This document shows positions 1-64,000 of a stretch of DNA of 64,000 nucleotides, piece by piece. How positions within the stretch are numbered: position 1 is the stretch's first letter; every line of letters starts with the position of its first letter. The position numbers were made by a program, and so were the translations under genes. Under the pieces are notes generated by a model, which saw only the letters and a program-made list of their open reading frames with translations, had not been told where the DNA came from and made no database searches. Source of the stretch: Paludisphaera borealis (lineage in GTDB: Bacteria > Planctomycetota > Planctomycetia > Isosphaerales > Isosphaeraceae); contig NZ_CP019082.1 in the NCBI RefSeq assembly GCF_001956985.1, positions 2,790,001 to 2,854,000 of the forward strand, read 5' to 3'.

Positions 1-592
1 TCGGACCGTTGATTTCGGGGAAGATCCCATTCTCGGCCGTGATGGATTGCTGATTCGTGGTGCCCGGGCAGAAGGTCCCCATCACGCCGGCGTAGCTGCT
101 GTAGGTGATCGGCAGGGTCGCACCATCCCATCCGGCCTGGGCTTCGTAGAGCCGAAGATTGAGGATGTCACCGTCGCTGGGGCACCAGAAGATGGTGATC
201 CCCGTCCCGATCACGGTTGAGTTGCGAATCTGGTAGCAGCCCAGGCCCTGGTTGATGGCATTGTAGAGCGGCGACTGCTCAGTGAACTGAAGAACGCCGG
301 CCAGCATGCCCCAGCCATCGTGATAACCTTGGGCCCCGCCACCGAAATCGATGTAGAGCTGGTTGTTCTTCCCCATGGGGAAGCTGCCGTTGGCGCTCTC
401 GTAGTTGTGGGCCGCAAGTCCGAGCTGCTTCAGGTTGTTCACGCACTGGGCGCGCCGAGCGGCTTCGCGAGCCGACTGGACGGCGGGTAGGAGTAAGGCG
501 ATCAATACCGCGATGATAGCGATGACCACGAGCAGCTCGATCAGCGTGAATCCACGGACGACCAATGCGCGTCCGTACACTTTCCGTTGCAT
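1..592 (-). CDS. DUF1559-type pseudopilin-like protein (3' end outside window)
   Basis: The reading frame starts at the ATG at 592 and stays open to the window edge, so the C-terminus is missing. The N-terminus is a class III prepilin leader: a short basic segment, then [20 protein letters not shown], the type IV pilin cleavage and methylation motif. It continues into [20 protein letters not shown], the hallmark of the DUF1559 (SBP_bac_10-like) family that is heavily expanded in planctomycetes. The later segment around FWCPSDG also fits this family. The protein is expected to be processed by a prepilin peptidase and exposed at the envelope; its function is unknown. An AGAAGGAGACC ribosome site precedes the ATG. 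The small lipoprotein upstream is on the same strand, 66 nt away, and could be co-transcribed. Confidence 0.9.
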
Positions 593-658
593 CAAGGTCT
601 CCTTCTCTTGCAAGGGTGGGGGGGAAAATCCGCGCAGCCGAAGACGCATCCGGAGAGG

Positions 659-907
659 TCACCCTCCCGCCTTCTCCGCCGCTCTCTGCTTCTGACGCTC
701 TTGCCGCGACGACGTATCGACGGCCTGCTTACCCTTAGTAGTCGCCTTCTTGGTGGCATGAGCGTCAATAGAGGCGGGGGCGGCCGATGGAGTCGTGGGA
801 GGCGACGGTTCTTCGCCACCGCATCCCGACAACCCGATCCCAGCCGCGATCAGCCCGATCGACGCAATCCCCGACAACAAGACGCGCTTGCCCTTACGAC
901 TCTTCAT
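659..907 (-). CDS. small lipoprotein
   Basis: This 82-residue protein begins MKSRKGKR and has a hydrophobic stretch ending in the lipobox LSGC followed by GG, so it should be cleaved by signal peptidase II and lipid-anchored at the new N-terminal Cys. The rest is low-complexity Ser/Pro/Thr/Ala, then a Lys/Gln/Arg-rich tail with no recognised domain. I chose the ATG at 907 rather than an in-frame upstream start because the signal peptide begins there and AGGAG lies 11 nt upstream. Small lipoproteins next to DUF1559 genes are common in planctomycetes. That pairing is the only functional hint; no activity can be assigned. Confidence 0.75.
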   Translation of the reverse strand: MKSRKGKRVLLSGIASIGLIAAGIGLSGCGGEEPSPPTTPSAAPASIDAHATKKATTKGKQAVDTSSRQERQKQRAAEKAGG

Positions 908-1475
908 CGTTGAACAGTCTCCTGCGACGACCTGGGCCGCAGTCACCATCTGCGTGTAGGAACGCGATTCACCTCAGCAAGGGATACTGCGGTCGTACTG
1001 GGCGCCATGACCCGATGCCTTCGCCACCGACTCAGAAACCACCGGCTGGGTCGGTCTCAAGGCCGACCGACCTCGAACGAACCAATTCGGACTTGGATTC
1101 TTCGCTGATCCTGAACAACCAACAGCCGATGTCGCGCTTCCACCTGAACGGCGGCGAGAGGCAATCTGAAAATGCATTCGGTCAAATGACTTCAGTTAGG
1201 AGAATAGAGCATAGCTCCTAACGCTTTCAAGGAAAATCCAGCGTCGCATTCCATTATCGTCTTGATTCCCAAAGGTCCCGCACAAGAAAGCTGCATTCAT
1301 CAAAAGGAAAACGTGATTGCCACGCCAGGAACCAATCGAGACCGCCTGAAACCGAAATAATCAACAACTGTCAAACATCGAATCCCATCACTGAAATCTG
1401 CACCTGTCTACTCGAAAGCATGGCCCGAGGCTTCACGAGATCCACACCGGGCCGAGGCGAAATTGAATCTTGCGG
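908..1475. other. intergenic region, no gene seen
   Basis: About 570 bp lie between the isomerase-like gene and the lipoprotein gene, both on the minus strand. The stretch 1150-1430 is noticeably more AT-rich than its surroundings. No open frame here has the strong GC3 bias of neighbouring genes. A short perfect inverted repeat, GTTAGGAG (1195-1202) with CTCCTAAC (1215-1222), could be an operator or a weak hairpin. I see no convincing promoter or T-tract terminator. Confidence 0.6.
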
Positions 1476-2447
1476 TCACGAGCCGCCGTCGACCAGCGCC
1501 TTGATCTTGTCGAAGCCGGTCTGGGCCACGACGGCCGGGTCCTCCTTCCAATAGTCGCGGTTGAAGACTTCGAGCGACAGCATGACGCGGAATCCGCCGT
1601 CGGCGAGGGTCTTGAGGATCGACTTCAACGGCGCGACGCCGTCGCCGGGGTAGACGCGGTCGCCGTCGTTCAGCTTCTCGCGGTCGGCCGCGGCCGGGTA
1701 ATCGTTGAAGTGGAGGACGTGGACCGACGCCGGCCCGAGCAGCTTCAGGCCCTCGAACGGCGACCCGCCGCGGTACATGTGGTAGACGTCGGGGAGGATG
1801 CAGGCCTTGGGGTGGCCCGCCGCCATCGCGACGTAAGCGGCTTCGGCCAAATTGCCCAGCGTCTTCGACGGCCCCCAGACCTCGACCTCGGGGACGATCC
1901 CGAACTGGTCGCCGAGTTCGAGCAGCTCGCGGTAGCGTTCCGCCAACCTCGGCAGCGCGACGGCCGGGACGTCGGTCGCGCCCGCCGGCGGCGCGGCGAT
2001 CCGCTTGGCGCCGATCTTCTGGAGCAGGTCCATCGTCCGGCGGGCCGCTTCCATCCCCTTGCGGCGGCGCTCCGGGTCGTCGACCGCCCATTCGAAGAAG
2101 TCGATCGCGCTTTCCACCTGGATGCCGGCGTCGCGGAACCGCTTGCCGAGGTCCGCCAGCGACCCGCCCTCGTCCTTGTAGCGGTTCAGCTCGTCGAGCC
2201 AGGGTTCCATCCCCTGATACCCCGCCTTGGCGGCGATCGCGATGATCTCGACGATCGGCAGCTTCTGGCCCCGGATGGTGCTGGTGTTCAGGCCGATCGT
2301 GAACGCCCCCGAGCCCCCTTTTCCATTCGCCCGCGCCGCGCCCGAAGCCCCGCCCACGGCCGCAACGGCCATCGCCCCACAGCCGGCCAGCGCCGTCCTA
2401 CGATTGAACACCGGCCCCGCCGCTCGCCCTTCACCGTTCCCGCTCAT
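1476..2447 (-). CDS. Tat-exported sugar phosphate isomerase/epimerase-like TIM-barrel protein
   Basis: The 323-residue product begins MSGNGEGRAAGPVFNRRTAL, followed by a small-residue hydrophobic segment, which is a twin-arginine export signal. The mature part matches the xylose-isomerase-like TIM barrel (AP endonuclease family 2): IGLNTSTIRG at the first strand, GYQGMEPW, PEVEVWG in the middle and VLHFNDYPA and MLSLEVFN near the C-terminal metal-site strands. Planctomycetes carry many such proteins; likely substrates are sugars or inositols but none can be named. The ATG at 2447 was preferred to upstream in-frame starts because the Tat signal sits just after it and GAGGC lies about 9 nt upstream. 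Its 5' region was split from the divergent gene at 4165 by an IS66 insertion. Confidence 0.85.
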   Translation of the reverse strand: MSGNGEGRAAGPVFNRRTALAGCGAMAVAAVGGASGAARANGKGGSGAFTIGLNTSTIRGQKLPIVEIIAIAAKAGYQGMEPWLDELNRYKDEGGSLADLGKRFRDAGIQVESAIDFFEWAVDDPERRRKGMEAARRTMDLLQKIGAKRIAAPPAGATDVPAVALPRLAERYRELLELGDQFGIVPEVEVWGPSKTLGNLAEAAYVAMAAGHPKACILPDVYHMYRGGSPFEGLKLLGPASVHVLHFNDYPAAADREKLNDGDRVYPGDGVAPLKSILKTLADGGFRVMLSLEVFNRDYWKEDPAVVAQTGFDKIKALVDGGS

Positions 2448-2587
2448 AAAGCCAAGCCTCGCTCTCATTCCCGGATCGAACTCAACACGGTCCAGCCGTC
2501 CCGAACATCCTAACGAACGCCCGGGCCTCGGCTCCAGCACTTCGCGACGCCGGGGGCTTGCCCGAGCCTTTGCGGACGGGCAGAGTT

Positions 2588-2595
2588 GAAAGCCG
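2588..2595. repeat. left target-site duplication of the IS66 element
   Basis: GAAAGCCG immediately outside the left inverted repeat is identical to 4124-4131 outside the right one. An 8-bp duplication is the size expected for IS66-family transposition. Confidence 0.9.
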
Positions 2596-4123
2596 GTAAC
2601 CGTTCACGGGTCGGCGCTGTTGAATCAGCACGAGCCGACTGAGGGCGGGGTCAGCGATGGGACGGCGAGGGCCGCGCGATGGGCCTGGAAGGCGGAGGTC
2701 AGATAGTCGAGCACGTTGCGGCCTTGTCGTCGGCAGGTGGCGACGACCGTCAGCATCCGCTCGACGAACCGACTCCCCGAAGCGCTGGCGGTCCCGCCGC
2801 TGATCCGTCGCCAGATCACGGCGTGACGCACCGCGCGTTCCGAGACGTTGTTGGTCGGCTCGACGCCCGGCCGCCGCGCGAAGTTCCACAGCCCGGCTTC
2901 CAGCCGCAACAGCTCCGAGCACGTACCGGCCGCCCGCTCGCTCGCGCACCGCGCGCCGGCCTCCAGCGTCGCGTGGACCAGCCGTTCCAGACCGCCGATC
3001 GCTTTTTGATATGTCGCTCCGCCGAGCAGTCCGTCGCGCGCCTTGCGATGGATCCGGAACAGCCGGTTCGACAACCCCAGCAGCCGGCCGCCGAACTTCG
3101 CGCCGACCCCGCCGCGGTCGATCATCGCCTGGAAATCGCGGCGGAGATGGCTCCAGCACAGTTGCCGGTCCGCCGCGGCGATCCAGTTGTACGCGCTGAA
3201 GCGGTCGCTGCCGACGGTCCGGTCCGGCCTGTCGCCGAGCAGGCTTCGGGCGACCTCGCCGGAGCGGTTCGCGGCGATCGCGAAGACCGTGGCGGTCGGG
3301 GTCGTCGCCGCCCACAGCCAGGCCCGACGGCCTTGCTCGCGCCAGCCGGTCTCGTCGACGTTGACCACGGCCGCCTCGTGGACCGCCGCGGCCAGTTCGC
3401 GGTGGGGTTCGGCCAGGGCGAGGGCCGACCGCCGCTCCAACTTGGCGATCATGCCGGTGGAGATCGACAGCCCCAGCAAGTCGCCGGCCAACTGGCGGAT
3501 CTGCCGCTTGCTCAGCCGATAGGCCCCGGCCAGGGTCGCCAGCACCGCCTGGAGCCGCGGGCCGAAACAACTCGCGGAGCCCCCCTCGGGGAGCGTGCCG
3601 CAAGTCGACGCGCCGCAGCCGGGGCAGGTCAGACGATGCAACCGATACTGATCCACCCACGGATCGAACCGGGGGATTTCGGCGACCTGATGGACCAACG
3701 GCGCCGGATCGACGCCGTCGAGCGGCCCCTTGCACCGCCGGCACGACGTCGGCTTGCAGTCGGTCGACGAGTCGAGCTGCTCCGGCGGAACCAGCGGCCG
3801 GACCGCCCTGCGATGCCCGGGCTGTCCGCCCCGCTTGCGTCGCGACGGCGGCGCCGGCGGCTTCCGCTTCACCCCGATCGGGTCCGACGACGGCGGCTTC
3901 GACGAGTTGGTCGAGTTCTGGTTCAGCCGCGCCTCGAGATCGGCGATCCGCCGCTCCAGAACGTCGATCCGCCGCTGTGTCGCCAGAAACACGGCGGCGA
4001 CGGCCGCCTGCGCGTCAGGCGGCACTTTACTCCAAAGCTCCTCGGGGATCGGCGGCGCGTTCGTCATTACGACGGTATAGCGCCCTCAACGGCAAAGTTC
4101 AATACCAGGCCGTGACCGCTTAC
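2596..4123 (-). mobile_element. complete IS66-family insertion sequence, 1528 bp
   Basis: Both ends can be defined. The left end begins GTAACCGTTCACGG at 2596; the right end, read on the opposite strand from 4123, begins GTAAGCGGTCACGG. The two match at 12 of 14 positions, and GTAA is the usual IS66 terminus. Flanking 8-bp duplications (GAAAGCCG) are perfect. The element carries one long gene, the tnpC-type transposase, and lacks the tnpA/tnpB accessory genes, so it resembles the single-gene ISBst12-like subgroup of IS66. Perfect duplications and an intact transposase suggest recent movement. Confidence 0.93.
2625..4067 (-). CDS. IS66-family transposase
   Basis: This is a 480-residue DDE transposase encoded inside the insertion sequence. 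An N-terminal helical region (NSSKPPSSDP, DUF6444-like) leads into a basic linker RRKRGGQPGHR. A zinc-binding segment follows with CRRCKGPL and CPGCGASTCG. The catalytic core shows NVDETGWR (first Asp), GSDRFSAY (second Asp), CWSHLRRDFQ, and TNNVSERAVR carrying the final Glu. All conserved blocks are present without frameshift, so the enzyme looks active. The start at 4067 lies 56 bp inside the right terminal repeat with only a weak ribosome site, which is usual for IS genes. Confidence 0.95.
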   Translation of the reverse strand: MTNAPPIPEELWSKVPPDAQAAVAAVFLATQRRIDVLERRIADLEARLNQNSTNSSKPPSSDPIGVKRKPPAPPSRRKRGGQPGHRRAVRPLVPPEQLDSSTDCKPTSCRRCKGPLDGVDPAPLVHQVAEIPRFDPWVDQYRLHRLTCPGCGASTCGTLPEGGSASCFGPRLQAVLATLAGAYRLSKRQIRQLAGDLLGLSISTGMIAKLERRSALALAEPHRELAAAVHEAAVVNVDETGWREQGRRAWLWAATTPTATVFAIAANRSGEVARSLLGDRPDRTVGSDRFSAYNWIAAADRQLCWSHLRRDFQAMIDRGGVGAKFGGRLLGLSNRLFRIHRKARDGLLGGATYQKAIGGLERLVHATLEAGARCASERAAGTCSELLRLEAGLWNFARRPGVEPTNNVSERAVRHAVIWRRISGGTASASGSRFVERMLTVVATCRRQGRNVLDYLTSAFQAHRAALAVPSLTPPSVGSC

Positions 4124-4131
4124 GAAAGCCG
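4124..4131. repeat. right target-site duplication of the IS66 element
   Basis: GAAAGCCG, identical to 2588-2595. It lies 33 bp upstream of the start codon of the sialidase-like gene at 4165, so the element landed in that gene's upstream region. Confidence 0.9.
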
Positions 4132-4164
4132 GTCGCGACCCGTTCCCTCATCGGAGCCATCACC

Positions 4165-5313
4165 ATGGACCATCCTGCTCCCCATCGACTGACCGCGCCG
4201 GTGCTTCTGTTCGCCCTCCTGGCCGCGACCGGCCCGACGTCGCGCGCGGGAACGCCCGGCGAGGTCAAGAACGTGGTCGTCTACGCCGAGCCCGGGCGGT
4301 TCGCGGGCTGGCCGGCGAATCACGGGATCTGGAGTTGGGGCGACGAGATCCTCGTCGGCTTCAGCCGAGGCTGGAACAAGGACCGAGGACCGTATCACCA
4401 CATCGACAAGGAGAAGGCCGAGGAGCACCTGCTGGCCCGGAGCCTCGACGGCGGCCTGACGTGGAAGGTCGAGCAGCCTCAGCCTCCCGGCGCCCTGACC
4501 GGCTCGGTCGGGATGCGCCACGGCCTGTTGCCCGATGGGCCCGGCGACCGCGAGCCCGTCCCGCTGACCACGCCCCTGCCCCTGGGCCACCCGGACTTCG
4601 CGATGACCCTCCGGATGGAAGGCACCAACTCCGGGGCGTCTCGGCTCTATTACAGCACCGATCGCGGCCGGACGTGGGACGGTCCGTTCCGGCTGCCGCT
4701 CATGGGCCGAATCGGGGTCATGGCCCGCACCGATTACATCGTGACGAGCCCGTCGGAATGCCTGCTGTTCCTGACGGCCTCGAAGACGAACGGCAAGGAG
4801 GGCCGCCCGTTCTGCGCCGAGACGACCGACGCCGGCCTGAGCTGGCAGTTCGTGTCGTACATCGGCCCCGAGCCGACCGGCTACGCGATCATGCCGTCGA
4901 CCGTCGCGCTGTCGCCCACCGACCTCGTCACGACGATCCGCCGCCTCGACGCCCCCAAGAGCTGGATCGAAGCCTACGCCTCGCATGACCGAGGTCGCAC
5001 CTGGACTTTCCTCAACCGCCCCGAGCCCGACACCGGCGAAGGCAATCCCCCGGCGCTCTTGCGTCTGCCGGACGGTCGACTTTGCCTGCTGTCCGGCCGT
5101 CGCGTGGCGCCGTTCGGCATCCGGGCCCGGCTCAGCAACGATCAAGGGAAAACCTGGGGACCGGCGATCGTCCTCCGCGACGACGGCGGCGGGAACGACG
5201 TCGGCTATCCCCGGGCGGTCGTCCGAAAGGACGGCGCGGTGGTGGTCGTCTACTATTTCCACGACCGACCCGACTCCGACCGCTACCTTGCGGCGACGAT
5301 CTGGAAACCGTGA
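4165..5313 (+). CDS. secreted sialidase-like BNR-repeat protein
   Basis: The 382-residue protein has an N-terminal signal peptide (hydrophobic core LLFALLAA, then SRAG). Five Asp-box (BNR) motifs of the form SxDxGxTW are visible at residues 93-100, 164-171, 220-227, 273-280 and 324-331, indicating a six-bladed beta-propeller of the sialidase/neuraminidase fold. I cannot verify the catalytic Arg triad or the Tyr/Glu pair, so it may be a glycan-binding or hydrolytic propeller rather than a true GH33 enzyme. It is likely extracytoplasmic. The IS66 element ends 41 bp upstream of the start, so its native promoter is probably displaced or replaced. Confidence 0.85.
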   Translation: MDHPAPHRLTAPVLLFALLAATGPTSRAGTPGEVKNVVVYAEPGRFAGWPANHGIWSWGDEILVGFSRGWNKDRGPYHHIDKEKAEEHLLARSLDGGLTWKVEQPQPPGALTGSVGMRHGLLPDGPGDREPVPLTTPLPLGHPDFAMTLRMEGTNSGASRLYYSTDRGRTWDGPFRLPLMGRIGVMARTDYIVTSPSECLLFLTASKTNGKEGRPFCAETTDAGLSWQFVSYIGPEPTGYAIMPSTVALSPTDLVTTIRRLDAPKSWIEAYASHDRGRTWTFLNRPEPDTGEGNPPALLRLPDGRLCLLSGRRVAPFGIRARLSNDQGKTWGPAIVLRDDGGGNDVGYPRAVVRKDGAVVVVYYFHDRPDSDRYLAATIWKP

Positions 5314-5341
5314 GCGAGCCCCCCCGGCTCACAGAGTGGGT

Positions 5342-6076
5342 TCAGGCCTCGAGATCGCCGTCGAGCCCCTGACGGGCGATCTCGACGCACGCGCTGATCC
5401 GATCGTGGATCAGCGCGGTCACGGCCCTGGGATCGAGCCCTTCGAGGTCGTGCGGGTAGATCGGCGGCCCGAAATGGATGCGGATGGGTCGTGGGATCGG
5501 GAACAGCCGGCCGCGCGGCCAGGCTCGGAAGGTCCCGGCGATGCCGGCCGGCACGACGGGGACCCCCGCGCGGGCGACCAGCAGGGCGATGCCCGCCTTG
5601 AGCGGCGCGATCTCGCCGTCGGGGCTCCGGGTCCCCTCCGGGAACAGCGTGACGATCCCCCCGGCGCGGAGCCGCTTGAGCGTCTCCTTCATGCCCGAGG
5701 CCCCCATCCCCTCGCGCTGGATCGGGAACGCGCCGACCGAGCGGATCAGCGGGCCGAGGATGGGAAGGAACAGCGTCGATCGCGCGACGTAGTTCAAGGG
5801 GCGTTCGATCCCGTTGCCCAGCAGGAAGACGTCGAGGTAGCTGAGGTGGTTCGAGACCAGCATCACGCCGCCGGTCGCAGGCATGTTGCGACGGCCGGTC
5901 GCCCGCCAACCGCCGATCGCCGCGGTGTACGTCGCCATCAACAGTCGGATGCCGCGATACCACAACAGACTGGCCGCCGAGCGGTCGGCGCCCGCCTTGT
6001 TCTTGTCGCCCCCCCGGCGGCCCCCGGGCGAGAGTTCGGGTTCAGGATTCGAGACAACGGCCGGTTCCACGTCCAT
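5342..6076 (-). CDS. plsC: 1-acyl-sn-glycerol-3-phosphate acyltransferase (PlsC family)
   Basis: The 244-residue protein would transfer an acyl chain to lysophosphatidic acid, making phosphatidic acid at the cytoplasmic membrane. The catalytic block NHLSYLD has the HxxxxD dyad and is preceded by a hydrophobic strand. The glycerophosphate-binding block FPEGTRS is intact, followed by VPVVPAGIAGT typical of the fourth motif. I chose the ATG at 6076 (MDVEPAVV); upstream in-frame starts add an unlikely Cys/Arg-rich segment. It is encoded behind cmk on the same strand but separated from it by a repeat element. Another PlsC paralogue may exist elsewhere, so the exact acyl acceptor is unproven. Confidence 0.88.
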   Translation of the reverse strand: MDVEPAVVSNPEPELSPGGRRGGDKNKAGADRSAASLLWYRGIRLLMATYTAAIGGWRATGRRNMPATGGVMLVSNHLSYLDVFLLGNGIERPLNYVARSTLFLPILGPLIRSVGAFPIQREGMGASGMKETLKRLRAGGIVTLFPEGTRSPDGEIAPLKAGIALLVARAGVPVVPAGIAGTFRAWPRGRLFPIPRPIRIHFGPPIYPHDLEGLDPRAVTALIHDRISACVEIARQGLDGDLEA

Positions 6077-6150
6077 GAGAATCACGCTCCCACACCAGAG
6101 CCTCGCACCGCGGAGAACGCATAATCGCATCAACAACTATCACCCCCCCA

Positions 6151-6292
6151 CCCCCCCCGGAGAGGGTGGCCGAAGGCCGGGTGAGGGTCGTCGCGTCCAC
6201 CACGGCTTTCGGTCGGCGAACGAGGGGGTCAGCACGTATCGCGAGGCTCCACGACCCTCATCCGGCCGTTCCGGCCACCTTCTCCCGGGGGG
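6151..6292. repeat. MITE-like inverted repeat with 41-42-bp arms
   Basis: The left arm at 6151-6191 and the right arm at 6251-6292 are near-perfect reverse complements, differing by a 2-nt insertion and a few substitutions, around a 59-bp spacer. Shared blocks are GGTGGCCG, GGCCG and TGAGGGTCGT. The arm ends carry C/G runs. It lies between cmk and plsC, both on the minus strand. Similar C-run, GGTGGCCG and TGAGGG palindromes are, from general knowledge, common dispersed intergenic repeats in bacteria. Confidence 0.8.
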
Positions 6293-6323
6293 AGAAGGGA
6301 GGATTTGCATCCATCGACTTCCA

Positions 6324-7004
6324 TTATGGACGAGTGCCGACTTTATGGAACAGGAGGTCGACCACCTGTTCGATATTCAGGCCGGTCGTGTCGACCAGCT
6401 CGGCGTCGTCGGCCGGCTTCATGGGTGCGATCGCCCGAGCGACGTCGCGCGCGTCGCGCTGACGTTGATCGGCGAGGACGGTTTCGAGCTCGACGGCCGC
6501 GCCCCGCGCCCGCAGCTCGGCGTGGCGACGGCGCGATCGTTCTTCTTCAGTGGCGGTCACGAAGAACTTGCGGAAGGCGTCGGGGAAGACGATCGTCCCC
6601 TGGTCGCGGCCCTCGGTCACGGTGTCGGCCGCTTCGGCGAACGCGCGCTGCCAGGCCACGAGCCGAGCCCGGACCGCCGCGCAGTCGGCCGCGAACCGCG
6701 ACGCCTCAGTGACGGCCGCGTCGCGGATCGCCCGCGACACGTCCTCGTCGTGCAGCAGCACCTGGCCAGGGGGCAGGCTGACCCGGAGGTCGGCGGTCAG
6801 CCGATCGAGCGCCTCGGCGTCGGTCAGGTCGACGCGCGCCCGCAGCGCCGCGAGGGTGACGACGCGGTACATGGCGCCGGTGTCCAGAAACCGCCACCCC
6901 AGGCGCTCGGCGAGCAGCCGGGCGACGGTGCTCTTGCCGGCACCGGCCGGACCGTCGATCGTCACCACCCGGAACGTCGCAGCTTGCCTCGAATCAATTC
7001 CCAA
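6324..7004 (-). CDS. cmk: cytidylate kinase
   Basis: Cmk phosphorylates CMP and dCMP with ATP in pyrimidine nucleotide salvage. The N-terminus has the P-loop [14 protein letters not shown], followed by FLDTGAMYR for CMP binding, then [12 protein letters not shown] and the lid-region arginines in RSRRRHAEL. The start is uncertain. An ATG at 7070 would overlap the upstream DUF2203 gene by 77 bp. TTG at 7004 has GGGGAG 11 nt upstream, overlaps by 11 bp and gives 226 residues, the family's usual size. GTG at 6968 is the alternative. The tight overlap suggests co-translation with the DUF2203 gene. Confidence 0.9.
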
Positions 7005-7458
7005 CGTCGGCGCCGCTCCCCGCGCGATTCGGACTCGAGAGCCGCTTGCGGCCGGCGAAGCCTGCTTCAAGCTCGTGCCAGTGCGACACCTGGGGCTCGC
7101 CCAACCGCCAGCAGAGGTAGACCTCGCGGCCGTCCATCATGCTCGGGAAGTCGCAGAGGCCGTCCTCGCTCTTCAGCTCGACGCCGAGCTTCTTCAGCTC
7201 GTCGATGTACTCGCGCAGATGGTCTTCCTGGACCGTCAACTCGGCCTGGGTCTGGGCGAGTTCCTCGGAATAGAAATCGTCGGTCTGACGTTTGCGCTCG
7301 CGAGTGACGCGGGAGAGCCGCCCTTGCAGTTCCTCGACCTGTTCGTAATGACGGACGATGTCCGTCACGATCGCCCGAACCAGCGGGAGCGCCCGGTTGG
7401 CTTCCTCGACGCTGTAATACTTCCTCTTGGGTTCCAGGAGAGGGTTCGCGGTGGCCAT
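6994..7458 (-). CDS. DUF2203 family protein
   Basis: The 154-residue protein matches the DUF2203 pattern: an N-terminal [18 protein letters not shown], a central charged helical region likely to be coiled coil (roughly residues 35-95), then the conserved end block [29 protein letters not shown] and [12 protein letters not shown]. The function of the family is unknown. It is widespread as a short cytoplasmic protein. The gene is the first of a two-gene unit with cmk. A perfect TATAAT hexamer lies about 240 nt upstream. Confidence 0.88.
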
Positions 7459-7771
7459 GGCTACGTCCTCGCAACGGATGAATAATGGCGATGAAGGCGG
7501 TACGGCTGGAGAGTTACGAAGGACCTCGTTTCCGATGCTAATCGGTCGACACGACGTCGCGGCGACCTGAACAGCATTACCTTCGTTTCTGTGAATTCAC
7601 CCTCTCCGGCTCGTCGATTGAGAAGAATGAGTGGAATCGTTCCACAAGGCTTCCGTCTTCGGGGGACTTTCAGGCGACCTTCCCTGTTCACTCATCGTTC
7701 ATTATAGGAGCCCGACCTACCCCAGCAAGGGCCCGTCGGCGCGGGAACGCCGGCGACTTCCGCCGCCACCT
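7459..7771. other. intergenic leader of the DUF2203-cmk unit
   Basis: This 313-bp stretch separates polX and the DUF2203 gene, both on the minus strand. It contains a candidate promoter at 7701-7728. A 76-codon GTG-initiated frame (7461-7691, minus) ends two bases before the DUF2203 start codon, but its codon use lacks the GC3 bias of neighbours, so I do not call it a gene. Confidence 0.5.
7701..7728 (-). promoter_or_regulatory. candidate sigma-70 promoter for DUF2203-cmk
   Basis: On the minus strand a perfect -10 TATAAT (7701-7706) is preceded at 16 bp by TTGCTG (7723-7728), a weak -35. It points toward the DUF2203 start 243 bp away. The -35 is poor, so confidence is moderate. Confidence 0.4.
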
Positions 7772-9517
7772 TCATTTCGCCCGATTCCGCAGCCGTTCGA
7801 GCCGGCGCGCAACCTTGGCGAGCGGCGCCGTGTTAAACAGGTCGTCGGCCGTGAACCAGGCGCGGCGGGCCACACCGACACCATACGACAGATCATTCAG
7901 TCCGGCCACCGAGTGGGCGTCGGGGTTGACGACGATCGTCACCCCCTTCTTACGGGCCCGCCGGCAGTGTGTGGCGTCCATGTCGAGCCGGTACGGGCTG
8001 GCGTTGATCTCAATCATCGTTTCATTCTTCGCGGCGGCCTCGATCACGGCGTCGAGATCGACCTCGTACGGCGCTCGCGAGAGCAGCAGCCGGCCCGTCG
8101 CGTGGCCGAGCATCGTCACATGCGGGTTCGAAACCGCCTTGACGATCCGCGCGGTCATCTCGTCGCGGGGCATCTTGAACCGCGAATGCACGCTTGCCAC
8201 GACGTAGTCGAACCCGGCCAGCACGTCGTCGGGGTAGTCGAGGCTGCCGTCGGCCAGGATGTCGCACTCGGTCCCCTTGAACAGCCGGAACCTGGGGCCG
8301 AGCTTCTCATTGAGGGCGTCGATGGCCTTCCACTGCTCGTACACCCGCTCGATCGACAGGCCGCGCGCCATCGCCAGCGACCGCGAGTGGTCGGCGATCC
8401 CCAAGTAATGGAGCCCGAGCGCCCGGGCGCCCTCGGCCATCTGTTCGAGGGTCGCCTCGCCGTCGCTCCAGTCGGAGTGGCAGTGGAACGTGCCGGTCAG
8501 GTCGGACAGCTCGACGAGCTTGGGGATCTTCCCCTTCTCGGCCGCCTCGATCTCTCCCGTATCCTCGCGCAGCTCGGGAGGGATGTACTCCAGCTTGAGC
8601 GCCTGGAACACGTCGGCCTCGTCGCGGCAGGCGACCGAGCTGGTCTTGCCGGTCAGGGCGTACTCGTTGAGCGACAGCCCCTGCGCCAGCGCCCGCTTCC
8701 GGACGGCGATGTTGTGGGCCTTCGAGCCGGTGAAATAATGGAGCGCGAACGCGAACTGGTCGTCCGCGACCCCTCGGACGTCGCACTGGACGAACTGGCC
8801 CGATTTGAAGCCGGGCAGCAGGACGCTCGCCTTGGTCGGCCCGTGGCCGAGGATCTTGGCGACCTGCGGCAAGGCGACGAAATCGTCGAGCACCGGACCG
8901 GGCTCGTGGGCGCTGAACAGGATGTCGAGATCGCCGATCGTCTCGGCCCGACGCCGCAGGCTGCCGCACACCTCGGCCCGGATCACCTGGGGATGGTCGC
9001 GAATCGTCGCCAGGATCGGCTCGACCAGCGCGAGCGCATGGTGCTGGAGAATCCGGCCGCCGGTCGTCTCGACGAAGCTGATGCCCTCAAGGATGTTGGC
9101 CTCGGTCTTGGCGCCGAACCCCTTCACCTTGGCGATCTTCCCCGCCTCGGCCGCCGCGCGGAGGTCGGCGAGGCTCTCGATCTGCAATTCCTCGCGCAGC
9201 GCCTTGATCTTCTTCGGCCCGATCCCCGAGATCCGCAAGAGGGCCAGGAGACCCGGCGGCGTCTCGGCCCGGAGCTTGTCGTAAGCCGGCAGTCGCCCGG
9301 TCGTCGCAAGCTGTACGATCTTGGCGTACAACGTCTCGCCGATGCCCGCCACCTCTGCCAGGCTGCCGTCGGCGATCATCTCCGTCAAATCCGCCGGCAG
9401 CCCCTGCAACGTCTGCGCCGCATTGTGGTACGCGCGACAGCGGAACGGGTTCTCCCCCTGGATCTCCAGGATCGTCCCCATGTCGTCCAGCACCTGAGCG
9501 ATCCGCGCGGTTTCCAT
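7772..9517 (-). CDS. polX: DNA polymerase/3'-5' exonuclease PolX
   Basis: This 581-residue family X polymerase fills short gaps in base-excision repair. The order is a helix-hairpin-helix 8-kDa domain (GIGETLYAKIV, then ISGIGPKKIKALRE), a palm domain with GSLRRRAETIGDLDIL near residues 185-200 (two catalytic Asp), a further Asp in VQCDVRG near 242, and a C-terminal PHP domain starting TFHCHSDWSDG near 342 with later His and Asp ligands (GIADHS, ASVHSRF, NPDAHS). The PHP domain supplies 3'-5' exonuclease or AP-endonuclease activity in bacterial PolX. The ATG at 9517 is preferred because GGAGG sits 8 nt upstream; an ATG 15 nt further up lacks this. Confidence 0.95.
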   Translation of the reverse strand: METARIAQVLDDMGTILEIQGENPFRCRAYHNAAQTLQGLPADLTEMIADGSLAEVAGIGETLYAKIVQLATTGRLPAYDKLRAETPPGLLALLRISGIGPKKIKALREELQIESLADLRAAAEAGKIAKVKGFGAKTEANILEGISFVETTGGRILQHHALALVEPILATIRDHPQVIRAEVCGSLRRRAETIGDLDILFSAHEPGPVLDDFVALPQVAKILGHGPTKASVLLPGFKSGQFVQCDVRGVADDQFAFALHYFTGSKAHNIAVRKRALAQGLSLNEYALTGKTSSVACRDEADVFQALKLEYIPPELREDTGEIEAAEKGKIPKLVELSDLTGTFHCHSDWSDGEATLEQMAEGARALGLHYLGIADHSRSLAMARGLSIERVYEQWKAIDALNEKLGPRFRLFKGTECDILADGSLDYPDDVLAGFDYVVASVHSRFKMPRDEMTARIVKAVSNPHVTMLGHATGRLLLSRAPYEVDLDAVIEAAAKNETMIEINASPYRLDMDATHCRRARKKGVTIVVNPDAHSVAGLNDLSYGVGVARRAWFTADDLFNTAPLAKVARRLERLRNRAK

Positions 9518-9622
9518 TGACGTGTCCTCCACACCCGCAGGGATGATTCATCCTTGGCCTTCAGGTTCCATGCCTAAGTACGTAACGGAGGACTGGACCC
9601 GAGCATTCTAACAGCGTCCGTC

Positions 9623-11419
<1,797 letters not shown>

Positions 11420-11711
11420 GACTTCACTCGAACTCGACGATGAACGCGACCGATCCGCCCCGATGAGATGAGGCTACGGTAGCAGATTCCCCCCTCGCCG
11501 ATCGAGGCGAATTCGCGTTCGCCCCCCGGCCCGGAAGACGCGACCCCGGCGCATGGCTCCGTGCAAAGCGATGCGCCGGGGTGGCAAAGACATGGAGGAA
11601 GGCAGGTCAGGCGGGCCTTGATCCCCCTTGCTTCCTCGGCCTTCGCGTCGTAGTCTCGCGGCGGCCGGGGTGCATTACGGAGGGATGTACACAATTCATG
11701 GAGAGACGACC

Positions 11712-12077
11712 ATGGCCGCCCTGCTGCTCGTCGCGTGTTGGATCGACCTTGCGAACGAATCCCACTCGTTCGCTTGGGGCGAACAGGTGCTCCGCCTACC
11801 AACAGTCGCAGCCGAGTCCGCAGTCGACTTCAAGATTGCTCCGGATAAACGGGACAGAACGGTCCGGATCTCGATCTACGCGAGCACACGAGTCGCAATA
11901 ATCCGAGCCGGAGGCGACTGGTCGAGGAAGAGTCCCTTCTTTATCGAGTTCCCCCTCGCGTTCTACATTCGCATTCGCATCTCGATCATCCTGCCCGACG
12001 CTCAAACGGCCCCGGGCGACGCCCCGAAGCAACCGCAAGCCGGCAGAAGCAGCGGTGGAACTCCGGCCTCGAAGTAG
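11712..12077 (+). CDS. possible small secreted or membrane protein, hypothetical
   Basis: This frame encodes about 121 residues beginning MAALLLVACWIDLANESHSF, with a second hydrophobic stretch FFIEFPLAFYIRIRISIIL near residues 77-95. The ATG at 11712 has GGAGA 8 nt upstream, a good ribosome site. Against it, GC content and codon use are lower than in neighbouring genes and I recognise no family. It lies alone between uup and the PhoD-like gene in an otherwise empty 740-bp region. It could be a young or horizontally gained gene, or simply a chance frame. Confidence 0.3.
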   Translation: MAALLLVACWIDLANESHSFAWGEQVLRLPTVAAESAVDFKIAPDKRDRTVRISIYASTRVAIIRAGGDWSRKSPFFIEFPLAFYIRIRISIILPDAQTAPGDAPKQPQAGRSSGGTPASK

Positions 12078-12161
12078 CGTAGATCTGGGACCATGAGTAC
12101 GCAGGGGTCGCCCCTCGCCTCGATGCGAGCCGAGGCGCTTTGAAGATGCCAGCCAGCGGTA

Positions 12162-13754
12162 TCAGGCGGGCTTGGCGCCGGGGGTGCCGGCCTCGACGAC
12201 GAACGACGCGCGGGTCACGACCGGGGCGCCGGGCTTGGTGACTTCCTCGACGACCTGGTAGTCGCTCCGCCAGGTCTTCGGGGTGACGGTGCAGCGGACG
12301 TAGCCGCGCTGGGCGTTGAAGAATCGAATACAGGGGTTGTCGGCCATCCGCTTGTCGAGCCCCGGCGTTTCGGCCTTGCCGTCGCCGCCGCTGGAGATCG
12401 ACGTGCCGACGAACTCGGTCGCCACGACGGACGTCTCGGTCTTGCGGTCGTCGACGCGGAGGTCGTTGACCCAGTTCGAGTGGATGTCGCCGGTGAGGAC
12501 GACCGGGTTGAGGACGCGACGGTCCTGAAGGAACTTCACCAGCCGCATCCGCTCGTCGGCGTAGCCGGGCCACTGGTCCATCGAGTAGGTCGGCTCGCCC
12601 TCCTTGGACCGGAAGCCGACCATCCCCATCATCACCTGCTGCGCGAGGACGTTCCACGTCGCGGGAGATTCGAGCAGTCGGGCCTTGAGCCAGCCGGCCT
12701 GGCGGTCGCCGAGCAGCGTGTTCTTCCGATTGAGGGCGGCGTCGTTGAGCGGCGAGCGGTGGTCGCCGTTGGGCTGATCGGTGCGGTGCTGCCGGGTGTC
12801 GAGTACCTGGAAGCCCGCGAGCCGGCCGAAGCGGATCGTCCGGTAGAGGTCCATATGCGGACCTCGCGGCAGCGAACGGCGCCGCAGCGGCATCATCTCG
12901 TAATAGGCCTGGTACGCGTTGGCCCGGCGCTCCAGGAGGTCGGCGGGGTCGACCCCCTTCTGCTCGGACGTCGCGTCGGCGTAGTTGTTGTCGACCTCGT
13001 GATCGTCCCAGGTGACCAGCCAGGGACACTTCGCGTGCATCGCGCGGAGGTGCGGGTCGGTCCGATACTGGGCGTGCCGAATCCGGTAGTCTTCGAGCGT
13101 CTCGATCTCCGGACCGGCGTGCTTCCGGACGAGCTTGTCGCGGCCCGACCCTTCATAGATATAATCGCCCAGGTGGACGACCAAGTCGAGATCGTCCTTG
13201 AGCATGTGCTCATAGGCCGTAAAATAGCCCTGCTCGTAGTGCTGGCACGAGGCGAACGCGAACCGGAGCGAGTCGGGGTCGGACGTCGGCGTCGGGGTCG
13301 TCCGGGCGCGACCGACCGGACTGACGGCGTCGCCGGCGCGGAACCGATACCAGTACCAGCGGTTCGCTTCGAGGCCGCCGACCTCGACGTGGACCGAGTG
13401 TCCGAGCTGCGGCGTCGCGACGGCCGCGCCGGACTTCACGACATCCTTCATCGCCTCGTCGCGGGCGACCTCCCAGCGGACCTCGACCTTCTCGGCCGGC
13501 ATTCCGCCCCCCGGCTCCAGCGGCGACGGGGCGAGCCGCGTCCAGGCGACGAAGCCGGAGGCGTCCGGATCGCCCGAAGCCACGCCGAGCGCGAACGGAT
13601 CGGACGCGAACGCGACGGCGCGCATCGTCCGGCCCTCGACCCGGCCGCCGAGGATCGGCGTCGCCGACAGCGCGGCGGTCCAGGCCAGCCAGTGGCGGCG
13701 GTTGATCGCGCCCTCGCGTCGCACGTCTTCGTGAATCAACTTGAGATCGAACAT
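12162..13754 (-). CDS. phoD: alkaline phosphatase D (PhoD) family phosphodiesterase/phosphatase
   Basis: The 530-residue protein has an N-terminal Tat-like signal (INRRHWLAWTAALSATPIL) after a short leader, then a PhoD N-terminal Fn3-like domain (FALGVASGDPDASGFVAWTRL). The metallophosphatase core follows: FASCQHYEQGYFTAY, HLGDYIYEG, VTWDDHEVDNNYAD and LTGDIHSNW carry the metal ligands seen in PhoD. It should hydrolyse phosphomonoesters or diesters outside the cytoplasm using Ca/Fe. The ATG at 13754 has an AAGGAAG ribosome site. No pho box was identified in the 250-bp divergent region shared with aroE, which holds a palindromic repeat. Confidence 0.9.
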   Translation of the reverse strand: MFDLKLIHEDVRREGAINRRHWLAWTAALSATPILGGRVEGRTMRAVAFASDPFALGVASGDPDASGFVAWTRLAPSPLEPGGGMPAEKVEVRWEVARDEAMKDVVKSGAAVATPQLGHSVHVEVGGLEANRWYWYRFRAGDAVSPVGRARTTPTPTSDPDSLRFAFASCQHYEQGYFTAYEHMLKDDLDLVVHLGDYIYEGSGRDKLVRKHAGPEIETLEDYRIRHAQYRTDPHLRAMHAKCPWLVTWDDHEVDNNYADATSEQKGVDPADLLERRANAYQAYYEMMPLRRRSLPRGPHMDLYRTIRFGRLAGFQVLDTRQHRTDQPNGDHRSPLNDAALNRKNTLLGDRQAGWLKARLLESPATWNVLAQQVMMGMVGFRSKEGEPTYSMDQWPGYADERMRLVKFLQDRRVLNPVVLTGDIHSNWVNDLRVDDRKTETSVVATEFVGTSISSGGDGKAETPGLDKRMADNPCIRFFNAQRGYVRCTVTPKTWRSDYQVVEEVTKPGAPVVTRASFVVEAGTPGAKPA

Positions 13755-13860
13755 GTCTTCCTTCCCTTCCGTCGTACTTGTAGGGAATGGAAGCTTAACA
13801 TCGTCCGATGCAAATTCGCTTTGCCTTCAATGAAGGTCGGATTAAGACTCGATCTGGACC

Positions 13861-13935
13861 GCGCGGGTTGCGCCAGCGCGTGGATGGTTCCAGCGACCGT
13901 CCGGAAATTCACTCGCTGGCGCTTCGGGCTTGTAT
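13861..13935. repeat. palindromic dispersed repeat, copy A (left arm decayed)
   Basis: The right arm (13907-13935) is an intact 29-mer with CACTCGCTGGCGCTTCGGGC, near-identical to the other copies. The left arm (13861-13889) keeps only GCGCCAGCG and a few flanking bases. It lies in the divergent phoD-aroE intergenic region. Confidence 0.75.
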
Positions 13936-14004
13936 TCGGCATAAGGTGGTTTACGCTCGGGCTTGGAGAGCCGCAACGCCCTCAACCCCTTGCCACGGTG
14001 CCTC

Positions 14005-14859
14005 ATGCCCGCCGAATTGAACTTTTTGAGCGTCCTCACCGGCTGTTTCGCCTCGCCGGTCGCCGAGAACCCAAGCATCGCGATGGTCGAGGCGGCGTAT
14101 CGTCATCACGGGATCGACGCCCGGTACATCAACTGCGACGTCTCGCCCGCGAACCTCCGCGACGCCGTCCATGGGGCGCTGGCGATGGGCTGGATCGGCT
14201 TCAACCTGTCGATCCCGCACAAGGTCGCGGTCCTCGAATGGCTCGACGAGCTGGCCCCGTCGGCGACGATCATCGGCGCGGTCAACTGCGTCGTGATCCG
14301 CGACGGCCGGCTGATCGGCGAGAACACCGACGGCCAGGGCTTCCTCACCTCGCTCAAGACGGTCGTCGACCCGGCGGGCGGAAACGTCGTCCTCTTCGGC
14401 GCGGGGGGCGCGGCGCGGGCGATCGCGGTCGAGCTGGCGCTGGCCGGTGCGTCGTCGATCCGCGTCGTGAACCGCGACCCGAAGCGCGGCGGCGACCTGG
14501 TCCGGCTGATCCAGGACAAGACGCCGGCCGAATCCGAGCTGGTCGTCTGGGATCAAACCTACCGCGTGCCCGAAGGAACGACCGTCGTGGTCAACGCGAC
14601 CTCCATCGGCCTGTTCCCCGACGTCGACGCGCGGCTGAACCTCGACCTCGACAGCCTCCGCCCCGGCATGATCGTCGCCGACGTGATCCCCAACCCGCCC
14701 CGGACCAACCTGATCCGCGACGCCGAGGCCCGCGGCTGCACCACGCTCGACGGCCTGGGCATGCTGGTCAACCAGGGGGTCGTCGGCATCCGCCACTGGA
14801 CCGGCGTGGCCGTCGACCCGACCGTCATGCGCCGGAGGCTTGAGGAGCTGTTCGCATGA
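14005..14859 (+). CDS. aroE: shikimate dehydrogenase
   Basis: The 284-residue enzyme reduces 3-dehydroshikimate with NADPH in aromatic amino acid synthesis. The substrate-binding block FNLSIPHKVAV has the catalytic Lys, GAVNCVV and GENTDGQGF supply the catalytic Asp, and GAGGAARAI is the nucleotide-binding turn, followed by VVNRDPKR. The C-terminal block is DGLGMLVNQGV. The variant SIPHK in place of the common TxPHK is conservative. The ATG at 14005 gives the family's usual length; an upstream in-frame ATG at 13963 would run into repeat-adjacent sequence. The stop overlaps the next gene's start (ATGA), implying coupled translation. Confidence 0.93.
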   Translation: MPAELNFLSVLTGCFASPVAENPSIAMVEAAYRHHGIDARYINCDVSPANLRDAVHGALAMGWIGFNLSIPHKVAVLEWLDELAPSATIIGAVNCVVIRDGRLIGENTDGQGFLTSLKTVVDPAGGNVVLFGAGGAARAIAVELALAGASSIRVVNRDPKRGGDLVRLIQDKTPAESELVVWDQTYRVPEGTTVVVNATSIGLFPDVDARLNLDLDSLRPGMIVADVIPNPPRTNLIRDAEARGCTTLDGLGMLVNQGVVGIRHWTGVAVDPTVMRRRLEELFA

Positions 14860-15995
14860 GGCCCGACGTTCGTGGTTTCGTGATCCTGGCCGCCCTGCTC
14901 TGTTTTCAGCCCTTGGTCCTGGCCGACCCTCCCCCGCCTCCGGTCGGACTCGATTGGATCACGCCGAGCCAGGACAAGACGCACTTCGTGCTCGGAAAAA
15001 CGAACCAACGGATCGTGATGTGGGGCGTCAATTACGATCACGACGACGCCGGCCGGCTGCTGGAAGATTACTGGGCCGACGAGTGGCCGGCGGTCGTCGA
15101 GGACTTCCGCGAGATCAAGGCGCTTGGCGCGAACGTCGTCCGCATCCATCTCCAGATCGGCCGGTTCCTGAAGGCCGCCGACCAGCCCGACGAGGCGAAC
15201 CTCGCGCGGCTGGCGAAGCTGGTCAAGCTCGCCGAGGAGACCGGGTTGTACCTCGACGTCACCGGCCTGGCTTGCTACCACAAACGGGACGTGCCCAAAT
15301 GGTACGACGCCCTCGCCGAATCCGACCGCTGGGACGCCCAGTGCCGGTTCTGGAAGGCCGTCGCCAAGGTCTGCAAGGAGAGCCCGGCCGTCTTCTGCTA
15401 CGACCTCATGAACGAGCCGATCCTCGGCGGCGGCGACGGCAAGACCGACTGGCTTCCCGGCGAGGGGTTCGGCGGCAAGCACTTCGTGCAACGGCTCACG
15501 ATCGACGCCCACGGCCGCTCCGATCGCGAGATCGCCAAGGCCTGGGTCGACCGCCTGACGACGGCCGTCCGATCGGTCGACGACCGCCACATGATCACCG
15601 TCGGCGTGATCCCCTGGGCTCAGGTCTTCAAGGGTGCCAAACCCCTGTTCTACTCCCCCGAAGTCGGCGGCCCCCTCGACTTCGTCAGCGTCCACTTCTA
15701 CCCCAAGAAAGACCAACTCGACGCCGACCTCACTGCCCTGAGGGTCTACGAGGTGGGCAAGCCCCTCGTCATCGAGGAGATCTTCCCCCTCTCCGCCGGC
15801 TTCGAGCAGACTGAGACCTTCCTCGAACGCTCCAAGGAGCACGTCGACGGCTGGATCAGCTTCTACTGGGGCAAGACGATCGACGAGTACGACAAGAAGA
15901 ACGACATCCCCGCCGCCCTCACCAGCGCCTGGCTGAAACGGTTCCGCGCCCTGTCGCCCTATTCACCGGCCGCCGGCAAGAAGCAAGATAAATAA
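14856..15995 (+). CDS. secreted GH5-like glycoside hydrolase (cellulase family)
   Basis: The 379-residue protein starts with a signal peptide (GFVILAALLCFQPLVLADP). The fold is a (beta/alpha)8 glycosidase: WGVNYDHDD, LGANVVRIHLQIG (conserved Arg), YDLMNEPILGG (acid/base Glu in NEP), SVHFYPKK and PLVIEEIFPLS (nucleophile Glu on the seventh strand). These fit clan GH-A, family 5-like; the substrate, beta-mannan or beta-glucan, cannot be told from sequence alone. Its ATG overlaps the aroE stop by 4 bp, so it is translated with aroE even though no pathway link is obvious. Confidence 0.87.
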   Translation: MRPDVRGFVILAALLCFQPLVLADPPPPPVGLDWITPSQDKTHFVLGKTNQRIVMWGVNYDHDDAGRLLEDYWADEWPAVVEDFREIKALGANVVRIHLQIGRFLKAADQPDEANLARLAKLVKLAEETGLYLDVTGLACYHKRDVPKWYDALAESDRWDAQCRFWKAVAKVCKESPAVFCYDLMNEPILGGGDGKTDWLPGEGFGGKHFVQRLTIDAHGRSDREIAKAWVDRLTTAVRSVDDRHMITVGVIPWAQVFKGAKPLFYSPEVGGPLDFVSVHFYPKKDQLDADLTALRVYEVGKPLVIEEIFPLSAGFEQTETFLERSKEHVDGWISFYWGKTIDEYDKKNDIPAALTSAWLKRFRALSPYSPAAGKKQDK

Positions 15996-16063
15996 ACAAT
16001 CTTCGATTCATTACCCCCTTCTCTCGGGGGCTGACCGCCCGACACAAATCCCGAGCCCTCGAA

Positions 16064-16159
16064 ATACAAGCCCGAAGCGCCAGCGAGTGCATGGTTTTGC
16101 GTTCGCTGATTCAGCACGCTGGCAGGGAGAATGCACTCGCTGGCGCTTCGGGCTTGTAT
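16064..16159. repeat. palindromic dispersed repeat, copy B
   Basis: The left arm (16064-16092) and right arm (16131-16159) are perfect reverse complements over 29 bp, sharing CCCGAAGCGCCAGCGAGTGC, around a 38-nt loop. It sits downstream of the GH5-like gene. Other members: 13861-13935, 26621-26696, 33102-33181, 54420-54497. Confidence 0.9.
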
Positions 16160-16405
16160 CCGGCCCTCATGGATCCCGAAAAAGCGTCGGAGCGCCAGCG
16201 TGGGCGAGAAGGGATACACGCTCGCACGAAGCCATTCTGATACCATGATTTAAAACACAAGATGGAGTCCTCGCCCTTACAATCCGCATCCTTCACCTCA
16301 GAACCGTCCGAAATCGCCCAGAATCTTTTCTGATCCAGGCGCACCGGCGACATCTTCTCAATAGAGGCTTCATCGACGACGCCCGCTTCGAGGAGATTCC
16401 CCGCC
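16160..16405. other. intergenic remainder between copy B repeat and next gene
   Basis: The whole gap between the GH5-like gene and the next gene (15996-16405) is dominated by repeat copy B. A partial, unpaired GGAGCGCCAGCG similar to the repeat core is seen near 16189. Nothing else is recognisable apart from the GAGGAG ribosome site about 11 nt before the start at 16406. Confidence 0.5.
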
Positions 16406-17686
16406 ATGTCCACCGACGCCCAGATCCAGGCCAACCGCATCAACGCCAGGAAGAGTTGCGGACCGAAGACCGACCACGGCAAGGCGCAGAGCAGGCTCAA
16501 CGCGCTCAAACATGGAATGCGCGCCAAGACCGTCAACCTGATCCTGCCGCATGAAGACCCGGCCGAGCTGGAGGCCAAGATCCAGGAATGGGTCGACGAC
16601 TACCAGCCGACCAACGCCGTCGAACGTGAGCTGGTCAGCCGGGCGGCGCGGATCTCCTGGACCCTCAACCGGGCCGAGCGGCATGAAACCGCTCTACTGG
16701 CGCGCCGAGTGAGGAAGGCGATGCTCCGCTCACGAGCGAAGCGCACAGAGAAGGTCTGCGACCTCGGCCGCAAGCTGTTCTACATGGCGGGGAAACGACT
16801 GCTGCCGACCTCGGGACCAGCATGGGCCGACGACCCCTCGGCCTTCGTCGCCCGGCTGGAGGAAACGCCCGAAGGCGCACAGTGGCTGCTCGACCGGTGG
16901 GTCGAAATGAGGTGCCTGATCATCTCGAACGAGAACTGGACCTTCCTCGACCAGTTCAAATTCGTCCGACTGCTCGGCAAACAGCCGCTCGCCGCCATCG
17001 ACGACCCCGAGCTGAACGAGATCTTCCTCGCATGGGAAACGATCGAAGAGGAATGGGGCACCCGATTCTGGCATCAGATGCAGGAGATGACCCCCTACGA
17101 AGATCCGGCGTTCAGCGCCTGGAGAGTCTGGCGCGAGATTGTCCCCCGGCCCGAAAGCGCCGAGGCGGGCGTCGAGTTCCTCCGAAGCATCGCCGAACGT
17201 GAAGTCGAACGGCTGCAAGACCTGATCGTCGACCTCGAAGAGATCGAGGGAGACGACGCCCTCGAACTGGCCGAGCAAGCGTCGTTCTGCGCCAGCGACG
17301 CCGCCGAGCGGCTGCGACGGTTTCAGACCGCCCGGACCCGCGAGCTGCTCCGGACGATCGACCTGCTGACGAAGCTCCGCAAGGCCGAGGCGCAGGCGTC
17401 GAAACCGGAGAAAAAAGCGACGAAGGAACCCAATCCGCCGGCCCCCCGGAAGCCGGCTTCTCGACCGTCGTCGTACCGGTCCGACCCGATCGAGAACCTC
17501 GTCGCCGAGGGGATGACCGACTACCTGGCGAAGCTGCTGGAAGCCGGCGAGTCGCCGGCGAGAAACCCCAAAAGCCGCGCGAACGAAGCCAATCAACCAG
17601 AGCCGCAAACAATGACGCCGCAACTATTTGAGCCGCCGACACCGATCGAACCCCGGAGCGAACGAAGCCAACGCGGCGTCACCTGA
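16406..17686 (+). CDS. conserved planctomycete protein with N-terminal NARKSCGPKT-type motif
   Basis: The 426-residue cytoplasmic protein begins with IQANRINARKSCGPKT followed by GKAQSRLNALKHGM. I recall this N-terminal signature (NxxNAxxSTGPKTxxGKxxSxxNAxxHG) from a family of uncharacterised proteins that is numerous in planctomycetes and acidobacteria. The rest is acidic and helical: a Trp-rich central part, then probable coiled coil (about residues 250-330), and a low-complexity Lys/Pro/Ser C-terminus. No enzyme motif, signal peptide or membrane segment is visible. The Gly/Pro/Lys N-terminal patch looks like a nucleic-acid or ribosome-binding tail, but that is only inference. Confidence 0.8.
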   Translation: MSTDAQIQANRINARKSCGPKTDHGKAQSRLNALKHGMRAKTVNLILPHEDPAELEAKIQEWVDDYQPTNAVERELVSRAARISWTLNRAERHETALLARRVRKAMLRSRAKRTEKVCDLGRKLFYMAGKRLLPTSGPAWADDPSAFVARLEETPEGAQWLLDRWVEMRCLIISNENWTFLDQFKFVRLLGKQPLAAIDDPELNEIFLAWETIEEEWGTRFWHQMQEMTPYEDPAFSAWRVWREIVPRPESAEAGVEFLRSIAEREVERLQDLIVDLEEIEGDDALELAEQASFCASDAAERLRRFQTARTRELLRTIDLLTKLRKAEAQASKPEKKATKEPNPPAPRKPASRPSSYRSDPIENLVAEGMTDYLAKLLEAGESPARNPKSRANEANQPEPQTMTPQLFEPPTPIEPRSERSQRGVT

Positions 17687-18070
17687 TCGGGTCGGTCGGC
17701 GGGCTTCGGGGTTCTTTGACAATCCGCCATTCGGTGAAGACGAGGCGCGGCGCGCGGCCGTCCGCCCGTTTGGAATTCCGTCTTGACAGCCAGGTCGACT
17801 CCGGATTAAATCCCCGGCGTCGAGGATCGTCGGGCGGCCGGATTCGGTCGACTCGATGGTCTCGCCGACAGGCTCGCATCGGAATGCACACCTTGACCTG
17901 ACATCCTGATCCGCTTCGAGCCCCGCCGCAACCCGGCTCGGACTTCGCGCAGCGGGCGAGCGACCAACTCGCCGGATGGGCGACGACCCGATCCGGCCAG
18001 CCAGCTAGACGCCGATCACCAGGAGGTCAGGTCACGCCCGCGGGATGCGGGCGGTCGAAGGGACGTCGCC
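17687..18070. other. intergenic leader upstream of PEP-CTERM gene
   Basis: The 384-bp gap holds a candidate promoter at 17783-17811 and, if that is used, a long leader of about 250 nt. An AGGAGGT at about 18021 is not followed by an in-frame start; the gene's own ribosome site, GAAGGG, is nearer the ATG. Confidence 0.5.
17783..17811 (+). promoter_or_regulatory. candidate sigma-70 promoter for PEP-CTERM gene at 18071
   Basis: A perfect -35 TTGACA (17783-17788) is followed after 17 bp by TTAAAT (17806-17811), matching 4 of 6 bases of the -10 consensus. It is the best promoter-like match in this gap. Confidence 0.5.
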
Positions 18071-18946
18071 ATGCACCGGATGCGAAACGACATCGTCAGA
18101 CGGAAAATCCGAATCCCTCTTGTCTCGGGAGCCCTGATCGTGGTCCTGGTCGGGCTCTGCGCGTCGACCCGGGGCGACCTGATCCGTCCTCACGGATTCC
18201 GCTCCTACCCCGACATCGCGGGCGACATCGTGGGGGCGCAGACGTACGCGTTCGACCCCGAGTCCCAGACCGGCGTGTTCCGGGTGACCAACGCCCCCCA
18301 CGTCATCACGCTGGGGCCGACCAGTGGGAACATGGTCGACGTGACGCCCGATCACGACGGCACCCTGAACGAGTCGCTCCAGCTCACGCTCGATCGCGAC
18401 GGCCGGCTCGTCGACGAACCGGGGAACAAGTTCGAGCTGTACGGCTCGGTGGAGATCGGCGGGAAGGTGTACAAGGGGCTGCTGCTGGAGGGGAGGCCGA
18501 CTGCGTTCGGCGCCCAGGCCCTCTCGAACCAGCCGGCGCGGACTTCGGGGGTCTTCGACCTGAGCCTGAAGGTGACCGGCGGCAAGCTGGCCGAGGCATT
18601 CGGGCCGGAGGCGTATTTCCGGATCACCCCCCAGGCCAACAGCACGTTTCAGGGCGATTTCGCCGCCAGCTTCTCGGGCGACAGGCCGCTCACGAGCCTG
18701 CGGGCCAGCCGGCAGGCCATGGTCGCGCCCGTGCCCGAGCCGACCTCGATCCTGTTCGTGCTGACCTGTGGCGCGGGGGTCGTCGGCTCGCGTCTCCACC
18801 GCCGCCGACGGATGCGGCGGCGGATAGCGGCCGTGAGCGACGGCCTCAGTCGGCCTGGAGAGTCGCCGACAGCTTCCCGAGCGCCTCGTTCTCGATCTGG
18901 CGAACCCGCTCCCTCGTCAACCCGAGGGATTCGCCGATCTCCTTGA
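18071..18946 (+). CDS. PEP-CTERM sorting-domain protein with extended tail
   Basis: The 291-residue protein has a signal peptide (RKIRIPLVSGALIVVLVGLCAS), a beta-rich body without recognised domain, and near its end the exosortase signal VPEPTSILFVLTCGAGVVGS followed by an Arg cluster RLHRRRRMRRR. PEP-CTERM proteins normally stop just after that basic cluster. Here the frame continues for about 40 residues and runs 101 bp into the 3' end of the convergent sigma factor gene. A one-base shift would give TAG or TGA right after the Arg cluster, so the tail may reflect a stop loss or frameshift. It should be exported and processed by an exosortase encoded elsewhere. Confidence 0.82.
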   Translation: MHRMRNDIVRRKIRIPLVSGALIVVLVGLCASTRGDLIRPHGFRSYPDIAGDIVGAQTYAFDPESQTGVFRVTNAPHVITLGPTSGNMVDVTPDHDGTLNESLQLTLDRDGRLVDEPGNKFELYGSVEIGGKVYKGLLLEGRPTAFGAQALSNQPARTSGVFDLSLKVTGGKLAEAFGPEAYFRITPQANSTFQGDFAASFSGDRPLTSLRASRQAMVAPVPEPTSILFVLTCGAGVVGSRLHRRRRMRRRIAAVSDGLSRPGESPTASRAPRSRSGEPAPSSTRGIRRSP

Positions 18947-19682
18947 GCGTCTTGGGGGGGGCGTCGTTGAGGCCGAACCGCATCCGAAGCACGGTGGCCT
19001 CGCGCTTGTCCATCTCGTCGAGCCGGGTCATGACCAGTCGGAGGTTGTCGGCCTCGACCATCTCGACGTCCGGGGCGCGGGTGCGCTCGTCCATCAACAT
19101 CTCGCCCAGGCTCCAGCCGTTCTCGGGCTGGTCGGTCTGGGGGACGAGGTTGTAGACCTTGATCGCCTTCTTGACGATGGCCAGCTTCTTCTTCGGCAGT
19201 TGCAGCGTGCGGGCGATCTCTTCGACCGTCGCCGCCCGCCCCAGCCCCTCTTGCATCTCGGCGGCCGTCCGCCGCCACTTGAACAAGAGCTCGACCATGT
19301 ACGCGGGTATCCGGATCGGCTTGGCCGTATTGACCAGCGCCCGCTTGATCGACTGCTTGATCCAGTAGCTGGCGTAAGTGCTGAACCGGGTCCCGACGGC
19401 GGGGTCGAAACCCTCGACGGCCCTTAACAACCCAAGGTTGCCTTCTTCGATCAAATCCTGGAGGGCCAGCCCCTTGCCGACGTACCCCCGGGCGATATTC
19501 ACCACGAGCCGCAAGTTGGCGCGGACCATCCGATCGCGGGCCTGGTCGTCTCCATCCGCAATCCGATGCGCGAGTTCTTTCTCTTCATCAGCGGTTAAAA
19601 GAGCCATCTCGTTGATCTCCCGGAGATACGTCTCCAGGGGGCTCTGAACCGTGTCACGGCGGTGTCGGCGAATCCGGGCCAT
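18846..19682 (-). CDS. RpoD-family (group 2) RNA polymerase sigma factor
   Basis: The 278-residue protein is a primary-like sigma-70 factor without region 1.1. Region 1.2 is seen in PLETYLREINEMALLT. Region 2 has LRLVVNIARGY, DLIEEGNLGLLRAVEGF and the -10 recognition helix FSTYASYWIKQSIKRAL. Region 3 includes RIPAYMVELL. Region 4.2 is the helix-turn-helix TLKEIGESLGLTRERVRQIE. Small size and lack of region 1.1 fit group 2 (RpoS/SigB-cyanobacterial-like) factors, which often serve stress or stationary-phase promoters. It is transcribed toward, and overlaps, the PEP-CTERM gene. Confidence 0.93.
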   Translation of the reverse strand: MARIRRHRRDTVQSPLETYLREINEMALLTADEEKELAHRIADGDDQARDRMVRANLRLVVNIARGYVGKGLALQDLIEEGNLGLLRAVEGFDPAVGTRFSTYASYWIKQSIKRALVNTAKPIRIPAYMVELLFKWRRTAAEMQEGLGRAATVEEIARTLQLPKKKLAIVKKAIKVYNLVPQTDQPENGWSLGEMLMDERTRAPDVEMVEADNLRLVMTRLDEMDKREATVLRMRFGLNDAPPKTLKEIGESLGLTRERVRQIENEALGKLSATLQAD

Positions 19683-20277
19683 GAAGATCCTCGTTGTGTC
19701 GGTCGTAACAAGGTCCGCTCACGTCCCCGAGTCGGTAGACGAGAAACGAAGCCGAGGCTGCGGGTCCCCGCACGACGACCCGGAGGTCAGGCGCGAACTC
19801 GCGGCGGGGTGACGGAACCGAGCGAGAAAGGCTGCGACCCCTCTAGCTCCCCCCTATGGCGCAAAAAGACCATTTCGGCAAAACGCCAGCGCTGACGTAC
19901 CCGTTACCGGGGCCGCCACCGACCTTCGGGCAGGGCCGAGACGTCGAGGCCGACAACCAGGCCAAGGCCAGTCGTCCGACGGTTCCGTCCCCTCTTCCTC
20001 CGCCTCCCGCTTTGCCGCCCACGGCTTGACTAGTACGAAGTATCGGACACGCTTCTTTGATAACTTAAGAGGGACCTGGAAAACTAGGGCGTATTGGGAA
20101 TATACGAAACATAGGAATTCGGAAAAGCTTTCTGGTCACCTAAACTGCGGACTACGTTGCGATTGCGGTGGACGAGAGGATAGCGCGGATGCCCCTGATC
20201 GTCGCGATTGACGGAAATATGCGGGCGGGCGCATGTGGCTGAGGGCCGGGCTGCCTGTACCGACGGATGGAGAGCTT
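19683..20277. other. intergenic region with an AT-rich patch upstream of the methyltransferase gene
   Basis: About 600 bp lie between divergent genes. From about 20028 to 20160 base composition drops sharply compared with both sides (TTGACT, GATAACTTAAG, GGAATATACG, GGAATTCGG). I cannot pair the TTGACT with a -10 at 17 bp. A 61-codon frame here (20026-20211, plus) is too weak to call. It may be a foreign remnant or a promoter/operator zone. Confidence 0.5.
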
Positions 20278-21522
20278 GTGACGATTACGCCGACCAGAGA
20301 AATCGAAGACGACCGCCCCGTTCCCCCCTGCTCGGTCCACCACGACGACTGCCTGTCGTTCTTGAGGGGCATGGCGGCGGGGAGCGTCGCGCTGGTCTAT
20401 CTGGACCCTCCCTTCTTCACGAGGCGCGTCCATCGCTTGCACACCCGCGACCGGACGATGTCGTACTCCTTCGACGACGTCTGGGAGTCGCAGGAGGAAT
20501 ACGCCGCGTTCCTCCGTGAACGTCTGGAGGAAGCCCACCGGGTGCTGGCGGAGAACGGCTCGTTGTTCTTCCATTGCGACCGCAACGCCGGCCACGTCGC
20601 GCGGGGGTTGCTCGACGTGGTGTTCGGGGCGGCGAACTTCCGGTCGGAGATCATCTGGCATTACCGGCGGTGGTCGAGCGGTTCGTCGTCGTTGCTCCCG
20701 GCGCACCAGACGATCTACTACTACACCAGGTCGGGCTCGTTCGTCTTCCATCCGGTGTGGGGCGAGTACTCGCCGGCGACGAACGTCGACCAGTTGCTCC
20801 AGCGCCGGGAACGCGACGCCTTTCAGAAAGCCGTCTACCAGCGCGACCGGTCGGGCCGGCCGATCCCCAGCGGCGACAAACCGGGGGTGCCGCTGAGCGA
20901 CGTATGGGACATCCCTTATTTGAATCCCAAGGCCCGCGAGCGGACCGGCTATCCGACGCAGAAGCCGGTGGTCTTGCTGGAGCGGATCATCGGCCTGGCT
21001 ACCAACCCGGGCGACCTGGTGCTCGACCCGTTCTGCGGCAGCGGCACGGCGCTTGTGGCCGCCTTGCTTCTGGGACGTCGGGCGATCGGCGTCGACCGGT
21101 CTCCGGCGGCCGTCGAGCTGACCCGCAAGCGGCTGGCCGATCCGATCCGGAGCCGGTCGCGCGTCCTCGAACGCGGGCGCGAGTCGTACCGGACGGCCGA
21201 CGCGGAGAGCCTCGCGTTGCTGACAGGCCTCGACTGCGTGCCCGTCCACCGGAACGCGGGGGTCGACGCGATCCTCAAGCAGGAGTTCGACGACTCGCCG
21301 GTGCCGATCCGGGTTCAGCGGGCCGGGGAGACGGTCGCGGAGGCGGCGGCGAAGCTCCACCGCGCCGGAGGGCCGAAAGGGGCGAAGCGGATGTTCCTGG
21401 TCGTGCAAGAGCCCGACGCGACGGCCGCTGAGACCCGGCCGCTTCCGGCCGGCGTTTTCGTGATCGACGCGCCGGCGGTCGCGATCCGGCGGCTCTTGAG
21501 GGATGATCCCGACGACTCGTGA
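20278..21522 (+). CDS. solitary DNA methyltransferase (N4/N6-type) with extra C-terminal domain
   Basis: The 414-residue enzyme should methylate an exocyclic amino group of A or C using S-adenosylmethionine. The catalytic motif VYLDPPFF comes first (residues 41-48), and the AdoMet-binding DPFCGSGT last (250-257), preceded by YPTQKPVVLLERII: the beta-class motif order. A further 115 residues after the methyltransferase core (about 300-414) include GVDAIL and VPIRVQR, which resemble a degenerate PD-(D/E)xK nuclease-like pattern, though this is uncertain. No restriction gene lies nearby. I chose GTG at 20278 with GGAGAG just upstream; an in-frame ATG at 20233 is possible. Confidence 0.88.
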   Translation: MTITPTREIEDDRPVPPCSVHHDDCLSFLRGMAAGSVALVYLDPPFFTRRVHRLHTRDRTMSYSFDDVWESQEEYAAFLRERLEEAHRVLAENGSLFFHCDRNAGHVARGLLDVVFGAANFRSEIIWHYRRWSSGSSSLLPAHQTIYYYTRSGSFVFHPVWGEYSPATNVDQLLQRRERDAFQKAVYQRDRSGRPIPSGDKPGVPLSDVWDIPYLNPKARERTGYPTQKPVVLLERIIGLATNPGDLVLDPFCGSGTALVAALLLGRRAIGVDRSPAAVELTRKRLADPIRSRSRVLERGRESYRTADAESLALLTGLDCVPVHRNAGVDAILKQEFDDSPVPIRVQRAGETVAEAAAKLHRAGGPKGAKRMFLVVQEPDATAAETRPLPAGVFVIDAPAVAIRRLLRDDPDDS

Positions 21523-21545
21523 AGCCGGGATTCGAAACGCAAAAC

Positions 21546-21578
21546 GCCGCCGTCCCGACGTTGGGTCGGGACGGCGGC
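21546..21578 (-). terminator. intrinsic terminator of rpsA
   Basis: Perfect 14-bp stem GCCGCCGTCCCGAC (21546-21559) with GTCGGGACGGCGGC (21565-21578) and a 5-nt loop. Read on the minus strand it is followed by GTTTTGCGTTTCG, so it serves rpsA, which ends 35 bp upstream. The plus strand lacks a T-tract, but the hairpin could also slow transcription from the methyltransferase side. Confidence 0.8.
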
Positions 21579-21612
21579 GGAAGGTCGACGAGAGCTAAGT
21601 CGTTTGCTCAGC

Positions 21613-23463
21613 TCACTCTTCTTCGGAGGTTTTGGCTTCGGACTCGACCTCGACCTCGGCTTCGGAGGTGTCGGTGTCGGTTTCGACCTCGGCCTCGACC
21701 GCGGGCGTGCTGATGCTGAACAAGGGGCCGCCGCCGCCGAGTCCGCCCTTGAGTTCCTTGGTTTCCTTGAGAGCAGCCGCTTCGGCCGACTCGCCGCCAC
21801 CGGTGGACTCGCCTTCTTCGTCTTCGGGGCGGGTCCAGTGGGCCTTCTTGCGGGAGAGGCCGATCTTCCGCTCGCCGCGGTCGACCCGGAGGATCTTGAC
21901 TTCGATCTCGTCGCCGACCTTGACCACCTCTTCAGGGCTGTCGACCTTGTGGTCGGCCAGCTCGGAGATGTGCAAGAGGCCTTCGAGGCCCGGCTCCAGC
22001 TCGACGAAGACGCCGAAGTTGGTGAGCTTCGTGACCTTGCCCTTGACGACGTCGTTGGGCTCGTAGCGGCCGGGGATGTCGGTCTCCCACGGGTCTTCCT
22101 TGAGCTGCTTGAGACCCAGGGCGATCCGCTTGCGATCCTGGTCGACGTTGAGGACCTGGCAGGAGATCCGCTGGCCCTTTTCGAGGACTTCGTTGGGATG
22201 ACCGATCTTGCGGGTCCAGCTCATGTCGGAGATGTGCAAGAGGCCGTCGATGCCCTCTTCGATCTCGATGAACGCGCCGTAGTTGGTGAGGTTGCGGACG
22301 GTCCCCTCGACCATGGTGCCCGGCGGGTACTTGTTGGCGACCTGGTCCCAGGGGTTGACCTGGGTCTGCTTCATGCCGAGCGAGATCTCTTGCTTGTCCT
22401 TGTTGATGCCAAGGACGACGACCTCGATCTTGTCGCCGGTGTTGACCAGCTCGCTGGGGTGGTTGATCCGCTTGGTCCAGCTCATCTCGGAGATGTGGAC
22501 CAGGCCCTCGATCCCCTCTTCGAGCTTGACGAAGGCACCGTAGCTCATGACGTTGACCACTTCGCCGACGACGCGGGTGCCGACCGGGTACTTGTCGGCG
22601 ACGTTCTCCCACGGGCTGGCGCTCTTCTGCTTGAGGCCCAGCGCGATCTTCTCGCGGTCCTTGTCGACGTGCAGGACCATGACCTCGATCTGGTCGTCGA
22701 TCTTGAGCATGTCGCTGGGATGGTTGATCCGTCCCCAGCTCATGTCGGTGATGTGCAAGAGGCCGTCGATGCCGCCGAGGTCGACGAACGCGCCGAAGTC
22801 GGCGATGTTCTTGACCGTCCCCTTGCGGACCTGGCCGACTGCGATCTCCTCGAGGAGCTGCTTCTTCTGCTGCTCGCGGGTGATCTCGATGAGCTTGCGA
22901 CGGCTGACGACGATGTTGCGTCGGCTTTCGTCGATCTTCAGGATCATGCACTCGATCTCTTGATCGATGAAATCGGCGATGTCGGACGGCCGGCGGATAT
23001 CGACCTGGCTGGCGGGCAGGAAGACGTTCACGCCGATGTCGACGAGCAGGCCGCCCTTGATCTTCCGGGTCACCTTGCCCTTGACCACGTCGCCCTCGTG
23101 GTACTTGGAGATGACCATCTCCCAGGCCCGCATGCGATGGGCCTTCTTGCGGGAGAGCACGATCTCGCCGGTCTCGTCTTCCATCCCTTCGAGGAGGACT
23201 TCGACCTCGTCGCCGGTCACCGGCGCGGGTTCGTCTTCCCACTCGTTGAGCGGCACCAGGCCTTCGGACTTGTATCCCACATCGACGACGACCTGGTCGC
23301 CCACGATCTCGATGACCCGGCCCGGGACGATGGTCCCGATCTCGAAGCTCTGGCCTTCGCCCAGGAAGTGTTCGAGGGTCTTGGCGCCGTCCTCGGCAGT
23401 GACGACCGCCGCCAGCTCGTCTTCGTTGACGTCAAATTCACGTAGGAGGTTACGATCTACCAT
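21613..23463 (-). CDS. rpsA: 30S ribosomal protein S1
   Basis: The 616-residue protein binds mRNA on the small subunit and helps initiation on structured or weak Shine-Dalgarno messages. Six S1/OB repeats are visible in a row, e.g. GRVIEIVGDQVVVDVGYKSE, GLLVDIGVNVFLPASQVD, IADFGAFVDLGGIDGLLHIT, MSYGAFVKLEEGIEGLVHIS, LTNYGAFIEIEEGIDGLLHI and LTNFGVFVELEPGLEGLLHI, then an acidic Ser/Glu/Thr tail. The ATG at 23463 (MVDRNLL) fits the family; the upstream open frame is leader. It lacks a strong ribosome site, as is common for rpsA. Upstream lies a consensus promoter and a terminator-like hairpin. Confidence 0.95.
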   Translation of the reverse strand: MVDRNLLREFDVNEDELAAVVTAEDGAKTLEHFLGEGQSFEIGTIVPGRVIEIVGDQVVVDVGYKSEGLVPLNEWEDEPAPVTGDEVEVLLEGMEDETGEIVLSRKKAHRMRAWEMVISKYHEGDVVKGKVTRKIKGGLLVDIGVNVFLPASQVDIRRPSDIADFIDQEIECMILKIDESRRNIVVSRRKLIEITREQQKKQLLEEIAVGQVRKGTVKNIADFGAFVDLGGIDGLLHITDMSWGRINHPSDMLKIDDQIEVMVLHVDKDREKIALGLKQKSASPWENVADKYPVGTRVVGEVVNVMSYGAFVKLEEGIEGLVHISEMSWTKRINHPSELVNTGDKIEVVVLGINKDKQEISLGMKQTQVNPWDQVANKYPPGTMVEGTVRNLTNYGAFIEIEEGIDGLLHISDMSWTRKIGHPNEVLEKGQRISCQVLNVDQDRKRIALGLKQLKEDPWETDIPGRYEPNDVVKGKVTKLTNFGVFVELEPGLEGLLHISELADHKVDSPEEVVKVGDEIEVKILRVDRGERKIGLSRKKAHWTRPEDEEGESTGGGESAEAAALKETKELKGGLGGGGPLFSISTPAVEAEVETDTDTSEAEVEVESEAKTSEEE

Positions 23464-23593
23464 GTTTCCGATTCGTTGTGATTCCGTCCCGCACCCACCA
23501 GGGCCGGACGGACTCGTCAACCACGACTTCCCGAACGGCCCGCCCCGATGGCCCTGCCGCCTGGAGCGTCCCGCCGCGCGATTGACGAAAGCC

Positions 23594-23631
23594 AGAAAAA
23601 CAGAAAAACCACCCCTCCACACAAGGGGTGG
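23594..23631 (-). terminator. terminator-like hairpin inside the rpsA leader (possible attenuator)
   Basis: On the minus strand, CCACCCCT (23631-23624) pairs with AGGGGTGG (23616-23609) around a 7-nt loop and is followed directly by TTTTTCTGTTTTTCT (23608-23594). It is a textbook intrinsic terminator, but it lies between the predicted rpsA promoter and the rpsA start codon. Confidence 0.65.
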
Positions 23632-23647
23632 ATATTCGCAATCTAAT

Positions 23648-23675
23648 ATTATAGACGTCCCCCCAACCATGACAA
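23648..23675 (-). promoter_or_regulatory. strong sigma-70 promoter for rpsA
   Basis: Minus-strand -35 TTGTCA (23675-23670), 16-bp spacer, perfect -10 TATAAT (23653-23648). The predicted transcript starts near 23641, giving a leader of about 178 nt before the rpsA ATG. Confidence 0.75.
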
Positions 23676-23810
23676 TCGATCTTCGCCCCGGGATCACCGC
23701 CCAAGGAGCGATCTTGACCGATCGAGCCGCGCGCTATAGCCTCCCGAGCGGCTTCACGGCCTCCACGAGCCAAGCGACCGTGAACCGTCGATTCCGCGAG
23801 GGGACCAGGG

Positions 23811-24341
23811 ATGAACCGACGCGCGCCGGGACGAGCCTTGCTGACGACTGTGCTGCTCGCCTCCGCCGGCTGCGCCACCACCGCGCCGTTCATCGAGCCG
23901 ATCGGCGCGGGCTCGGGCTTCTCGTACTCGACGGGCCGAGGCGTCGAGGACTTCCCGTCGACCCTCAGCGTCGTCGGCCCCGCGGTCCTCGCGGCGATGG
24001 AGGACCTGAAAATGGACCAGGTCCGCCAGACCCGCGACGGCGCGGTGATCCGGGTCGAAGCCCGAACGAGCGACGCCCGCCCCGTCGCCGTCACGCTCCG
24101 GTTCCGCCAGGGGGCCACCCAGGTCGGCGCGCGGATCGGCCGGTTCGGCGACGAACCGCTGTCGCGCACGCTCCTCGAACGCGTCGGCGTCCGGGTGGGC
24201 ACCCGAGACCCCGAAGCAATCCCCGACGCCCCGCCGAGCGCTCCTTCCGGAAACCCCTACTTCTCCCGGAGCGCCATCCCCGACTCGGTCATGCTCCGCG
24301 ACTTCGCCGACGCCCCGTACCACGACCGCGTCGTCCCCTGA
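23811..24341 (+). CDS. DUF3568-like lipoprotein
   Basis: The 176-residue protein has a signal peptide ending in the lipobox SAGC (LLTTVLLASAGCATT), so it should be a lipid-anchored envelope protein. The body has the pattern of DUF3568-type lipoproteins: YSTGRGVEDFPSTLSVVGPA, AMEDLKMDQV, VRVEA-like strands and RFGDEPLSRTLLERV, i.e. a small alpha/beta sandwich. The C-terminal 40 residues are Pro/Ser-rich. Function is unknown. It is divergent from rpsA; the 347 bp between them carries the rpsA promoter and leader hairpin. Confidence 0.72.
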   Translation: MNRRAPGRALLTTVLLASAGCATTAPFIEPIGAGSGFSYSTGRGVEDFPSTLSVVGPAVLAAMEDLKMDQVRQTRDGAVIRVEARTSDARPVAVTLRFRQGATQVGARIGRFGDEPLSRTLLERVGVRVGTRDPEAIPDAPPSAPSGNPYFSRSAIPDSVMLRDFADAPYHDRVVP

Positions 24342-25474
24342 GCCGACGGCCGAACCCGGCGACGCTACAACCGGAGCAACGCCTCGGCCCGGGAAGGTCT
24401 CGGCGGCGTCCCCGCGGGAAACGACTCGCAAGGCCGTCCGGGCGACGGGCCCACGAGCGTTTAATTTGGCCACCGGCGGTCCGGGCTGATTTCAGCATCC
24501 TTGCGAAATCAGGCCCCGGACCGTGTGGCCGACATGGAGGAGCGACCGCCAGTGGGTACCGGCGGTCTCCTCACCTCGACAAGGTCGAACCAGACGCGCG
24601 CATCCCTGCCGCCTGGAATCAAACCTTGAGCTTTTTGGGAAGAGGACCAAGCCGCCTTGAAGAGGCGGTTCAGCATCGTATCGTCGATGGGAATGATATA
24701 AAGGGATACTTGTGCACCGCCATGACGCTTCGTTGATGACTTTCTCGCCGTCATGTCGCGAACGAACGTCAAAATACGATGAACCGGCCCGCGAGTCAAC
24801 CCTCCCTCCGAGTTTTTTCCAAGGGCCGCGGAGGCCCCGCGAGCCCGCGGAGGCGGTCCCGAGGCTCGGCAATCACGCGCGGCGCGACGGCGACGCGAGC
24901 CGACGCAGCCGCCGGCCTCGACCGTCGCGACCGCCGCAACCCCGAGAACCCGCGAAACAGTCCCCCCGACCGCTCGCCCCTCGAAATCGCCGCGGTCCGC
25001 ATTGTCAGGCCATCGTCAATCGTCGGAATCCCGAACTCGGCCCGTCCTCGAAACGCCAAAGTAGACAGCCCAGTGACAATCAAACATTCGAGTTTCCTGT
25101 TGCGAAACGCCACGCACATGAAATACTGTTCATGGACCAAGGCGCCGCGACAGCAACGGCCCAAGGCGCACCGGACCGATGCACGGCTGGCCGCACGACT
25201 GCGAGATCGAACCATGTCGCGCAACGGCATCGGTGCCCCCCCTGCCCTGGCCGCGTCTGGCCGCCCAGGGAAAGGCTCTGGGCGAGTCGCCAGAACTTGT
25301 GTTGGGCCTTCGCCTACAATACCCTGGGCGTACCCCTGGCGGCGCTCGGCCTCTCGGTCACGGTGGTTGCGCGTTCCGGCTTTCTCGCCAGGCTCGACCT
25401 GGATTCGGGGACCGTCGGTCCCCCGTCGGGCTAATTCCTCACCTCTCCATTCGACCGGTCGGAAAGAGAACCGA
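24342..25474. other. 1.1-kb intergenic region with a hairpin series
   Basis: No frame here shows convincing codon bias. Three hairpins lie close together: 24477-24523 (17 or more paired bases with GAAATCAG-type inner stem), 24537-24572 (GGAGGAG/GACCGCC arms) and 24649-24670 (AGCCGCC arms). An AT-rich patch follows at about 24690-24780 (GATATAAAGGG). The remainder up to 25474 is unremarkable; GGAAAGAG is the ribosome site for the next gene. Confidence 0.5.
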
Positions 25475-26566
25475 ATGAGCGCCGAGCCCTCGTTCGCGAA
25501 ATCGCGAATCGCCTCGCTGGACCAGTTTCGAGGCTACACCGTCGCGGGAATGATCCTGGTGAACTTCATCGGGGGGAATCAGGTCGTCCATCACCTGCTC
25601 AAGCATCACAACACGTATTGCAGCTATGCCGATACGATCATGCCCCAGTTCTTCTTCGCGGTGGGGTTCGCCTTCCGGCTGACCTACTTGCGACGGCTTC
25701 AGACCGTGGGCCGGGCCGAGGCCCAGCGGGCGGTGGCGGCGCGGGCCCTGGGCCTGATCCTCCTGGGCTTCGTCATGTACCACCTCGATGGCGAGTACAA
25801 GACGTGGGAGGAGCTGAAGCAGCTCGGCTTCCAGGGTTTCTTGGCCAACGCGTTCCGCCGCGAGCTATGTCAGACGCTCGTGCAGATTGCGCTCACGTCG
25901 ATCTGGATCTTGCCGGTGATCGCGGCGTCGGCGAGGGTCCGCGTCGTTTATCTGGTTGTCTCCGCGGCCTTGCATCTCGGGCTGTCGTGGTGGTTTTACC
26001 TCGATTACGCCTGGAAGACTCCGGTGATCGACGGCGGCTGGCTTGGGATACTGAGCTGGGCAATCCCGACCCTGGTCGGCACCTTGGCCTACGACGCGGT
26101 GGCCGCTCGCGACGACCACGAGCGCGGCCGCGCCGTACCTTCGCTGCTCGTCTGGTCGGTCGTGCTGATGGCCGTTGGCTACGGCCTCTCGTGCCTGGGA
26201 GGCGAGCTGGCGGCCCCGCCGTTCAGCCCTCCGGCGGCGGGCCGGCAGGTCGATCTCTGGACGATGAGCCAGCGCACCGGCAGCGTCTCGTACCTGACGT
26301 TCTCAGCCGGCTTCTCGCTGGCGGTCTACGCCCTGTTCGTGCTGCTCTGCGATCAATGGGGCGTCACGGTCGGGCTCTTCCGGACGTTCGGCACCAACGC
26401 CCTGGCGGCGTACGTCATCCACCCCATGGTCTCGCTCGCCGTCCGGCCTTACCTGCCCGACGACGCGCCGCTCTGGTACGTGATCGCCGGGTTCCTCGTC
26501 TACTTCGGGATCTGCTACCTGCTGATCCGCTACCTGGAGAAGAACAAGCTTTACCTCAAGCTCTGA
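25475..26566 (+). CDS. polytopic membrane acyltransferase (HGSNAT/YeiB-like)
   Basis: The 363-residue integral membrane protein begins with SRIASLDQFRGYTVAGMILV, the hallmark R-(x)-SLDxxRG start of the HGSNAT/DUF1624-DUF5009 acyltransferase superfamily, followed by about ten hydrophobic segments. A conserved His pair (VVHHLLKHHNTY) and PQFFFAVGFAFRLTY follow the first helix. Such proteins move acyl groups across the membrane onto extracytoplasmic sugars. The acceptor is unknown. The ATG at 25475 has GGAAAGAG upstream. The end is followed by dispersed repeat copy C. Confidence 0.82.
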   Translation: MSAEPSFAKSRIASLDQFRGYTVAGMILVNFIGGNQVVHHLLKHHNTYCSYADTIMPQFFFAVGFAFRLTYLRRLQTVGRAEAQRAVAARALGLILLGFVMYHLDGEYKTWEELKQLGFQGFLANAFRRELCQTLVQIALTSIWILPVIAASARVRVVYLVVSAALHLGLSWWFYLDYAWKTPVIDGGWLGILSWAIPTLVGTLAYDAVAARDDHERGRAVPSLLVWSVVLMAVGYGLSCLGGELAAPPFSPPAAGRQVDLWTMSQRTGSVSYLTFSAGFSLAVYALFVLLCDQWGVTVGLFRTFGTNALAAYVIHPMVSLAVRPYLPDDAPLWYVIAGFLVYFGICYLLIRYLEKNKLYLKL

Positions 26567-26620
26567 TACCGAATCTCGTGGATCCGTCACCTTTCGCGGG
26601 CCGTCTGCCGGAGGCGGCCG

Positions 26621-26696
26621 ATACAAGCTCGAAGCGCCAGCGAGTGAATCCGCGCAACCATTGGGAAATTCACTCGCTGGCGCTTCGAGCTTGTAT
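26621..26696. repeat. palindromic dispersed repeat, copy C
   Basis: Left arm 26621-26649 and right arm 26668-26696 are perfect reverse complements over 29 bp, with an 18-nt loop. The arms contain the compensatory change GCTCGAAGC/GCTTCGAGC relative to copy B, so pairing is preserved. It lies downstream of the acyltransferase gene. Confidence 0.9.
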
Positions 26697-26761
26697 CGTC
26701 GGGACTGCCGGCCGTAAATGGTTAGCGGTCCAGGCGATTCGGCATGAGCGGTCGAAACGAA

Positions 26762-26806
26762 GCGGGACCGTTCCCGCCGCCGTCAAGGCGAGGAGAACGG
26801 TCCCGC
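26762..26806 (-). terminator. hairpin terminator of the zinc metalloprotease gene
   Basis: GCGGGACCGTTC (26762-26773) pairs with GAACGGTCCCGC (26795-26806), a perfect 12-bp stem with a 21-nt loop. On the minus strand it is followed by TTCGTTTCGACC, resembling the tails of two other terminators in this window. Confidence 0.65.
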
Positions 26807-26842
26807 GAGAAGCGCGACCTGGGTTCGGCGGACCAGTTCGGA

Positions 26843-29800
26843 TCAGGGCTCGCGCGAGTCGATCCGGGCTTCGAGAACCTTGGAGATCTTCTCCTTGCAC
26901 TCTTCGAGGTGGGCGCGGGTGGTGTCGTCGAGCTGGGCGCCCCGGGTTGTCAGGGCCGTCGAGATCCGGCCGAGGACGTCCTTGAGGTGCAGCCGGGCCA
27001 GCGAGCGGGCGTCGGCGGGGGTGGCGGAGTTCGAGCCTCCCAGCAGGACCACGTAGGAGTAGCTGTCGGACATCGAGCCGCCTCTGTCGCCGAGCACGAG
27101 ACCGCCGAGGCGGCGGAGGTACTCGCGCTGGAGGTTGCGGCGGATGGTCGACAGGCCCGGCTTGGCGGTCTTGTCGTCCTTGGCCGGGATCTTGTCGAGG
27201 TCCGACCAGATGCCGTCGGTCAGGGCGCGGAAGACCTCGTCGATCCGCAGCGGGTCGGCGCCGGGGTTGGCCTGAAGCTCCTGGTTCTGCAACCGCGAGA
27301 GCGTGTCGGGGCTCAGGCAGTGGCCCAAGACGATCTTCTGAATGCCCAAGATCCGCTCGAACACCGAGATGTTGACGCCGGGGCCGCTGAAGAGCCCCTC
27401 GTTACCCCAGTGCATCCAGCGCTCGTTGCCCAGCCGGCGGAGGACGGTCGGCGAGAACTGGAACGGCTTGTCGCTGAGGATCTCGGTGGCGAGGAACTTG
27501 AGGCACTCACGCTGCTTGGCGCCGGCGACCGGGTCGATCGGGTCGCGGGCGTCCTTGTCGGCCTTGTGGTCGCGCGAGACCGACTGGCCGGCGACGTACT
27601 GCGAGGCCAACGTCGCGGCGTCGCCCCACTGGCTGAGCAGGATGCTGAACGCCCGGCGCATCCGAGACCACGACTCGCCGTCCTTGACGACCCGCGAATC
27701 CAGGTCCTTGAGCAGATCGGCCGCCAGTTCGATGCGGTCTTTGGCGAACTGGCAAGGATCGGCGCCGAGGTCCCACCGGTTGACGTACGGGTCGTCGTTG
27801 AGGATCACGTCCTCGTCCGTGGCGTACGTCAAGTCGTGCTCCGGCGCCCGCGCGGCGATCTTCTTCAGCTCGCCCGCCTCGTCGCCGTCGGCCTGCTTGT
27901 AGCCGTACTCGATCGCCCAGTAGTCGTAGGGGCCGATCGTCGTGGTGTAGTAGTCGCCCTGCTTCTTGCCCTTGGGGGCGATGTTCACCGGGCTGTAATC
28001 CATCACGCTCGCCACCAGGCCCTTCGACCGGGTGATCGAGGTGTCGTGAAGCTGGTCGGCCGTCAACATCGTGCTGGCCTTGAAGTTGTGCCGCAGGCCC
28101 AGCGAATGGCCGACCTCGTGCATCACGGTTTCCTTGATCGCCTGGCTGAGGAAGTCTTCCGGCAGCTCGTCCTTGGGCTCGGGCTTCTTCTTCTCCTCTT
28201 TCTTCTCAGGCTCCTTCTTCGCGTCCTTCTTCTCGGCCTCCTTGGGCTTGTCCTTATCCTTGTCCGCGGAAGCGGGAGGGGTCGGCGCGGCCTGGCCGCC
28301 GGCGAGGGCGATCGAGGCGAGGCCGAAGTCGTGGGTGAAGCCGTGCTGGCGCTGGCAGAAGCCGCGGGTGCCGCGGAACAGGTTCTTGGCGAGCTGCCAC
28401 TGAAGGGCGCCCTGATCGGAGGGGATGACCTCGGCGACCATCTGGCCGGGAACCTTGTCGAGCAGGTTGAGGCCGGGGGGCTTCATTGCGACGGGGAACC
28501 CGAAGCCCATCTTCGAGGCCAGGATCGGGCTGACGACCTCGCCGACGGCCAGCGGGGTGGCCGACACGTCGCCGTTGGCGGACGTGGTGCTGCCGATCAG
28601 GAGGGCGTACTGCTGCTTCCAGTAGCGAATCCAGCTCGCGTCGAAGATGACGTCACCGTCGATGATCTCGCCGGTCATCGGGTTGGCCCGGACGCACGAC
28701 ATCGCCGAGGTGGTCTCGTTGGTCACCCAGCGGAAGGTGCAGTAGTTAGTGTCTTCCGGGTCGAAATCGTCGCGCCCCGGCTCTTGCCAGCGGACCGCCA
28801 GGACGTTTCGGAAGCCGATCTTCTCGAACGCCTTGTTCCATTCGAGGATGCCCTCCTCGACGTACGGCCGGTATTCGAGCGGGACGTTGTCCTCGACGTA
28901 CCAGACGAGCTGCTTCTTGGGGGGCGAAAGCTTGGCGCGGGGGTCGGCCTTTTCGAGCCGCCAGCGGTAGATGTTACGAACGAAGTTCGAGTCCGGGCTG
29001 GTGCTGCCGAAGTCCTTGGAGGCGGTCAGGAAGTAGCCGACGCGGTCGTCGGCCTGGCGAGAGCGGTAGCCGGCGTCGGGCGTCCGCATCAGGCTGTAGT
29101 GGATGACCAGCGTCAGGCCACGCGCGTCGGCAACGCCGTCGTCGCCCTGCGAATAGCCGCCGCGACGGCCGCTGCCGCCGTAGGTCGCCTCCAGCTCCAG
29201 CTCCATGTTGTCGGCGAACCCCTTGACCTTCTGCCAACTGCTTCGCGAGCGGTCGACCGGCCCGATGCCGAGCTGGGCGAAGTCGGTCATGAAGATGTCG
29301 GACAGGTCGATCAGCACGGCGCCGCCGCGCATCATGTTGATCGCCTGGATGGGCAGGGCCATGATGACCGAGTCGGTGTAATTCTGCTTGACCGCCTTAT
29401 CGAGCGGGGTGCCGGCGGGGGCCTTGTAGTGGATGTTGCGGCGGACCACCTGCACCCGGTCGCCGACGCGGCGGAAGACGATGACGAGGTCGTCGTCGCC
29501 GACCGGCATGCCGGCGTTGGCCATGCCTCGGGCGATCGTCACCGGAACCAGCAGCGTCTGGTTGAACTGGTCGGGGCGGATCTCGGCGTAGAGGTGGTCG
29601 CCGGTCTTGTGGAGCGTGAACAGCCCCTCGATCTTCTCGGCGTCCTTGGTCACCTCGTTGAAGTCCCGGAACTTGGTCTGAGAACCGCCGTGACCCCCGC
29701 CCGAGCCGCCGCGCGAGGCAGCGAGGATGCTCTCGATATCGATCGCGTTCGGCGCCGGCTTTGCCGCCTCCTGCGCCCAGGATGTCGAGACGGCCGCGAG

Positions 29801-29851
29801 CGCGGCGAACGACAGGAATGGGATCCACCTCTGACGACCGTTGCGACTCAT
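26843..29851 (-). CDS. secreted zinc-dependent metalloprotease (DUF5117/DUF5118 type)
   Basis: The 1002-residue protein has a signal peptide (WIPFLSFAALAAVSTSWAQ). The DUF5118-like N-terminal part (GLFTLHKTGDHLYAEI) precedes DUF5117-like blocks (HYSLMRTPDAGYRSR, YVEDNVPLEYRPYVEEGILE, FRWVTNETTSAMSCVRANP). The catalytic site is HEVGHSLGLRHNF near residue 580, a metzincin-like HExxHxxGxxH, with a downstream Met-turn-like VASVMDYSP. Just before the active site lies a 30-residue Lys/Glu-rich low-complexity insert (about 528-558). The family is likely extracytoplasmic; substrates are unknown. The ATG at 29851 has GGAGGG 5-6 nt upstream. It is the first of three neighbouring same-strand protease genes. 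Confidence 0.9.
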   Translation of the reverse strand: MSRNGRQRWIPFLSFAALAAVSTSWAQEAAKPAPNAIDIESILAASRGGSGGGHGGSQTKFRDFNEVTKDAEKIEGLFTLHKTGDHLYAEIRPDQFNQTLLVPVTIARGMANAGMPVGDDDLVIVFRRVGDRVQVVRRNIHYKAPAGTPLDKAVKQNYTDSVIMALPIQAINMMRGGAVLIDLSDIFMTDFAQLGIGPVDRSRSSWQKVKGFADNMELELEATYGGSGRRGGYSQGDDGVADARGLTLVIHYSLMRTPDAGYRSRQADDRVGYFLTASKDFGSTSPDSNFVRNIYRWRLEKADPRAKLSPPKKQLVWYVEDNVPLEYRPYVEEGILEWNKAFEKIGFRNVLAVRWQEPGRDDFDPEDTNYCTFRWVTNETTSAMSCVRANPMTGEIIDGDVIFDASWIRYWKQQYALLIGSTTSANGDVSATPLAVGEVVSPILASKMGFGFPVAMKPPGLNLLDKVPGQMVAEVIPSDQGALQWQLAKNLFRGTRGFCQRQHGFTHDFGLASIALAGGQAAPTPPASADKDKDKPKEAEKKDAKKEPEKKEEKKKPEPKDELPEDFLSQAIKETVMHEVGHSLGLRHNFKASTMLTADQLHDTSITRSKGLVASVMDYSPVNIAPKGKKQGDYYTTTIGPYDYWAIEYGYKQADGDEAGELKKIAARAPEHDLTYATDEDVILNDDPYVNRWDLGADPCQFAKDRIELAADLLKDLDSRVVKDGESWSRMRRAFSILLSQWGDAATLASQYVAGQSVSRDHKADKDARDPIDPVAGAKQRECLKFLATEILSDKPFQFSPTVLRRLGNERWMHWGNEGLFSGPGVNISVFERILGIQKIVLGHCLSPDTLSRLQNQELQANPGADPLRIDEVFRALTDGIWSDLDKIPAKDDKTAKPGLSTIRRNLQREYLRRLGGLVLGDRGGSMSDSYSYVVLLGGSNSATPADARSLARLHLKDVLGRISTALTTRGAQLDDTTRAHLEECKEKISKVLEARIDSREP

Positions 29852-30128
29852 GAAGCCCTCCTCTAGTTCCTGCCGAAGACGCGAGCGGATCACGCGGGGA
29901 GTCGGGCCGCTCGCCCTGGAATTGGGGTGGGGACGACTCGACGCGGCGACGGCCGAATTCGGGAGAATCCCCCCGTCTTCCCCAGATTTCTACACTCTCA
30001 TCCTGCCGAAACGATTCGTGGTTTGCAAGCTGACGGTTTGCGGGATGTCGGGGTCTTGCGCGTCTGGTCGTCGTTTCCGATTTCTCTGGCGAAATCGATT
30101 CCGTCGACCCAGCCGGCGGCCGTCGCGA
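29852..30128. other. intergenic region, nothing recognised
   Basis: This 277-bp gap separates the metalloprotease and rhomboid genes. It is somewhat AT-richer around 29980-30080, but no hairpin with T-tract and no consensus promoter was found. Confidence 0.5.
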
Positions 30129-31325
30129 TCAGGTGCCGCGAACCTCGTCGTCGATCTCTAATACGCCCTCCTCGCGCTTCTGTTCGGCCAGCGCGGCGAG
30201 CTGACGACGAACTTCCGCGAGCTGCGGGGTCAGCCCGGCCTCGGCGACCCCTTCGAGAACCCGTTCGCCCGCGACCGGCCGATCGAGCCGGCGAATCAAG
30301 ACTTCCGCCAGCCGGAGCCGGATCTTCACCGACGGGAACTCCGACTCGTCGATATAGGCGCGCATGAGGCCGGTGGCGTCGTCCCAGGCCTTCTGGGCCA
30401 GAACCGCCTTGATCAGCTCGATCCATTCCGGGTCGGGGGGACGCCACCGGCTGAACTTTCGCCGCATTCCTCTATAGAAGGAGAGCGCGGCCTCGGTCTC
30501 GCCGGCTTCGAGATGCCCGCGAAGCGTCCTCAAGGCCGCTTGCGACGGGTCTTCGCCGGTCGCCGCAGCCGCGGCGTCCGCCATCTTCTTCTTGGCGGAC
30601 TTCTTCGCCCGCTTCCGGACGTTGTCCGCGAGCGAATACGACTTGGTCGACTTCCCGCCCCCCTGCCCCTTTCGGCCCGCCATGATGCTGAGCAGGTCCC
30701 AGCCCTCGCAGTCGACGAGCTTGGCCTTCAGCAGGCCGACGCCCGCAATGGTCCCGACCGCCGCCCCGCCGGCGTGGGCCAGGGCACTCGAAGCCGCGAA
30801 CTGCGAAGCGGTCGCGCCGAGGACTTCCATCACGATGTAGAACCCCGCGAACCAGAGGATCGGGATCTCGTGATCGGTCGGAAAGAACTGGAAGAAGGCG
30901 ATGCAGTTGAGATCGTTGCGCGGCGCCCAGATCAGGCAGATCGCCATCAGGCCGAAGATCACGCCCGACGCCCCCAGCATGTGCCGGACCACTTCGGGCC
31001 GGACCAGGAACTGAATCGCCGCGCTCTCGCAGGCGCCCATCGCCAGGTAGACCGCCACGAAGCCGATCGCCCCGAGCTTCCCCTCGACGATGATCCCGAA
31101 CGCCCAGAGGAAGATCATGTTGCCGATCAGGTGGCCCAGGCCCAGGTGCATGAACACGTTGGTCAGCCACTGGATGGGATGGCGACCGCCGCCCAGTTCA
31201 AGCGACCAGTCCATATAGTCGGGCGACGGGAACGCGAAGAAGATCAGGACGTTCAAGACGATCATCGCGACCGTGGCGATCGGCCGGTGGTAGATCGGCG
31301 CGTCCGTCCCCCAGGGGATGATCAT
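30129..31325 (-). CDS. rhomboid family intramembrane serine protease with soluble C-terminal tail
   Basis: The 398-residue protein begins MIIPWGTDAPIYHRPIAT and has about six membrane helices in its first 215 residues. Rhomboid hallmarks are HLGLGHLIGNMIFLW, the catalytic serine in GASGVIFG and the catalytic His in ALAHAGGAAVG. After a Lys-rich linker (RKRAKKSAKKKMADA) comes a roughly 120-residue helical, TPR-like cytoplasmic tail, a layout seen in many planctomycete rhomboids. It cleaves membrane-embedded substrates. The ATG at 31325 is preferred; upstream in-frame sequence overlaps the CPBP gene. It follows that gene by only 37 bp, so the two are likely co-transcribed. Confidence 0.92.
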   Translation of the reverse strand: MIIPWGTDAPIYHRPIATVAMIVLNVLIFFAFPSPDYMDWSLELGGGRHPIQWLTNVFMHLGLGHLIGNMIFLWAFGIIVEGKLGAIGFVAVYLAMGACESAAIQFLVRPEVVRHMLGASGVIFGLMAICLIWAPRNDLNCIAFFQFFPTDHEIPILWFAGFYIVMEVLGATASQFAASSALAHAGGAAVGTIAGVGLLKAKLVDCEGWDLLSIMAGRKGQGGGKSTKSYSLADNVRKRAKKSAKKKMADAAAAATGEDPSQAALRTLRGHLEAGETEAALSFYRGMRRKFSRWRPPDPEWIELIKAVLAQKAWDDATGLMRAYIDESEFPSVKIRLRLAEVLIRRLDRPVAGERVLEGVAEAGLTPQLAEVRRQLAALAEQKREEGVLEIDDEVRGT

Positions 31326-31362
31326 CTCACGGCTCCCTCGGAAACAAACGACCAGACGCGGC

Positions 31363-32082
31363 TCACCAGAACTTCCACGACTGCGTCGCCACGACGTAGA
31401 CGCCAAGGGCCAGGTTGGCGACGAAGTGGCTGACCACGCAGGCGGAGACCGATCGCGTCTTCCAGAGCAGGCCGGCCCAGATCAGACCGGTCAAGAGCGC
31501 GGGGAGCCACTCGGGATGGGACAGAGCGAAGACCCCCGAGCTGATCGCGGCCGCGAGCGGCGTCACCCGGCCGATCGGAACCTTCCAGAAGTCCTGGTCG
31601 ATGATCCAGCGGATCAGGAACGATCGACAGAACAGCTCTTCGAACACCGGCACCAGCAGCGTCAGGCCGACGAACCGCACGGCGATGAACGACCACTTGC
31701 CCGCCGGACTCAGGACGTTGGGGTCGAAGGCCGTGCGGGCGCCTCCCATGAACGGCAATGAGGGATACAAGCCGTCGAGCCCGATCCAGAGGACGATCAC
31801 CAGCAGTCCGGCCGCCACGGCCATCGCCAGCGCGGCGGGACCGGGGGCCGGGCGAAGGTCGCGCCAGGTCGAGCGATAGTACCACATGATACAGGCCACG
31901 ATCACGGCCTTCGCCGCGTACGCCGCCGGATACCACCCCGGGTTCGGCAAGCTCCCTTCCAGGCTGGAGAGCGCCACGTATGCGAACATCGGCGCGACGT
32001 ACGGAATGAAGTCGTGATCGGCAGCCGGATGGTCGTCGGAACGGATTTCTGTCGGGGATTCCACGGAAGCGGGAGCGGACAT
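31363..32082 (-). CDS. CPBP-family (CAAX-like) intramembrane protease
   Basis: The 239-residue protein has about seven hydrophobic segments and the CPBP motifs: EELFCRSFLIR (paired Glu plus Arg), a conserved His in FALSHPEW, and VVSHFVAN with His and Asn. These are glutamic-type intramembrane proteases related to Rce1. The N-terminal block (SLPNPGWYPAAYAAKAV and WRDLRP) recalls the CAAX-protease-related proteins linked to PEP-CTERM systems, which would suit a genome encoding PEP-CTERM proteins, but I cannot confirm this by eye. The ATG at 32082 has AAGGAG about 7 nt upstream. The rhomboid gene follows 37 bp downstream. Confidence 0.88.
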   Translation of the reverse strand: MSAPASVESPTEIRSDDHPAADHDFIPYVAPMFAYVALSSLEGSLPNPGWYPAAYAAKAVIVACIMWYYRSTWRDLRPAPGPAALAMAVAAGLLVIVLWIGLDGLYPSLPFMGGARTAFDPNVLSPAGKWSFIAVRFVGLTLLVPVFEELFCRSFLIRWIIDQDFWKVPIGRVTPLAAAISSGVFALSHPEWLPALLTGLIWAGLLWKTRSVSACVVSHFVANLALGVYVVATQSWKFW

Positions 32083-32137
32083 CAACGATCTCCTTGCGGC
32101 GAATTCAAGATGCTCTCGAAGGGGGAGAGGCCCGAGA

Positions 32138-32806
32138 TCATGCAGCCTCGGATCGTCCCAGCCAGGCCAGCAGCGCGGGGTCGTCGAGCCGGGGGACGAT
32201 CAGGTCGGCCCGGTGGAGACCCTCGGCCGGGCTGTGCTCGTGCGGCACACCGACCACGAACGCGCCGGCGGCTCGGGCCGCCTCGACGCCCGCCCGGCTA
32301 TCTTCTAGAACTAGCACCGACTTCGGATCTTTGCCCAGCCGGTCCGAAGCTTTCCGATAGATCTCGGGATCGGGCTTGCCGTTCACGACGTCCTCGGAGG
32401 CGAGCACGAACGCGAACCGGTCGCGGATCGCGTGCCCGTTCAGCAGCCGCTCGGCGTAAACCCGCCGCGACGACGTGGCCACGGCCGCCGGGATCTTCCG
32501 GCTCTTCAAGTGATCGAGCAAGACGAGCAACCCCGGCGACGGCGAAACGTCCGTGTCGACGACGGCCAAAAACCGCTCGCGGACGTCGGCCAGCAGCACC
32601 TCGGCCGGCGCGTCCAGCCCGCTCATGGTCTTGAGCACGTGCCCCGCCTCAACCGACCGGCGGCCGATCATCGCCGCCATCATCTCCGGCGTGAACCGAC
32701 TGCCGCGCGCTTCGAGCATCTCGCACGAAACCCGGTAAAACAGGGCTTCGGTGTCGAACATCAGGCCGTCCAGGTCGAAGACGACGGCGTCAATCGCGGG
32801 GAGCAT
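32138..32806 (-). CDS. HAD-superfamily phosphatase (beta-phosphoglucomutase-like)
   Basis: The 222-residue cytoplasmic hydrolase begins MLPAIDAVVFDLDGLMFDTE with the nucleophile Asp of HAD motif I (DLDGL). Motif II is in VATSSRR, motif III Lys in VNGKPDPEIY, and motif IV in VLVLEDSRAG. A four-helix cap of the subfamily I type lies between. This class includes beta-phosphoglucomutases and phosphoglycolate phosphatases; the substrate cannot be assigned. The start at 32806 places motif I at the expected position. Its stop lies 55 bp upstream of the CPBP gene on the same strand. Confidence 0.88.
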   Translation of the reverse strand: MLPAIDAVVFDLDGLMFDTEALFYRVSCEMLEARGSRFTPEMMAAMIGRRSVEAGHVLKTMSGLDAPAEVLLADVRERFLAVVDTDVSPSPGLLVLLDHLKSRKIPAAVATSSRRVYAERLLNGHAIRDRFAFVLASEDVVNGKPDPEIYRKASDRLGKDPKSVLVLEDSRAGVEAARAAGAFVVGVPHEHSPAEGLHRADLIVPRLDDPALLAWLGRSEAA

Positions 32807-33101
32807 GAGCGTTGACCGATCTCCAGGAGCCTGTCGGCCCGGGAAAGACCCCCGCGCCGACCATCTCAATCCATACGTTCGGACCACAGCTTACCCATTC
32901 CGACGAGAATCCGCATCACGCGTCGCGAACGAACGCAGTCATGACTCCGCGCATGCCGACGCCCACATCTCTAACCTACCGCGCGGCGACGTGATTGATC
33001 GCGACTTTTCCGCCCTCCTACAATGATCGAGATCACGAAGAGCAAAGCAAAGACACCCGACGGCCTGAAAGTGGGAGTGAATTGGGGTGGTCCCGGTCCG
33101 A
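32807..33101. other. intergenic region, divergent HAD/aldo-keto reductase
   Basis: The gap between these divergent genes (32807-33260) contains repeat copy D at 33102-33181. Before it there is moderately AT-rich sequence with no consensus promoter I would defend and no coding signal. Confidence 0.5.
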
Positions 33102-33181
33102 ATACAAGCCCGAAGCGCAAGCGAGTGAATTCCCGATTGACCGTTGGAATCAATTCACTCGCTTGCGCTTCGGGCTGGTAT
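33102..33181. repeat. palindromic dispersed repeat, copy D
   Basis: Left arm 33102-33130 and right arm 33153-33181 pair over 29 bp with a single mismatch near the outer end. Both arms carry GCGCAAGCG/CGCTTGCGC in place of the GCGCCAGCG core of copies B and C, a compensated change. The loop is 22 nt. Confidence 0.9.
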
Positions 33182-33260
33182 TTCGCTTCTCGATCGTCCC
33201 GCGGGTGGTCCCTCGCTCTCTTTCACGGCAGCACCCACAACGATGGTTGAGGAGAATATG

Positions 33261-34214
33261 ATGAAGACCCGCAAGATCGGGGGCTCCGGCCTGGAAGTCG
33301 CTCCGCTGGCATTCGGCGGCAACGTGTTCGGCTGGACGGTCGACGAGAAGCAGTCGTTCAAGCTGCTCGACGCCTTCGTCGCAGCGGGTTTCAACCTGGT
33401 TGACACCGCCGACATGTACTCGCGGTGGGTGCCCGGCAACCACGGCGGCGAGTCGGAGACGATCATCGGCAAGTGGTTCAAGCAGACCGACAAGCGCGAC
33501 AAGGTCGTGCTGGCCACAAAGGTCGGCATGGAGATGGGGCCGGACAAGAAGGGGCTTTCGAAGCCGTACATCTTCAAGGCGGTCGAGGACTCGCTGAAGC
33601 GACTCCAGACCGATCGCATCGACCTCTACCAGTCGCACAAGGACGATCCCGACACGCCCGTCGAAGAGACCCTTGAGGCTTTCGGCGAACTGATCAAGCA
33701 GGGCAAGGTGCGGGCGATCGGCGCCTCGAATTACTCGGCCGCCCGCCTGGCCGAGTCGCTCAAGTTCAGCAAGGCCGAGGGGCTACCCGCTTATCAGTGC
33801 CTTCAGCCGCAGTACAACCTGATGGAGCGCGCCGGGTACGAGCACGATCTTGAGCCCCTCTGCGACCGGGAGAACATCGGCGTCATCCCGTATTACTCGC
33901 TGGCGAGCGGCTTCCTTTCCGGCAAGTACCGCACCGAGGACGACCTCAAGAAGAGCGCCCGGGGCCAGGGGGTCAAGAAATACCTCGACGCCCGCGGCTT
34001 CCGCGTCCTCGACGCCCTCGAAGCGGTCGCCGCCGAGACCGCCTCGAACCCCGCCCGCGTCGCCATCGCCTGGCTGATCGCCCGCCCCAGCGTCACCGCC
34101 CCCATCGCCAGCGCCACGAGCATCGAACAGCTCGACGACCTGATCGAAGCCACCCGTCTCGAACTCGACGACGCGGCGATCAAGCGGCTGAACGAAGCGA
34201 GCGCGATCGCCTGA
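33261..34214 (+). CDS. aldo/keto reductase
   Basis: The 317-residue NADPH-dependent oxidoreductase has the AKR catalytic tetrad: Asp and Tyr in VDTADMYSRW, Lys in VLATKVGMEM and His in LYQSHKDDPD. GASNYSAARL and IPYYSLASGFLSGKY are typical cofactor-side blocks. The C-terminus carries LIARPSVTAPIASATSIEQL for adenosine-phosphate binding. It resembles the AKR11/12-like general-stress or YajO-type bacterial reductases. Start 33261 has GAGGAG at a sensible distance; the adjacent ATG at 33258 is equally possible. It is transcribed alone. Confidence 0.93.
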   Translation: MKTRKIGGSGLEVAPLAFGGNVFGWTVDEKQSFKLLDAFVAAGFNLVDTADMYSRWVPGNHGGESETIIGKWFKQTDKRDKVVLATKVGMEMGPDKKGLSKPYIFKAVEDSLKRLQTDRIDLYQSHKDDPDTPVEETLEAFGELIKQGKVRAIGASNYSAARLAESLKFSKAEGLPAYQCLQPQYNLMERAGYEHDLEPLCDRENIGVIPYYSLASGFLSGKYRTEDDLKKSARGQGVKKYLDARGFRVLDALEAVAAETASNPARVAIAWLIARPSVTAPIASATSIEQLDDLIEATRLELDDAAIKRLNEASAIA

Positions 34215-34231
34215 GAGTCCGAACGCGCGGC

Positions 34232-36790
34232 TCACTGCCACCGAGTCGGCCGATGCCGGAGCTGCTTCAAAACGCCGATGCGCTCCGGCGAGCCGACGAA
34301 CGTCTGATCGGGGAAGCGGTAACACGCGCGGATTCCGGCCAGAATCCGCGCGTCCAGGCTGGAATTCAACCACATGCCGGCCAGGTATTGGAGCCGCAGA
34401 TTGCGGTCGGTGTTGATCTGGGCGCCCCGCGTCCACTCCTTCATCAAGGGCGCCTGGCCGGCGTACGTGGCGAGCAGGTCGACCCCCTCCTCCAGCCCCG
34501 CGTCGCGTGCCTCACCGAACCCCACCTCGCGGAGCGACTGCTTCACGAGCTGATGGTCCGGGCGGTCCAGCCGGCGTTGCAGCGCATCGACGTCGATCAC
34601 CGTCGGCTCGACCTGGCCGAACAGGACGGCGTCGTAGGTGATGCCCTCGCGATCGTTGCTCCAGAGGATTCCGTTGGGGAAGACCTCGAAGAAGGTGGCG
34701 ATCACGCTCTTGGCCGTCTCCTCGTTGCTCTCGTAGAGCGGAATCCAGAGGCACACGATCCCGCCCGGATTCAGGTGATCGCGGCACATCCGGTAGTATT
34801 CCACCGTATTCAGCGCGGCGCAGCCCTTGACCCACGGGTCGATCGGATCGGAGGTGATGACGTCGAACTTCTCCCGGGTGGTGCGGAGGAAGTGCCGGCC
34901 GTCGTCGTAGACCACCTCGACCTGCTTGCCGTCGACCGTGTGGGGGTTCTGCTGTGCGATCCCGTCGACCACATGGTAATTCTCCTCGCCGAACATCGGC
35001 GTCACGACGGTCGGCACCAGCGGCTCGATGTCGCATATGACGATCCGCTTGACGTCGGGATGTGGGATGAAGGAGCCGGCGGTGACGCCCGCGCCACAGG
35101 CCACGACCAGCACCGACTCGGGCTTTTGATGTACCAGCGACGGGATGTGTCCGAGCATCCGCTGGAGCCGCATGTCGGCGGGCCGGGTCGACGCCTGGAC
35201 CTTGCCCGCGCCGTGGAAGCTCCGCACGCCGTCCTTCGACTCGGTGACGGCCACCGAGACGTTCGCCCCCTCGCCGACGTAGATGCAGAACACGTCGTAG
35301 TCATCGCCCTTGGGGATTTCCTTGACGATGCCAGGTGCCGACTGGGGGAGCAAGCTCACCGTCTGCCGGCCGAACGCCACGACTTGCCACGGCATCGGCG
35401 TCACGCTCCAGGCCAGCCAACCGGCGACCCCCATCGCGACCGCCAGGGCCGACGCGCCCCCCAGACGCACCGTTCCGGGCGACGGCCGGACCAGGGGCGT
35501 CAGCGCCGCCAGCGCGGCCGCCGCCGTGAGGCCGATCAGCGCCCGCTCGGCGCCGGCCGTCCCGATGGCGGGGACCACCAGCAGGCCGAACACCAAAGCT
35601 CCCGCGAGGGCGCCGACCGTGTTGGCCGCATAGACCCCTCCGACCAGCCGTCCGGGGTCTTGGCCGCGCGAGGCGACCGCCGCCAGCGCCAGCGGAAAGC
35701 TCGCCCCCCACAGGCAGGCCGGCGGCAGGACGGCCCAGAGGCAGCGCGCCAGGTCGAGCTGAAACGTGTACCAGGGGCTCGGCGACAGTTCGGGGAGGAT
35801 CGGCCAGTAAGGCAGCGACTGCGAGATCATGACCGCGGTCCAGGCGATGGCCGCGGTGAGGAGCCACTGGCAGGCGCCCAGGGCCAACCTCGCCGACGCG
35901 GCCCGCCGCGCCAGCAACGCCCCAAGGCTGCTCCCGATCCCCAGGCCGATCAGGAAGACGGCCAGAATCAACGAGAAGGTGTACACGGTCCCGCCGAGCA
36001 TCAGCGAAAGCAGACGGGTCCAGACCACCTCGGCGCCCAGGGCCGACATCCCGGAGAGGGCGATCGCCAGATACACGGCCCAGACGCCGGCCGCTCGCCC
36101 CTCGCTCTCGTTGGTCTCCGGCTCGGCCGTCGCCTCGCCCCCCGCCGGGACGGTCGCCAGGGCCAGGGCGATCGCGGCGACGGTTAGATTGATGGCGAAG
36201 GCGACGTAGGTGGCCGTCGCCATATCGTGGACGCGCAGCAGGTAGAAGCCGGCCAGCAGGCAGCCGAACACGGCCCCGGCGATGTTGCCACCGTAAAAGA
36301 AGCCCAGCCACGACACCCCCTCCGGGCCGGTCTCGACCCGGCGCGCGATCGCCGGAAGCGTCGCCCCCATCAGAAGCGTCGGCGGCAACAGGCAAAACCC
36401 GGCCACGACCCCGCGCAGCAGGACGTCCGGCGTCCCGTGGCCGGTGTAAAGCAGATACACCCGTTCAACGTACGGCATGCCGTACAACACCAGCAGCCCG
36501 ATGACGCCGATGCCCAGTTCGAGCAGTGCGTAGACCCGCAAAGGGTTCCGCCGGGTCGAGACGAGGCGCGGCAACAGCAGGCTGCCCGCGCCCATGCCGC
36601 CCATGAACGTCCCCAGTAGCACGCCGAGCGAAACGGCGGTCGAGCCGATCACCAGTTGCAGGAGCTGGAGCCAGACGACCTCGTAGATCATCGCCGCACA
36701 GCCACTGCCGACGAACAACACGAGCAATACGGGTAGAAGCCGGCGAGGCGAGCCCGAGCCGGTCGGTAGGGTCAAGTCCTGTGCGTGCAT
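34232..36790 (-). CDS. membrane-anchored spermidine synthase-like protein
   Basis: The 852-residue protein combines about 12-14 hydrophobic helices (residues 15-480) with a C-terminal SAM-dependent aminopropyltransferase-like domain. The first helix FVGSGCAAMIYEVVWLQLL is typical of the fused spermidine-synthase membrane family, and the pattern recurs at SGMSALGAEVVWTRLL, suggesting two homologous membrane halves. The synthase part shows VLVVACGAGVTAGSF (motif I), VVYDDGRHFL and VITSDPIDPWVKG, then GGIVCLWIPL. True polyamine synthesis is unproven. It is transcribed toward the aldo/keto reductase gene; the stops are 17 bp apart. Confidence 0.87.
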   Translation of the reverse strand: MHAQDLTLPTGSGSPRRLLPVLLVLFVGSGCAAMIYEVVWLQLLQLVIGSTAVSLGVLLGTFMGGMGAGSLLLPRLVSTRRNPLRVYALLELGIGVIGLLVLYGMPYVERVYLLYTGHGTPDVLLRGVVAGFCLLPPTLLMGATLPAIARRVETGPEGVSWLGFFYGGNIAGAVFGCLLAGFYLLRVHDMATATYVAFAINLTVAAIALALATVPAGGEATAEPETNESEGRAAGVWAVYLAIALSGMSALGAEVVWTRLLSLMLGGTVYTFSLILAVFLIGLGIGSSLGALLARRAASARLALGACQWLLTAAIAWTAVMISQSLPYWPILPELSPSPWYTFQLDLARCLWAVLPPACLWGASFPLALAAVASRGQDPGRLVGGVYAANTVGALAGALVFGLLVVPAIGTAGAERALIGLTAAAALAALTPLVRPSPGTVRLGGASALAVAMGVAGWLAWSVTPMPWQVVAFGRQTVSLLPQSAPGIVKEIPKGDDYDVFCIYVGEGANVSVAVTESKDGVRSFHGAGKVQASTRPADMRLQRMLGHIPSLVHQKPESVLVVACGAGVTAGSFIPHPDVKRIVICDIEPLVPTVVTPMFGEENYHVVDGIAQQNPHTVDGKQVEVVYDDGRHFLRTTREKFDVITSDPIDPWVKGCAALNTVEYYRMCRDHLNPGGIVCLWIPLYESNEETAKSVIATFFEVFPNGILWSNDREGITYDAVLFGQVEPTVIDVDALQRRLDRPDHQLVKQSLREVGFGEARDAGLEEGVDLLATYAGQAPLMKEWTRGAQINTDRNLRLQYLAGMWLNSSLDARILAGIRACYRFPDQTFVGSPERIGVLKQLRHRPTRWQ

Positions 36791-36809
36791 CGAGCTGTCG
36801 TCTCCTCTA

Positions 36810-38117
36810 TCAAACGCGCGGCGGGCTCGCTCGCCGACCGCGAAGGCTTTCGGGAAAGAGGCGTTCCTGCTCGATGTTGTCGACGGCGTTGAACGGAAAC
36901 GGGAGGAAATCGGTCTCGAAAGTCAGCTCGGGGTGGGCGTCGACCTCGGCTTGGAGAGGCCGGGTGACCCAGAGGGTCGTGAGTTCGAGGGTGTTGGGGA
37001 TCACGACCATCCGGGCGTCGTTCGGGTCGATCCGCCAGCAGGTGTCGAGGCAGGCGGCCAGCACGTCGCGGTCGGTGGGCATCGCCAGCGGCACCCGGGC
37101 TCGGGTCAGGAAGTTGCTGGTGAAGCAGTTGACGTGGATCGGCGTCGGGTCGATCGCCCGGACGAGGCGGTCGGTCGTCAGATCGGCCAGGCCGACGCCC
37201 AGGGCGTTGCCCCGCGACTCGACCGAGACGTCGAGCACGGCCAGGCGAGTGATCGACGGCGACGGCGGGTCGGGCATGGTCTCGACGCGCTGGCGGCCGA
37301 TCACATTGGGGTCGAGCCCCGTGCCGCTGTAGTTCTTGCCCAACTCGCCGACGATCAAGACGTCGATCTGGTCGAACGGCAGGCGAGCCATGAGCGCGCG
37401 GGCCTCGGCCAACAGCGCGGGCTCGACGGCCAGCAGATCCTCGGGCTCGACGGCGACGATCTTCGCGGTGTGCTCGGAGGCGTTTTCGAGGATCGCCAGG
37501 CCGACGGCCACGGGGGTTTTCCGGAGCAGGAAGGCGCCGACCTCGGGCAAGATCCGCCGCAGGCCGTCGAGCCCCAGCTTGTGAACCTGCGCCGCCCCCT
37601 CGCGCTTGCCGAGACCGATGGTGAGCATCTTCAGCAGGCCGCTCTCGTAGTCGCCGGTGAACGAGGTGTGGGGCTTGATCCGGTTGAGCAGGACGATTCC
37701 GTCGGCCTCGAAGGCGTTGCGGTCGAAATGGATCGGCAGGCCGAGGGAGTTGGTCCCCATGACGACGGTGTCCATCTCGCAACGGACCTCGCAGCCGACG
37801 GTCCGCTCGGTCACCCCCAGCTCAGCAAGCAGCGAGCGCTGGCCGTCGGCCGTGCCGCCGCCGTGGCTGCCCATCGCCGCGACCACGAACGGCTGGAACC
37901 CAAGCCCGCGCACGGCGTCGACCGTCGCCCGGGCGATCTCGACGATCCCGGCGATCCCCCGGCTGCCGACGGTGATCGCGACGCGTCCCCCGGCCGGCGC
38001 GCGATCGACCAGCCGGCTGACGGCGACCGCCAGGGCGACCGCCGCCGGCGCGTCCGGTGCCTCGGGTTGATCGAACGTGCGACGGACCTTGGCGATCGGC
38101 GGCGGCGTCATCGTCAT
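36810..38117 (-). CDS. LarA/DUF2088-like nickel-pincer racemase family protein
   Basis: The 435-residue protein resembles the lactate racemase LarA catalytic fold: VAITVGSRGIAGI, MGSHGGGTADGQRSLLAELG, GIVLLNRIKPHTSFTGDYESG, KMLTIGLGKREGA and VNCFTSNFLTRARVPLAMPT. LarA-family enzymes isomerise 2-hydroxy acids using a nickel-pincer cofactor, but this longer variant is best described as LarA-like or DUF2088 with unknown substrate. No larB/larC/larE cofactor genes are in view. Its ATG overlaps the stop of the upstream membrane protein gene (ATGA), so translation is coupled. A cobalt/nickel transporter is encoded 9 kb away, which may or may not be related. Confidence 0.8.
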   Translation of the reverse strand: MTMTPPPIAKVRRTFDQPEAPDAPAAVALAVAVSRLVDRAPAGGRVAITVGSRGIAGIVEIARATVDAVRGLGFQPFVVAAMGSHGGGTADGQRSLLAELGVTERTVGCEVRCEMDTVVMGTNSLGLPIHFDRNAFEADGIVLLNRIKPHTSFTGDYESGLLKMLTIGLGKREGAAQVHKLGLDGLRRILPEVGAFLLRKTPVAVGLAILENASEHTAKIVAVEPEDLLAVEPALLAEARALMARLPFDQIDVLIVGELGKNYSGTGLDPNVIGRQRVETMPDPPSPSITRLAVLDVSVESRGNALGVGLADLTTDRLVRAIDPTPIHVNCFTSNFLTRARVPLAMPTDRDVLAACLDTCWRIDPNDARMVVIPNTLELTTLWVTRPLQAEVDAHPELTFETDFLPFPFNAVDNIEQERLFPESLRGRRASPPRV

Positions 38118-40051
38118 GGGGGTGAGACCTGGGAAGGAAGAGGGTTGGGAACTTCCTCGTTTCCTCTGGATTGTAGCCGAAGCTCTGCCGGGTTGTTCGA
38201 TTTGCGCCGCCAGACCTCGATCAGCCCGAACCGCGCTTCGGGCTCGTATTCGTCCAGGATGACCTGCGTCAGTCGCTTCAAGGGAATCCGGGGTTGGCGG
38301 CCGATCTCAGTGGGCGACCAGACGACGATCGAATCGTCCCCCGCCTGTTCCAGGTCGTGAGCGAACTCTTCGTCGAGGTCGTGATGGACCAGCCACATCC
38401 AGGCGACGCCCGTCTCGACGTGGAAGGGAGACCTTCGGCCCGTGGGACCGTTGACGCAGGGAAACGGCGGATTGTTCAGGGCGTTGGCCACGATCGTGGT
38501 AGGGCCGGTCGTCTCGCGCACGTAACGCAAGAGCCGGATGTATCCATCCCATGTGTAGAAAGGCTGTTTCGATTGGTCGAACCAGATCCACGCCCCGGGC
38601 GGCAGCCTGGGCCATCTCGAAGTGGCTGCGGCGCGGATCGAATCAAGAGTCGCCCGGACGTCGCAATTGTACGGAAACCACCTAGGGAGAGTCTCGAACA
38701 AGAGCAGCACGATCAGCAGCAGGCCAGGGAAAGGCCGGCGCAGCCTGCCGGAGTTCTCGGTCGCGATCCGGGCGCACCACGCGATCGGAATCGCCCAGGC
38801 CGTCGAGCCGACTAAAGCCAGCGGCGTCCTCAGATAACTATGATCCATCGGGTGCAGGGGGCGATAAAACAGCGCCCCCACGACCGCGAGGAGCCATGTC
38901 CGGGCGTTCGCCTTGACCAGTCCGCGAGGGGGACGAAGGCTCAGATACGTCAAGGCGATCAGCAGGGCCGCCCTCGTGGGTTGTTGGATCTCCTCAACCA
39001 GGAACGTCACCGCTCGGGCGGGCGTGAAGGTGCTGTAAGGTCCGCCGTAGGCGACGACGCGGAGGCTCCGGACGAGGTCGCCCAGCACTCCGGCGACGAT
39101 CAAGGGCGCGAAGCCCACCGTCACGAACAGCCCGAACGCGCCGGTCCACTCCAGGAGACGACGCACGCCGCGTCGCGACCACTGACCTCCGGGATCGCCG
39201 TCCGATCCGGCTTCGCTCCGTATCGCGGCGTCCGCCAGCGCGGGGAGGAAGAGGACGACGTGAGGGCGGATGGTGAAGGCCGCCGCGGCCAGGAACGCCG
39301 CGAGCCATCGGCCGCGCCGGCCCGGCCAGGCCTGGAGCACGAGGATGCCGAGCGTCGCACCCAGCGCGGCATGCCAGTCGCGCTCGGCCACGACCTCGAA
39401 ATGCTGGTCGAGATAGAAACCGAGAAACATGAGATACGCCGCCATCCCCGGGAGGAGGCCGCCGAAGCACCTCCGGCTCCAGGCGAGGACGACGCCCCCC
39501 AACATCAACAGCGCCGCCGCATCCACTCCGTAGAAAGCCCTGGCGTAGCCCCAACCGAACAGTTTGCCGAGAATCCAGTGCAGATAGATGTGTCCCGGGA
39601 AGTTATAGCCTCGGATGTCGCGATACGGGAGTTCCCCGTCATTCCACCCGTGGGCGAACTCCGCGAAGGCCTCGACGTCCCGGCACCAGGGCCAGTAAAG
39701 GTAGTGCGGAATCCAGATCGCCAGCCAGACGACAGCCGCCCCCACAAGCCCGTAAACGAGCCAGCTCCGCAGCGCCGCCGTGGAGAGTGCATCGAGCCGA
39801 TCGAGGCCGCGGGCCAACCGCGCCGTCGATCGGTCTTCAGTCCCTCGGCGTCCGGCCCAGAAGACGCTCAGCACGTAGCCGGCCAGAACCGCCGCGAAGG
39901 CCGATTCGAGCGCGTGAGAGCGGACTTGTCGAGGGAGGTAAGAGATCAGGTCGTCGGCCAGGTACAGGCCCAGCAGAACCACGGCCGCGCCCGCCCCCAG
40001 GAGGATCAATCGCGGGATGCCCAACGGTTTACGCCCTTGACTCGGACTCAT
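38114..40051 (-). CDS. polytopic membrane protein, glycosyltransferase-39/PMT-like
   Basis: The 645-residue protein has about 11-13 hydrophobic segments. After the second helix pair there is a loop with CRDVEAFAEFAHGWNDGELPYRD and NFPGHIYLHWIL, the arrangement of dolichol-phosphate-mannose-type mannosyltransferases (GT39/GT83), where an acidic residue in the first loop is catalytic. A C-terminal extracytoplasmic domain follows. It would transfer a lipid-linked sugar to an unknown acceptor; I cannot confirm the catalytic Asp. Its TGA overlaps the LarA-like start by 4 bp. Confidence 0.65.
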   Translation of the reverse strand: MSPSQGRKPLGIPRLILLGAGAAVVLLGLYLADDLISYLPRQVRSHALESAFAAVLAGYVLSVFWAGRRGTEDRSTARLARGLDRLDALSTAALRSWLVYGLVGAAVVWLAIWIPHYLYWPWCRDVEAFAEFAHGWNDGELPYRDIRGYNFPGHIYLHWILGKLFGWGYARAFYGVDAAALLMLGGVVLAWSRRCFGGLLPGMAAYLMFLGFYLDQHFEVVAERDWHAALGATLGILVLQAWPGRRGRWLAAFLAAAAFTIRPHVVLFLPALADAAIRSEAGSDGDPGGQWSRRGVRRLLEWTGAFGLFVTVGFAPLIVAGVLGDLVRSLRVVAYGGPYSTFTPARAVTFLVEEIQQPTRAALLIALTYLSLRPPRGLVKANARTWLLAVVGALFYRPLHPMDHSYLRTPLALVGSTAWAIPIAWCARIATENSGRLRRPFPGLLLIVLLLFETLPRWFPYNCDVRATLDSIRAAATSRWPRLPPGAWIWFDQSKQPFYTWDGYIRLLRYVRETTGPTTIVANALNNPPFPCVNGPTGRRSPFHVETGVAWMWLVHHDLDEEFAHDLEQAGDDSIVVWSPTEIGRQPRIPLKRLTQVILDEYEPEARFGLIEVWRRKSNNPAELRLQSRGNEEVPNPLPSQVSPP

Positions 40052-40231
40052 CGTCGGGACTCCGACGCTTCCTGCCCCAGGATGCGATAGGGTCGGGCTT
40101 CAGACTCCACGGCGCTCTGAGTTCCTATTAGAGCGTCCCAACACGGACGTTCGTAGCGGATTCAGACTCGGGAGTCGGGAATCCCCCGAAAACCGGGCGG
40201 CTCGCATCGCGGCGGCGGTTCGAAACGCCAA

Positions 40232-40266
40232 AGCCCCTCGCGAGCCGAGGGGCGTCGCGAGGGGCT
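40232..40266 (-). terminator. hairpin terminator of PEP-CTERM gene, possibly bidirectional
   Basis: AGCCCCTCGCGA (40232-40243) pairs with TCGCGAGGGGCT (40255-40266), a perfect 12-bp stem. Minus-strand exit is TTTGGCGTTTCGAA, serving the PEP-CTERM gene that ends at 40331. On the plus strand the stem is followed by GTTTTTTGG, so it would also stop plus-strand transcription. Confidence 0.75.
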
Positions 40267-40330
40267 GTTTTTTGGCTTCACAACCACGCGGGCGAGAGCG
40301 CGCCCGCGGTGCGGCTGATCAGGTCGATCG

Positions 40331-41122
40331 TCAGGCGGCCTTGCGGCGGTCGCGGACCCGCTTGACGAGGGTCGCGGCGCCGATCATGCCGGCCCAGGCC
40401 AGCACGGTCGACGGCTCGGGCACGGGGACTTCCTGGATCGGTCCGCCCTGGGCCGAGTAGGCCGCCGGGTAGGTGATCTGCGGGTTGGCGTTCTGGACGC
40501 TGACCGGCTTGGTGGTGTACGGCTGGGAGGTCAGGACGACGATGGTGCCGCTGGTGGCGCCGGCGCCGAGCGGGCCCTTGTCCTTGGCCGGGTCGAGGTA
40601 TTGGAACGTCAGGGCGCCAGTCTGCGAGCCGGGCAGCCAGGCGATCGACGTCGGGGTCTGGATGACGCTCCCCGGGGCGGCCGCGGGCAGATCCAGGTTG
40701 CCGACCTTGCCGTCGGTGACGACGAAGACCGAGCTGCCGGGACCGCCGGTGTTCAGCAGGTCCGCCAGGGCGGGCGTGGCGTTGAACTGGAGCGAGGCGC
40801 TGTTGACCGAGGTCGGCTCACCGCTGACGTCGGAAACTTTGTTGACGCCGAACTGGTAGGCGTAGGCGTAGAGCCCGGCGAAGGCGCCAGTCCCTTCAAG
40901 GACCTGCGATTCGACGATGCCCGTGACCGGCGTGCCCATGAACTGGTACGCCGAAGTCAGCGGCGCCACGCCGTCGATCGGCTTGAACAGGCTGTTGAAA
41001 GCCGACGCGGAGATCTCGGGCGCATTGAGGTTTTGGACGATCGGGGTGGCGTGTGCGGTCGAGGAGGCCGCGCTCAACACGAGACCAGCGCCCAGGGCGA
41101 GAGCAGAGGAGATTTTGTTCAT
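40331..41122 (-). CDS. PEP-CTERM sorting-domain secreted protein
   Basis: The 263-residue protein has a signal peptide (ISSALALGAGLVLSAASSTAHA), a small beta-rich Ser/Thr/Gly body, and a canonical C-terminal exosortase signal VPEPSTVLAWAGMIGAATLV followed by KRVRDRRKAA and stop. It should be exported, cleaved at the PEP motif and released or anchored, with possible glycosylation. No exosortase gene is in this window. The ATG at 41122 begins the signal peptide and has GGAAG about 10 nt upstream. The hairpin at 40232-40266 ends its transcript. Confidence 0.92.
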   Translation of the reverse strand: MNKISSALALGAGLVLSAASSTAHATPIVQNLNAPEISASAFNSLFKPIDGVAPLTSAYQFMGTPVTGIVESQVLEGTGAFAGLYAYAYQFGVNKVSDVSGEPTSVNSASLQFNATPALADLLNTGGPGSSVFVVTDGKVGNLDLPAAAPGSVIQTPTSIAWLPGSQTGALTFQYLDPAKDKGPLGAGATSGTIVVLTSQPYTTKPVSVQNANPQITYPAAYSAQGGPIQEVPVPEPSTVLAWAGMIGAATLVKRVRDRRKAA

Positions 41123-41591
41123 TCGAGTCGATCTTCCAGGGTTGATCTGGGAGGCGCGTCGCATCACGAACCTCCCCGTGCGAGTCAATCCGTAACTCGC
41201 CGGCCGGAGAACGTCTCCGGACGGTACCCGCGGGCCTTGGTGCATCGAACGCGGGTCGAAGGAGCCGAAACGGCGATGCCGCCGCGACTCCCCTCCTGGA
41301 TCTCCCGTCCTCGAGTCCGGATCAGCGGCTCGAACCCACGCCCCAGCTTAACAAAGCCAGGCGGCGCGCGGTCCTCGACTTCCGATCGACGACTCCCACA
41401 TGAGGGCGAGAACAGGCTCCAGCGACTGGTACGCGTCTCCAACCAGCGTCTAACGCCGGCTGAGACGATCGGCAAGCTACCACGAACGACCTGGAGGGTC
41501 AACACGACTTTAAGCATTCGCACACGGATCAAGCCGTTCGCGGACCGGGGGCTGAAATCAGCCCCGCACGCCCTAATTCAGGCCGATTGTT
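41123..41591. other. intergenic region, nothing firm
   Basis: This 469-bp gap lies between two minus-strand genes. A GGTTCGAGCC-like T-loop string occurs on the minus strand near 41325-41335, but no tRNA cloverleaf can be folded around it. GGGGCTGAAATCAGCCCC at about 41550-41567 is a perfect 8-bp-arm hairpin just past the DedA gene stop and could help termination. Confidence 0.45.
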
Positions 41592-42521
41592 TCAATGCGG
41601 GACGACCGACTCGGGCGCCGTGAACCCGGCGGGGGGTTCGGGGCTCGGAAATCGTTCCACCCGCGCCCGGGACGGAGCCGGGTCGACCGGCTCGGCCGGC
41701 GACGGCTCGGGAGCCGCGGCGGCCGGGGCCGAACGCGACGGCGACTTGTCCTGGATCGCTAGGTCGTCGGGAGGCAGCGGCAGGTCGTCGCCGTCGGCGA
41801 CCAGCACCGGCGGACCGACCGGCAGCCCGGCTCGCTGATGGGCCTTGTAATGGCGGTAGATCAGCCAGCCCGCGACGCCCACCCCGATGCTGATGGCCAC
41901 CCACTGCTGGAAGTCGTGGATGCCCTTCTCGATCTGGTGGGCGAACAAGTAGCCGAGCAGGAACATCAGCGACGTGCTCAAAAGCGCCGCCACGAAGTCG
42001 GTGAGCAGCAGCTTGAGCGGCGGCAGCTTGAGAATTCCGGCCGTCAGGTAGGCGGCAGTCCGAAAGCCGACCGCGAACCGGCCCAAGATCAGGATCTTGA
42101 AGCCGTGGCGGTGGAAATAGCCCTTGATCTGCGCCTCGCGGGCGCGGGTCAAGAGCCGTCGGGTCAAAGGCAGGCTGAGTACCCGCTCGCCGAAGTAATA
42201 GCCAAGGAAATAGACGATGAAGTCGCCGAGGAGGACGCCGGCCAGGCAGGTCGAGAACGCCAGCGGGCCCGACATCCGGCCGTTGCGGGTCAGGATGGCG
42301 GCCAGCAGGACCGGCGCTTCCTCGGGGATCGGCAGGCCCAGCCCGCCGAGAACCAGTATCAACGCGATCCCGACATACCCGAGCTGTCCGACTAGCTGCT
42401 CCGTCAACCTCGACTCCCGCTCCTCGCGATCACTCCCGCCCGGACGCTCGAACCCGACCGCGGCGAGACGACGCTCGACCCTCGATCCCTCTCGACGGAG
42501 CGCGATCGAGCCGCGCTCCAT
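41592..42521 (-). CDS. DedA family membrane protein
   Basis: The 309-residue protein has the DedA/SNARE-associated (VTT) fold: LVGQLGYVGIALILVLGG, GLPIPEEAPVLLAA with the conserved acidic pair, GVLLGDFIVYFLGYYFGE, and the hallmark RFAVGFRTAAYLTAG. These proteins are lipid scramblases or flippases recycling undecaprenyl-phosphate or phospholipid carriers. A Pro/Ala/Ser-rich cytoplasmic tail of about 75 residues follows the last helix. The start is uncertain: the ATG at 42521 adds about 45 polar residues before the first helix, so a later non-ATG start is possible. Confidence 0.87.
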   Translation of the reverse strand: MERGSIALRREGSRVERRLAAVGFERPGGSDREERESRLTEQLVGQLGYVGIALILVLGGLGLPIPEEAPVLLAAILTRNGRMSGPLAFSTCLAGVLLGDFIVYFLGYYFGERVLSLPLTRRLLTRAREAQIKGYFHRHGFKILILGRFAVGFRTAAYLTAGILKLPPLKLLLTDFVAALLSTSLMFLLGYLFAHQIEKGIHDFQQWVAISIGVGVAGWLIYRHYKAHQRAGLPVGPPVLVADGDDLPLPPDDLAIQDKSPSRSAPAAAAPEPSPAEPVDPAPSRARVERFPSPEPPAGFTAPESVVPH

Positions 42522-42829
42522 CTCAAATTTGGTATCACAATGAGGCCGAAACGTCGAGGCCCTGCTTCTCGACCGTCCACCATGGATCGCGTCGCGCCGG
42601 CCAGTTCGCAGCTTGATCGCAGGCCACGGCGGCTTTCCTCCCCCCCAATTCGAACGGTCTTGACCTTGTCGGCCGACATCGATAGTTTGCCCGGAGCCCA
42701 AGGAAGGGTCCATTCGAATTGCGAACGCCGCCACGACTCCCCGACGAATCGGAACGCCCGCGGCGACGCGGCGAACCGACCGAGCGGGCGACGACCTCGG
42801 CGTAATAGTTCTCAGGGAGGAGAACGACC
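42522..42829. other. divergent intergenic region with a ribosome-site hairpin
   Basis: The gap lies between the DedA and CARDB genes. No consensus promoter was found. At its end GTTCTC (42808-42813) and GAGAAC (42820-42825) pair around AGGGAG, so the Shine-Dalgarno of the CARDB gene lies within a small hairpin. Confidence 0.5.
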
Positions 42830-44407
42830 ATGTCTCAGAATCGGCGATCTGCGGGACGTCGGCGCGCCTGGGGGCGCGGACCGATCATCTTGCAGTACGA
42901 CTCCCTGGAGAAGCGCGAGGTGCTCTCGGCCGCGGCGCAGGGCTTGCCCGACCTGGTAGGGTCTTCCTTTGTGACAGTCCAGAACGCTGACTGGGGCGAC
43001 TCGGTGACGGCCTCGGGCCAGATCACCAACCAGGGCGTGGGCGACGTCACGAAGCCGTTCAACGTCGCCATTTACGCCAGCGGCAGGGCGGCCATCGGCC
43101 GCGCCTCGGTGTATCTGGGCGAGGTGACGATCCCCGGGGGCCTGGCGGCCGGCCAGTCGGTGCCGTTCACCACGACGGTCCAGCTTCCGAGCAGCCCCGT
43201 CCCGAACATGGCTCAGAACGGTATCGTCCATCTCGACCTCAAGGTCGACTCTCAGCAACAAGTGGCCGAGAGCAACGAGCGGAATAATTCGGGCATCGGC
43301 CCGGGCTACGACGAGTCGGCGATCCAGATCAGCCCGGCCCAGCCGGCCTTGCTCACGACGGCCTCGGTCGGCGTCTATCCCACCAGCGCCACCTGGGGCC
43401 GGACGCTCTCGGTGACGGCGCAGATCGCCAATGCGTCGTACGGCGCAGCGCCGGCCACGCGGGCCCAGGTCGTGCTCACGCCCGTCGGCACCTTGCAAGG
43501 TTCCGGCTCGGACGTGACGATCGGCAGCATCAAGGTTCCGGCCGTCGCGGCCTGGCAGACGGCGAACGTCGAGGCCAACATCCCGCTTCCCGCGATCCCT
43601 CCGCTCCTGCTCAGCGGGACGACGCAGTACACGCTCTCAGTCCTCCCGGACGCCGATTTCGCCACCAACCCGGTCTCGCCGCACCTCGCGACCGGCGGCA
43701 TCGGCGTCGACCAGGCGGTCGTGAACATCAACCTGCCAGTCAATGCCGACGGGACGACCACGACGCCGGACTACGGCGTCCTGCCCGACCTGGCCACCGG
43801 GACTGTCACGGTGGGGAGCTCCGAGATCAACTGGGGCAAGAGCTTCCAGGTCCAAACCACCGTCCAGAACATGGGCGAGGCCGATCCCGGCCCGTTCCGG
43901 GTCCGGTTCCTCCTCGTCGGCCCCAGCGGAAACACCACCCGGTCCATCTTCCTGGGCGACGCCACGATCCCCGGCCTCGCCCCCGGCTACAGCCAGGCGA
44001 TCAACCAGACGCTCACCCTGCCCAGCAGGCTTCCCGACGGCGTGGTCCTCGACAGCGTCGGAATGGGCAAGATCGTGGTCGTCGCCGATCCCGAAAACGC
44101 GCTCAACGAGACCTTCAAGAACAACAACACCGCCACCTCCGCGCCGATCACGCTCCGCCTGCTCGGCAGCAACGGCTCTACGTACGTTCCCAATTACCCG
44201 CCGCCGGGCCAGCTCCTCCCCGTCAATCTACCCTCGGCGGCGAAGAACAGGCGAGCCGCAACGGCGGCGCAGGCCGCGAAAGGTCTAGTGGCCCCGCCGA
44301 CCAAGAAGCTGTACCGCCGGCCACTGCCGAAAATCAATAACAGCGTCACGCATCAACTCAGCGTCTTCCCCAAGACGGTGGGCGACTTCATTAAGAAGTA
44401 CATCTAA
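42830..44407 (+). CDS. secreted CARDB-repeat protein with LEPR-XLL-like N-terminus
   Basis: The 525-residue protein starts with a basic stretch (RRSAGRRRAWGRG), then YDSLEKREVLSA, a variant of the planctomycete LEPRxLLSA secretion-type motif. At least three CARDB (cell-adhesion-related, BACON-like beta sandwich) repeats follow: PDLVGSSFVTVQNADWGDSV, TASVGVYPTSATWGRTLSV and PDLATGTVTVGSSEINWGKS mark their first strands, with VDSQQQVAESNERNNS and DPENALNETFKNNNT at the ends. The C-terminus is basic. It is likely an extracellular or surface protein of adhesive or structural role. GGAGGAG precedes the ATG. Confidence 0.87.
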   Translation: MSQNRRSAGRRRAWGRGPIILQYDSLEKREVLSAAAQGLPDLVGSSFVTVQNADWGDSVTASGQITNQGVGDVTKPFNVAIYASGRAAIGRASVYLGEVTIPGGLAAGQSVPFTTTVQLPSSPVPNMAQNGIVHLDLKVDSQQQVAESNERNNSGIGPGYDESAIQISPAQPALLTTASVGVYPTSATWGRTLSVTAQIANASYGAAPATRAQVVLTPVGTLQGSGSDVTIGSIKVPAVAAWQTANVEANIPLPAIPPLLLSGTTQYTLSVLPDADFATNPVSPHLATGGIGVDQAVVNINLPVNADGTTTTPDYGVLPDLATGTVTVGSSEINWGKSFQVQTTVQNMGEADPGPFRVRFLLVGPSGNTTRSIFLGDATIPGLAPGYSQAINQTLTLPSRLPDGVVLDSVGMGKIVVVADPENALNETFKNNNTATSAPITLRLLGSNGSTYVPNYPPPGQLLPVNLPSAAKNRRAATAAQAAKGLVAPPTKKLYRRPLPKINNSVTHQLSVFPKTVGDFIKKYI

Positions 44408-44782
44408 GCGAGGTGTCACAGCCGCGACCATGCACGAGGGAGTGAACACGCGACACCCGATTGCACCAAGGCAAACACGCAGTCACTCCCTCGCTCTCCA
44501 CGCCGACTGCGTAGAACCCCCAGGTTTCGGATCACTGGCAACCGACACAACCCAAGCAGATTTCATGGATTCGGCGCTCTTTCGGATCGCAATCCGGGAA
44601 ACTTGAGACAAAATTGAAAATACCTAGGCGGTTTGTTGAAGGGCGGCAAGTTCGTGGCTATGCTTTGCAGGTCTGAGCATCTCACCCTGATAGGCTGAGC
44701 GACGGCTTCCACCTCCGGTCTTCGCCTGGAATCTCCCGCGTTGATCGACTTCTGGGAAGTCTTGTCCAGTGAGGTTTTTTCG
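44408..44782. other. intergenic region with inverted repeat and candidate promoter
   Basis: Perfect 11-bp arms CGAGGGAGTGA (44435-44445) and TCACTCCCTCG (44483-44493) with a 37-nt loop lie just past the CARDB gene. Further on, 44636-44664 looks like a promoter for the next gene. No gene is seen. Confidence 0.55.
44636..44664 (+). promoter_or_regulatory. candidate promoter of the alpha/beta hydrolase gene
   Basis: TTGAAG (44636-44641), 17-bp spacer, TATGCT (44659-44664). Each hexamer matches the consensus at 4 of 6 positions; the local sequence is AT-richer than average. Confidence 0.4.
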
Positions 44783-45568
44783 ATGGCCCAAGACCGGATT
44801 GATGCACAGGGCTCCTCGACGGTGTCTTGCAGTTCGCCACTGGTGGATGCGCAGTTCATCCCGAGGCAGTATGAGCCCAACTATGCGTACCCGCTCTTGG
44901 TCCTCCTGCATGCACGAGGGGGTGACGAGGACCAACTCGTCAAGGCCATGCCGGCGTTGAGCTGGCGGAACTATGTGGGTCTCGGCCTGCGCGGCCCGAC
45001 GCCGGTGATGAAGCGCGAACGGTTGTCCGGCTATTCCTGGGGGGCGGACTTCGAACTCCCCGATCGGAGCGGTTTTCGGGTTCGCCCTCGGCTGTCGGAA
45101 GCCGAGTCGGTGCGTCGGTCGCTGTTCGACTCGGAAGCCGACCCGATCGACCGTCTGGAAGAAGGCGTGTTCACGGGGATTCGCCAGACCCGAAGCCTGC
45201 TGCACGTTCATTCCGAGCGGATCTTCCTGGTCGGCTGCGGCGAAGGGGCCGCGGTGGCGTATCGGCTGGGGCTAAGTTTCCCCGACAAGTTCGCCGGCGT
45301 GGTCGCGATCAACGGCTGGCTCCCCGGCGGATTCCGCCCCCTCGGCCGACTTCGGGCGTGTCGCGACTTCCCCGTGCTGGTCGTCCACGGCGCCTGGAAC
45401 AGCCGGGTCCCCCTGTCGCGAGCCCGTCGCGACGTCTCCACCCTCCGCGCCGGCGGCCTCCGCGTCGCCTTCCAGTCCTACCCCTGCAACCACCGCCTCA
45501 GCAGCGGCATGCTCGCCGACGTCGACACCTGGCTCATGAACCACTGCACCAACCAGCCCGCCGTCTGA
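44783..45568 (+). CDS. alpha/beta hydrolase (phospholipase/carboxylesterase-like), nucleophile missing
   Basis: The 261-residue protein has the fold of the phospholipase/carboxylesterase family: YPLLVLLHARGGDEDQLV (oxyanion strand), then IFLVGCGEGAAVAYRLGLSF at the nucleophile elbow, FPVLVVHGAWNSRVPLSRAR (acid strand) and YPCNHRLSSG (His). The elbow normally reads GxSxG; here it is GCGEG, encoded GGC TGC GGC GAA GGG, so the catalytic Ser is replaced by Gly. The Asp position is also altered. It may be a non-catalytic binding or regulatory homologue. The ATG at 44783 has GAGG 8 nt upstream. Confidence 0.8.
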   Translation: MAQDRIDAQGSSTVSCSSPLVDAQFIPRQYEPNYAYPLLVLLHARGGDEDQLVKAMPALSWRNYVGLGLRGPTPVMKRERLSGYSWGADFELPDRSGFRVRPRLSEAESVRRSLFDSEADPIDRLEEGVFTGIRQTRSLLHVHSERIFLVGCGEGAAVAYRLGLSFPDKFAGVVAINGWLPGGFRPLGRLRACRDFPVLVVHGAWNSRVPLSRARRDVSTLRAGGLRVAFQSYPCNHRLSSGMLADVDTWLMNHCTNQPAV

Positions 45569-45736
45569 GAACGCCTCCGCAGCCGATCCGGGATGATCGA
45601 CGAGGCCGCCTCGCGATCGTTCGGACGGGGAACTTGCGCCGGAATGAGGCGATTCTGTTTCAAGCCGTCTGGTATACTCCACGCGTACCATTAACGGCGC
45701 ATGCCACAGTGATACGCATTTGAGAGAGCCACCGAC

Positions 45737-46990
45737 ATGGACGGCGAGTTCGCCTGTCCGGAGTGCGGCCAGATCGTCAAAGTCCGCCGGTTCGGGTCGG
45801 GGCGGCAGGTGCGTTGCAAGTTCTGCAAGCGCCTGCTCGAAGTCCCGTTCCTGCCCCGGGCTTCGAACGGCTGGAAGCGAACTTCGTCTGCACAGCCGCG
45901 GTGGGTCGTCTGGGCCTGGGTGGGCGTCGGCTTCGTCGCCGTCGCTCTGGTCTCGACGGCCGCCATGCAACTGATCCTCAGCCAGGAACGAGCCGCGCGC
46001 GCACACACGATCAATAAGTTGATCGCCGCGTCCGAGGCTCATGAACAAGCGGGCCGCTTCGATATGGCCTTGCTCGACCTCGACACGGCGCTGGAATACC
46101 TGCCGTCGGCCGTCCCGGCGCACACGAATGACAGGAAGACGCTTCGCGACCGCCGCCGATCGCTGGCCGTCCGCGACGTTCAGTCGATGATCCTTCAGCT
46201 CGCCGAGCGCGACGCATCGGCCCTCGGCGACTGGTTGAACGTCCAGGCGCGGGTGGGCGCCGACCACGATCTCGGAACGCTCGGGAACGAAGTGCGGGCG
46301 AAGTTCCTGGCCGCCCTGCACCGCTGGATCGACGTCGAGGAGGCCGCCGCCCGATCGGCCGTTGAGTCGCAGCGCCCGGTTGACGCCGTCGCTCATTGCA
46401 CGACCGCGGCCGGAGTGGCGATCCATCTGCCTCCCGACGACAAGCAAGCCGTCTTGCGACGCCTCAACGCGATCGTCGTTCCCCTGATCGAGCGCCGAGG
46501 GGTGGTGATCGACAAACCGTCCGGCGAATTCCTCTTGGGGACCGAGGCCGGGTATGACAAGTCGATGCGGCCGGTGATGATCAAGGCGCTGGGCGACAAG
46601 GGCTACCTTCCCGCCGCCTCGACCAAGCCCTGGCGAGACGACTGGTCGCGGGCCCCCTACCGGCTGACCCTCTCGATTCACGAGCGGCAGGAGGGGAATT
46701 ACATGGCGACCCAGAACCGCCTGACGCGCATCGAGGCCCGGATCAGCTTCTCCCAGCAGGGACGCGAGATCTGGAAGTCGACGCCGAACGCGCGGACGAC
46801 CGTCCCCCTGCCGAGCCTGCCCAACTTCATCTCGACCCGGCTGGCGCTCAGCGACGCTCGACTCCCCGAGGTCGAGAAGATGCTGTACGAGAACGCCCAG
46901 GCGATGATCGGCGACAAGTTCAAGGCCGCGCTCGCCGCCATCCCCGACTGCCCCCGGCCGATTCCCCCGGCCGTCGCCGGCGGCCGCTGA
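45737..46990 (+). CDS. zinc-ribbon membrane protein of unknown function
   Basis: The 417-residue protein begins MDGEFACPECGQIVKVRRFG and continues to CKFCKR, a four-Cys zinc ribbon (residues 7-35). A single transmembrane helix follows (about 56-78, WVVWAWVGVGFVAVALVSTA). The rest is probably extracytoplasmic, with a TPR-like helical pair (HEQAGRFDMALLDLDTALEY), then a mixed alpha/beta region. Zinc-ribbon-plus-TM proteins of this kind are common in planctomycetes and have no assigned role. A TATACT hexamer 60 bp upstream may be its -10. It lies 118 bp upstream of cbiM on the same strand but the latter has its own promoter. Confidence 0.75.
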   Translation: MDGEFACPECGQIVKVRRFGSGRQVRCKFCKRLLEVPFLPRASNGWKRTSSAQPRWVVWAWVGVGFVAVALVSTAAMQLILSQERAARAHTINKLIAASEAHEQAGRFDMALLDLDTALEYLPSAVPAHTNDRKTLRDRRRSLAVRDVQSMILQLAERDASALGDWLNVQARVGADHDLGTLGNEVRAKFLAALHRWIDVEEAAARSAVESQRPVDAVAHCTTAAGVAIHLPPDDKQAVLRRLNAIVVPLIERRGVVIDKPSGEFLLGTEAGYDKSMRPVMIKALGDKGYLPAASTKPWRDDWSRAPYRLTLSIHERQEGNYMATQNRLTRIEARISFSQQGREIWKSTPNARTTVPLPSLPNFISTRLALSDARLPEVEKMLYENAQAMIGDKFKAALAAIPDCPRPIPPAVAGGR

Positions 46991-47019
46991 CGACTGCTCC
47001 CCGCTCCGGTATGAAGTTT

Positions 47020-47048
47020 TTGACCAAACGACATAACGGGTGTATGAT
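47020..47048 (+). promoter_or_regulatory. strong sigma-70 promoter of the cbiMQO operon
   Basis: TTGACC (47020-47025), 17-bp spacer, TATGAT (47043-47048): 5 of 6 matches in each hexamer with ideal spacing. GTATGA occurs twice as a direct repeat (47009-47014 and 47042-47047), flanking the -35 and overlapping the -10, a possible regulator site. The short leader has no cobalamin-riboswitch features. Confidence 0.75.
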
Positions 47049-47108
47049 CGGCCAGTGACGAAGGGTCACGGGAGGCGCGGTTTCGGGCTGTCGCGGGCGG
47101 GGTGGGAC

Positions 47109-48122
47109 ATGCACATACCGGACGTCTTGATCGATGGTCGGGTCGCGATCGCGACGACGGCCCTGGGCGCGGCGGGTCTGGCTTACGGGCTGAGAGTCGT
47201 CGAGCGGCGACACGGCGCGCGGACCACGTCGCTGATGGGCATGATGGCGGCGTTCGTGTTCGCGGCCCAGATGGTGAACTTCCCGGTCGGGCCGGGCGTG
47301 TCGGGTCACCTGCTCGGCGGCGTGCTGTCGGCGGTGATCCTCGGACCATGGGCCGGCGCCGTGGTGATCGCGGCCGTCCTGATCGTCCAGTGTCTGCTGT
47401 TTCAGGACGGCGGCCTAACGGCCCTGGGCGCGAACTTCATCAACATGGGCCTGGTCGGAGCCGTTGGCGGCTACGCCGTCTACGCGCCGATCCGCCGGGC
47501 GATCGGCGGTCGCCGGGGCGTCTTGATCGGCTCGATGATCGCGGCCTGGTTCTCGGTCTTGCTCGCGGCCGGCGCGTTCACGATCGAGCTGGCGATCCTC
47601 GGCGGCAAGCACGATTTCTTCCGCATCCTGAGCTGGATGGCGCTGGTGCACGCGGTGATCGGCGTGGGCGAGGCTCTCATCACGGGGCTGGTCGTCCGGT
47701 TCGTCCTCCTGACCCGCCCCGACCTGATCGATGACGAGCCAGGAAGCGACGGTCTCGACGAGCCGACGGGCCGATGGCTGCCGGGCTGGCTGTCGACGAC
47801 GCTCGCCGGCGTGGGGATCGCGCTGGGGGTCGCCGTGTTCCTCTCCCCGTTCGCCAGCGAGGCGCCAGACGGTCTTGAATACGTCGGCGGCAAGCTCGGC
47901 TTTCTGCCCGAGGACGACGCCCCCCCCATGCTCGCCGCCCCGATGCCCGACTACCAGCTTCCGGTCTCGGTTCCCGTTCTCGGGCTCGACCACGTCAAGC
48001 TGGCGACCGCCCTCGCGGGGCTGACGGGAACGCTGGCGGTCTTCGCGTTCGCCTGGCTGCTGGCCCGGGTCTTCTCGCGCGAGGGCCCGCCGCCCGGGAA
48101 GGTCGAATTCGATGGCGCTTGA
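47109..48122 (+). CDS. cbiM: cobalt/nickel ECF transporter substrate-binding subunit CbiM with fused PDGLE domain
   Basis: The 337-residue S-component begins MHIPDV; the N-terminal Met-His amine/imidazole group coordinates the metal in CbiM/NikM. Helices follow with AAQMVNFPVGPGVSGHLLGG and FQDGGLTALGANFINMGLVG, the family signature loops. After the six-helix core comes a CbiN-like extension with SEAPDGLEYVGGKLG, the PDGLE domain, and a final helix, so CbiN is fused. I chose the ATG at 47109 because the mature N-terminus must be MH; an earlier in-frame start would include the promoter. It overlaps cbiQ by 11 bp. Confidence 0.93.
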   Translation: MHIPDVLIDGRVAIATTALGAAGLAYGLRVVERRHGARTTSLMGMMAAFVFAAQMVNFPVGPGVSGHLLGGVLSAVILGPWAGAVVIAAVLIVQCLLFQDGGLTALGANFINMGLVGAVGGYAVYAPIRRAIGGRRGVLIGSMIAAWFSVLLAAGAFTIELAILGGKHDFFRILSWMALVHAVIGVGEALITGLVVRFVLLTRPDLIDDEPGSDGLDEPTGRWLPGWLSTTLAGVGIALGVAVFLSPFASEAPDGLEYVGGKLGFLPEDDAPPMLAAPMPDYQLPVSVPVLGLDHVKLATALAGLTGTLAVFAFAWLLARVFSREGPPPGKVEFDGA

Positions 48123-48738
48123 CGGTCCGCTCCACCGACTCGACGCCCGCGTCAAGCTCGTGGCGGCGGTCGTGTACGTGGTCGCCGTGGTCGCGACGCC
48201 GCTCGGCTCGTGGCGCTTGCTCGGGCTGCTCGGCCTGGTGCTCGCCATGCTGATCGCGGCCTCGGGGGCCTCGCCGGTCCGCCTGTTCACGCGTTGGCTG
48301 GGGTTTCTGGCCCTCGTCGGCTTTCTCGCGGCCGTGACGGCCGGCGGTCTGGCGGCCCGCGCGAACATGAGCTGGGGGCTCGTCGTCCTGAACCTGCTGA
48401 TCAAGAACAGCCTGGCGTTCCTGATGATGCTGGTGTTGGTCCACGTTACGACCTGGCCCAAGCTCTTGCTGGCGATGCGCCGCCTGGGGATGCCGCCGGT
48501 ACTGGCGGCGACGCTCAGCTTCATGGATCGCTACGTGAACGTCCTGCGCGACGAGCTGGAGCGGATGCGCTCGGCCCGTCGGGCTCGCTGGTTCCGTCGG
48601 CGGGGCGATCTCAGCATCGGCACGCTCTCGACCCTGATCGGGGTCCTCCTGCTCCGCGCGCTGGAACGCGAGGAACGCGTCCACGCGGCCATGACCGCCC
48701 GAGGTTGGGACGGCACGATTCGAACCCTGGAAGATTGA
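48112..48738 (+). CDS. cbiQ: cobalt/nickel ECF transporter transmembrane subunit
   Basis: The 208-residue T-component has about five membrane helices and begins LDGPLHRLDARVKLVAAVVY, with the DxRxK motif at the first helix typical of EcfT/CbiQ. The coupling helices carry the two Ala-Arg-Gly-type motifs: SARRARWFRRRGD and AAMTARGWDG, which contact the ATPase. It is shorter than the usual 225-250 residues but all recognisable parts are present. Start overlaps the cbiM stop, so translation is coupled. Confidence 0.9.
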   Translation: MALDGPLHRLDARVKLVAAVVYVVAVVATPLGSWRLLGLLGLVLAMLIAASGASPVRLFTRWLGFLALVGFLAAVTAGGLAARANMSWGLVVLNLLIKNSLAFLMMLVLVHVTTWPKLLLAMRRLGMPPVLAATLSFMDRYVNVLRDELERMRSARRARWFRRRGDLSIGTLSTLIGVLLLRALEREERVHAAMTARGWDGTIRTLED

Positions 48739-48753
48739 CGCGACCCCGTGGCG

Positions 48754-49602
48754 ATGACAGAACACGCGTCTGATGCGACGGCCGTCCGCTTGAGCGGGCT
48801 CGTCTACCATTACCCCGACGGCAAGCACGCGCTCAACGGCGTGAGCTTCGAGATCGCGCCGGGAGAGTCGGTCGCCCTGATCGGTCCCAACGGCGCGGGC
48901 AAGAGCACGCTATTGCTCCACCTCAACGGCCTGCTGCCGGGTCGCCGGAGTTCGGCCGCCTCGAACCACCACCACGGCGTCGCCTGGCCGTCGCAGAAGG
49001 GCCGGAGCCCGGCCGCCGTCTGGATCGACGGCCTCGAAGTCGACGCGCGGAACGCGGTCGAGGTCCGCCGCCGGGTCGGCCTGCTGTTCCAGGACCCCGA
49101 CGACCAGCTCTTTTCGACCAGCGTGATCGAGGACGTCGCGTTCGGCCCGCTGAACCTCGGGCTCGGCAAGGCCGAGGCGCGTCGGCTCGCGCTCGAATGC
49201 CTGGAGCGGGTCGACCTCGCCGACGCCGCCGAACGACCGCCGCATCACCTGAGCTTCGGCGAGCGGAAACGCGTCTGCCTGGCCGGCGTGCTGGCGTGCG
49301 GCCCGTCGATCCTGGCTCTCGACGAGCCGACCGCCAACCTCGACCCGCGCGGGCGGCGGCGGTTCATCCAGTTGATCGCCGGACTCTCGTGCACGAAGTT
49401 GATCGCCACCCACGACCTGGAAATGGTCCTGGAAGTCTGTCCCCGGGCGATCCTGCTCGACGGCGGCGCGGTCGTCGCCGACGGCCCGAGTCGCCAGATC
49501 CTCGACGACGCCCCCTTGCTCGAAGCCCACGGCCTCGAAACGCCGCTCAGCCTGCTGATCCATCGCGCCTCGCCCGATCAACGCCCCGCGTCACCTCGGT
49601 AG
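48754..49602 (+). CDS. cbiO: cobalt/nickel ECF transporter ATPase
   Basis: The 282-residue ATPase energises CbiMQ. Walker A is GPNGAGKST, Q-loop LLFQDPDDQLFSTSVIEDVAFGP, signature LSFGERKRVCLAGVLA, Walker B ILALDEPTANLDP, His switch ATHDLEM. Between Walker A and the Q-loop an insert of about 20 residues includes SNHHHGVAW, a His cluster that is unusual and might sense metal. The start could be the GTG at 48748 instead of the ATG at 48754; neither has a strong ribosome site. Its last 25 bp overlap the 3' end of the convergent kinase gene. Confidence 0.93.
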   Translation: MTEHASDATAVRLSGLVYHYPDGKHALNGVSFEIAPGESVALIGPNGAGKSTLLLHLNGLLPGRRSSAASNHHHGVAWPSQKGRSPAAVWIDGLEVDARNAVEVRRRVGLLFQDPDDQLFSTSVIEDVAFGPLNLGLGKAEARRLALECLERVDLADAAERPPHHLSFGERKRVCLAGVLACGPSILALDEPTANLDPRGRRRFIQLIAGLSCTKLIATHDLEMVLEVCPRAILLDGGAVVADGPSRQILDDAPLLEAHGLETPLSLLIHRASPDQRPASPR

Positions 49603-52600
49603 CGAGCCAGCAACGCCACGTAATCGGCCCGACCGCGCAACGGCGCGAGGTCGGCATCGTCGACGGCGTGCGCCGGGGGAAACCCCGCCTTGAACGATGA
49701 TTCGAGGATCGCGACGGCGCGGCCGAAAAATCGGGGCTCGCGTGTCGCTTCGCCGAGGATCGCCAGGGCGCACGAGGCGTTGTACAGGCGGTTGGCCGTG
49801 GGCGACTTGATCAGGCGGTCGACGTCGTCGAGAGCCCCACGATCGCCGTCCCGCGCCCGCTCCAGAGCCCGGGCCTCGAACGCGTCGATCAGGCCCGGAT
49901 CGGCCTGGATCGCCTGATCCAGATGCGCGATCGCCCGGGCTCGGTCGGTCACCCTGACGACGCAGGCCATCCCATAGTGCGCCAGGGCGTGCCGAGGTTT
50001 CACGGCGAGGACCGTGGCGAAGTCGGCAGCGGCCGAGTCCGGATCGGTTCGCAGCCGGGTGATCCCCCGGGCGACCCGGAGGGTCAGGTCGCGGGGCGCC
50101 TGTCCGATCCACTCGCCGAACAGGCGCTCGGCCTCGACGGTCTTGCCCTGTCGCACCAACGCGTCGCCGAGAGCCGCCAGCACGGCGGGGTCGCGACGGC
50201 CCCGGTCCATGCCCTTGCGAAGGTCGGCCTCGGCCTCGGCGGCCTGGTCGAGTTCCAGTTCCACCAGCCCGCGATTGACGAACGCCTCGGCGAAGTCGCC
50301 GTCGCGGGCCACGGCCGCGTTGAAGGCGTCTTTCGCCTCGCGCGGCCTTCCCGCGCGGGCCAATGCCAGACCTCGGTTGAAGTGGGCCCAGGCGAATTCC
50401 GGCCGCGCCACGACGCAGGCCGTGAAGTCGGACGCCGCTTCCAGGAACCGGCCCTGGTCGAAGTGGCAATGGCCGAGATTGAACCACGCCCAGAACGAGG
50501 TCACGTCGCGGGCCACGGCCTCGCGGAGCGCCTGCTCGGCGGCGGTCGGGTCGCCGCTCACGAACAGGAACGATCCCAGCATCGTCCACTCGTGGCTGGT
50601 GGTCGGCGGCTGAGCGTCGGCCCGCGCCCGATCACGCACCGCCCCCTCCGCGTCGCCGAGAGCCGCCCGATACCTCGATCGCTGGCGGAAGAGGACCGAG
50701 GGAGGGCGCGAGGTCGTCGCCTCGACCTGATCCAGCCGCGCGACGGCGTTCTCCAGGGCCGTCCGTAGTTGCTGGCCTACGCCGTGCCGACTCGACAAGA
50801 CCACCCGGGCGTGCGCGAGCTGCATCGTCAGCTCGACGATCGAGCGCTGAACCTCGTCGCGCTCCAGCGGTCCCAGCCTGGAGATCCAGGGGGCGGCGGC
50901 TTGTTCGGGAGAGACTCGGTCCTCGAAGTCCGCCGCGTCGGTCTCGGCGACCTGCGCGTTTTTGAGAGTCGCCGCCGCCAGTGCGATCCCCTTGCGGATC
51001 AACGCGTCGTCGCGGCCGAAGGTGTTGAGCAGGAACCGGCATTCCAGAACGTCGTGCTGGAACACCCGAAGCCTCAGCCGCGAGTGAAGCCCCTGCATTC
51101 CCTCGTACGCCTGGACCGCCGCCAGCCCGAGCAAGACGACCATGACCATCGCCGCCGCGACGATCGAGGTCGACCCGCAGAGCATCGGGTGTCGGCGGGC
51201 CCACTTGCCCGCCCGCTCCGTGAGGCTCGGCTCCGGACAGTGCTTCATCGGCAGGTCGTCGAGGAAACGCCGCAGGTCTTCGGCGAGGTCGCCGGCGCTG
51301 GCGTGGCGGCGATCGGGGTTGGGATCGAGGCACTGGGCGACCAGCGCGTCGATGCTCGGCGGCACGTCCGGGCGACGCGCCTTGAGCGAGGGCGCCGGCG
51401 ACCGTCGGCGTTCCTCGACCATCCTCCTCAGGGTGTGCAGCGTCGGCCCGTTGGAGGGAGGCGGGTCGAAGGCGGGCTCGCCGGCGATCATCTCGAAAAG
51501 GATCAGGCCCAGCGAGTACAAGTCCGACCGCTCGTCGACTTCCTGGACCTTGGTCCTCCCCTTGGGATCGAAAGCGTCGAGGTGCTCGGGCGCCATGTAG
51601 GGCAACGTGCCGCCGAGCATCGCCTTATCCAATTCCTCGGCCGCCGCTTCCTGCCCCGGTTCGATGGCGACGGCGAGGTTGAAGTCGAGGAGCATCGGCG
51701 TGCCGTCGGCCGCGATCAGGACGTTCGACGGCTTCAGGTCGCGATGCAGCAAGCCGCGCGAGTGCGCATGTTCGAGCCCCTCGGCGAGTCGGGCGACGAT
51801 CCAGACCGCCGCGCGGATCGAATCGGCGCCGCGGAGGAACCTGCGGCTCGGCAGCAGTTCGTCGTGATCGGCGACGGCCGTCGCGGGCGCCTCCGCCCCC
51901 GCGATCCGCTCCATCAAGTGACGGATCGGCAGGTAGCGCCGCGACGGCCGGTGGTGAGCCGGGCGTTCGCTCACGGGCGTCGCCGCCGTCATCGCAGTGG
52001 TCGAGACCGGCGAATCGCACCGCGGGCCTCCTCGGGACGACGCCAACCGGCTCCGCGACGGCGCCCGGCCGATCGAACCACGACTCAGCGACAGGCTCTC
52101 CCCCGCCCGGGTGGGGAACCGCTGACTGAGCTGGTCGAGAGCCTCGACGAGCCCCTTGCCGGTGGCCCGAGCGTTCGCGTACCCGCACGATTCTTCGAGC
52201 ACCTGCGCCAGATTGGCCCCGCCCAGGAACGGCATGCAGAGCAACCGCAGGCCGGTCGCCGAATCGTCATGCACCGAGTGGACCGGGACGATGTGAGCGT
52301 GTTGCAGCCGCGCCAGGATCTGCGGCTCGTCCCCCTCGGCCTTGGAGATCTTCAAGGCCACCAGCCGGCGCCCCAGGTTGACCTCCTCGGCGAGGAAGAC
52401 GCGGGCGAAGGCCCCACGGCCCAGTTCGATCACCAACTGGAAGCCGCCGACCTCGTCGCCGGGTCGAGGCAAGGGCGCCCGCCGGCCGGGGACGTCCGGC
52501 CCGGAGCGGCCGCCGATCTGAAACCCGGCGTCGGGATCGTACACGCACGTGACCGCGGGCTCCCCCGCGGATCCGGCCCCCGCCGACATCGAAGCATCCT

Positions 52601-52838
52601 CGATCCGAACCGAATCGACGGCGAAATCCTGAACCAGGTCCGAAGACTCGGGGTCCAGCGGCTGCGCTTCTCTGGTCCCCTCCCGGGTGGCCTCGGTCGA
52701 CGGCTTGCTCGGCTTTCGAAGGCTTCGCTGGCGCGGATCTTCGGTCCACCGCAGGGAATCGAGCGGGTCGTCGTCGGCCAGATTCCACTGGTCGAAAAGC
52801 TCGTCGTCGTCGCTGGCCGCTCGGTGTTCACCTGACAT
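49578..52838 (-). CDS. membrane-spanning Ser/Thr protein kinase with TPR repeats
   Basis: The 1086-residue protein has an acidic N-terminal 125 residues, a kinase domain, one transmembrane helix near 555-578 (SIVAAAMVMVVLLGLAAVQA) and an extracytoplasmic part with about eight TPR repeats (roughly 720-1000, e.g. WAWFNLGHCHFDQGRFLEAA). Kinase landmarks are GRGAFARV (140-147), the ATP-binding Lys in VALKIS (163), HRDLKPSN (365-372), DFN in place of DFG (385-387) and APE (416-418). About 140 poorly conserved Ser/Arg-rich residues are inserted between the hinge and the catalytic loop. The ATG at 52838 is chosen for an AAGG site 11 nt upstream; alternatives exist. Confidence 0.9.
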   Translation of the reverse strand: MSGEHRAASDDDELFDQWNLADDDPLDSLRWTEDPRQRSLRKPSKPSTEATREGTREAQPLDPESSDLVQDFAVDSVRIEDASMSAGAGSAGEPAVTCVYDPDAGFQIGGRSGPDVPGRRAPLPRPGDEVGGFQLVIELGRGAFARVFLAEEVNLGRRLVALKISKAEGDEPQILARLQHAHIVPVHSVHDDSATGLRLLCMPFLGGANLAQVLEESCGYANARATGKGLVEALDQLSQRFPTRAGESLSLSRGSIGRAPSRSRLASSRGGPRCDSPVSTTAMTAATPVSERPAHHRPSRRYLPIRHLMERIAGAEAPATAVADHDELLPSRRFLRGADSIRAAVWIVARLAEGLEHAHSRGLLHRDLKPSNVLIAADGTPMLLDFNLAVAIEPGQEAAAEELDKAMLGGTLPYMAPEHLDAFDPKGRTKVQEVDERSDLYSLGLILFEMIAGEPAFDPPPSNGPTLHTLRRMVEERRRSPAPSLKARRPDVPPSIDALVAQCLDPNPDRRHASAGDLAEDLRRFLDDLPMKHCPEPSLTERAGKWARRHPMLCGSTSIVAAAMVMVVLLGLAAVQAYEGMQGLHSRLRLRVFQHDVLECRFLLNTFGRDDALIRKGIALAAATLKNAQVAETDAADFEDRVSPEQAAAPWISRLGPLERDEVQRSIVELTMQLAHARVVLSSRHGVGQQLRTALENAVARLDQVEATTSRPPSVLFRQRSRYRAALGDAEGAVRDRARADAQPPTTSHEWTMLGSFLFVSGDPTAAEQALREAVARDVTSFWAWFNLGHCHFDQGRFLEAASDFTACVVARPEFAWAHFNRGLALARAGRPREAKDAFNAAVARDGDFAEAFVNRGLVELELDQAAEAEADLRKGMDRGRRDPAVLAALGDALVRQGKTVEAERLFGEWIGQAPRDLTLRVARGITRLRTDPDSAAADFATVLAVKPRHALAHYGMACVVRVTDRARAIAHLDQAIQADPGLIDAFEARALERARDGDRGALDDVDRLIKSPTANRLYNASCALAILGEATREPRFFGRAVAILESSFKAGFPPAHAVDDADLAPLRGRADYVALLARYRGDAGR

Positions 52839-53182
52839 GAGAGACGCACCTTCTTCCGGCCCAAGGCGCGCGGATTCGCCGCGACGCAGGGACGCAATAC
52901 GCTTCACCTAAGTAGACAGCCGACCGACCCTGTGAGGCCGGCGGCAAGGAAAAGCCCTGATTCGGGCTTGGCGAGGCCGCCACATGCACGCCTCCACCTG
53001 TTCCATAGGCCCGCGCGTTCCGGTTGTCCACTGATGAGGCTTCCAGTCAACTTGGGCCTCCCGAAAGTACAAGAATCGCCCGTTCCGCGATGCCCGGAGG
53101 ATTCGTGTCCTAGACTTGAGGAAAACCAAGGCATGGCGTTCTTAATTAAGAATCACAAACCGGCGGAGGCGGAGGTTCAACG
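52839..53182. other. divergent intergenic region, kinase/HD-GYP
   Basis: This 344-bp gap contains a perfect 14-bp AT palindrome TTCTTAATTAAGAA at 53139-53152, 30 bp before the HD-GYP start. No consensus promoter is certain on either strand. The ribosome site GGAGG lies 8 nt upstream of the HD-GYP ATG. Confidence 0.6.
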
Positions 53183-54388
53183 ATGTTCGACGACCGCTCT
53201 GGGATTGAGCAAGTCACGTTTCGACCGGGGGGGTCGGTCGCGGGGCCGGGGAAGGCCCTCGCGGTCGTCGCGGGAGCCGGCGTCGGCAAGGCGAGCGATT
53301 CGGGGGACGAGGAAGGCGAGCATGTGGTGATCGGCCGGCTGATCCGGCGGCTGCGGATCTCGGACCCCCCCGCCCGGTTCCAGGCGCTCGCCACCAACGT
53401 CTTGCGAGCGTCGCTGGGGATGGCCGCCGTGGCCTGGGTTCCGATCGAGGAGCCCGAGGAGGTCGTGGTCAGCGGCGACGTCGAGGGGATCGCCCCGTCG
53501 TCGTACCGGCTCTTTCTGCCCCCCGCGCTACGTGATTCGGTGCTGGTCGCCAACGACCCGGCCGGAGTGCCGCTGGCGACGACGCCGGCTTCGGTCCACC
53601 GGTTCGCATCGACCCCCGCCGGCGTCTCGGGTTGGCTCGTCGTCGTCAACCCACTCGACGAGCGACTGATCGCCGGCCCGGAAATCGAGCGCATGCAGTA
53701 CGTGGCGTCGCTGATCGCCACCCAGTCGAACAACGCGCGGATCTACGCCGATCTCAAGGAGCTGCTGTTCGGCATCATCCGGGCCCTGACCGCCGCCATC
53801 GACGCCAAGGACCCGTACACCTCGGGCCACTCCGAGCGCGTGGCCCGGATCGCCGTCCGTATCGCGGAAGAACTCGGCATGCCCCCCCAGAAGCGGAGCG
53901 ACCTGTACCTGGCCGGCCTGCTCCACGACATCGGCAAGATCGGCATCGACGACGACGTGCTCAAGAAGTCGGGCCCGCTGACCCGCGACGAGTACCGCAA
54001 GATCCAGGAGCACGTCGAGATCGGCGTCACGATCCTGAAAGACTTGAAGAAGCTGCGGCACATCCTGCCGGGGGTCCGACACCACCATGAGAGCCTCGAC
54101 GGCTCGGGCTACCCCGACCGCCTCGAAGGCGACCAGATCCCCTTCGAGGCCCGCATTCTGGCCGTCGCCGACTCGTTCGACGCCATGTCGAGCAACCGGC
54201 CCTACCGCAAACGGCTGACGCCCTCGCAGATCGATGAGATCCTCAGAAAGGGCCGAGGCGTGCAGTGGGACGCAGCCATCATCGACGCCCTCTTCGCCTG
54301 CCGCCTCGACCTCGAAGCGATCCGCCAGAAAGGACTTGGCGAAAGTCTCGTCGGTGCCGTCGACGGCGCCCTGGGACGCCCCGGTTAG
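53183..54388 (+). CDS. HD-GYP domain cyclic-di-GMP phosphodiesterase-like response protein
   Basis: The 401-residue protein has an N-terminal GAF-like sensory half (about residues 50-185; FQALATNVLRASLGMAAVAW, GVSGWLVVVNPLD) and a C-terminal HD-GYP domain. Metal ligands are visible: GHSERVARIA, AGLLHDIGKIGIDD, EHVEIGVTILK and VRHHHESLDGSGYPDRL, the HHExxDGxGYP block. RPYRKRLTP and VQWDAAIIDALF complete the family pattern. It should hydrolyse c-di-GMP, lowering its level in response to the GAF signal. No receiver domain is present. It is followed by a block of repeats. Confidence 0.93.
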   Translation: MFDDRSGIEQVTFRPGGSVAGPGKALAVVAGAGVGKASDSGDEEGEHVVIGRLIRRLRISDPPARFQALATNVLRASLGMAAVAWVPIEEPEEVVVSGDVEGIAPSSYRLFLPPALRDSVLVANDPAGVPLATTPASVHRFASTPAGVSGWLVVVNPLDERLIAGPEIERMQYVASLIATQSNNARIYADLKELLFGIIRALTAAIDAKDPYTSGHSERVARIAVRIAEELGMPPQKRSDLYLAGLLHDIGKIGIDDDVLKKSGPLTRDEYRKIQEHVEIGVTILKDLKKLRHILPGVRHHHESLDGSGYPDRLEGDQIPFEARILAVADSFDAMSSNRPYRKRLTPSQIDEILRKGRGVQWDAAIIDALFACRLDLEAIRQKGLGESLVGAVDGALGRPG

Positions 54389-54419
54389 CGCTTCCCGAAT
54401 GAACGAGCGCAACCCGCCG

Positions 54420-54497
54420 GTACGAGCCCGAAGCGCCAGCGAGTGCATTCCCCTGAGCGATCCGGGGCATGCACTCGCTGGCGCTTCGGGCTGCTCT
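54420..54497. repeat. palindromic dispersed repeat, copy E
   Basis: Left arm 54420-54448 and right arm 54469-54497 pair over the central 22-24 bp (GCCCGAAGCGCCAGCGAGTG core); the outer ends have diverged. Loop of 20 nt. It lies between the convergent HD-GYP and alpha-2-macroglobulin genes. Confidence 0.85.
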
Positions 54498-54508
54498 GAA
54501 AATTCGAC

Positions 54509-54591
54509 TGGGTGGCTGTGGTGGAGCGAAGCGACACCACAGGAGAGACGCCACGGCCCTCGTCTCTGTGGCATTCTGCCACAGCCACCCA
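54509..54591. repeat. inverted repeat with 13-bp arms TGGGTGGCTGTGG
   Basis: TGGGTGGCTGTGG (54509-54521) is the perfect reverse complement of 54579-54591. Inside, GTGGTGG and ACACCAC form a second short hairpin (54520-54540). It is unrelated to the repeat next to it. Confidence 0.8.
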
Positions 54592-54600
54592 AAACCGGTC

Positions 54601-54720
54601 ACCTCCCCATTTTCATGAGGCCGGGTGTCCCCACGGCGTCATGACGGTTTGTATTTCAGCACCTCTGATATTTGATGAGGCCGTGTCTCCCACGACGTCA
54701 TGATGGTTCGTACTCCGAGC
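54601..54720. repeat. two-copy 60-bp imperfect tandem repeat
   Basis: 54601-54660 and 54661-54720 align over their full 60 bp with a few substitutions and a shifted base. Shared blocks are ATGAGGCCG, GTCATGA and GGTT(T/C)GTA. The second copy abuts the 3' end of the alpha-2-macroglobulin gene, which ends at 54741. Confidence 0.75.
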
Positions 54721-54740
54721 GAATTCCACTCGCCCGATTC

Positions 54741-57700
54741 TCAGTGGAAATCGCCCGCCGGGGCACCGGGGAGCGCTTCGGGCTTCACCTGCTGGTAACG
54801 CTGCTCAAGCCGCTTGAGCTGGCGCATCGAGTTGGACTGGTTCTGGATCTTCAGGTTGGCGTCGAGCGATTGGTTCGCATCCTTGGGGGAAGCTTGGCCC
54901 TCGGCCTTCGAAGACTCTGCGTTCGCCGCTTGAGGAGGTGCGCCGACGTAGGTCGTGCCGCGATGGAACGCGTACTCGGCCGTGTCTTTTCGGACGACGA
55001 CCGTGGCCTGCCCCTGGACCCCTTCGGCGACGAAGACGCCCCGTAAGTCGGTCTCTCCCGAGATGAATTGGGGGTTGGCGGAGCCGATCACCTTGACCTG
55101 CACCTTGGGCAAGAACTCCTTGGTGCGAGCGTCGCGGACGGTCACGCGGACGCGACCGCTGGGCGGTTCTTCGAGGACCTCGAGCTCCAGTGGCGAGACC
55201 AGGACGATGCCCGACGCGTACAGGTCGTCGCCGCGAATCATCACCAGGTAGGCGCCCTCCTTGGCGAGCGGCAGGTCGATGGTCCGCGTCTTATCGTCGT
55301 AGTCGGCGCCCGACCCGAGGACGACCTCCTTCTCGAGCAGCGGCGTGATCCCCGCCAGGTCGATTCCGGCGATCGCGTTGAGGTTGCGCCGGGTGAGGTA
55401 AAGCTGCATCAGATCGACCGGATAGACGGTGAGGTCGACCTTCGCCTGGTTGCGGTAATCGAGCTTGATACCCGGCGGCTGGTCGGCGGCGTTGGCCGCT
55501 CCCGGCGCGAGCCGCACGACGCCCACGGCCTGAAACCCCGGAGCGCCCGCCACGACCGGCTTGGCGGCGGGCCTCACAACCGAAACCTCGGCGACCTTGA
55601 GGTCCTTCCGCGTGTAGAACCGCACGGCGCTGGCGGCGTCGCTGAAACGGTCGTCGACCTGGCGATAGTATTCGAGCGCCTTGGCCGGCATCCGCCGGGC
55701 GTCGAAGATCTGTCCCAGGATGTAAACCGCCTGCCATTTGTTGGTGCTGGGCTGGTCGACACCGGCGGCGTCCTTGTACGTTGCCTTGGCGATCGCCTCG
55801 GCGACCTCGACGGCGCGGTCGTACTGGCCGAGATGGAAGTTGGCCAGCGCCTCGCTGTACTGGAAGCTGTCCAGGAACGAACTCTTGGGGTAAAGCTTCG
55901 CGTACCGTCCGGCCGCCTTGACGACGTTCTTGTAATCCTCCAGCTCCAGCAGAGCCCCGACCAGGGCCAGGCTGGCCTCGTCGGCCGTCGGGTTGGTGGG
56001 CGACTGCGACAGGAACGTCTGGATCAGCCGGATCGACTGGACCAACAGCTCCGACCTCGTGATCCCGGCCGAGGCCAACTCCTTGCGCAACGCGGGGTCA
56101 GTGAACGCCTTCGACGCGGCGTCGGCCAGGACCTGCGAGAGACCGAAGAAGTCGGACTCGATCGACGGCGTGTTGGGGTACTGCCGCCACAGGTCGGTCA
56201 GGTAGGTCATCGCCTCCAGGGTCTGGCCGCGCTGGCGGAGCAGTTCGCCCACTCGCGCGTCTTCGAGGTAACTGGCCTCGATCAATCCGCGCCAGACGAT
56301 CATCGCGCGCTCGTACTCGTTGATGTCGCGGTAGGCGCGACCGATCGTCTGCAACTGGTCGAACGTGATGATCAGCTCGGGCGACTTCTCCTTGACGACC
56401 TCGAAGTACTGGACGATCTTGCGAGCGTCGTAGCGGCCGATGTGGATCAACAGGAGCATCCGCGAGACGTCCTTGGCGACGTCGTCGCGGAGCGTGTAGC
56501 CGGCGAACAGCGGTTCGAGAGCCTCGGCGGCCGACTCGTGCTTGCCGGCGTCGAACAGCGCCTTGCCGCGCGCGAGCAACTCGTCGGGCGACGGCCGATA
56601 CGGGTCGGTGTTCTTCTCGCCCGGAGCCAGCACCCGAAACTCGCCGGGCTGGCCGACGTGGAACCGGCCGGGCTCGTAGGCGCTGCGGACGAGCGCGGGG
56701 AGCGTCCGATACTGGCCGGGCAGGTAGCCGTAGACGTCGTACTGAATGCCGCCCGGATTCTGGTCGGGGGCGAAGTAGAAGGTCAGGAGGCCGTCGACCA
56801 GGGTATACGACGTCGCCGAGGTTTGCACCGAATTCTCGATGAGCGTCGTTCCGGCGGGGAGGCGTTCCTCGACCACGAGGAAGTCGCGGTCCCAGTCGGG
56901 GGTGTCGGCGGGGACGTTCCGCCAGACGGTCAGGCCGACCCGGGCCTTTCCGCCGAGGGCCACCTGCGTCGCGATGTTTTCAAACGTCGTCGGGTTCACG
57001 GCCGAGCCGAAGCCGACGGGGAGCGTCTTGCCGTCCAACTCGGGAGGGGCCGGCCAGTAGACCCGGCGATCGACCCAGGCGGGACGATTCTGGCGATCTT
57101 GATCGGGGCCGAACTCGCGGGTGAACCCGGTCATCGAGACGGCGAAGCTGAACGTCCCCCGGCCTTCGAGGGTGAACGCGACACGGTTGGAATCGCCCGG
57201 TTTCAGGGCCTTGACCGGCACGTCGATCACCTGGCCCTCGGCCGCGCCGGCGACCGGGATCTCGGCGACCGTCGTGTCGTTGACGACGACCGTCAGTTTG
57301 TACCGATCGTCGCCGGCCTTCGACCGTCCGTGGAACGCGGCGAGGGCGGCGAGCGCCGCGCCCTTGGCTTTATGCGGGTTCCATCCGGCGCCGAACCGAT
57401 GGGCTTCGAGCCAGTCGATCGCCTGGGGAAGCTCGGTCGCCTGGCCGCGAGCCGTCGCGTAGGCCAGGCAGACGAGGGCCGTGGTTTCCACCGTCCCCTT
57501 CGCGCCGGCCGATTGGTTGGCGTCATCCCAGTACAGCCGCGCCCGGCGTCCCGGGGCGACTTGCTCGGTCTTGGCGCGCGGGCCGAGGATCGTGAAGACC
57601 TCGCCGGCCAGCTCGGCCCGTCCCAGGTTGGCGAAGGTGAGAGCCAGATAAGCGAGCGCCGTGTTCGACAGGTTCTGGCGTTCGCGGTTGAGGCTGTTGG

Positions 57701-60700
57701 CCGATTCGAAGCTCGCGGCCTTGCGGGTGCTGAGGGCGTGGAGCAGCGCGGCGCGGGCCTCGCGGTCGCGGGCGTTCGCCCCGGCGGTCATCGCCTGGTT
57801 CAGCCAGCCGGCGGCCTTGTCGCAGACCTTCGGGTCGGCCAGCAGCCCCAGGCGTTCCGCCGTGGCGAGCGCCCAGAAAACCGAGGCCGACGTGAACCGC
57901 TCACTGGCCGCGTTCGGGGGCTGGTTTACGCCGGGGGCGAACCGAGGCGGGCTGACCCACGGCCAGCCGCCGTCGTCGTTCTGCGCGGCGGTCAGCTCGG
58001 CGACGAGCCCTTGAATCCGATCGATGAGCCGTTGCGCGTCGGGCGAGCCGTCGGGGCGAGTCTGACGGAGGTAGGTCAAAGCCGAGGTCGCCGCCAGCAG
58101 GTCGGCCGCCCGATCGCTCATCGTGTCGGCCGGTGAGCAGATCAGCTTCGCACTGAGGCTGTTGCGGAGGATTCGATACTCGCGACCGAGAGCCAGCTCG
58201 ACGATCATCCGTTCGAGCGACGGCGAAACGACGATTTGCATCTCGGCGTCCTCATACGTCCGCCCCTTGGGGAGTCCCACGAACACCGCCGAGCCGTCGC
58301 TGCTGGTCCCCGAGGCCGAGGCGTAGGCCTGCACGCCCCAGGGATGGACCGGAATCTCGACGGCGAGCTGGTCGGAACGTTCGCCGATCGTCGCGCTCAA
58401 CGACAGGCGCATCGATCCGCCGTCGGCCGCCTCGATCGGTTCGAAGAACACCTCCTCGACGCCGTCCCCCTTGATCTCCACCGTCCTGGGATAGACCTGA
58501 TCGCGACCGCCGCCGTAGACCGACAGCTTGAGCGCGACGGTCCCCTCGACGCCGAGATGATGGACCCGCGCGACGAACTGTGGCTTGTCGCCCTGAGTCA
58601 GCGAGGCCGGCGCCTTGATGTCGACGAAGAAATCCTTGCGGACTCGCAAGGTCGCGGTCGACTGCCCGACCAGGGTGTCGCCGCCGGTGACGCCTCGCGC
58701 CGTGATCTTGTACTCCGAGAAAGCCGGCGGCGCGTTGAACGTCACCCGCGCCTTGCCGTCCTTGCCGGTCACGACGCTGGGGTTCCAGTACGCCGTCTCG
58801 ACGAACCGCTCGCGCGGCAGGATTAGCTCAGGATTGCGGTTCTTATCGAAGCCGACTGGGCCGAGCTCTGCCAGCTTTGCTTCCACCGGGTTATTTCCGT
58901 CGTTGGGTGCCAGGAAGAACTGCGTCCCCGCGAACCCTGGCTTGGACACGGCCTTGTCGAAAGCGGCCGCCGGTGAGCTCCGGCTTCGGCTCTTGGACGC
59001 GTCCCTGCCGCCGCCAATCGCCCCCATGCCGCCGCCCATCGCAGCCATGCGGCCCATCATCGCCGGGGCCGGAGCGGCGGAAGGCGCGAGCAGCCCCTTA
59101 CTTCGTTGGTCGAGCATGATCGTGTCGGAGAACTGCGTCTCCCCCGCCTTGAGGTCGACGGCGTTGGCGGCCATGGCAGCCGCCATCTCAGCTTCCTCGA
59201 CGACGGCCTGGGCGACCGGCGTGGTGTTCGGGGCGTAGTGGAAGGTGTTGGTCGACTCGGTGGCGAACGCGCCGGTGCGGGTCTGATCGTAGAAGAACGG
59301 GCCGATCGGCGTCTGCCTGTCGCCGAACAGACGGAGCAACGACTGGTCGATCATCGCGATCGACAGCTCGGCCGCGACCGGCCGCCCGAGCTGGTCGACG
59401 GTCGTCACGTCGACCTCGACCGGATCGCCGGGGGCGACGACCGGCTTGACGGGGGCGATCGTCACGCGGAGGTCGCGCTCGACCGCCACGTCGAGCTTGG
59501 CCTGGTCGAACTGGTTCTCCCACATCCGGACGGCGGTGAGCGTGAAGTTGGGGAACTGCGCCCCGTCGACCGACCAGGCGACGGGGTTGTCGCCGTCGGC
59601 CAGCGGGACGATCCGGTACGACAGGATGCGGTCGGCCTCCCACGTCAAAAGCGCCGTGCCGGCTCGGCCTCGGCTATGCACGTTGACGCTCGCCTCCTCG
59701 CCCGCCTTGTACTGTTGACGCTCGGCCAGAATCCGCAGCTTGGTCTCGTCTTGCTTGCCCGAGATGTAGAGCGGCCGGTCGGCGACGATCGGGTTGCGGA
59801 AGCGGTCGGTCCCCGCGACGCGGATCAGGTGGTTTCCGCCCTGGAGGTCGTCGGCCTTGAGGCTGACCACCCCCTTGCCCGAGGCGTCGGTCACGACCTC
59901 CTTGCGTACAACCTCGCGCTCGACGATCTGCCCATGCTGGTTGACCAGCTTGACGAGCGCCGCCGAGAGCTTCTCGGAGATCGGGTCGCCGTGGGCGTCG
60001 GACGTTCGCACGTGGACCGCGAAGGTCTCGCCGGTCAGATAAACCTCCCGGTTCAGCTCCACGTTGATCTCGAAGCCTCGGACGGCGAGCATCACCCACG
60101 AGGCGGCCTGGACGTTGTCCTGAGTGAGCTGGGCGGCAAGCCGCAGCGGCTGCTGCTCGGCGAACCCCTCGGTCGGGATCGAGATGTGGAACTTGCCGGC
60201 GTCGTCGGTCACGCCGCTGAGGACGCGGCCGTCAGGCAGGGTCACGTTCAGAGGCCGCCGGGCGACGGGCGCGCCGTACTGATAGCGGGCGTTCACGTCG
60301 GCTTCGATGGTCTCGCCGCGATAGTAGACGGTCTTCTTGAGGTCGAAGGCGAGGTCGATCGGTTCAAGCTGGTACGACTGGACCTCGAACACACCGGCGA
60401 AATCGCTCTTGCCCGGCTGGTAGACGCGCATCCGATACGCGCCGACGGGCGCGGCGACGTCGAGGGGCAAGGTTTCGTGGAACGTGCCGAACTCCGAGAG
60501 CGTCACCTTCCGCGAAACGAGCTGGCGGCCCTTGGCGTCGACGACCTCGAAGTGGTAGACCGAGCCGGCCGAGGTCGCGTACTGACCGTCGCGCACCTCG
60601 CGGACAACGCCGCGAATCGAGACCTTCTGGCCGGGTCGATGCGCGGGCCGGTCTGTGTAAAGGTACGCGCGCGGCGTCAGGCCTTGTGAGACCTGCTCGA

Positions 60701-62900
60701 GAACCCCCAGCCCCGAGCCCGCGACGTGGGCGCCGTCGACGATCAGGTAGGTCAGCCGCCGTCCTCCCTCGCGTGGCGGCACCCAATCGTGCAGCAGCAC
60801 GCCGTCGGCGCCGGTCTTGGCTTCGAGTACGACCTGACCGGCGTCGGAGACGAGCACCTTCGCGCCGGGCCTCCCCTTGCCGGTCTTCATGTCCTGCGCA
60901 AAGACCAGGAATTGCTCGCGCGAGGTCTTGACGATCGCGTCGACGTCGCTGGCGACCACGAGCGAGGTCGCTTGAAGGGTTTTCTGGTCGGTGACCTTGA
61001 CCACGTAGACGCCAGGGACTTCGAGCTTCTTCAGCTCATAGTTCGATTCGACCGGCTTGTACTTGGCGAACGCCGGCACGTCCTCGGTCCATTCGGCGTC
61101 GGGCGCCACGAGGCCGATGTCGAGCGACTCGACCTTTTCGAGTCCGTGCTTCTTGCGAAAGAAGGCCTCGGCGTTGAGCTTGTAGGCCGTGAACGTCAGC
61201 CGTTCGAGGTTCCGGCTGGAGATCTTCAGGAACGGCGCCTCACCGCTCCGAAACGCGCGTGGGGTGACGACGGTCAGCGCCTTCGCTTCCATGACCACGA
61301 TCCGCTGGCTCGCCTGCGACTTCCAGGGCTCGACCGCAATCTTCTTGAACCGGTCGATCGCCGCGGCGGGCTCCCCCTTCTCGATCTCCAGGATCGAGCC
61401 GGCCAAGAACTGAGCGTGGGCGGCGGGCTCCGCGTTGGGGAACTTGCCGGCGAGCGTCGACCAGGCGGCGAGGGCTTGATCGAACTTCTTCTCCGGCAAG
61501 AAGCTCTCGCCGATCAGGAACAGGGCCTGCGGAACGCGCTCGTCGAGCGGGTTCTGCGCCACGAAGTCGCTCCAGGCGGCGCGAGCCTCGGGGTATCGGC
61601 CGCGCCTGAGGTGGTCGGCGGCGATGAGCAGCCGCGTGTCGAGAATCGCGCGCTGGGCGTCGGCGCTCTGGGGGCCGTTGGGATACGCGGCGAGGTAGCC
61701 TTTCCACGCGGCGACGGCGTCTTCGAATCTCTGCTGGCCCTGAAGGATCTGACCGTACTGGAACGTCGCGGTCATCGACAGCTCGGCGAGGTCCTTGCGG
61801 GCCTCGTCGGTCTCGACGCGGAACCCTTCGCTCTTGAGGAACCGCGAGAGGGCGGCGAGGGCCTGATCGCTCTTGCCCCGGGCCAGGTGCGAAGCGCCGA
61901 TGTTGTACGCCGAGCGGACGGCCCGGGGGTGCGCCGGGTAGGCTTCGAGGAACCGCTGGATCGCCGCCACGCCCAGGTTCAGGTTGGCGTCGTCGGGCGG
62001 ATTGGGAATTCCGTACGTCGACGGGATCTCGGCAAGAGCCAAAGTCCGGGCGTCTCGCGCGGCCGGGGTCGTCTCGTCAGGCTTCAGCTTCTCGACGTCG
62101 CGCGCCAGGTCGGTCCAGGTCAGACGGGCGTCGAGGAGCCTCTTCTCGTCCCGTTGCGCCTCGCCGAGCGCGAACCGAGCCGCGAACCGATCGGCCCCCT
62201 TGGGATGGTCGCGGAGGTAATCCTGGAATTCCTGGACGGCCCGGGCGTTCTCGTGCATGGCGAGGCTCGTCCGCCCCATCGTGAATTCCAGGCTGGCGCG
62301 GACCGTCTTCCCCTTCGCCAGCAGTCGGGCCTGGGCCAGCAGGTCCCACGCGGCCTTGGGATCGGCGGGGATCGCCGGGTCGTCGGGCTGGAGCAGACGG
62401 ACGGCGAACGACTGATAGACCTCCGCCAGCCGGTCCTTGCGATCGTCGGCCAGCAGCGGGAGCGCCTCGATCCTCGCCAGTTCCTCGGCCTTCGCCAGAT
62501 TGCCGGCGGCCAGCTCGATCATGGCCAGCTCGAAGCGGATCTTGGGCACCCAGACACCCCGGGGAAGGTCTTTCAAGGCTGCTTCGAGCGTGGTCCGCGC
62601 GGCGTCACGGCGGCCCGCCGACCGCTCGGCGATCGCCGACAGGAAGCTCAGGTAGGCCCGTTCGTCGTCACTCTTGGCCTTGGCTCGAAGGTCGCGCAGC
62701 GCCGCGATCGCCTCGTCGTACTTCCCCTCCTGCATCGCCGCGACGACCTCGCCCGGCACGAGAGGCGCGGGGGGCGCAAGATCGCCTCGCGGGGCCACAG
62801 GCTTTGCTGCCGGCTTGGGGTCGTCGGCCCGGGCGGCTTTGCTCCCCCCTCCCACCAGGACGACCACGCACAGTAAAATACGATCGAGAGGTGACGTCAC
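54741..62900 (-). CDS. giant alpha-2-macroglobulin-like protein with N- and C-terminal TPR regions
   Basis: The 2719-residue secreted protein begins MTSPLDRILLCVVVLVGG (signal peptide). Residues about 50-560 are TPR/tetratricopeptide-like repeats. Alpha-2-macroglobulin MG-type domains follow (YLYTDRPAHRPGQKVSIRGV, YYRGETIEADVNARYQYGAP, REVYLTGETFAVHVRT), then a Gly/Met-rich loop near 1280-1300 and a conserved A2M strand set (SVVTGKDGKARVTFNAPPAF). The helical thioester-like domain begins near 1580; its motif reads ICSPADTMSDR where CGEQ is expected. A TPR block (about 2110-2415) and a CarboxypepD_reg-like end follow. GTG at 62900 has GGAGG 8 nt upstream. It should act in the periplasm, perhaps as a protease trap without thioester chemistry. 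Confidence 0.92.
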   Translation of the reverse strand: MTSPLDRILLCVVVLVGGGSKAARADDPKPAAKPVAPRGDLAPPAPLVPGEVVAAMQEGKYDEAIAALRDLRAKAKSDDERAYLSFLSAIAERSAGRRDAARTTLEAALKDLPRGVWVPKIRFELAMIELAAGNLAKAEELARIEALPLLADDRKDRLAEVYQSFAVRLLQPDDPAIPADPKAAWDLLAQARLLAKGKTVRASLEFTMGRTSLAMHENARAVQEFQDYLRDHPKGADRFAARFALGEAQRDEKRLLDARLTWTDLARDVEKLKPDETTPAARDARTLALAEIPSTYGIPNPPDDANLNLGVAAIQRFLEAYPAHPRAVRSAYNIGASHLARGKSDQALAALSRFLKSEGFRVETDEARKDLAELSMTATFQYGQILQGQQRFEDAVAAWKGYLAAYPNGPQSADAQRAILDTRLLIAADHLRRGRYPEARAAWSDFVAQNPLDERVPQALFLIGESFLPEKKFDQALAAWSTLAGKFPNAEPAAHAQFLAGSILEIEKGEPAAAIDRFKKIAVEPWKSQASQRIVVMEAKALTVVTPRAFRSGEAPFLKISSRNLERLTFTAYKLNAEAFFRKKHGLEKVESLDIGLVAPDAEWTEDVPAFAKYKPVESNYELKKLEVPGVYVVKVTDQKTLQATSLVVASDVDAIVKTSREQFLVFAQDMKTGKGRPGAKVLVSDAGQVVLEAKTGADGVLLHDWVPPREGGRRLTYLIVDGAHVAGSGLGVLEQVSQGLTPRAYLYTDRPAHRPGQKVSIRGVVREVRDGQYATSAGSVYHFEVVDAKGRQLVSRKVTLSEFGTFHETLPLDVAAPVGAYRMRVYQPGKSDFAGVFEVQSYQLEPIDLAFDLKKTVYYRGETIEADVNARYQYGAPVARRPLNVTLPDGRVLSGVTDDAGKFHISIPTEGFAEQQPLRLAAQLTQDNVQAASWVMLAVRGFEINVELNREVYLTGETFAVHVRTSDAHGDPISEKLSAALVKLVNQHGQIVEREVVRKEVVTDASGKGVVSLKADDLQGGNHLIRVAGTDRFRNPIVADRPLYISGKQDETKLRILAERQQYKAGEEASVNVHSRGRAGTALLTWEADRILSYRIVPLADGDNPVAWSVDGAQFPNFTLTAVRMWENQFDQAKLDVAVERDLRVTIAPVKPVVAPGDPVEVDVTTVDQLGRPVAAELSIAMIDQSLLRLFGDRQTPIGPFFYDQTRTGAFATESTNTFHYAPNTTPVAQAVVEEAEMAAAMAANAVDLKAGETQFSDTIMLDQRSKGLLAPSAAPAPAMMGRMAAMGGGMGAIGGGRDASKSRSRSSPAAAFDKAVSKPGFAGTQFFLAPNDGNNPVEAKLAELGPVGFDKNRNPELILPRERFVETAYWNPSVVTGKDGKARVTFNAPPAFSEYKITARGVTGGDTLVGQSTATLRVRKDFFVDIKAPASLTQGDKPQFVARVHHLGVEGTVALKLSVYGGGRDQVYPRTVEIKGDGVEEVFFEPIEAADGGSMRLSLSATIGERSDQLAVEIPVHPWGVQAYASASGTSSDGSAVFVGLPKGRTYEDAEMQIVVSPSLERMIVELALGREYRILRNSLSAKLICSPADTMSDRAADLLAATSALTYLRQTRPDGSPDAQRLIDRIQGLVAELTAAQNDDGGWPWVSPPRFAPGVNQPPNAASERFTSASVFWALATAERLGLLADPKVCDKAAGWLNQAMTAGANARDREARAALLHALSTRKAASFESANSLNRERQNLSNTALAYLALTFANLGRAELAGEVFTILGPRAKTEQVAPGRRARLYWDDANQSAGAKGTVETTALVCLAYATARGQATELPQAIDWLEAHRFGAGWNPHKAKGAALAALAAFHGRSKAGDDRYKLTVVVNDTTVAEIPVAGAAEGQVIDVPVKALKPGDSNRVAFTLEGRGTFSFAVSMTGFTREFGPDQDRQNRPAWVDRRVYWPAPPELDGKTLPVGFGSAVNPTTFENIATQVALGGKARVGLTVWRNVPADTPDWDRDFLVVEERLPAGTTLIENSVQTSATSYTLVDGLLTFYFAPDQNPGGIQYDVYGYLPGQYRTLPALVRSAYEPGRFHVGQPGEFRVLAPGEKNTDPYRPSPDELLARGKALFDAGKHESAAEALEPLFAGYTLRDDVAKDVSRMLLLIHIGRYDARKIVQYFEVVKEKSPELIITFDQLQTIGRAYRDINEYERAMIVWRGLIEASYLEDARVGELLRQRGQTLEAMTYLTDLWRQYPNTPSIESDFFGLSQVLADAASKAFTDPALRKELASAGITRSELLVQSIRLIQTFLSQSPTNPTADEASLALVGALLELEDYKNVVKAAGRYAKLYPKSSFLDSFQYSEALANFHLGQYDRAVEVAEAIAKATYKDAAGVDQPSTNKWQAVYILGQIFDARRMPAKALEYYRQVDDRFSDAASAVRFYTRKDLKVAEVSVVRPAAKPVVAGAPGFQAVGVVRLAPGAANAADQPPGIKLDYRNQAKVDLTVYPVDLMQLYLTRRNLNAIAGIDLAGITPLLEKEVVLGSGADYDDKTRTIDLPLAKEGAYLVMIRGDDLYASGIVLVSPLELEVLEEPPSGRVRVTVRDARTKEFLPKVQVKVIGSANPQFISGETDLRGVFVAEGVQGQATVVVRKDTAEYAFHRGTTYVGAPPQAANAESSKAEGQASPKDANQSLDANLKIQNQSNSMRQLKRLEQRYQQVKPEALPGAPAGDFH

Positions 62901-63368
62901 GGGATCGGCCTCCGCGAGGTAAGAACAAGAAGCGACGACAGGATGACGCGGTCGACGCCGCGTTTCCACGGCGTCGGAAGCAAGCCGACGCGGACGTGCG
63001 AATGTCCGAGTCGGCCAGCGCGGCGATCGCAGAGCTTGGACGTTTCCGGCGACCTTCCGGTTCCCGGAAATGGTTTCCGGCCCACGTCTTCAGTTTACTT
63101 CCTAAGATCCAACGTCGAGGAGCGTATTCTCTTAGAGAGAATTGACGGCGGCGGCTCTCATCGGGACCGCGATTTATGACCGATGTCGCGGCCGGAGTTG
63201 GCTTTCCGCCCCGGGGCCCGAAATTCTGGATTGCGATTTGTCGGCGGATGTCGCCGGATTTCGAGATGCTACCATAAGGCGTATGATCGCGCTCGACATT
63301 CTTAATGCTTCGCCGATAGAATTCATGGCCGGTCTTGCCTTGCAATGGAATCAGGCAGTCGGAGACCG
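62901..63368. other. divergent intergenic region with a perfect palindrome
   Basis: ATTCTCT TAG AGAGAAT (63126-63142) is a 17-bp perfect palindrome midway between the divergent alpha-2-macroglobulin and LEPR-XLL genes. A TATGAT at 63282-63287 could be a -10 for the rightward gene but its -35 is poor. No coding sequence is evident. Confidence 0.55.
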
Positions 63369-64000
63369 ATGGTGGCGACAACCGTGCATGGACCTTGGCA
63401 CACATTCCGCCAGGCTGGACGCCGAACCAAGACGCGGCGCGCGGTACTCGATTCGCGTCGAGCGATCCGCTCGGGGAGCCTTGAGCTTCTCGAAGCGCGA
63501 ATGCTTCTGAGTCTTGGCGGCGAGCTGGCCTCCAACTCGGTCGATGACCCGATCGCGCTGGGGCTGGCGTCGGCTCCCGCTTCGGCCCAGGTCTCGGTGA
63601 CCGCGCCGTCGTCGCAGTCGACCTCGGTGTCGGTTTCGCTGCTCCCGTCCACGACCAACGTCCATGATCCCGCGATCGACGCCGTATCGCCGCGACAGAT
63701 CTCCGCGAACAATGAGCTGAGTCTCTCGATCATCACGCGTCCGGCGATCTTCCTGCGCGATCAGGACGGCAACATCCTCTCGTCGCTGGACGGTCCCCCA
63801 TCGAGCGACGCGACCCTCATCAACAGCGAGGCCCCCTCGACGATCCCGGATCCGGACACCCTGGCCGAGCAAGCCAAGGAACTGACGCCCGAGGGCCTGG
63901 CCCAACTGCCGAAGGTTCCCTGGTCGCTGGACACTTCGATCTACGGCTCGCTCAGTTCGGACCGAGGCTGGATGTCGTTCAAGGTGCCGGTCGGCCCGAA
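63369..64000 (+). CDS. secreted protein with LEPR-XLL-type N-terminus (3' end outside window)
   Basis: From the ATG at 63369 the frame is open to the window edge (210 complete codons). A basic leader (HTFRQAGRRTKTRRAV) is followed by SLELLEARMLLSLGGE, matching the planctomycete LEPRxLLS motif found at the N-terminus of very large secreted proteins. The visible remainder is Ser/Pro/Thr/Ala-rich, then LSLSIITRPAIFLRDQDGN and YGSLSSDRGWMSFKVPVGP, beta-strand-like. GGAG lies 4-5 nt upstream of the ATG. Most of the protein lies outside, so only the export/surface role can be suggested. Confidence 0.8.
   Translation, partial: MVATTVHGPWHTFRQAGRRTKTRRAVLDSRRAIRSGSLELLEARMLLSLGGELASNSVDDPIALGLASAPASAQVSVTAPSSQSTSVSVSLLPSTTNVHDPAIDAVSPRQISANNELSLSIITRPAIFLRDQDGNILSSLDGPPSSDATLINSEAPSTIPDPDTLAEQAKELTPEGLAQLPKVPWSLDTSIYGSLSSDRGWMSFKVPVGP

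Follow-up and report, generated by a model that had tools for sequence, protein, structure and literature searches.

A conserved hairpin at the predicted 5' end of the rpsA transcript in Isosphaeraceae, a candidate leader read by ribosomal protein S1

The rpsA locus and its predicted leader

The window, i.e. the whole stretch of 64,000 nucleotides of Paludisphaera borealis DNA that was analysed, carries on its minus strand the gene of 30S ribosomal protein S1 with its own promoter and a predicted leader. The features of the locus are as follows.

23670..23675, minus strand: -35 hexamer TTGTCA of the rpsA promoter (promoter scan)
23648..23653, minus strand: -10 hexamer TATAAT of the rpsA promoter (promoter scan)
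23464..23641, minus strand: predicted rpsA leader, 178 nt (start placed 7 nt after the -10 hexamer)
23609..23631, minus strand: P1, hairpin at the 5' end with a 9-bp stem and the loop GUGUG (fold and family conservation)
23594..23608, minus strand: terminator-like U-rich tract TTTTTCTGTTTTTCT abutting P1 (sequence and terminator score)
23483..23512, minus strand: P2, second predicted hairpin with the arms TCCGTCC / GGACGGA (moderate support only)
21613..23463, minus strand: rpsA, 30S ribosomal protein S1, 616 aa (open reading frame, six S1-domain stretches, NCBIfam model)
21545..21579, minus strand: strong intrinsic terminator 3' of rpsA (scan and terminator score)

The gene behind the leader had been named rpsA in a first-pass annotation of the sequence. 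This name was confirmed by a domain search, which found six S1-domain stretches in the product, and by a score above the cut-off of the NCBIfam model for rpsA / 30S ribosomal protein S1. Translation starts at the ATG at 23463, and the same start is used by the relatives. A DNA methylase gene (Pfam N6_N4_Mtase; 20233-21522, plus strand) converges on the end of rpsA, and the terminator at 21579-21545 is located between the ends of the two genes. Because of this strong terminator, rpsA is probably transcribed alone, as a single-gene transcript.

The near-consensus promoter TTGTCA-16-TATAAT of the first-pass annotation was recovered on the minus strand at 23675-23648, with 11/12 matches to the consensus. 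Its statement that there is no second promoter between hairpin and gene also held in a minus-strand scan at a threshold of at least 9/12 matches. The start of transcription is predicted at about 23641 from the position of the -10 hexamer. In the rpsA leaders of other Isosphaeraceae, whose -10 sites were assigned by hand, TTG was present at the correct -35 spacing in 29/38 cases. CTATCC or CTATTCC was seen near the -35 position, instead of TTGTC, in L044-L047, L049 and L052, which perhaps have a different type of promoter for rpsA.

P1 has the sequence CCACCCCTT-GTGTG-GAGGGGTGG (23631-23609, minus strand) and begins about 10 nt after the predicted start, as had been described. Its stem was found to consist of nine pairs rather than the eight first counted; six of the nine are G-C, and one is a closing U.G. 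The claim of a U-rich tract following the stem was borne out by TTTTTCTGTTTTTCT directly behind P1. For the first 37 nt of the leader a fold of -17 kcal/mol was predicted (z -3.17), and an equally stable fold was obtained in 1/200 shuffles of these nucleotides. P1 lies between promoter and rpsA and hence, with the start placed as above, within the 5' UTR of an mRNA for a ribosomal protein, as is typical of ribosomal leaders (r-leaders).

The second hairpin, P2, ends 19 nt before the rpsA ATG in the window. A predicted hairpin ending 12-32 nt before the ATG was present in 37/38 family leaders, with a mean stem score of 16.4 compared to 13.9 (sd 0.7) in shuffles, which gives it moderate support.

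An origin of P1 by chance, or as the ordinary terminator of an upstream gene, would be in line with the number of generic terminator-like matches in the region, which is near the chance level (13 compared to 11.1 expected). Against it stand the family conservation described below and the rarity of the arrangement. In 464 kb of the same genome (the window plus 20 sampled 20-kb stretches), 55 promoter-like sites were counted on both strands; a close downstream hairpin was present at 4/55, and a U-tract in addition at one, which is the rpsA site. The combination of promoter, close hairpin and U-tract is not near chance in this genome. Among the listed open reading frames, no minus-strand gene ends just upstream of the hairpin. 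Both forms of this explanation are hardly credible.

Conservation, covariation and specificity of the hairpin

S1 was found in 45/45 genomes of the family at an E-value of 0.001, some of the matches being partial or paralogous. Forty upstream regions (loci L021-L060) were collected from Isosphaeraceae and reduced to 38 leaders by removing L051, a near copy of L050, and L055, in which neither promoter nor hairpin was recognised. A matching hairpin was present in 33/38 of these rpsA leaders, 12-19 nt after the hand-assigned -10 site and 6-13 nt from the predicted start, with a stem of approximately 7-14 bp. Conservation of the hairpin had been set beforehand as one point on which the proposal of attenuation could fail, and it holds. 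The five leaders without a matching hairpin are L052, L054, L056, L057 and L059. L056 and L057 precede a second S1 gene in two Singulisphaera genomes (G038 and G037), which is 73-74% identical to that of the window; the S1 protein of L054 (G043) groups with these second copies.

The consensus of the loop in the family is GCGYG, of which the window carries the variant GTGTG. Counts in the loop columns of 30 model-aligned leaders were G 28, C 28, G 30, T 24 / C 6 and G 24, and nowhere in the hairpin is conservation higher than in this asymmetric centre. The stem arms vary among the leaders (CCACCCC, GTCGACTTCG, ATTCGCTCTCC, CTATCTGCAAGA and others). In an unsupervised count over 38 leaders, here with L055 and without L060, GCGT was the top loop tetramer with 22/38 leaders compared to 2.0 in shuffles (maximum 5). 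With the motif rather than the pairing as anchor, GYGY was located 20-40 nt after the -10 site in 32/38 leaders, and in 27/38 it was combined with a flanking stem score of at least 14. The same combined test in seven later 20-nt windows yielded 0, 0, 6, 3, 0, 0 and 1 leaders; counted as single motifs elsewhere in the leaders, 10/77 GYGY had a good stem.

Two further observations concern individual leaders. The word TTGCGT, an echo of the loop, was seen between predicted start and hairpin in L025, L034, L036, L037, L038, L040 and L041, and also in L044-L046, L049 and L095. In group g20 (L044, L045, L046 and L049) the predicted minimum-energy fold favours a longer-range pairing over the hairpin. 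The 5' arm and the loop are then paired with a downstream segment, which may be an alternative structure.

Covariation was assessed in a sequence-only alignment (A1) and a model-fitted alignment (A3). A1 contains 31/38 leaders, without the near copies L050 and L060 and without the five leaders in which no matching hairpin was seen; A3 comprises the model's 30 matches, from the 30 source sequences supplied to it. The covariation score was 0.384 in A1 (0.230 in shuffles) and 0.390 in A3 (0.231 in shuffles), and none of 500 shuffles reached it in either case. Paired cells amounted to 75.2% in A1 and 77.4% in A3, leaving about one quarter of the cells unpaired. For both alignments, neither the score nor the percentage of pairing was equalled in any of the 500 shuffles or in any slid version. 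The covariation support looked for in an r-leader thus comes from score and pairing, not from double changes: pairs with double changes were not above shuffles (7 compared to 5.8 in A1, 146/500; 6 compared to 5.4 in A3, 248/500), and one slid version of the alignment reached eight such pairs. Pair counts are conditional, since A1 omits leaders in which no matching hairpin was seen and the choice of the -10 sites was manual.

In the hairpin stems 35 G.U cells were counted and 11 A.C cells, an excess that fits an RNA of the rpsA strand. These data also bear on a reading as a DNA operator, in which a dimeric repressor would bind the palindrome immediately behind the start. Such an operator would look much like P1, an almost perfect inverted repeat within the first transcribed nucleotides, but the arms change while pairing is kept, G.U outnumbers A.C, and it is the asymmetric centre that is conserved best. 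Covariation and G.U bias disfavour the operator, which was considered highly improbable. Judged by comparison of the leader sequences, the hairpin is a conserved RNA with a varying, covarying stem.

The covariance model R1 found one strong place in the genome of P. borealis, with 44.8 bits, and a next best place with 25 bits. The latter (L091) has a GC-rich stem followed by TTTTTT and looks like an ordinary intrinsic terminator. A generic element was rejected, as the model has no second strong copy in this genome. Among 198 genomes of Planctomycetia, 22 gave a match at an E-value of 0.01 or lower, one match each. Comparison of the places with the results of the S1 search assigned 21/22 matches to positions before rpsA; among genomes with a match, the element thus stands consistently upstream of a ribosomal protein gene, as known from r-leaders. 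The lone other match (L112 in G196) precedes an unrelated open reading frame; chance probably accounts for it. The best-scoring genome, G013, was outside the training set of the model; its match lies before rpsA, shortly inside of which the contig ends. In this search, which was run with stricter filters, at least 20 genomes of the family had no match at an E-value of 0.01. Several of these do have the hairpin, so a miss of the model does not indicate absence of the hairpin.

From other families of Planctomycetia 100 regions were fetched, of which L152, L213 and L214 were unusable. Six of seven further loci of the class were added (L062, a near copy of L061, was left out), and the resulting 103 regions provided 90 leaders. 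GTGT was the top loop tetramer (9/90 leaders; 1.2 in shuffles), and GCGT was present in 9/90 as well (2.2 in shuffles, maximum 7). A hairpin with a G[CT]GT loop was present in 18/90 leaders compared to 3.65 in shuffles, and 0/200 shuffles reached this number. By a weak criterion, 12/18 of these hairpins lie 10-34 nt behind a TAnnnT word; the remaining 6/18 differ from the hairpin identified behind such a word. A related element is claimed for a minority only, because just 18/90 leaders are concerned and six of these lack the link to TAnnnT. By eye, a hairpin can be seen 20-30 nt behind a -10-like site in many leaders of other families. Together, the loop counts suggest a class-wide element in Planctomycetia. 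In L130, L191, L195, L203, L205 and L209, all from other families, TACAAT is followed by an apparent two-part hairpin, with the outer arms TTCCCG / CGGGAA in L191. Outside the class, inspection of 22 loci by eye gave no convincing copy. L084 may have one, and L072 gave a weak match to the model (17.7 bits, E 0.15).

The U-tract and the terminator character of the hairpin

Terminator strength was calculated with a classical terminator score. P1 with its U-tract scored +38 in the window, compared to +40 for the terminator after rpsA. Like an intrinsic terminator, it combines a GC-rich stem with a U-tract immediately behind it, and in 6/6 genomes of the genus of the window the score was positive with the U-tract at the stem. 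In the family as a whole, 11/33 leaders scored positive (the 33 include the near copies L050 and L060; L095 was unscored), so that terminator potential is not conserved family-wide as in an attenuator. In these 11 leaders the T-run starts at the stem or one base later. At least five T within 8 nt after the stem were counted in 17/33 leaders; at background positions of these leaders the frequency was 0.7%.

A tree of the S1 proteins was used to map the U-tract. With 33 rows the label needs four changes, compared to a mean of 11.4 when shuffled. The U-tract is absent from a supported clade (100/97) of seven rows, which is sister to the genus of the window and nested among lineages with a U-tract; its loss within this clade would be the simpler reading of the tree. 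The hairpin is kept in 6/7 rows of the clade, with the loops GCGTG (three rows), ACGTG (one) and TCGTG (two). Retention without the U-tract indicates that the hairpin is kept for something other, or more, than termination.

The original proposal of transcription attenuation by a leader terminator thus stands in part. The hairpin is conserved, and all six genomes of the genus combine it with a U-tract and a positive score. As the general function of the element attenuation did not stand, given the 11/33 positive scores and the nested clade that has kept the hairpin in 6/7 rows without the tract. On the comparative evidence, what the leaders share is a stem-loop that carries the GCGYG loop, and termination is at most one of its outputs. 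Riboswitch-like switching was rejected: in the window only approximately 10 nt precede the stem, which leaves no room for a competing antiterminator upstream.

A constitutive terminator or pause close to the promoter, which sets the output of rpsA without sensing S1, would agree with a score close to that of the terminator after rpsA and with an upstream stretch too short for an antiterminator. The conservation of the loop and the persistence of the hairpin in lineages without a U-tract point instead to recognition, and this explanation is quite unlikely.

Somewhat less unlikely, though still improbable, is a stabilising 5' cap: the U/C-rich tract would be the landing site of S1 or the 30S subunit in the lack of a Shine-Dalgarno sequence, and the resemblance to a terminator would be incidental. 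Such a role would account for the close distance of the hairpin to the predicted start (6-13 nt) and for its retention in lineages without a U-tract. The 25 nt behind the hairpin are 72% pyrimidine, compared to 48% elsewhere in the leaders, which is partly the U-tract itself. Shine-Dalgarno-like words (GGAG, GAGG, AGGA; at least four letters) at positions -20 to -4 were found in 1/38 family leaders, a scarcity that would fit an S1-dependent start and is also counted in favour of the S1 leader proposed below. On the other hand, the GCGYG loop would not have to be conserved in a simple cap, and landing would not call for a T-run as close to the stem (at most one base away) as in the 11 terminator-positive leaders.

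Proposed function and comparison with known systems

A conserved loop on a variable stem at a constant position indicates recognition, most simply by a protein. P1 is proposed to be a cis-acting RNA and a candidate protein-read ribosomal leader of S1, and a probability of about one half is assigned to this reading. Where a leader has one regulated gene, the reader is assigned in the main text of PMC7247131 to the product of that gene. Since rpsA is probably alone on its transcript, the same principle makes S1 the leading candidate reader.

In the proposed mechanism, a protein would read the loop and the adjacent pyrimidine-rich tract on the nascent or finished rpsA mRNA. S1 would be the leading candidate for this protein, and its binding to the U-rich tract is possible. 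Excess of the reader protein would lower the expression of rpsA. Where the U-tract abuts the stem, as in Paludisphaera and some other genera, the output may, less certainly, be premature termination about 35-45 nt after the start. For attenuation as the output of the S1 leader in Paludisphaera the odds appear slightly below even. Where the U-tract is absent, the output would be at another level: translation, decay of the mRNA or pausing of the polymerase. A wider version covers the whole class: S1 or a factor borne by RNA polymerase would read the hairpin with its GYGU loop when it emerges from the polymerase, 30-45 nt downstream of the start, and would decide there on transcription of rpsA without an antiterminator RNA, with the output shifted where the U-tract is absent. 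This extension is unlikely.

The conserved 5' hairpin may be a switch that sets the amount of S1. The compact hairpin with its fixed loop provides a defined RNA for binding tests with S1, and the presence or absence of the U-tract around the nested clade is a natural experiment on the output. The rpsA leader is also a candidate for attenuation without antiterminator.

A search against Rfam at the gathering threshold gave no match in the window or in 12 chosen relatives. At E-values up to 5 one unrelated match appeared, far below its gathering score, and was rejected. The main texts of PMC7247131, PMC2965389 and PMC11109978 do not contain the terms 'rpsA' or 'Planctomycet-'. Among the literature matches listed, which exclude most subscription papers and supplements, none describes an S1 leader in Planctomycetes, and P1 may be undescribed so far as an S1 leader. 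The 20 r-leaders in Table 1 of PMC7247131 include none for S1 and none from Planctomycetes; 35 earlier leaders lie outside this comparison.

The L10(L12)4 leader of rplJL is longer than the rpsA leader element and forms alternative structures, for which there is no room before the terminator in the rpsA leader. The rplJL system of B. subtilis is comparable to the proposed one in that autoregulation by a ribosomal protein works there through attenuation of transcription in the leader (PMC4538822).

According to PMC10931766, S1 has no strict sequence preferences, yet is a specific autogenous repressor of its own mRNA in gamma-proteobacteria. The gene is the same as here, and the gamma-proteobacterial leader is likewise structured, has single-stranded stretches that S1 could bind and lacks a canonical Shine-Dalgarno sequence, which matches the 1/38 leaders with such words in Isosphaeraceae. 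Control in gamma-proteobacteria is translational and acts at the initiation region (PMC10931766), whereas the present element is located at the predicted 5' end, approximately 145 nt ahead of the start codon, and may serve as a terminator.

The rimP-leader is presented in the main text of PMC2965389 as a conserved terminator without antiterminator, for which a protein reader is favoured by the authors. The rpsA element resembles it as a short conserved hairpin with a U-tract before a translation-related gene, with no antiterminator visible (in the rimP-leader, in most species) and a protein reader suspected. The rimP-leader conserves its stem (GGGc...gCCC) before rimP (PMC2965389); in the rpsA hairpin the stem is different and variable and the loop is conserved, the gene is rpsA, and some of the Isosphaeraceae have no U-tract. 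Like the r-leaders, the element is a covarying RNA that is conserved in the leader region of a gene for a ribosomal protein; the known outputs of r-leaders include conditional terminators (PMC7247131).
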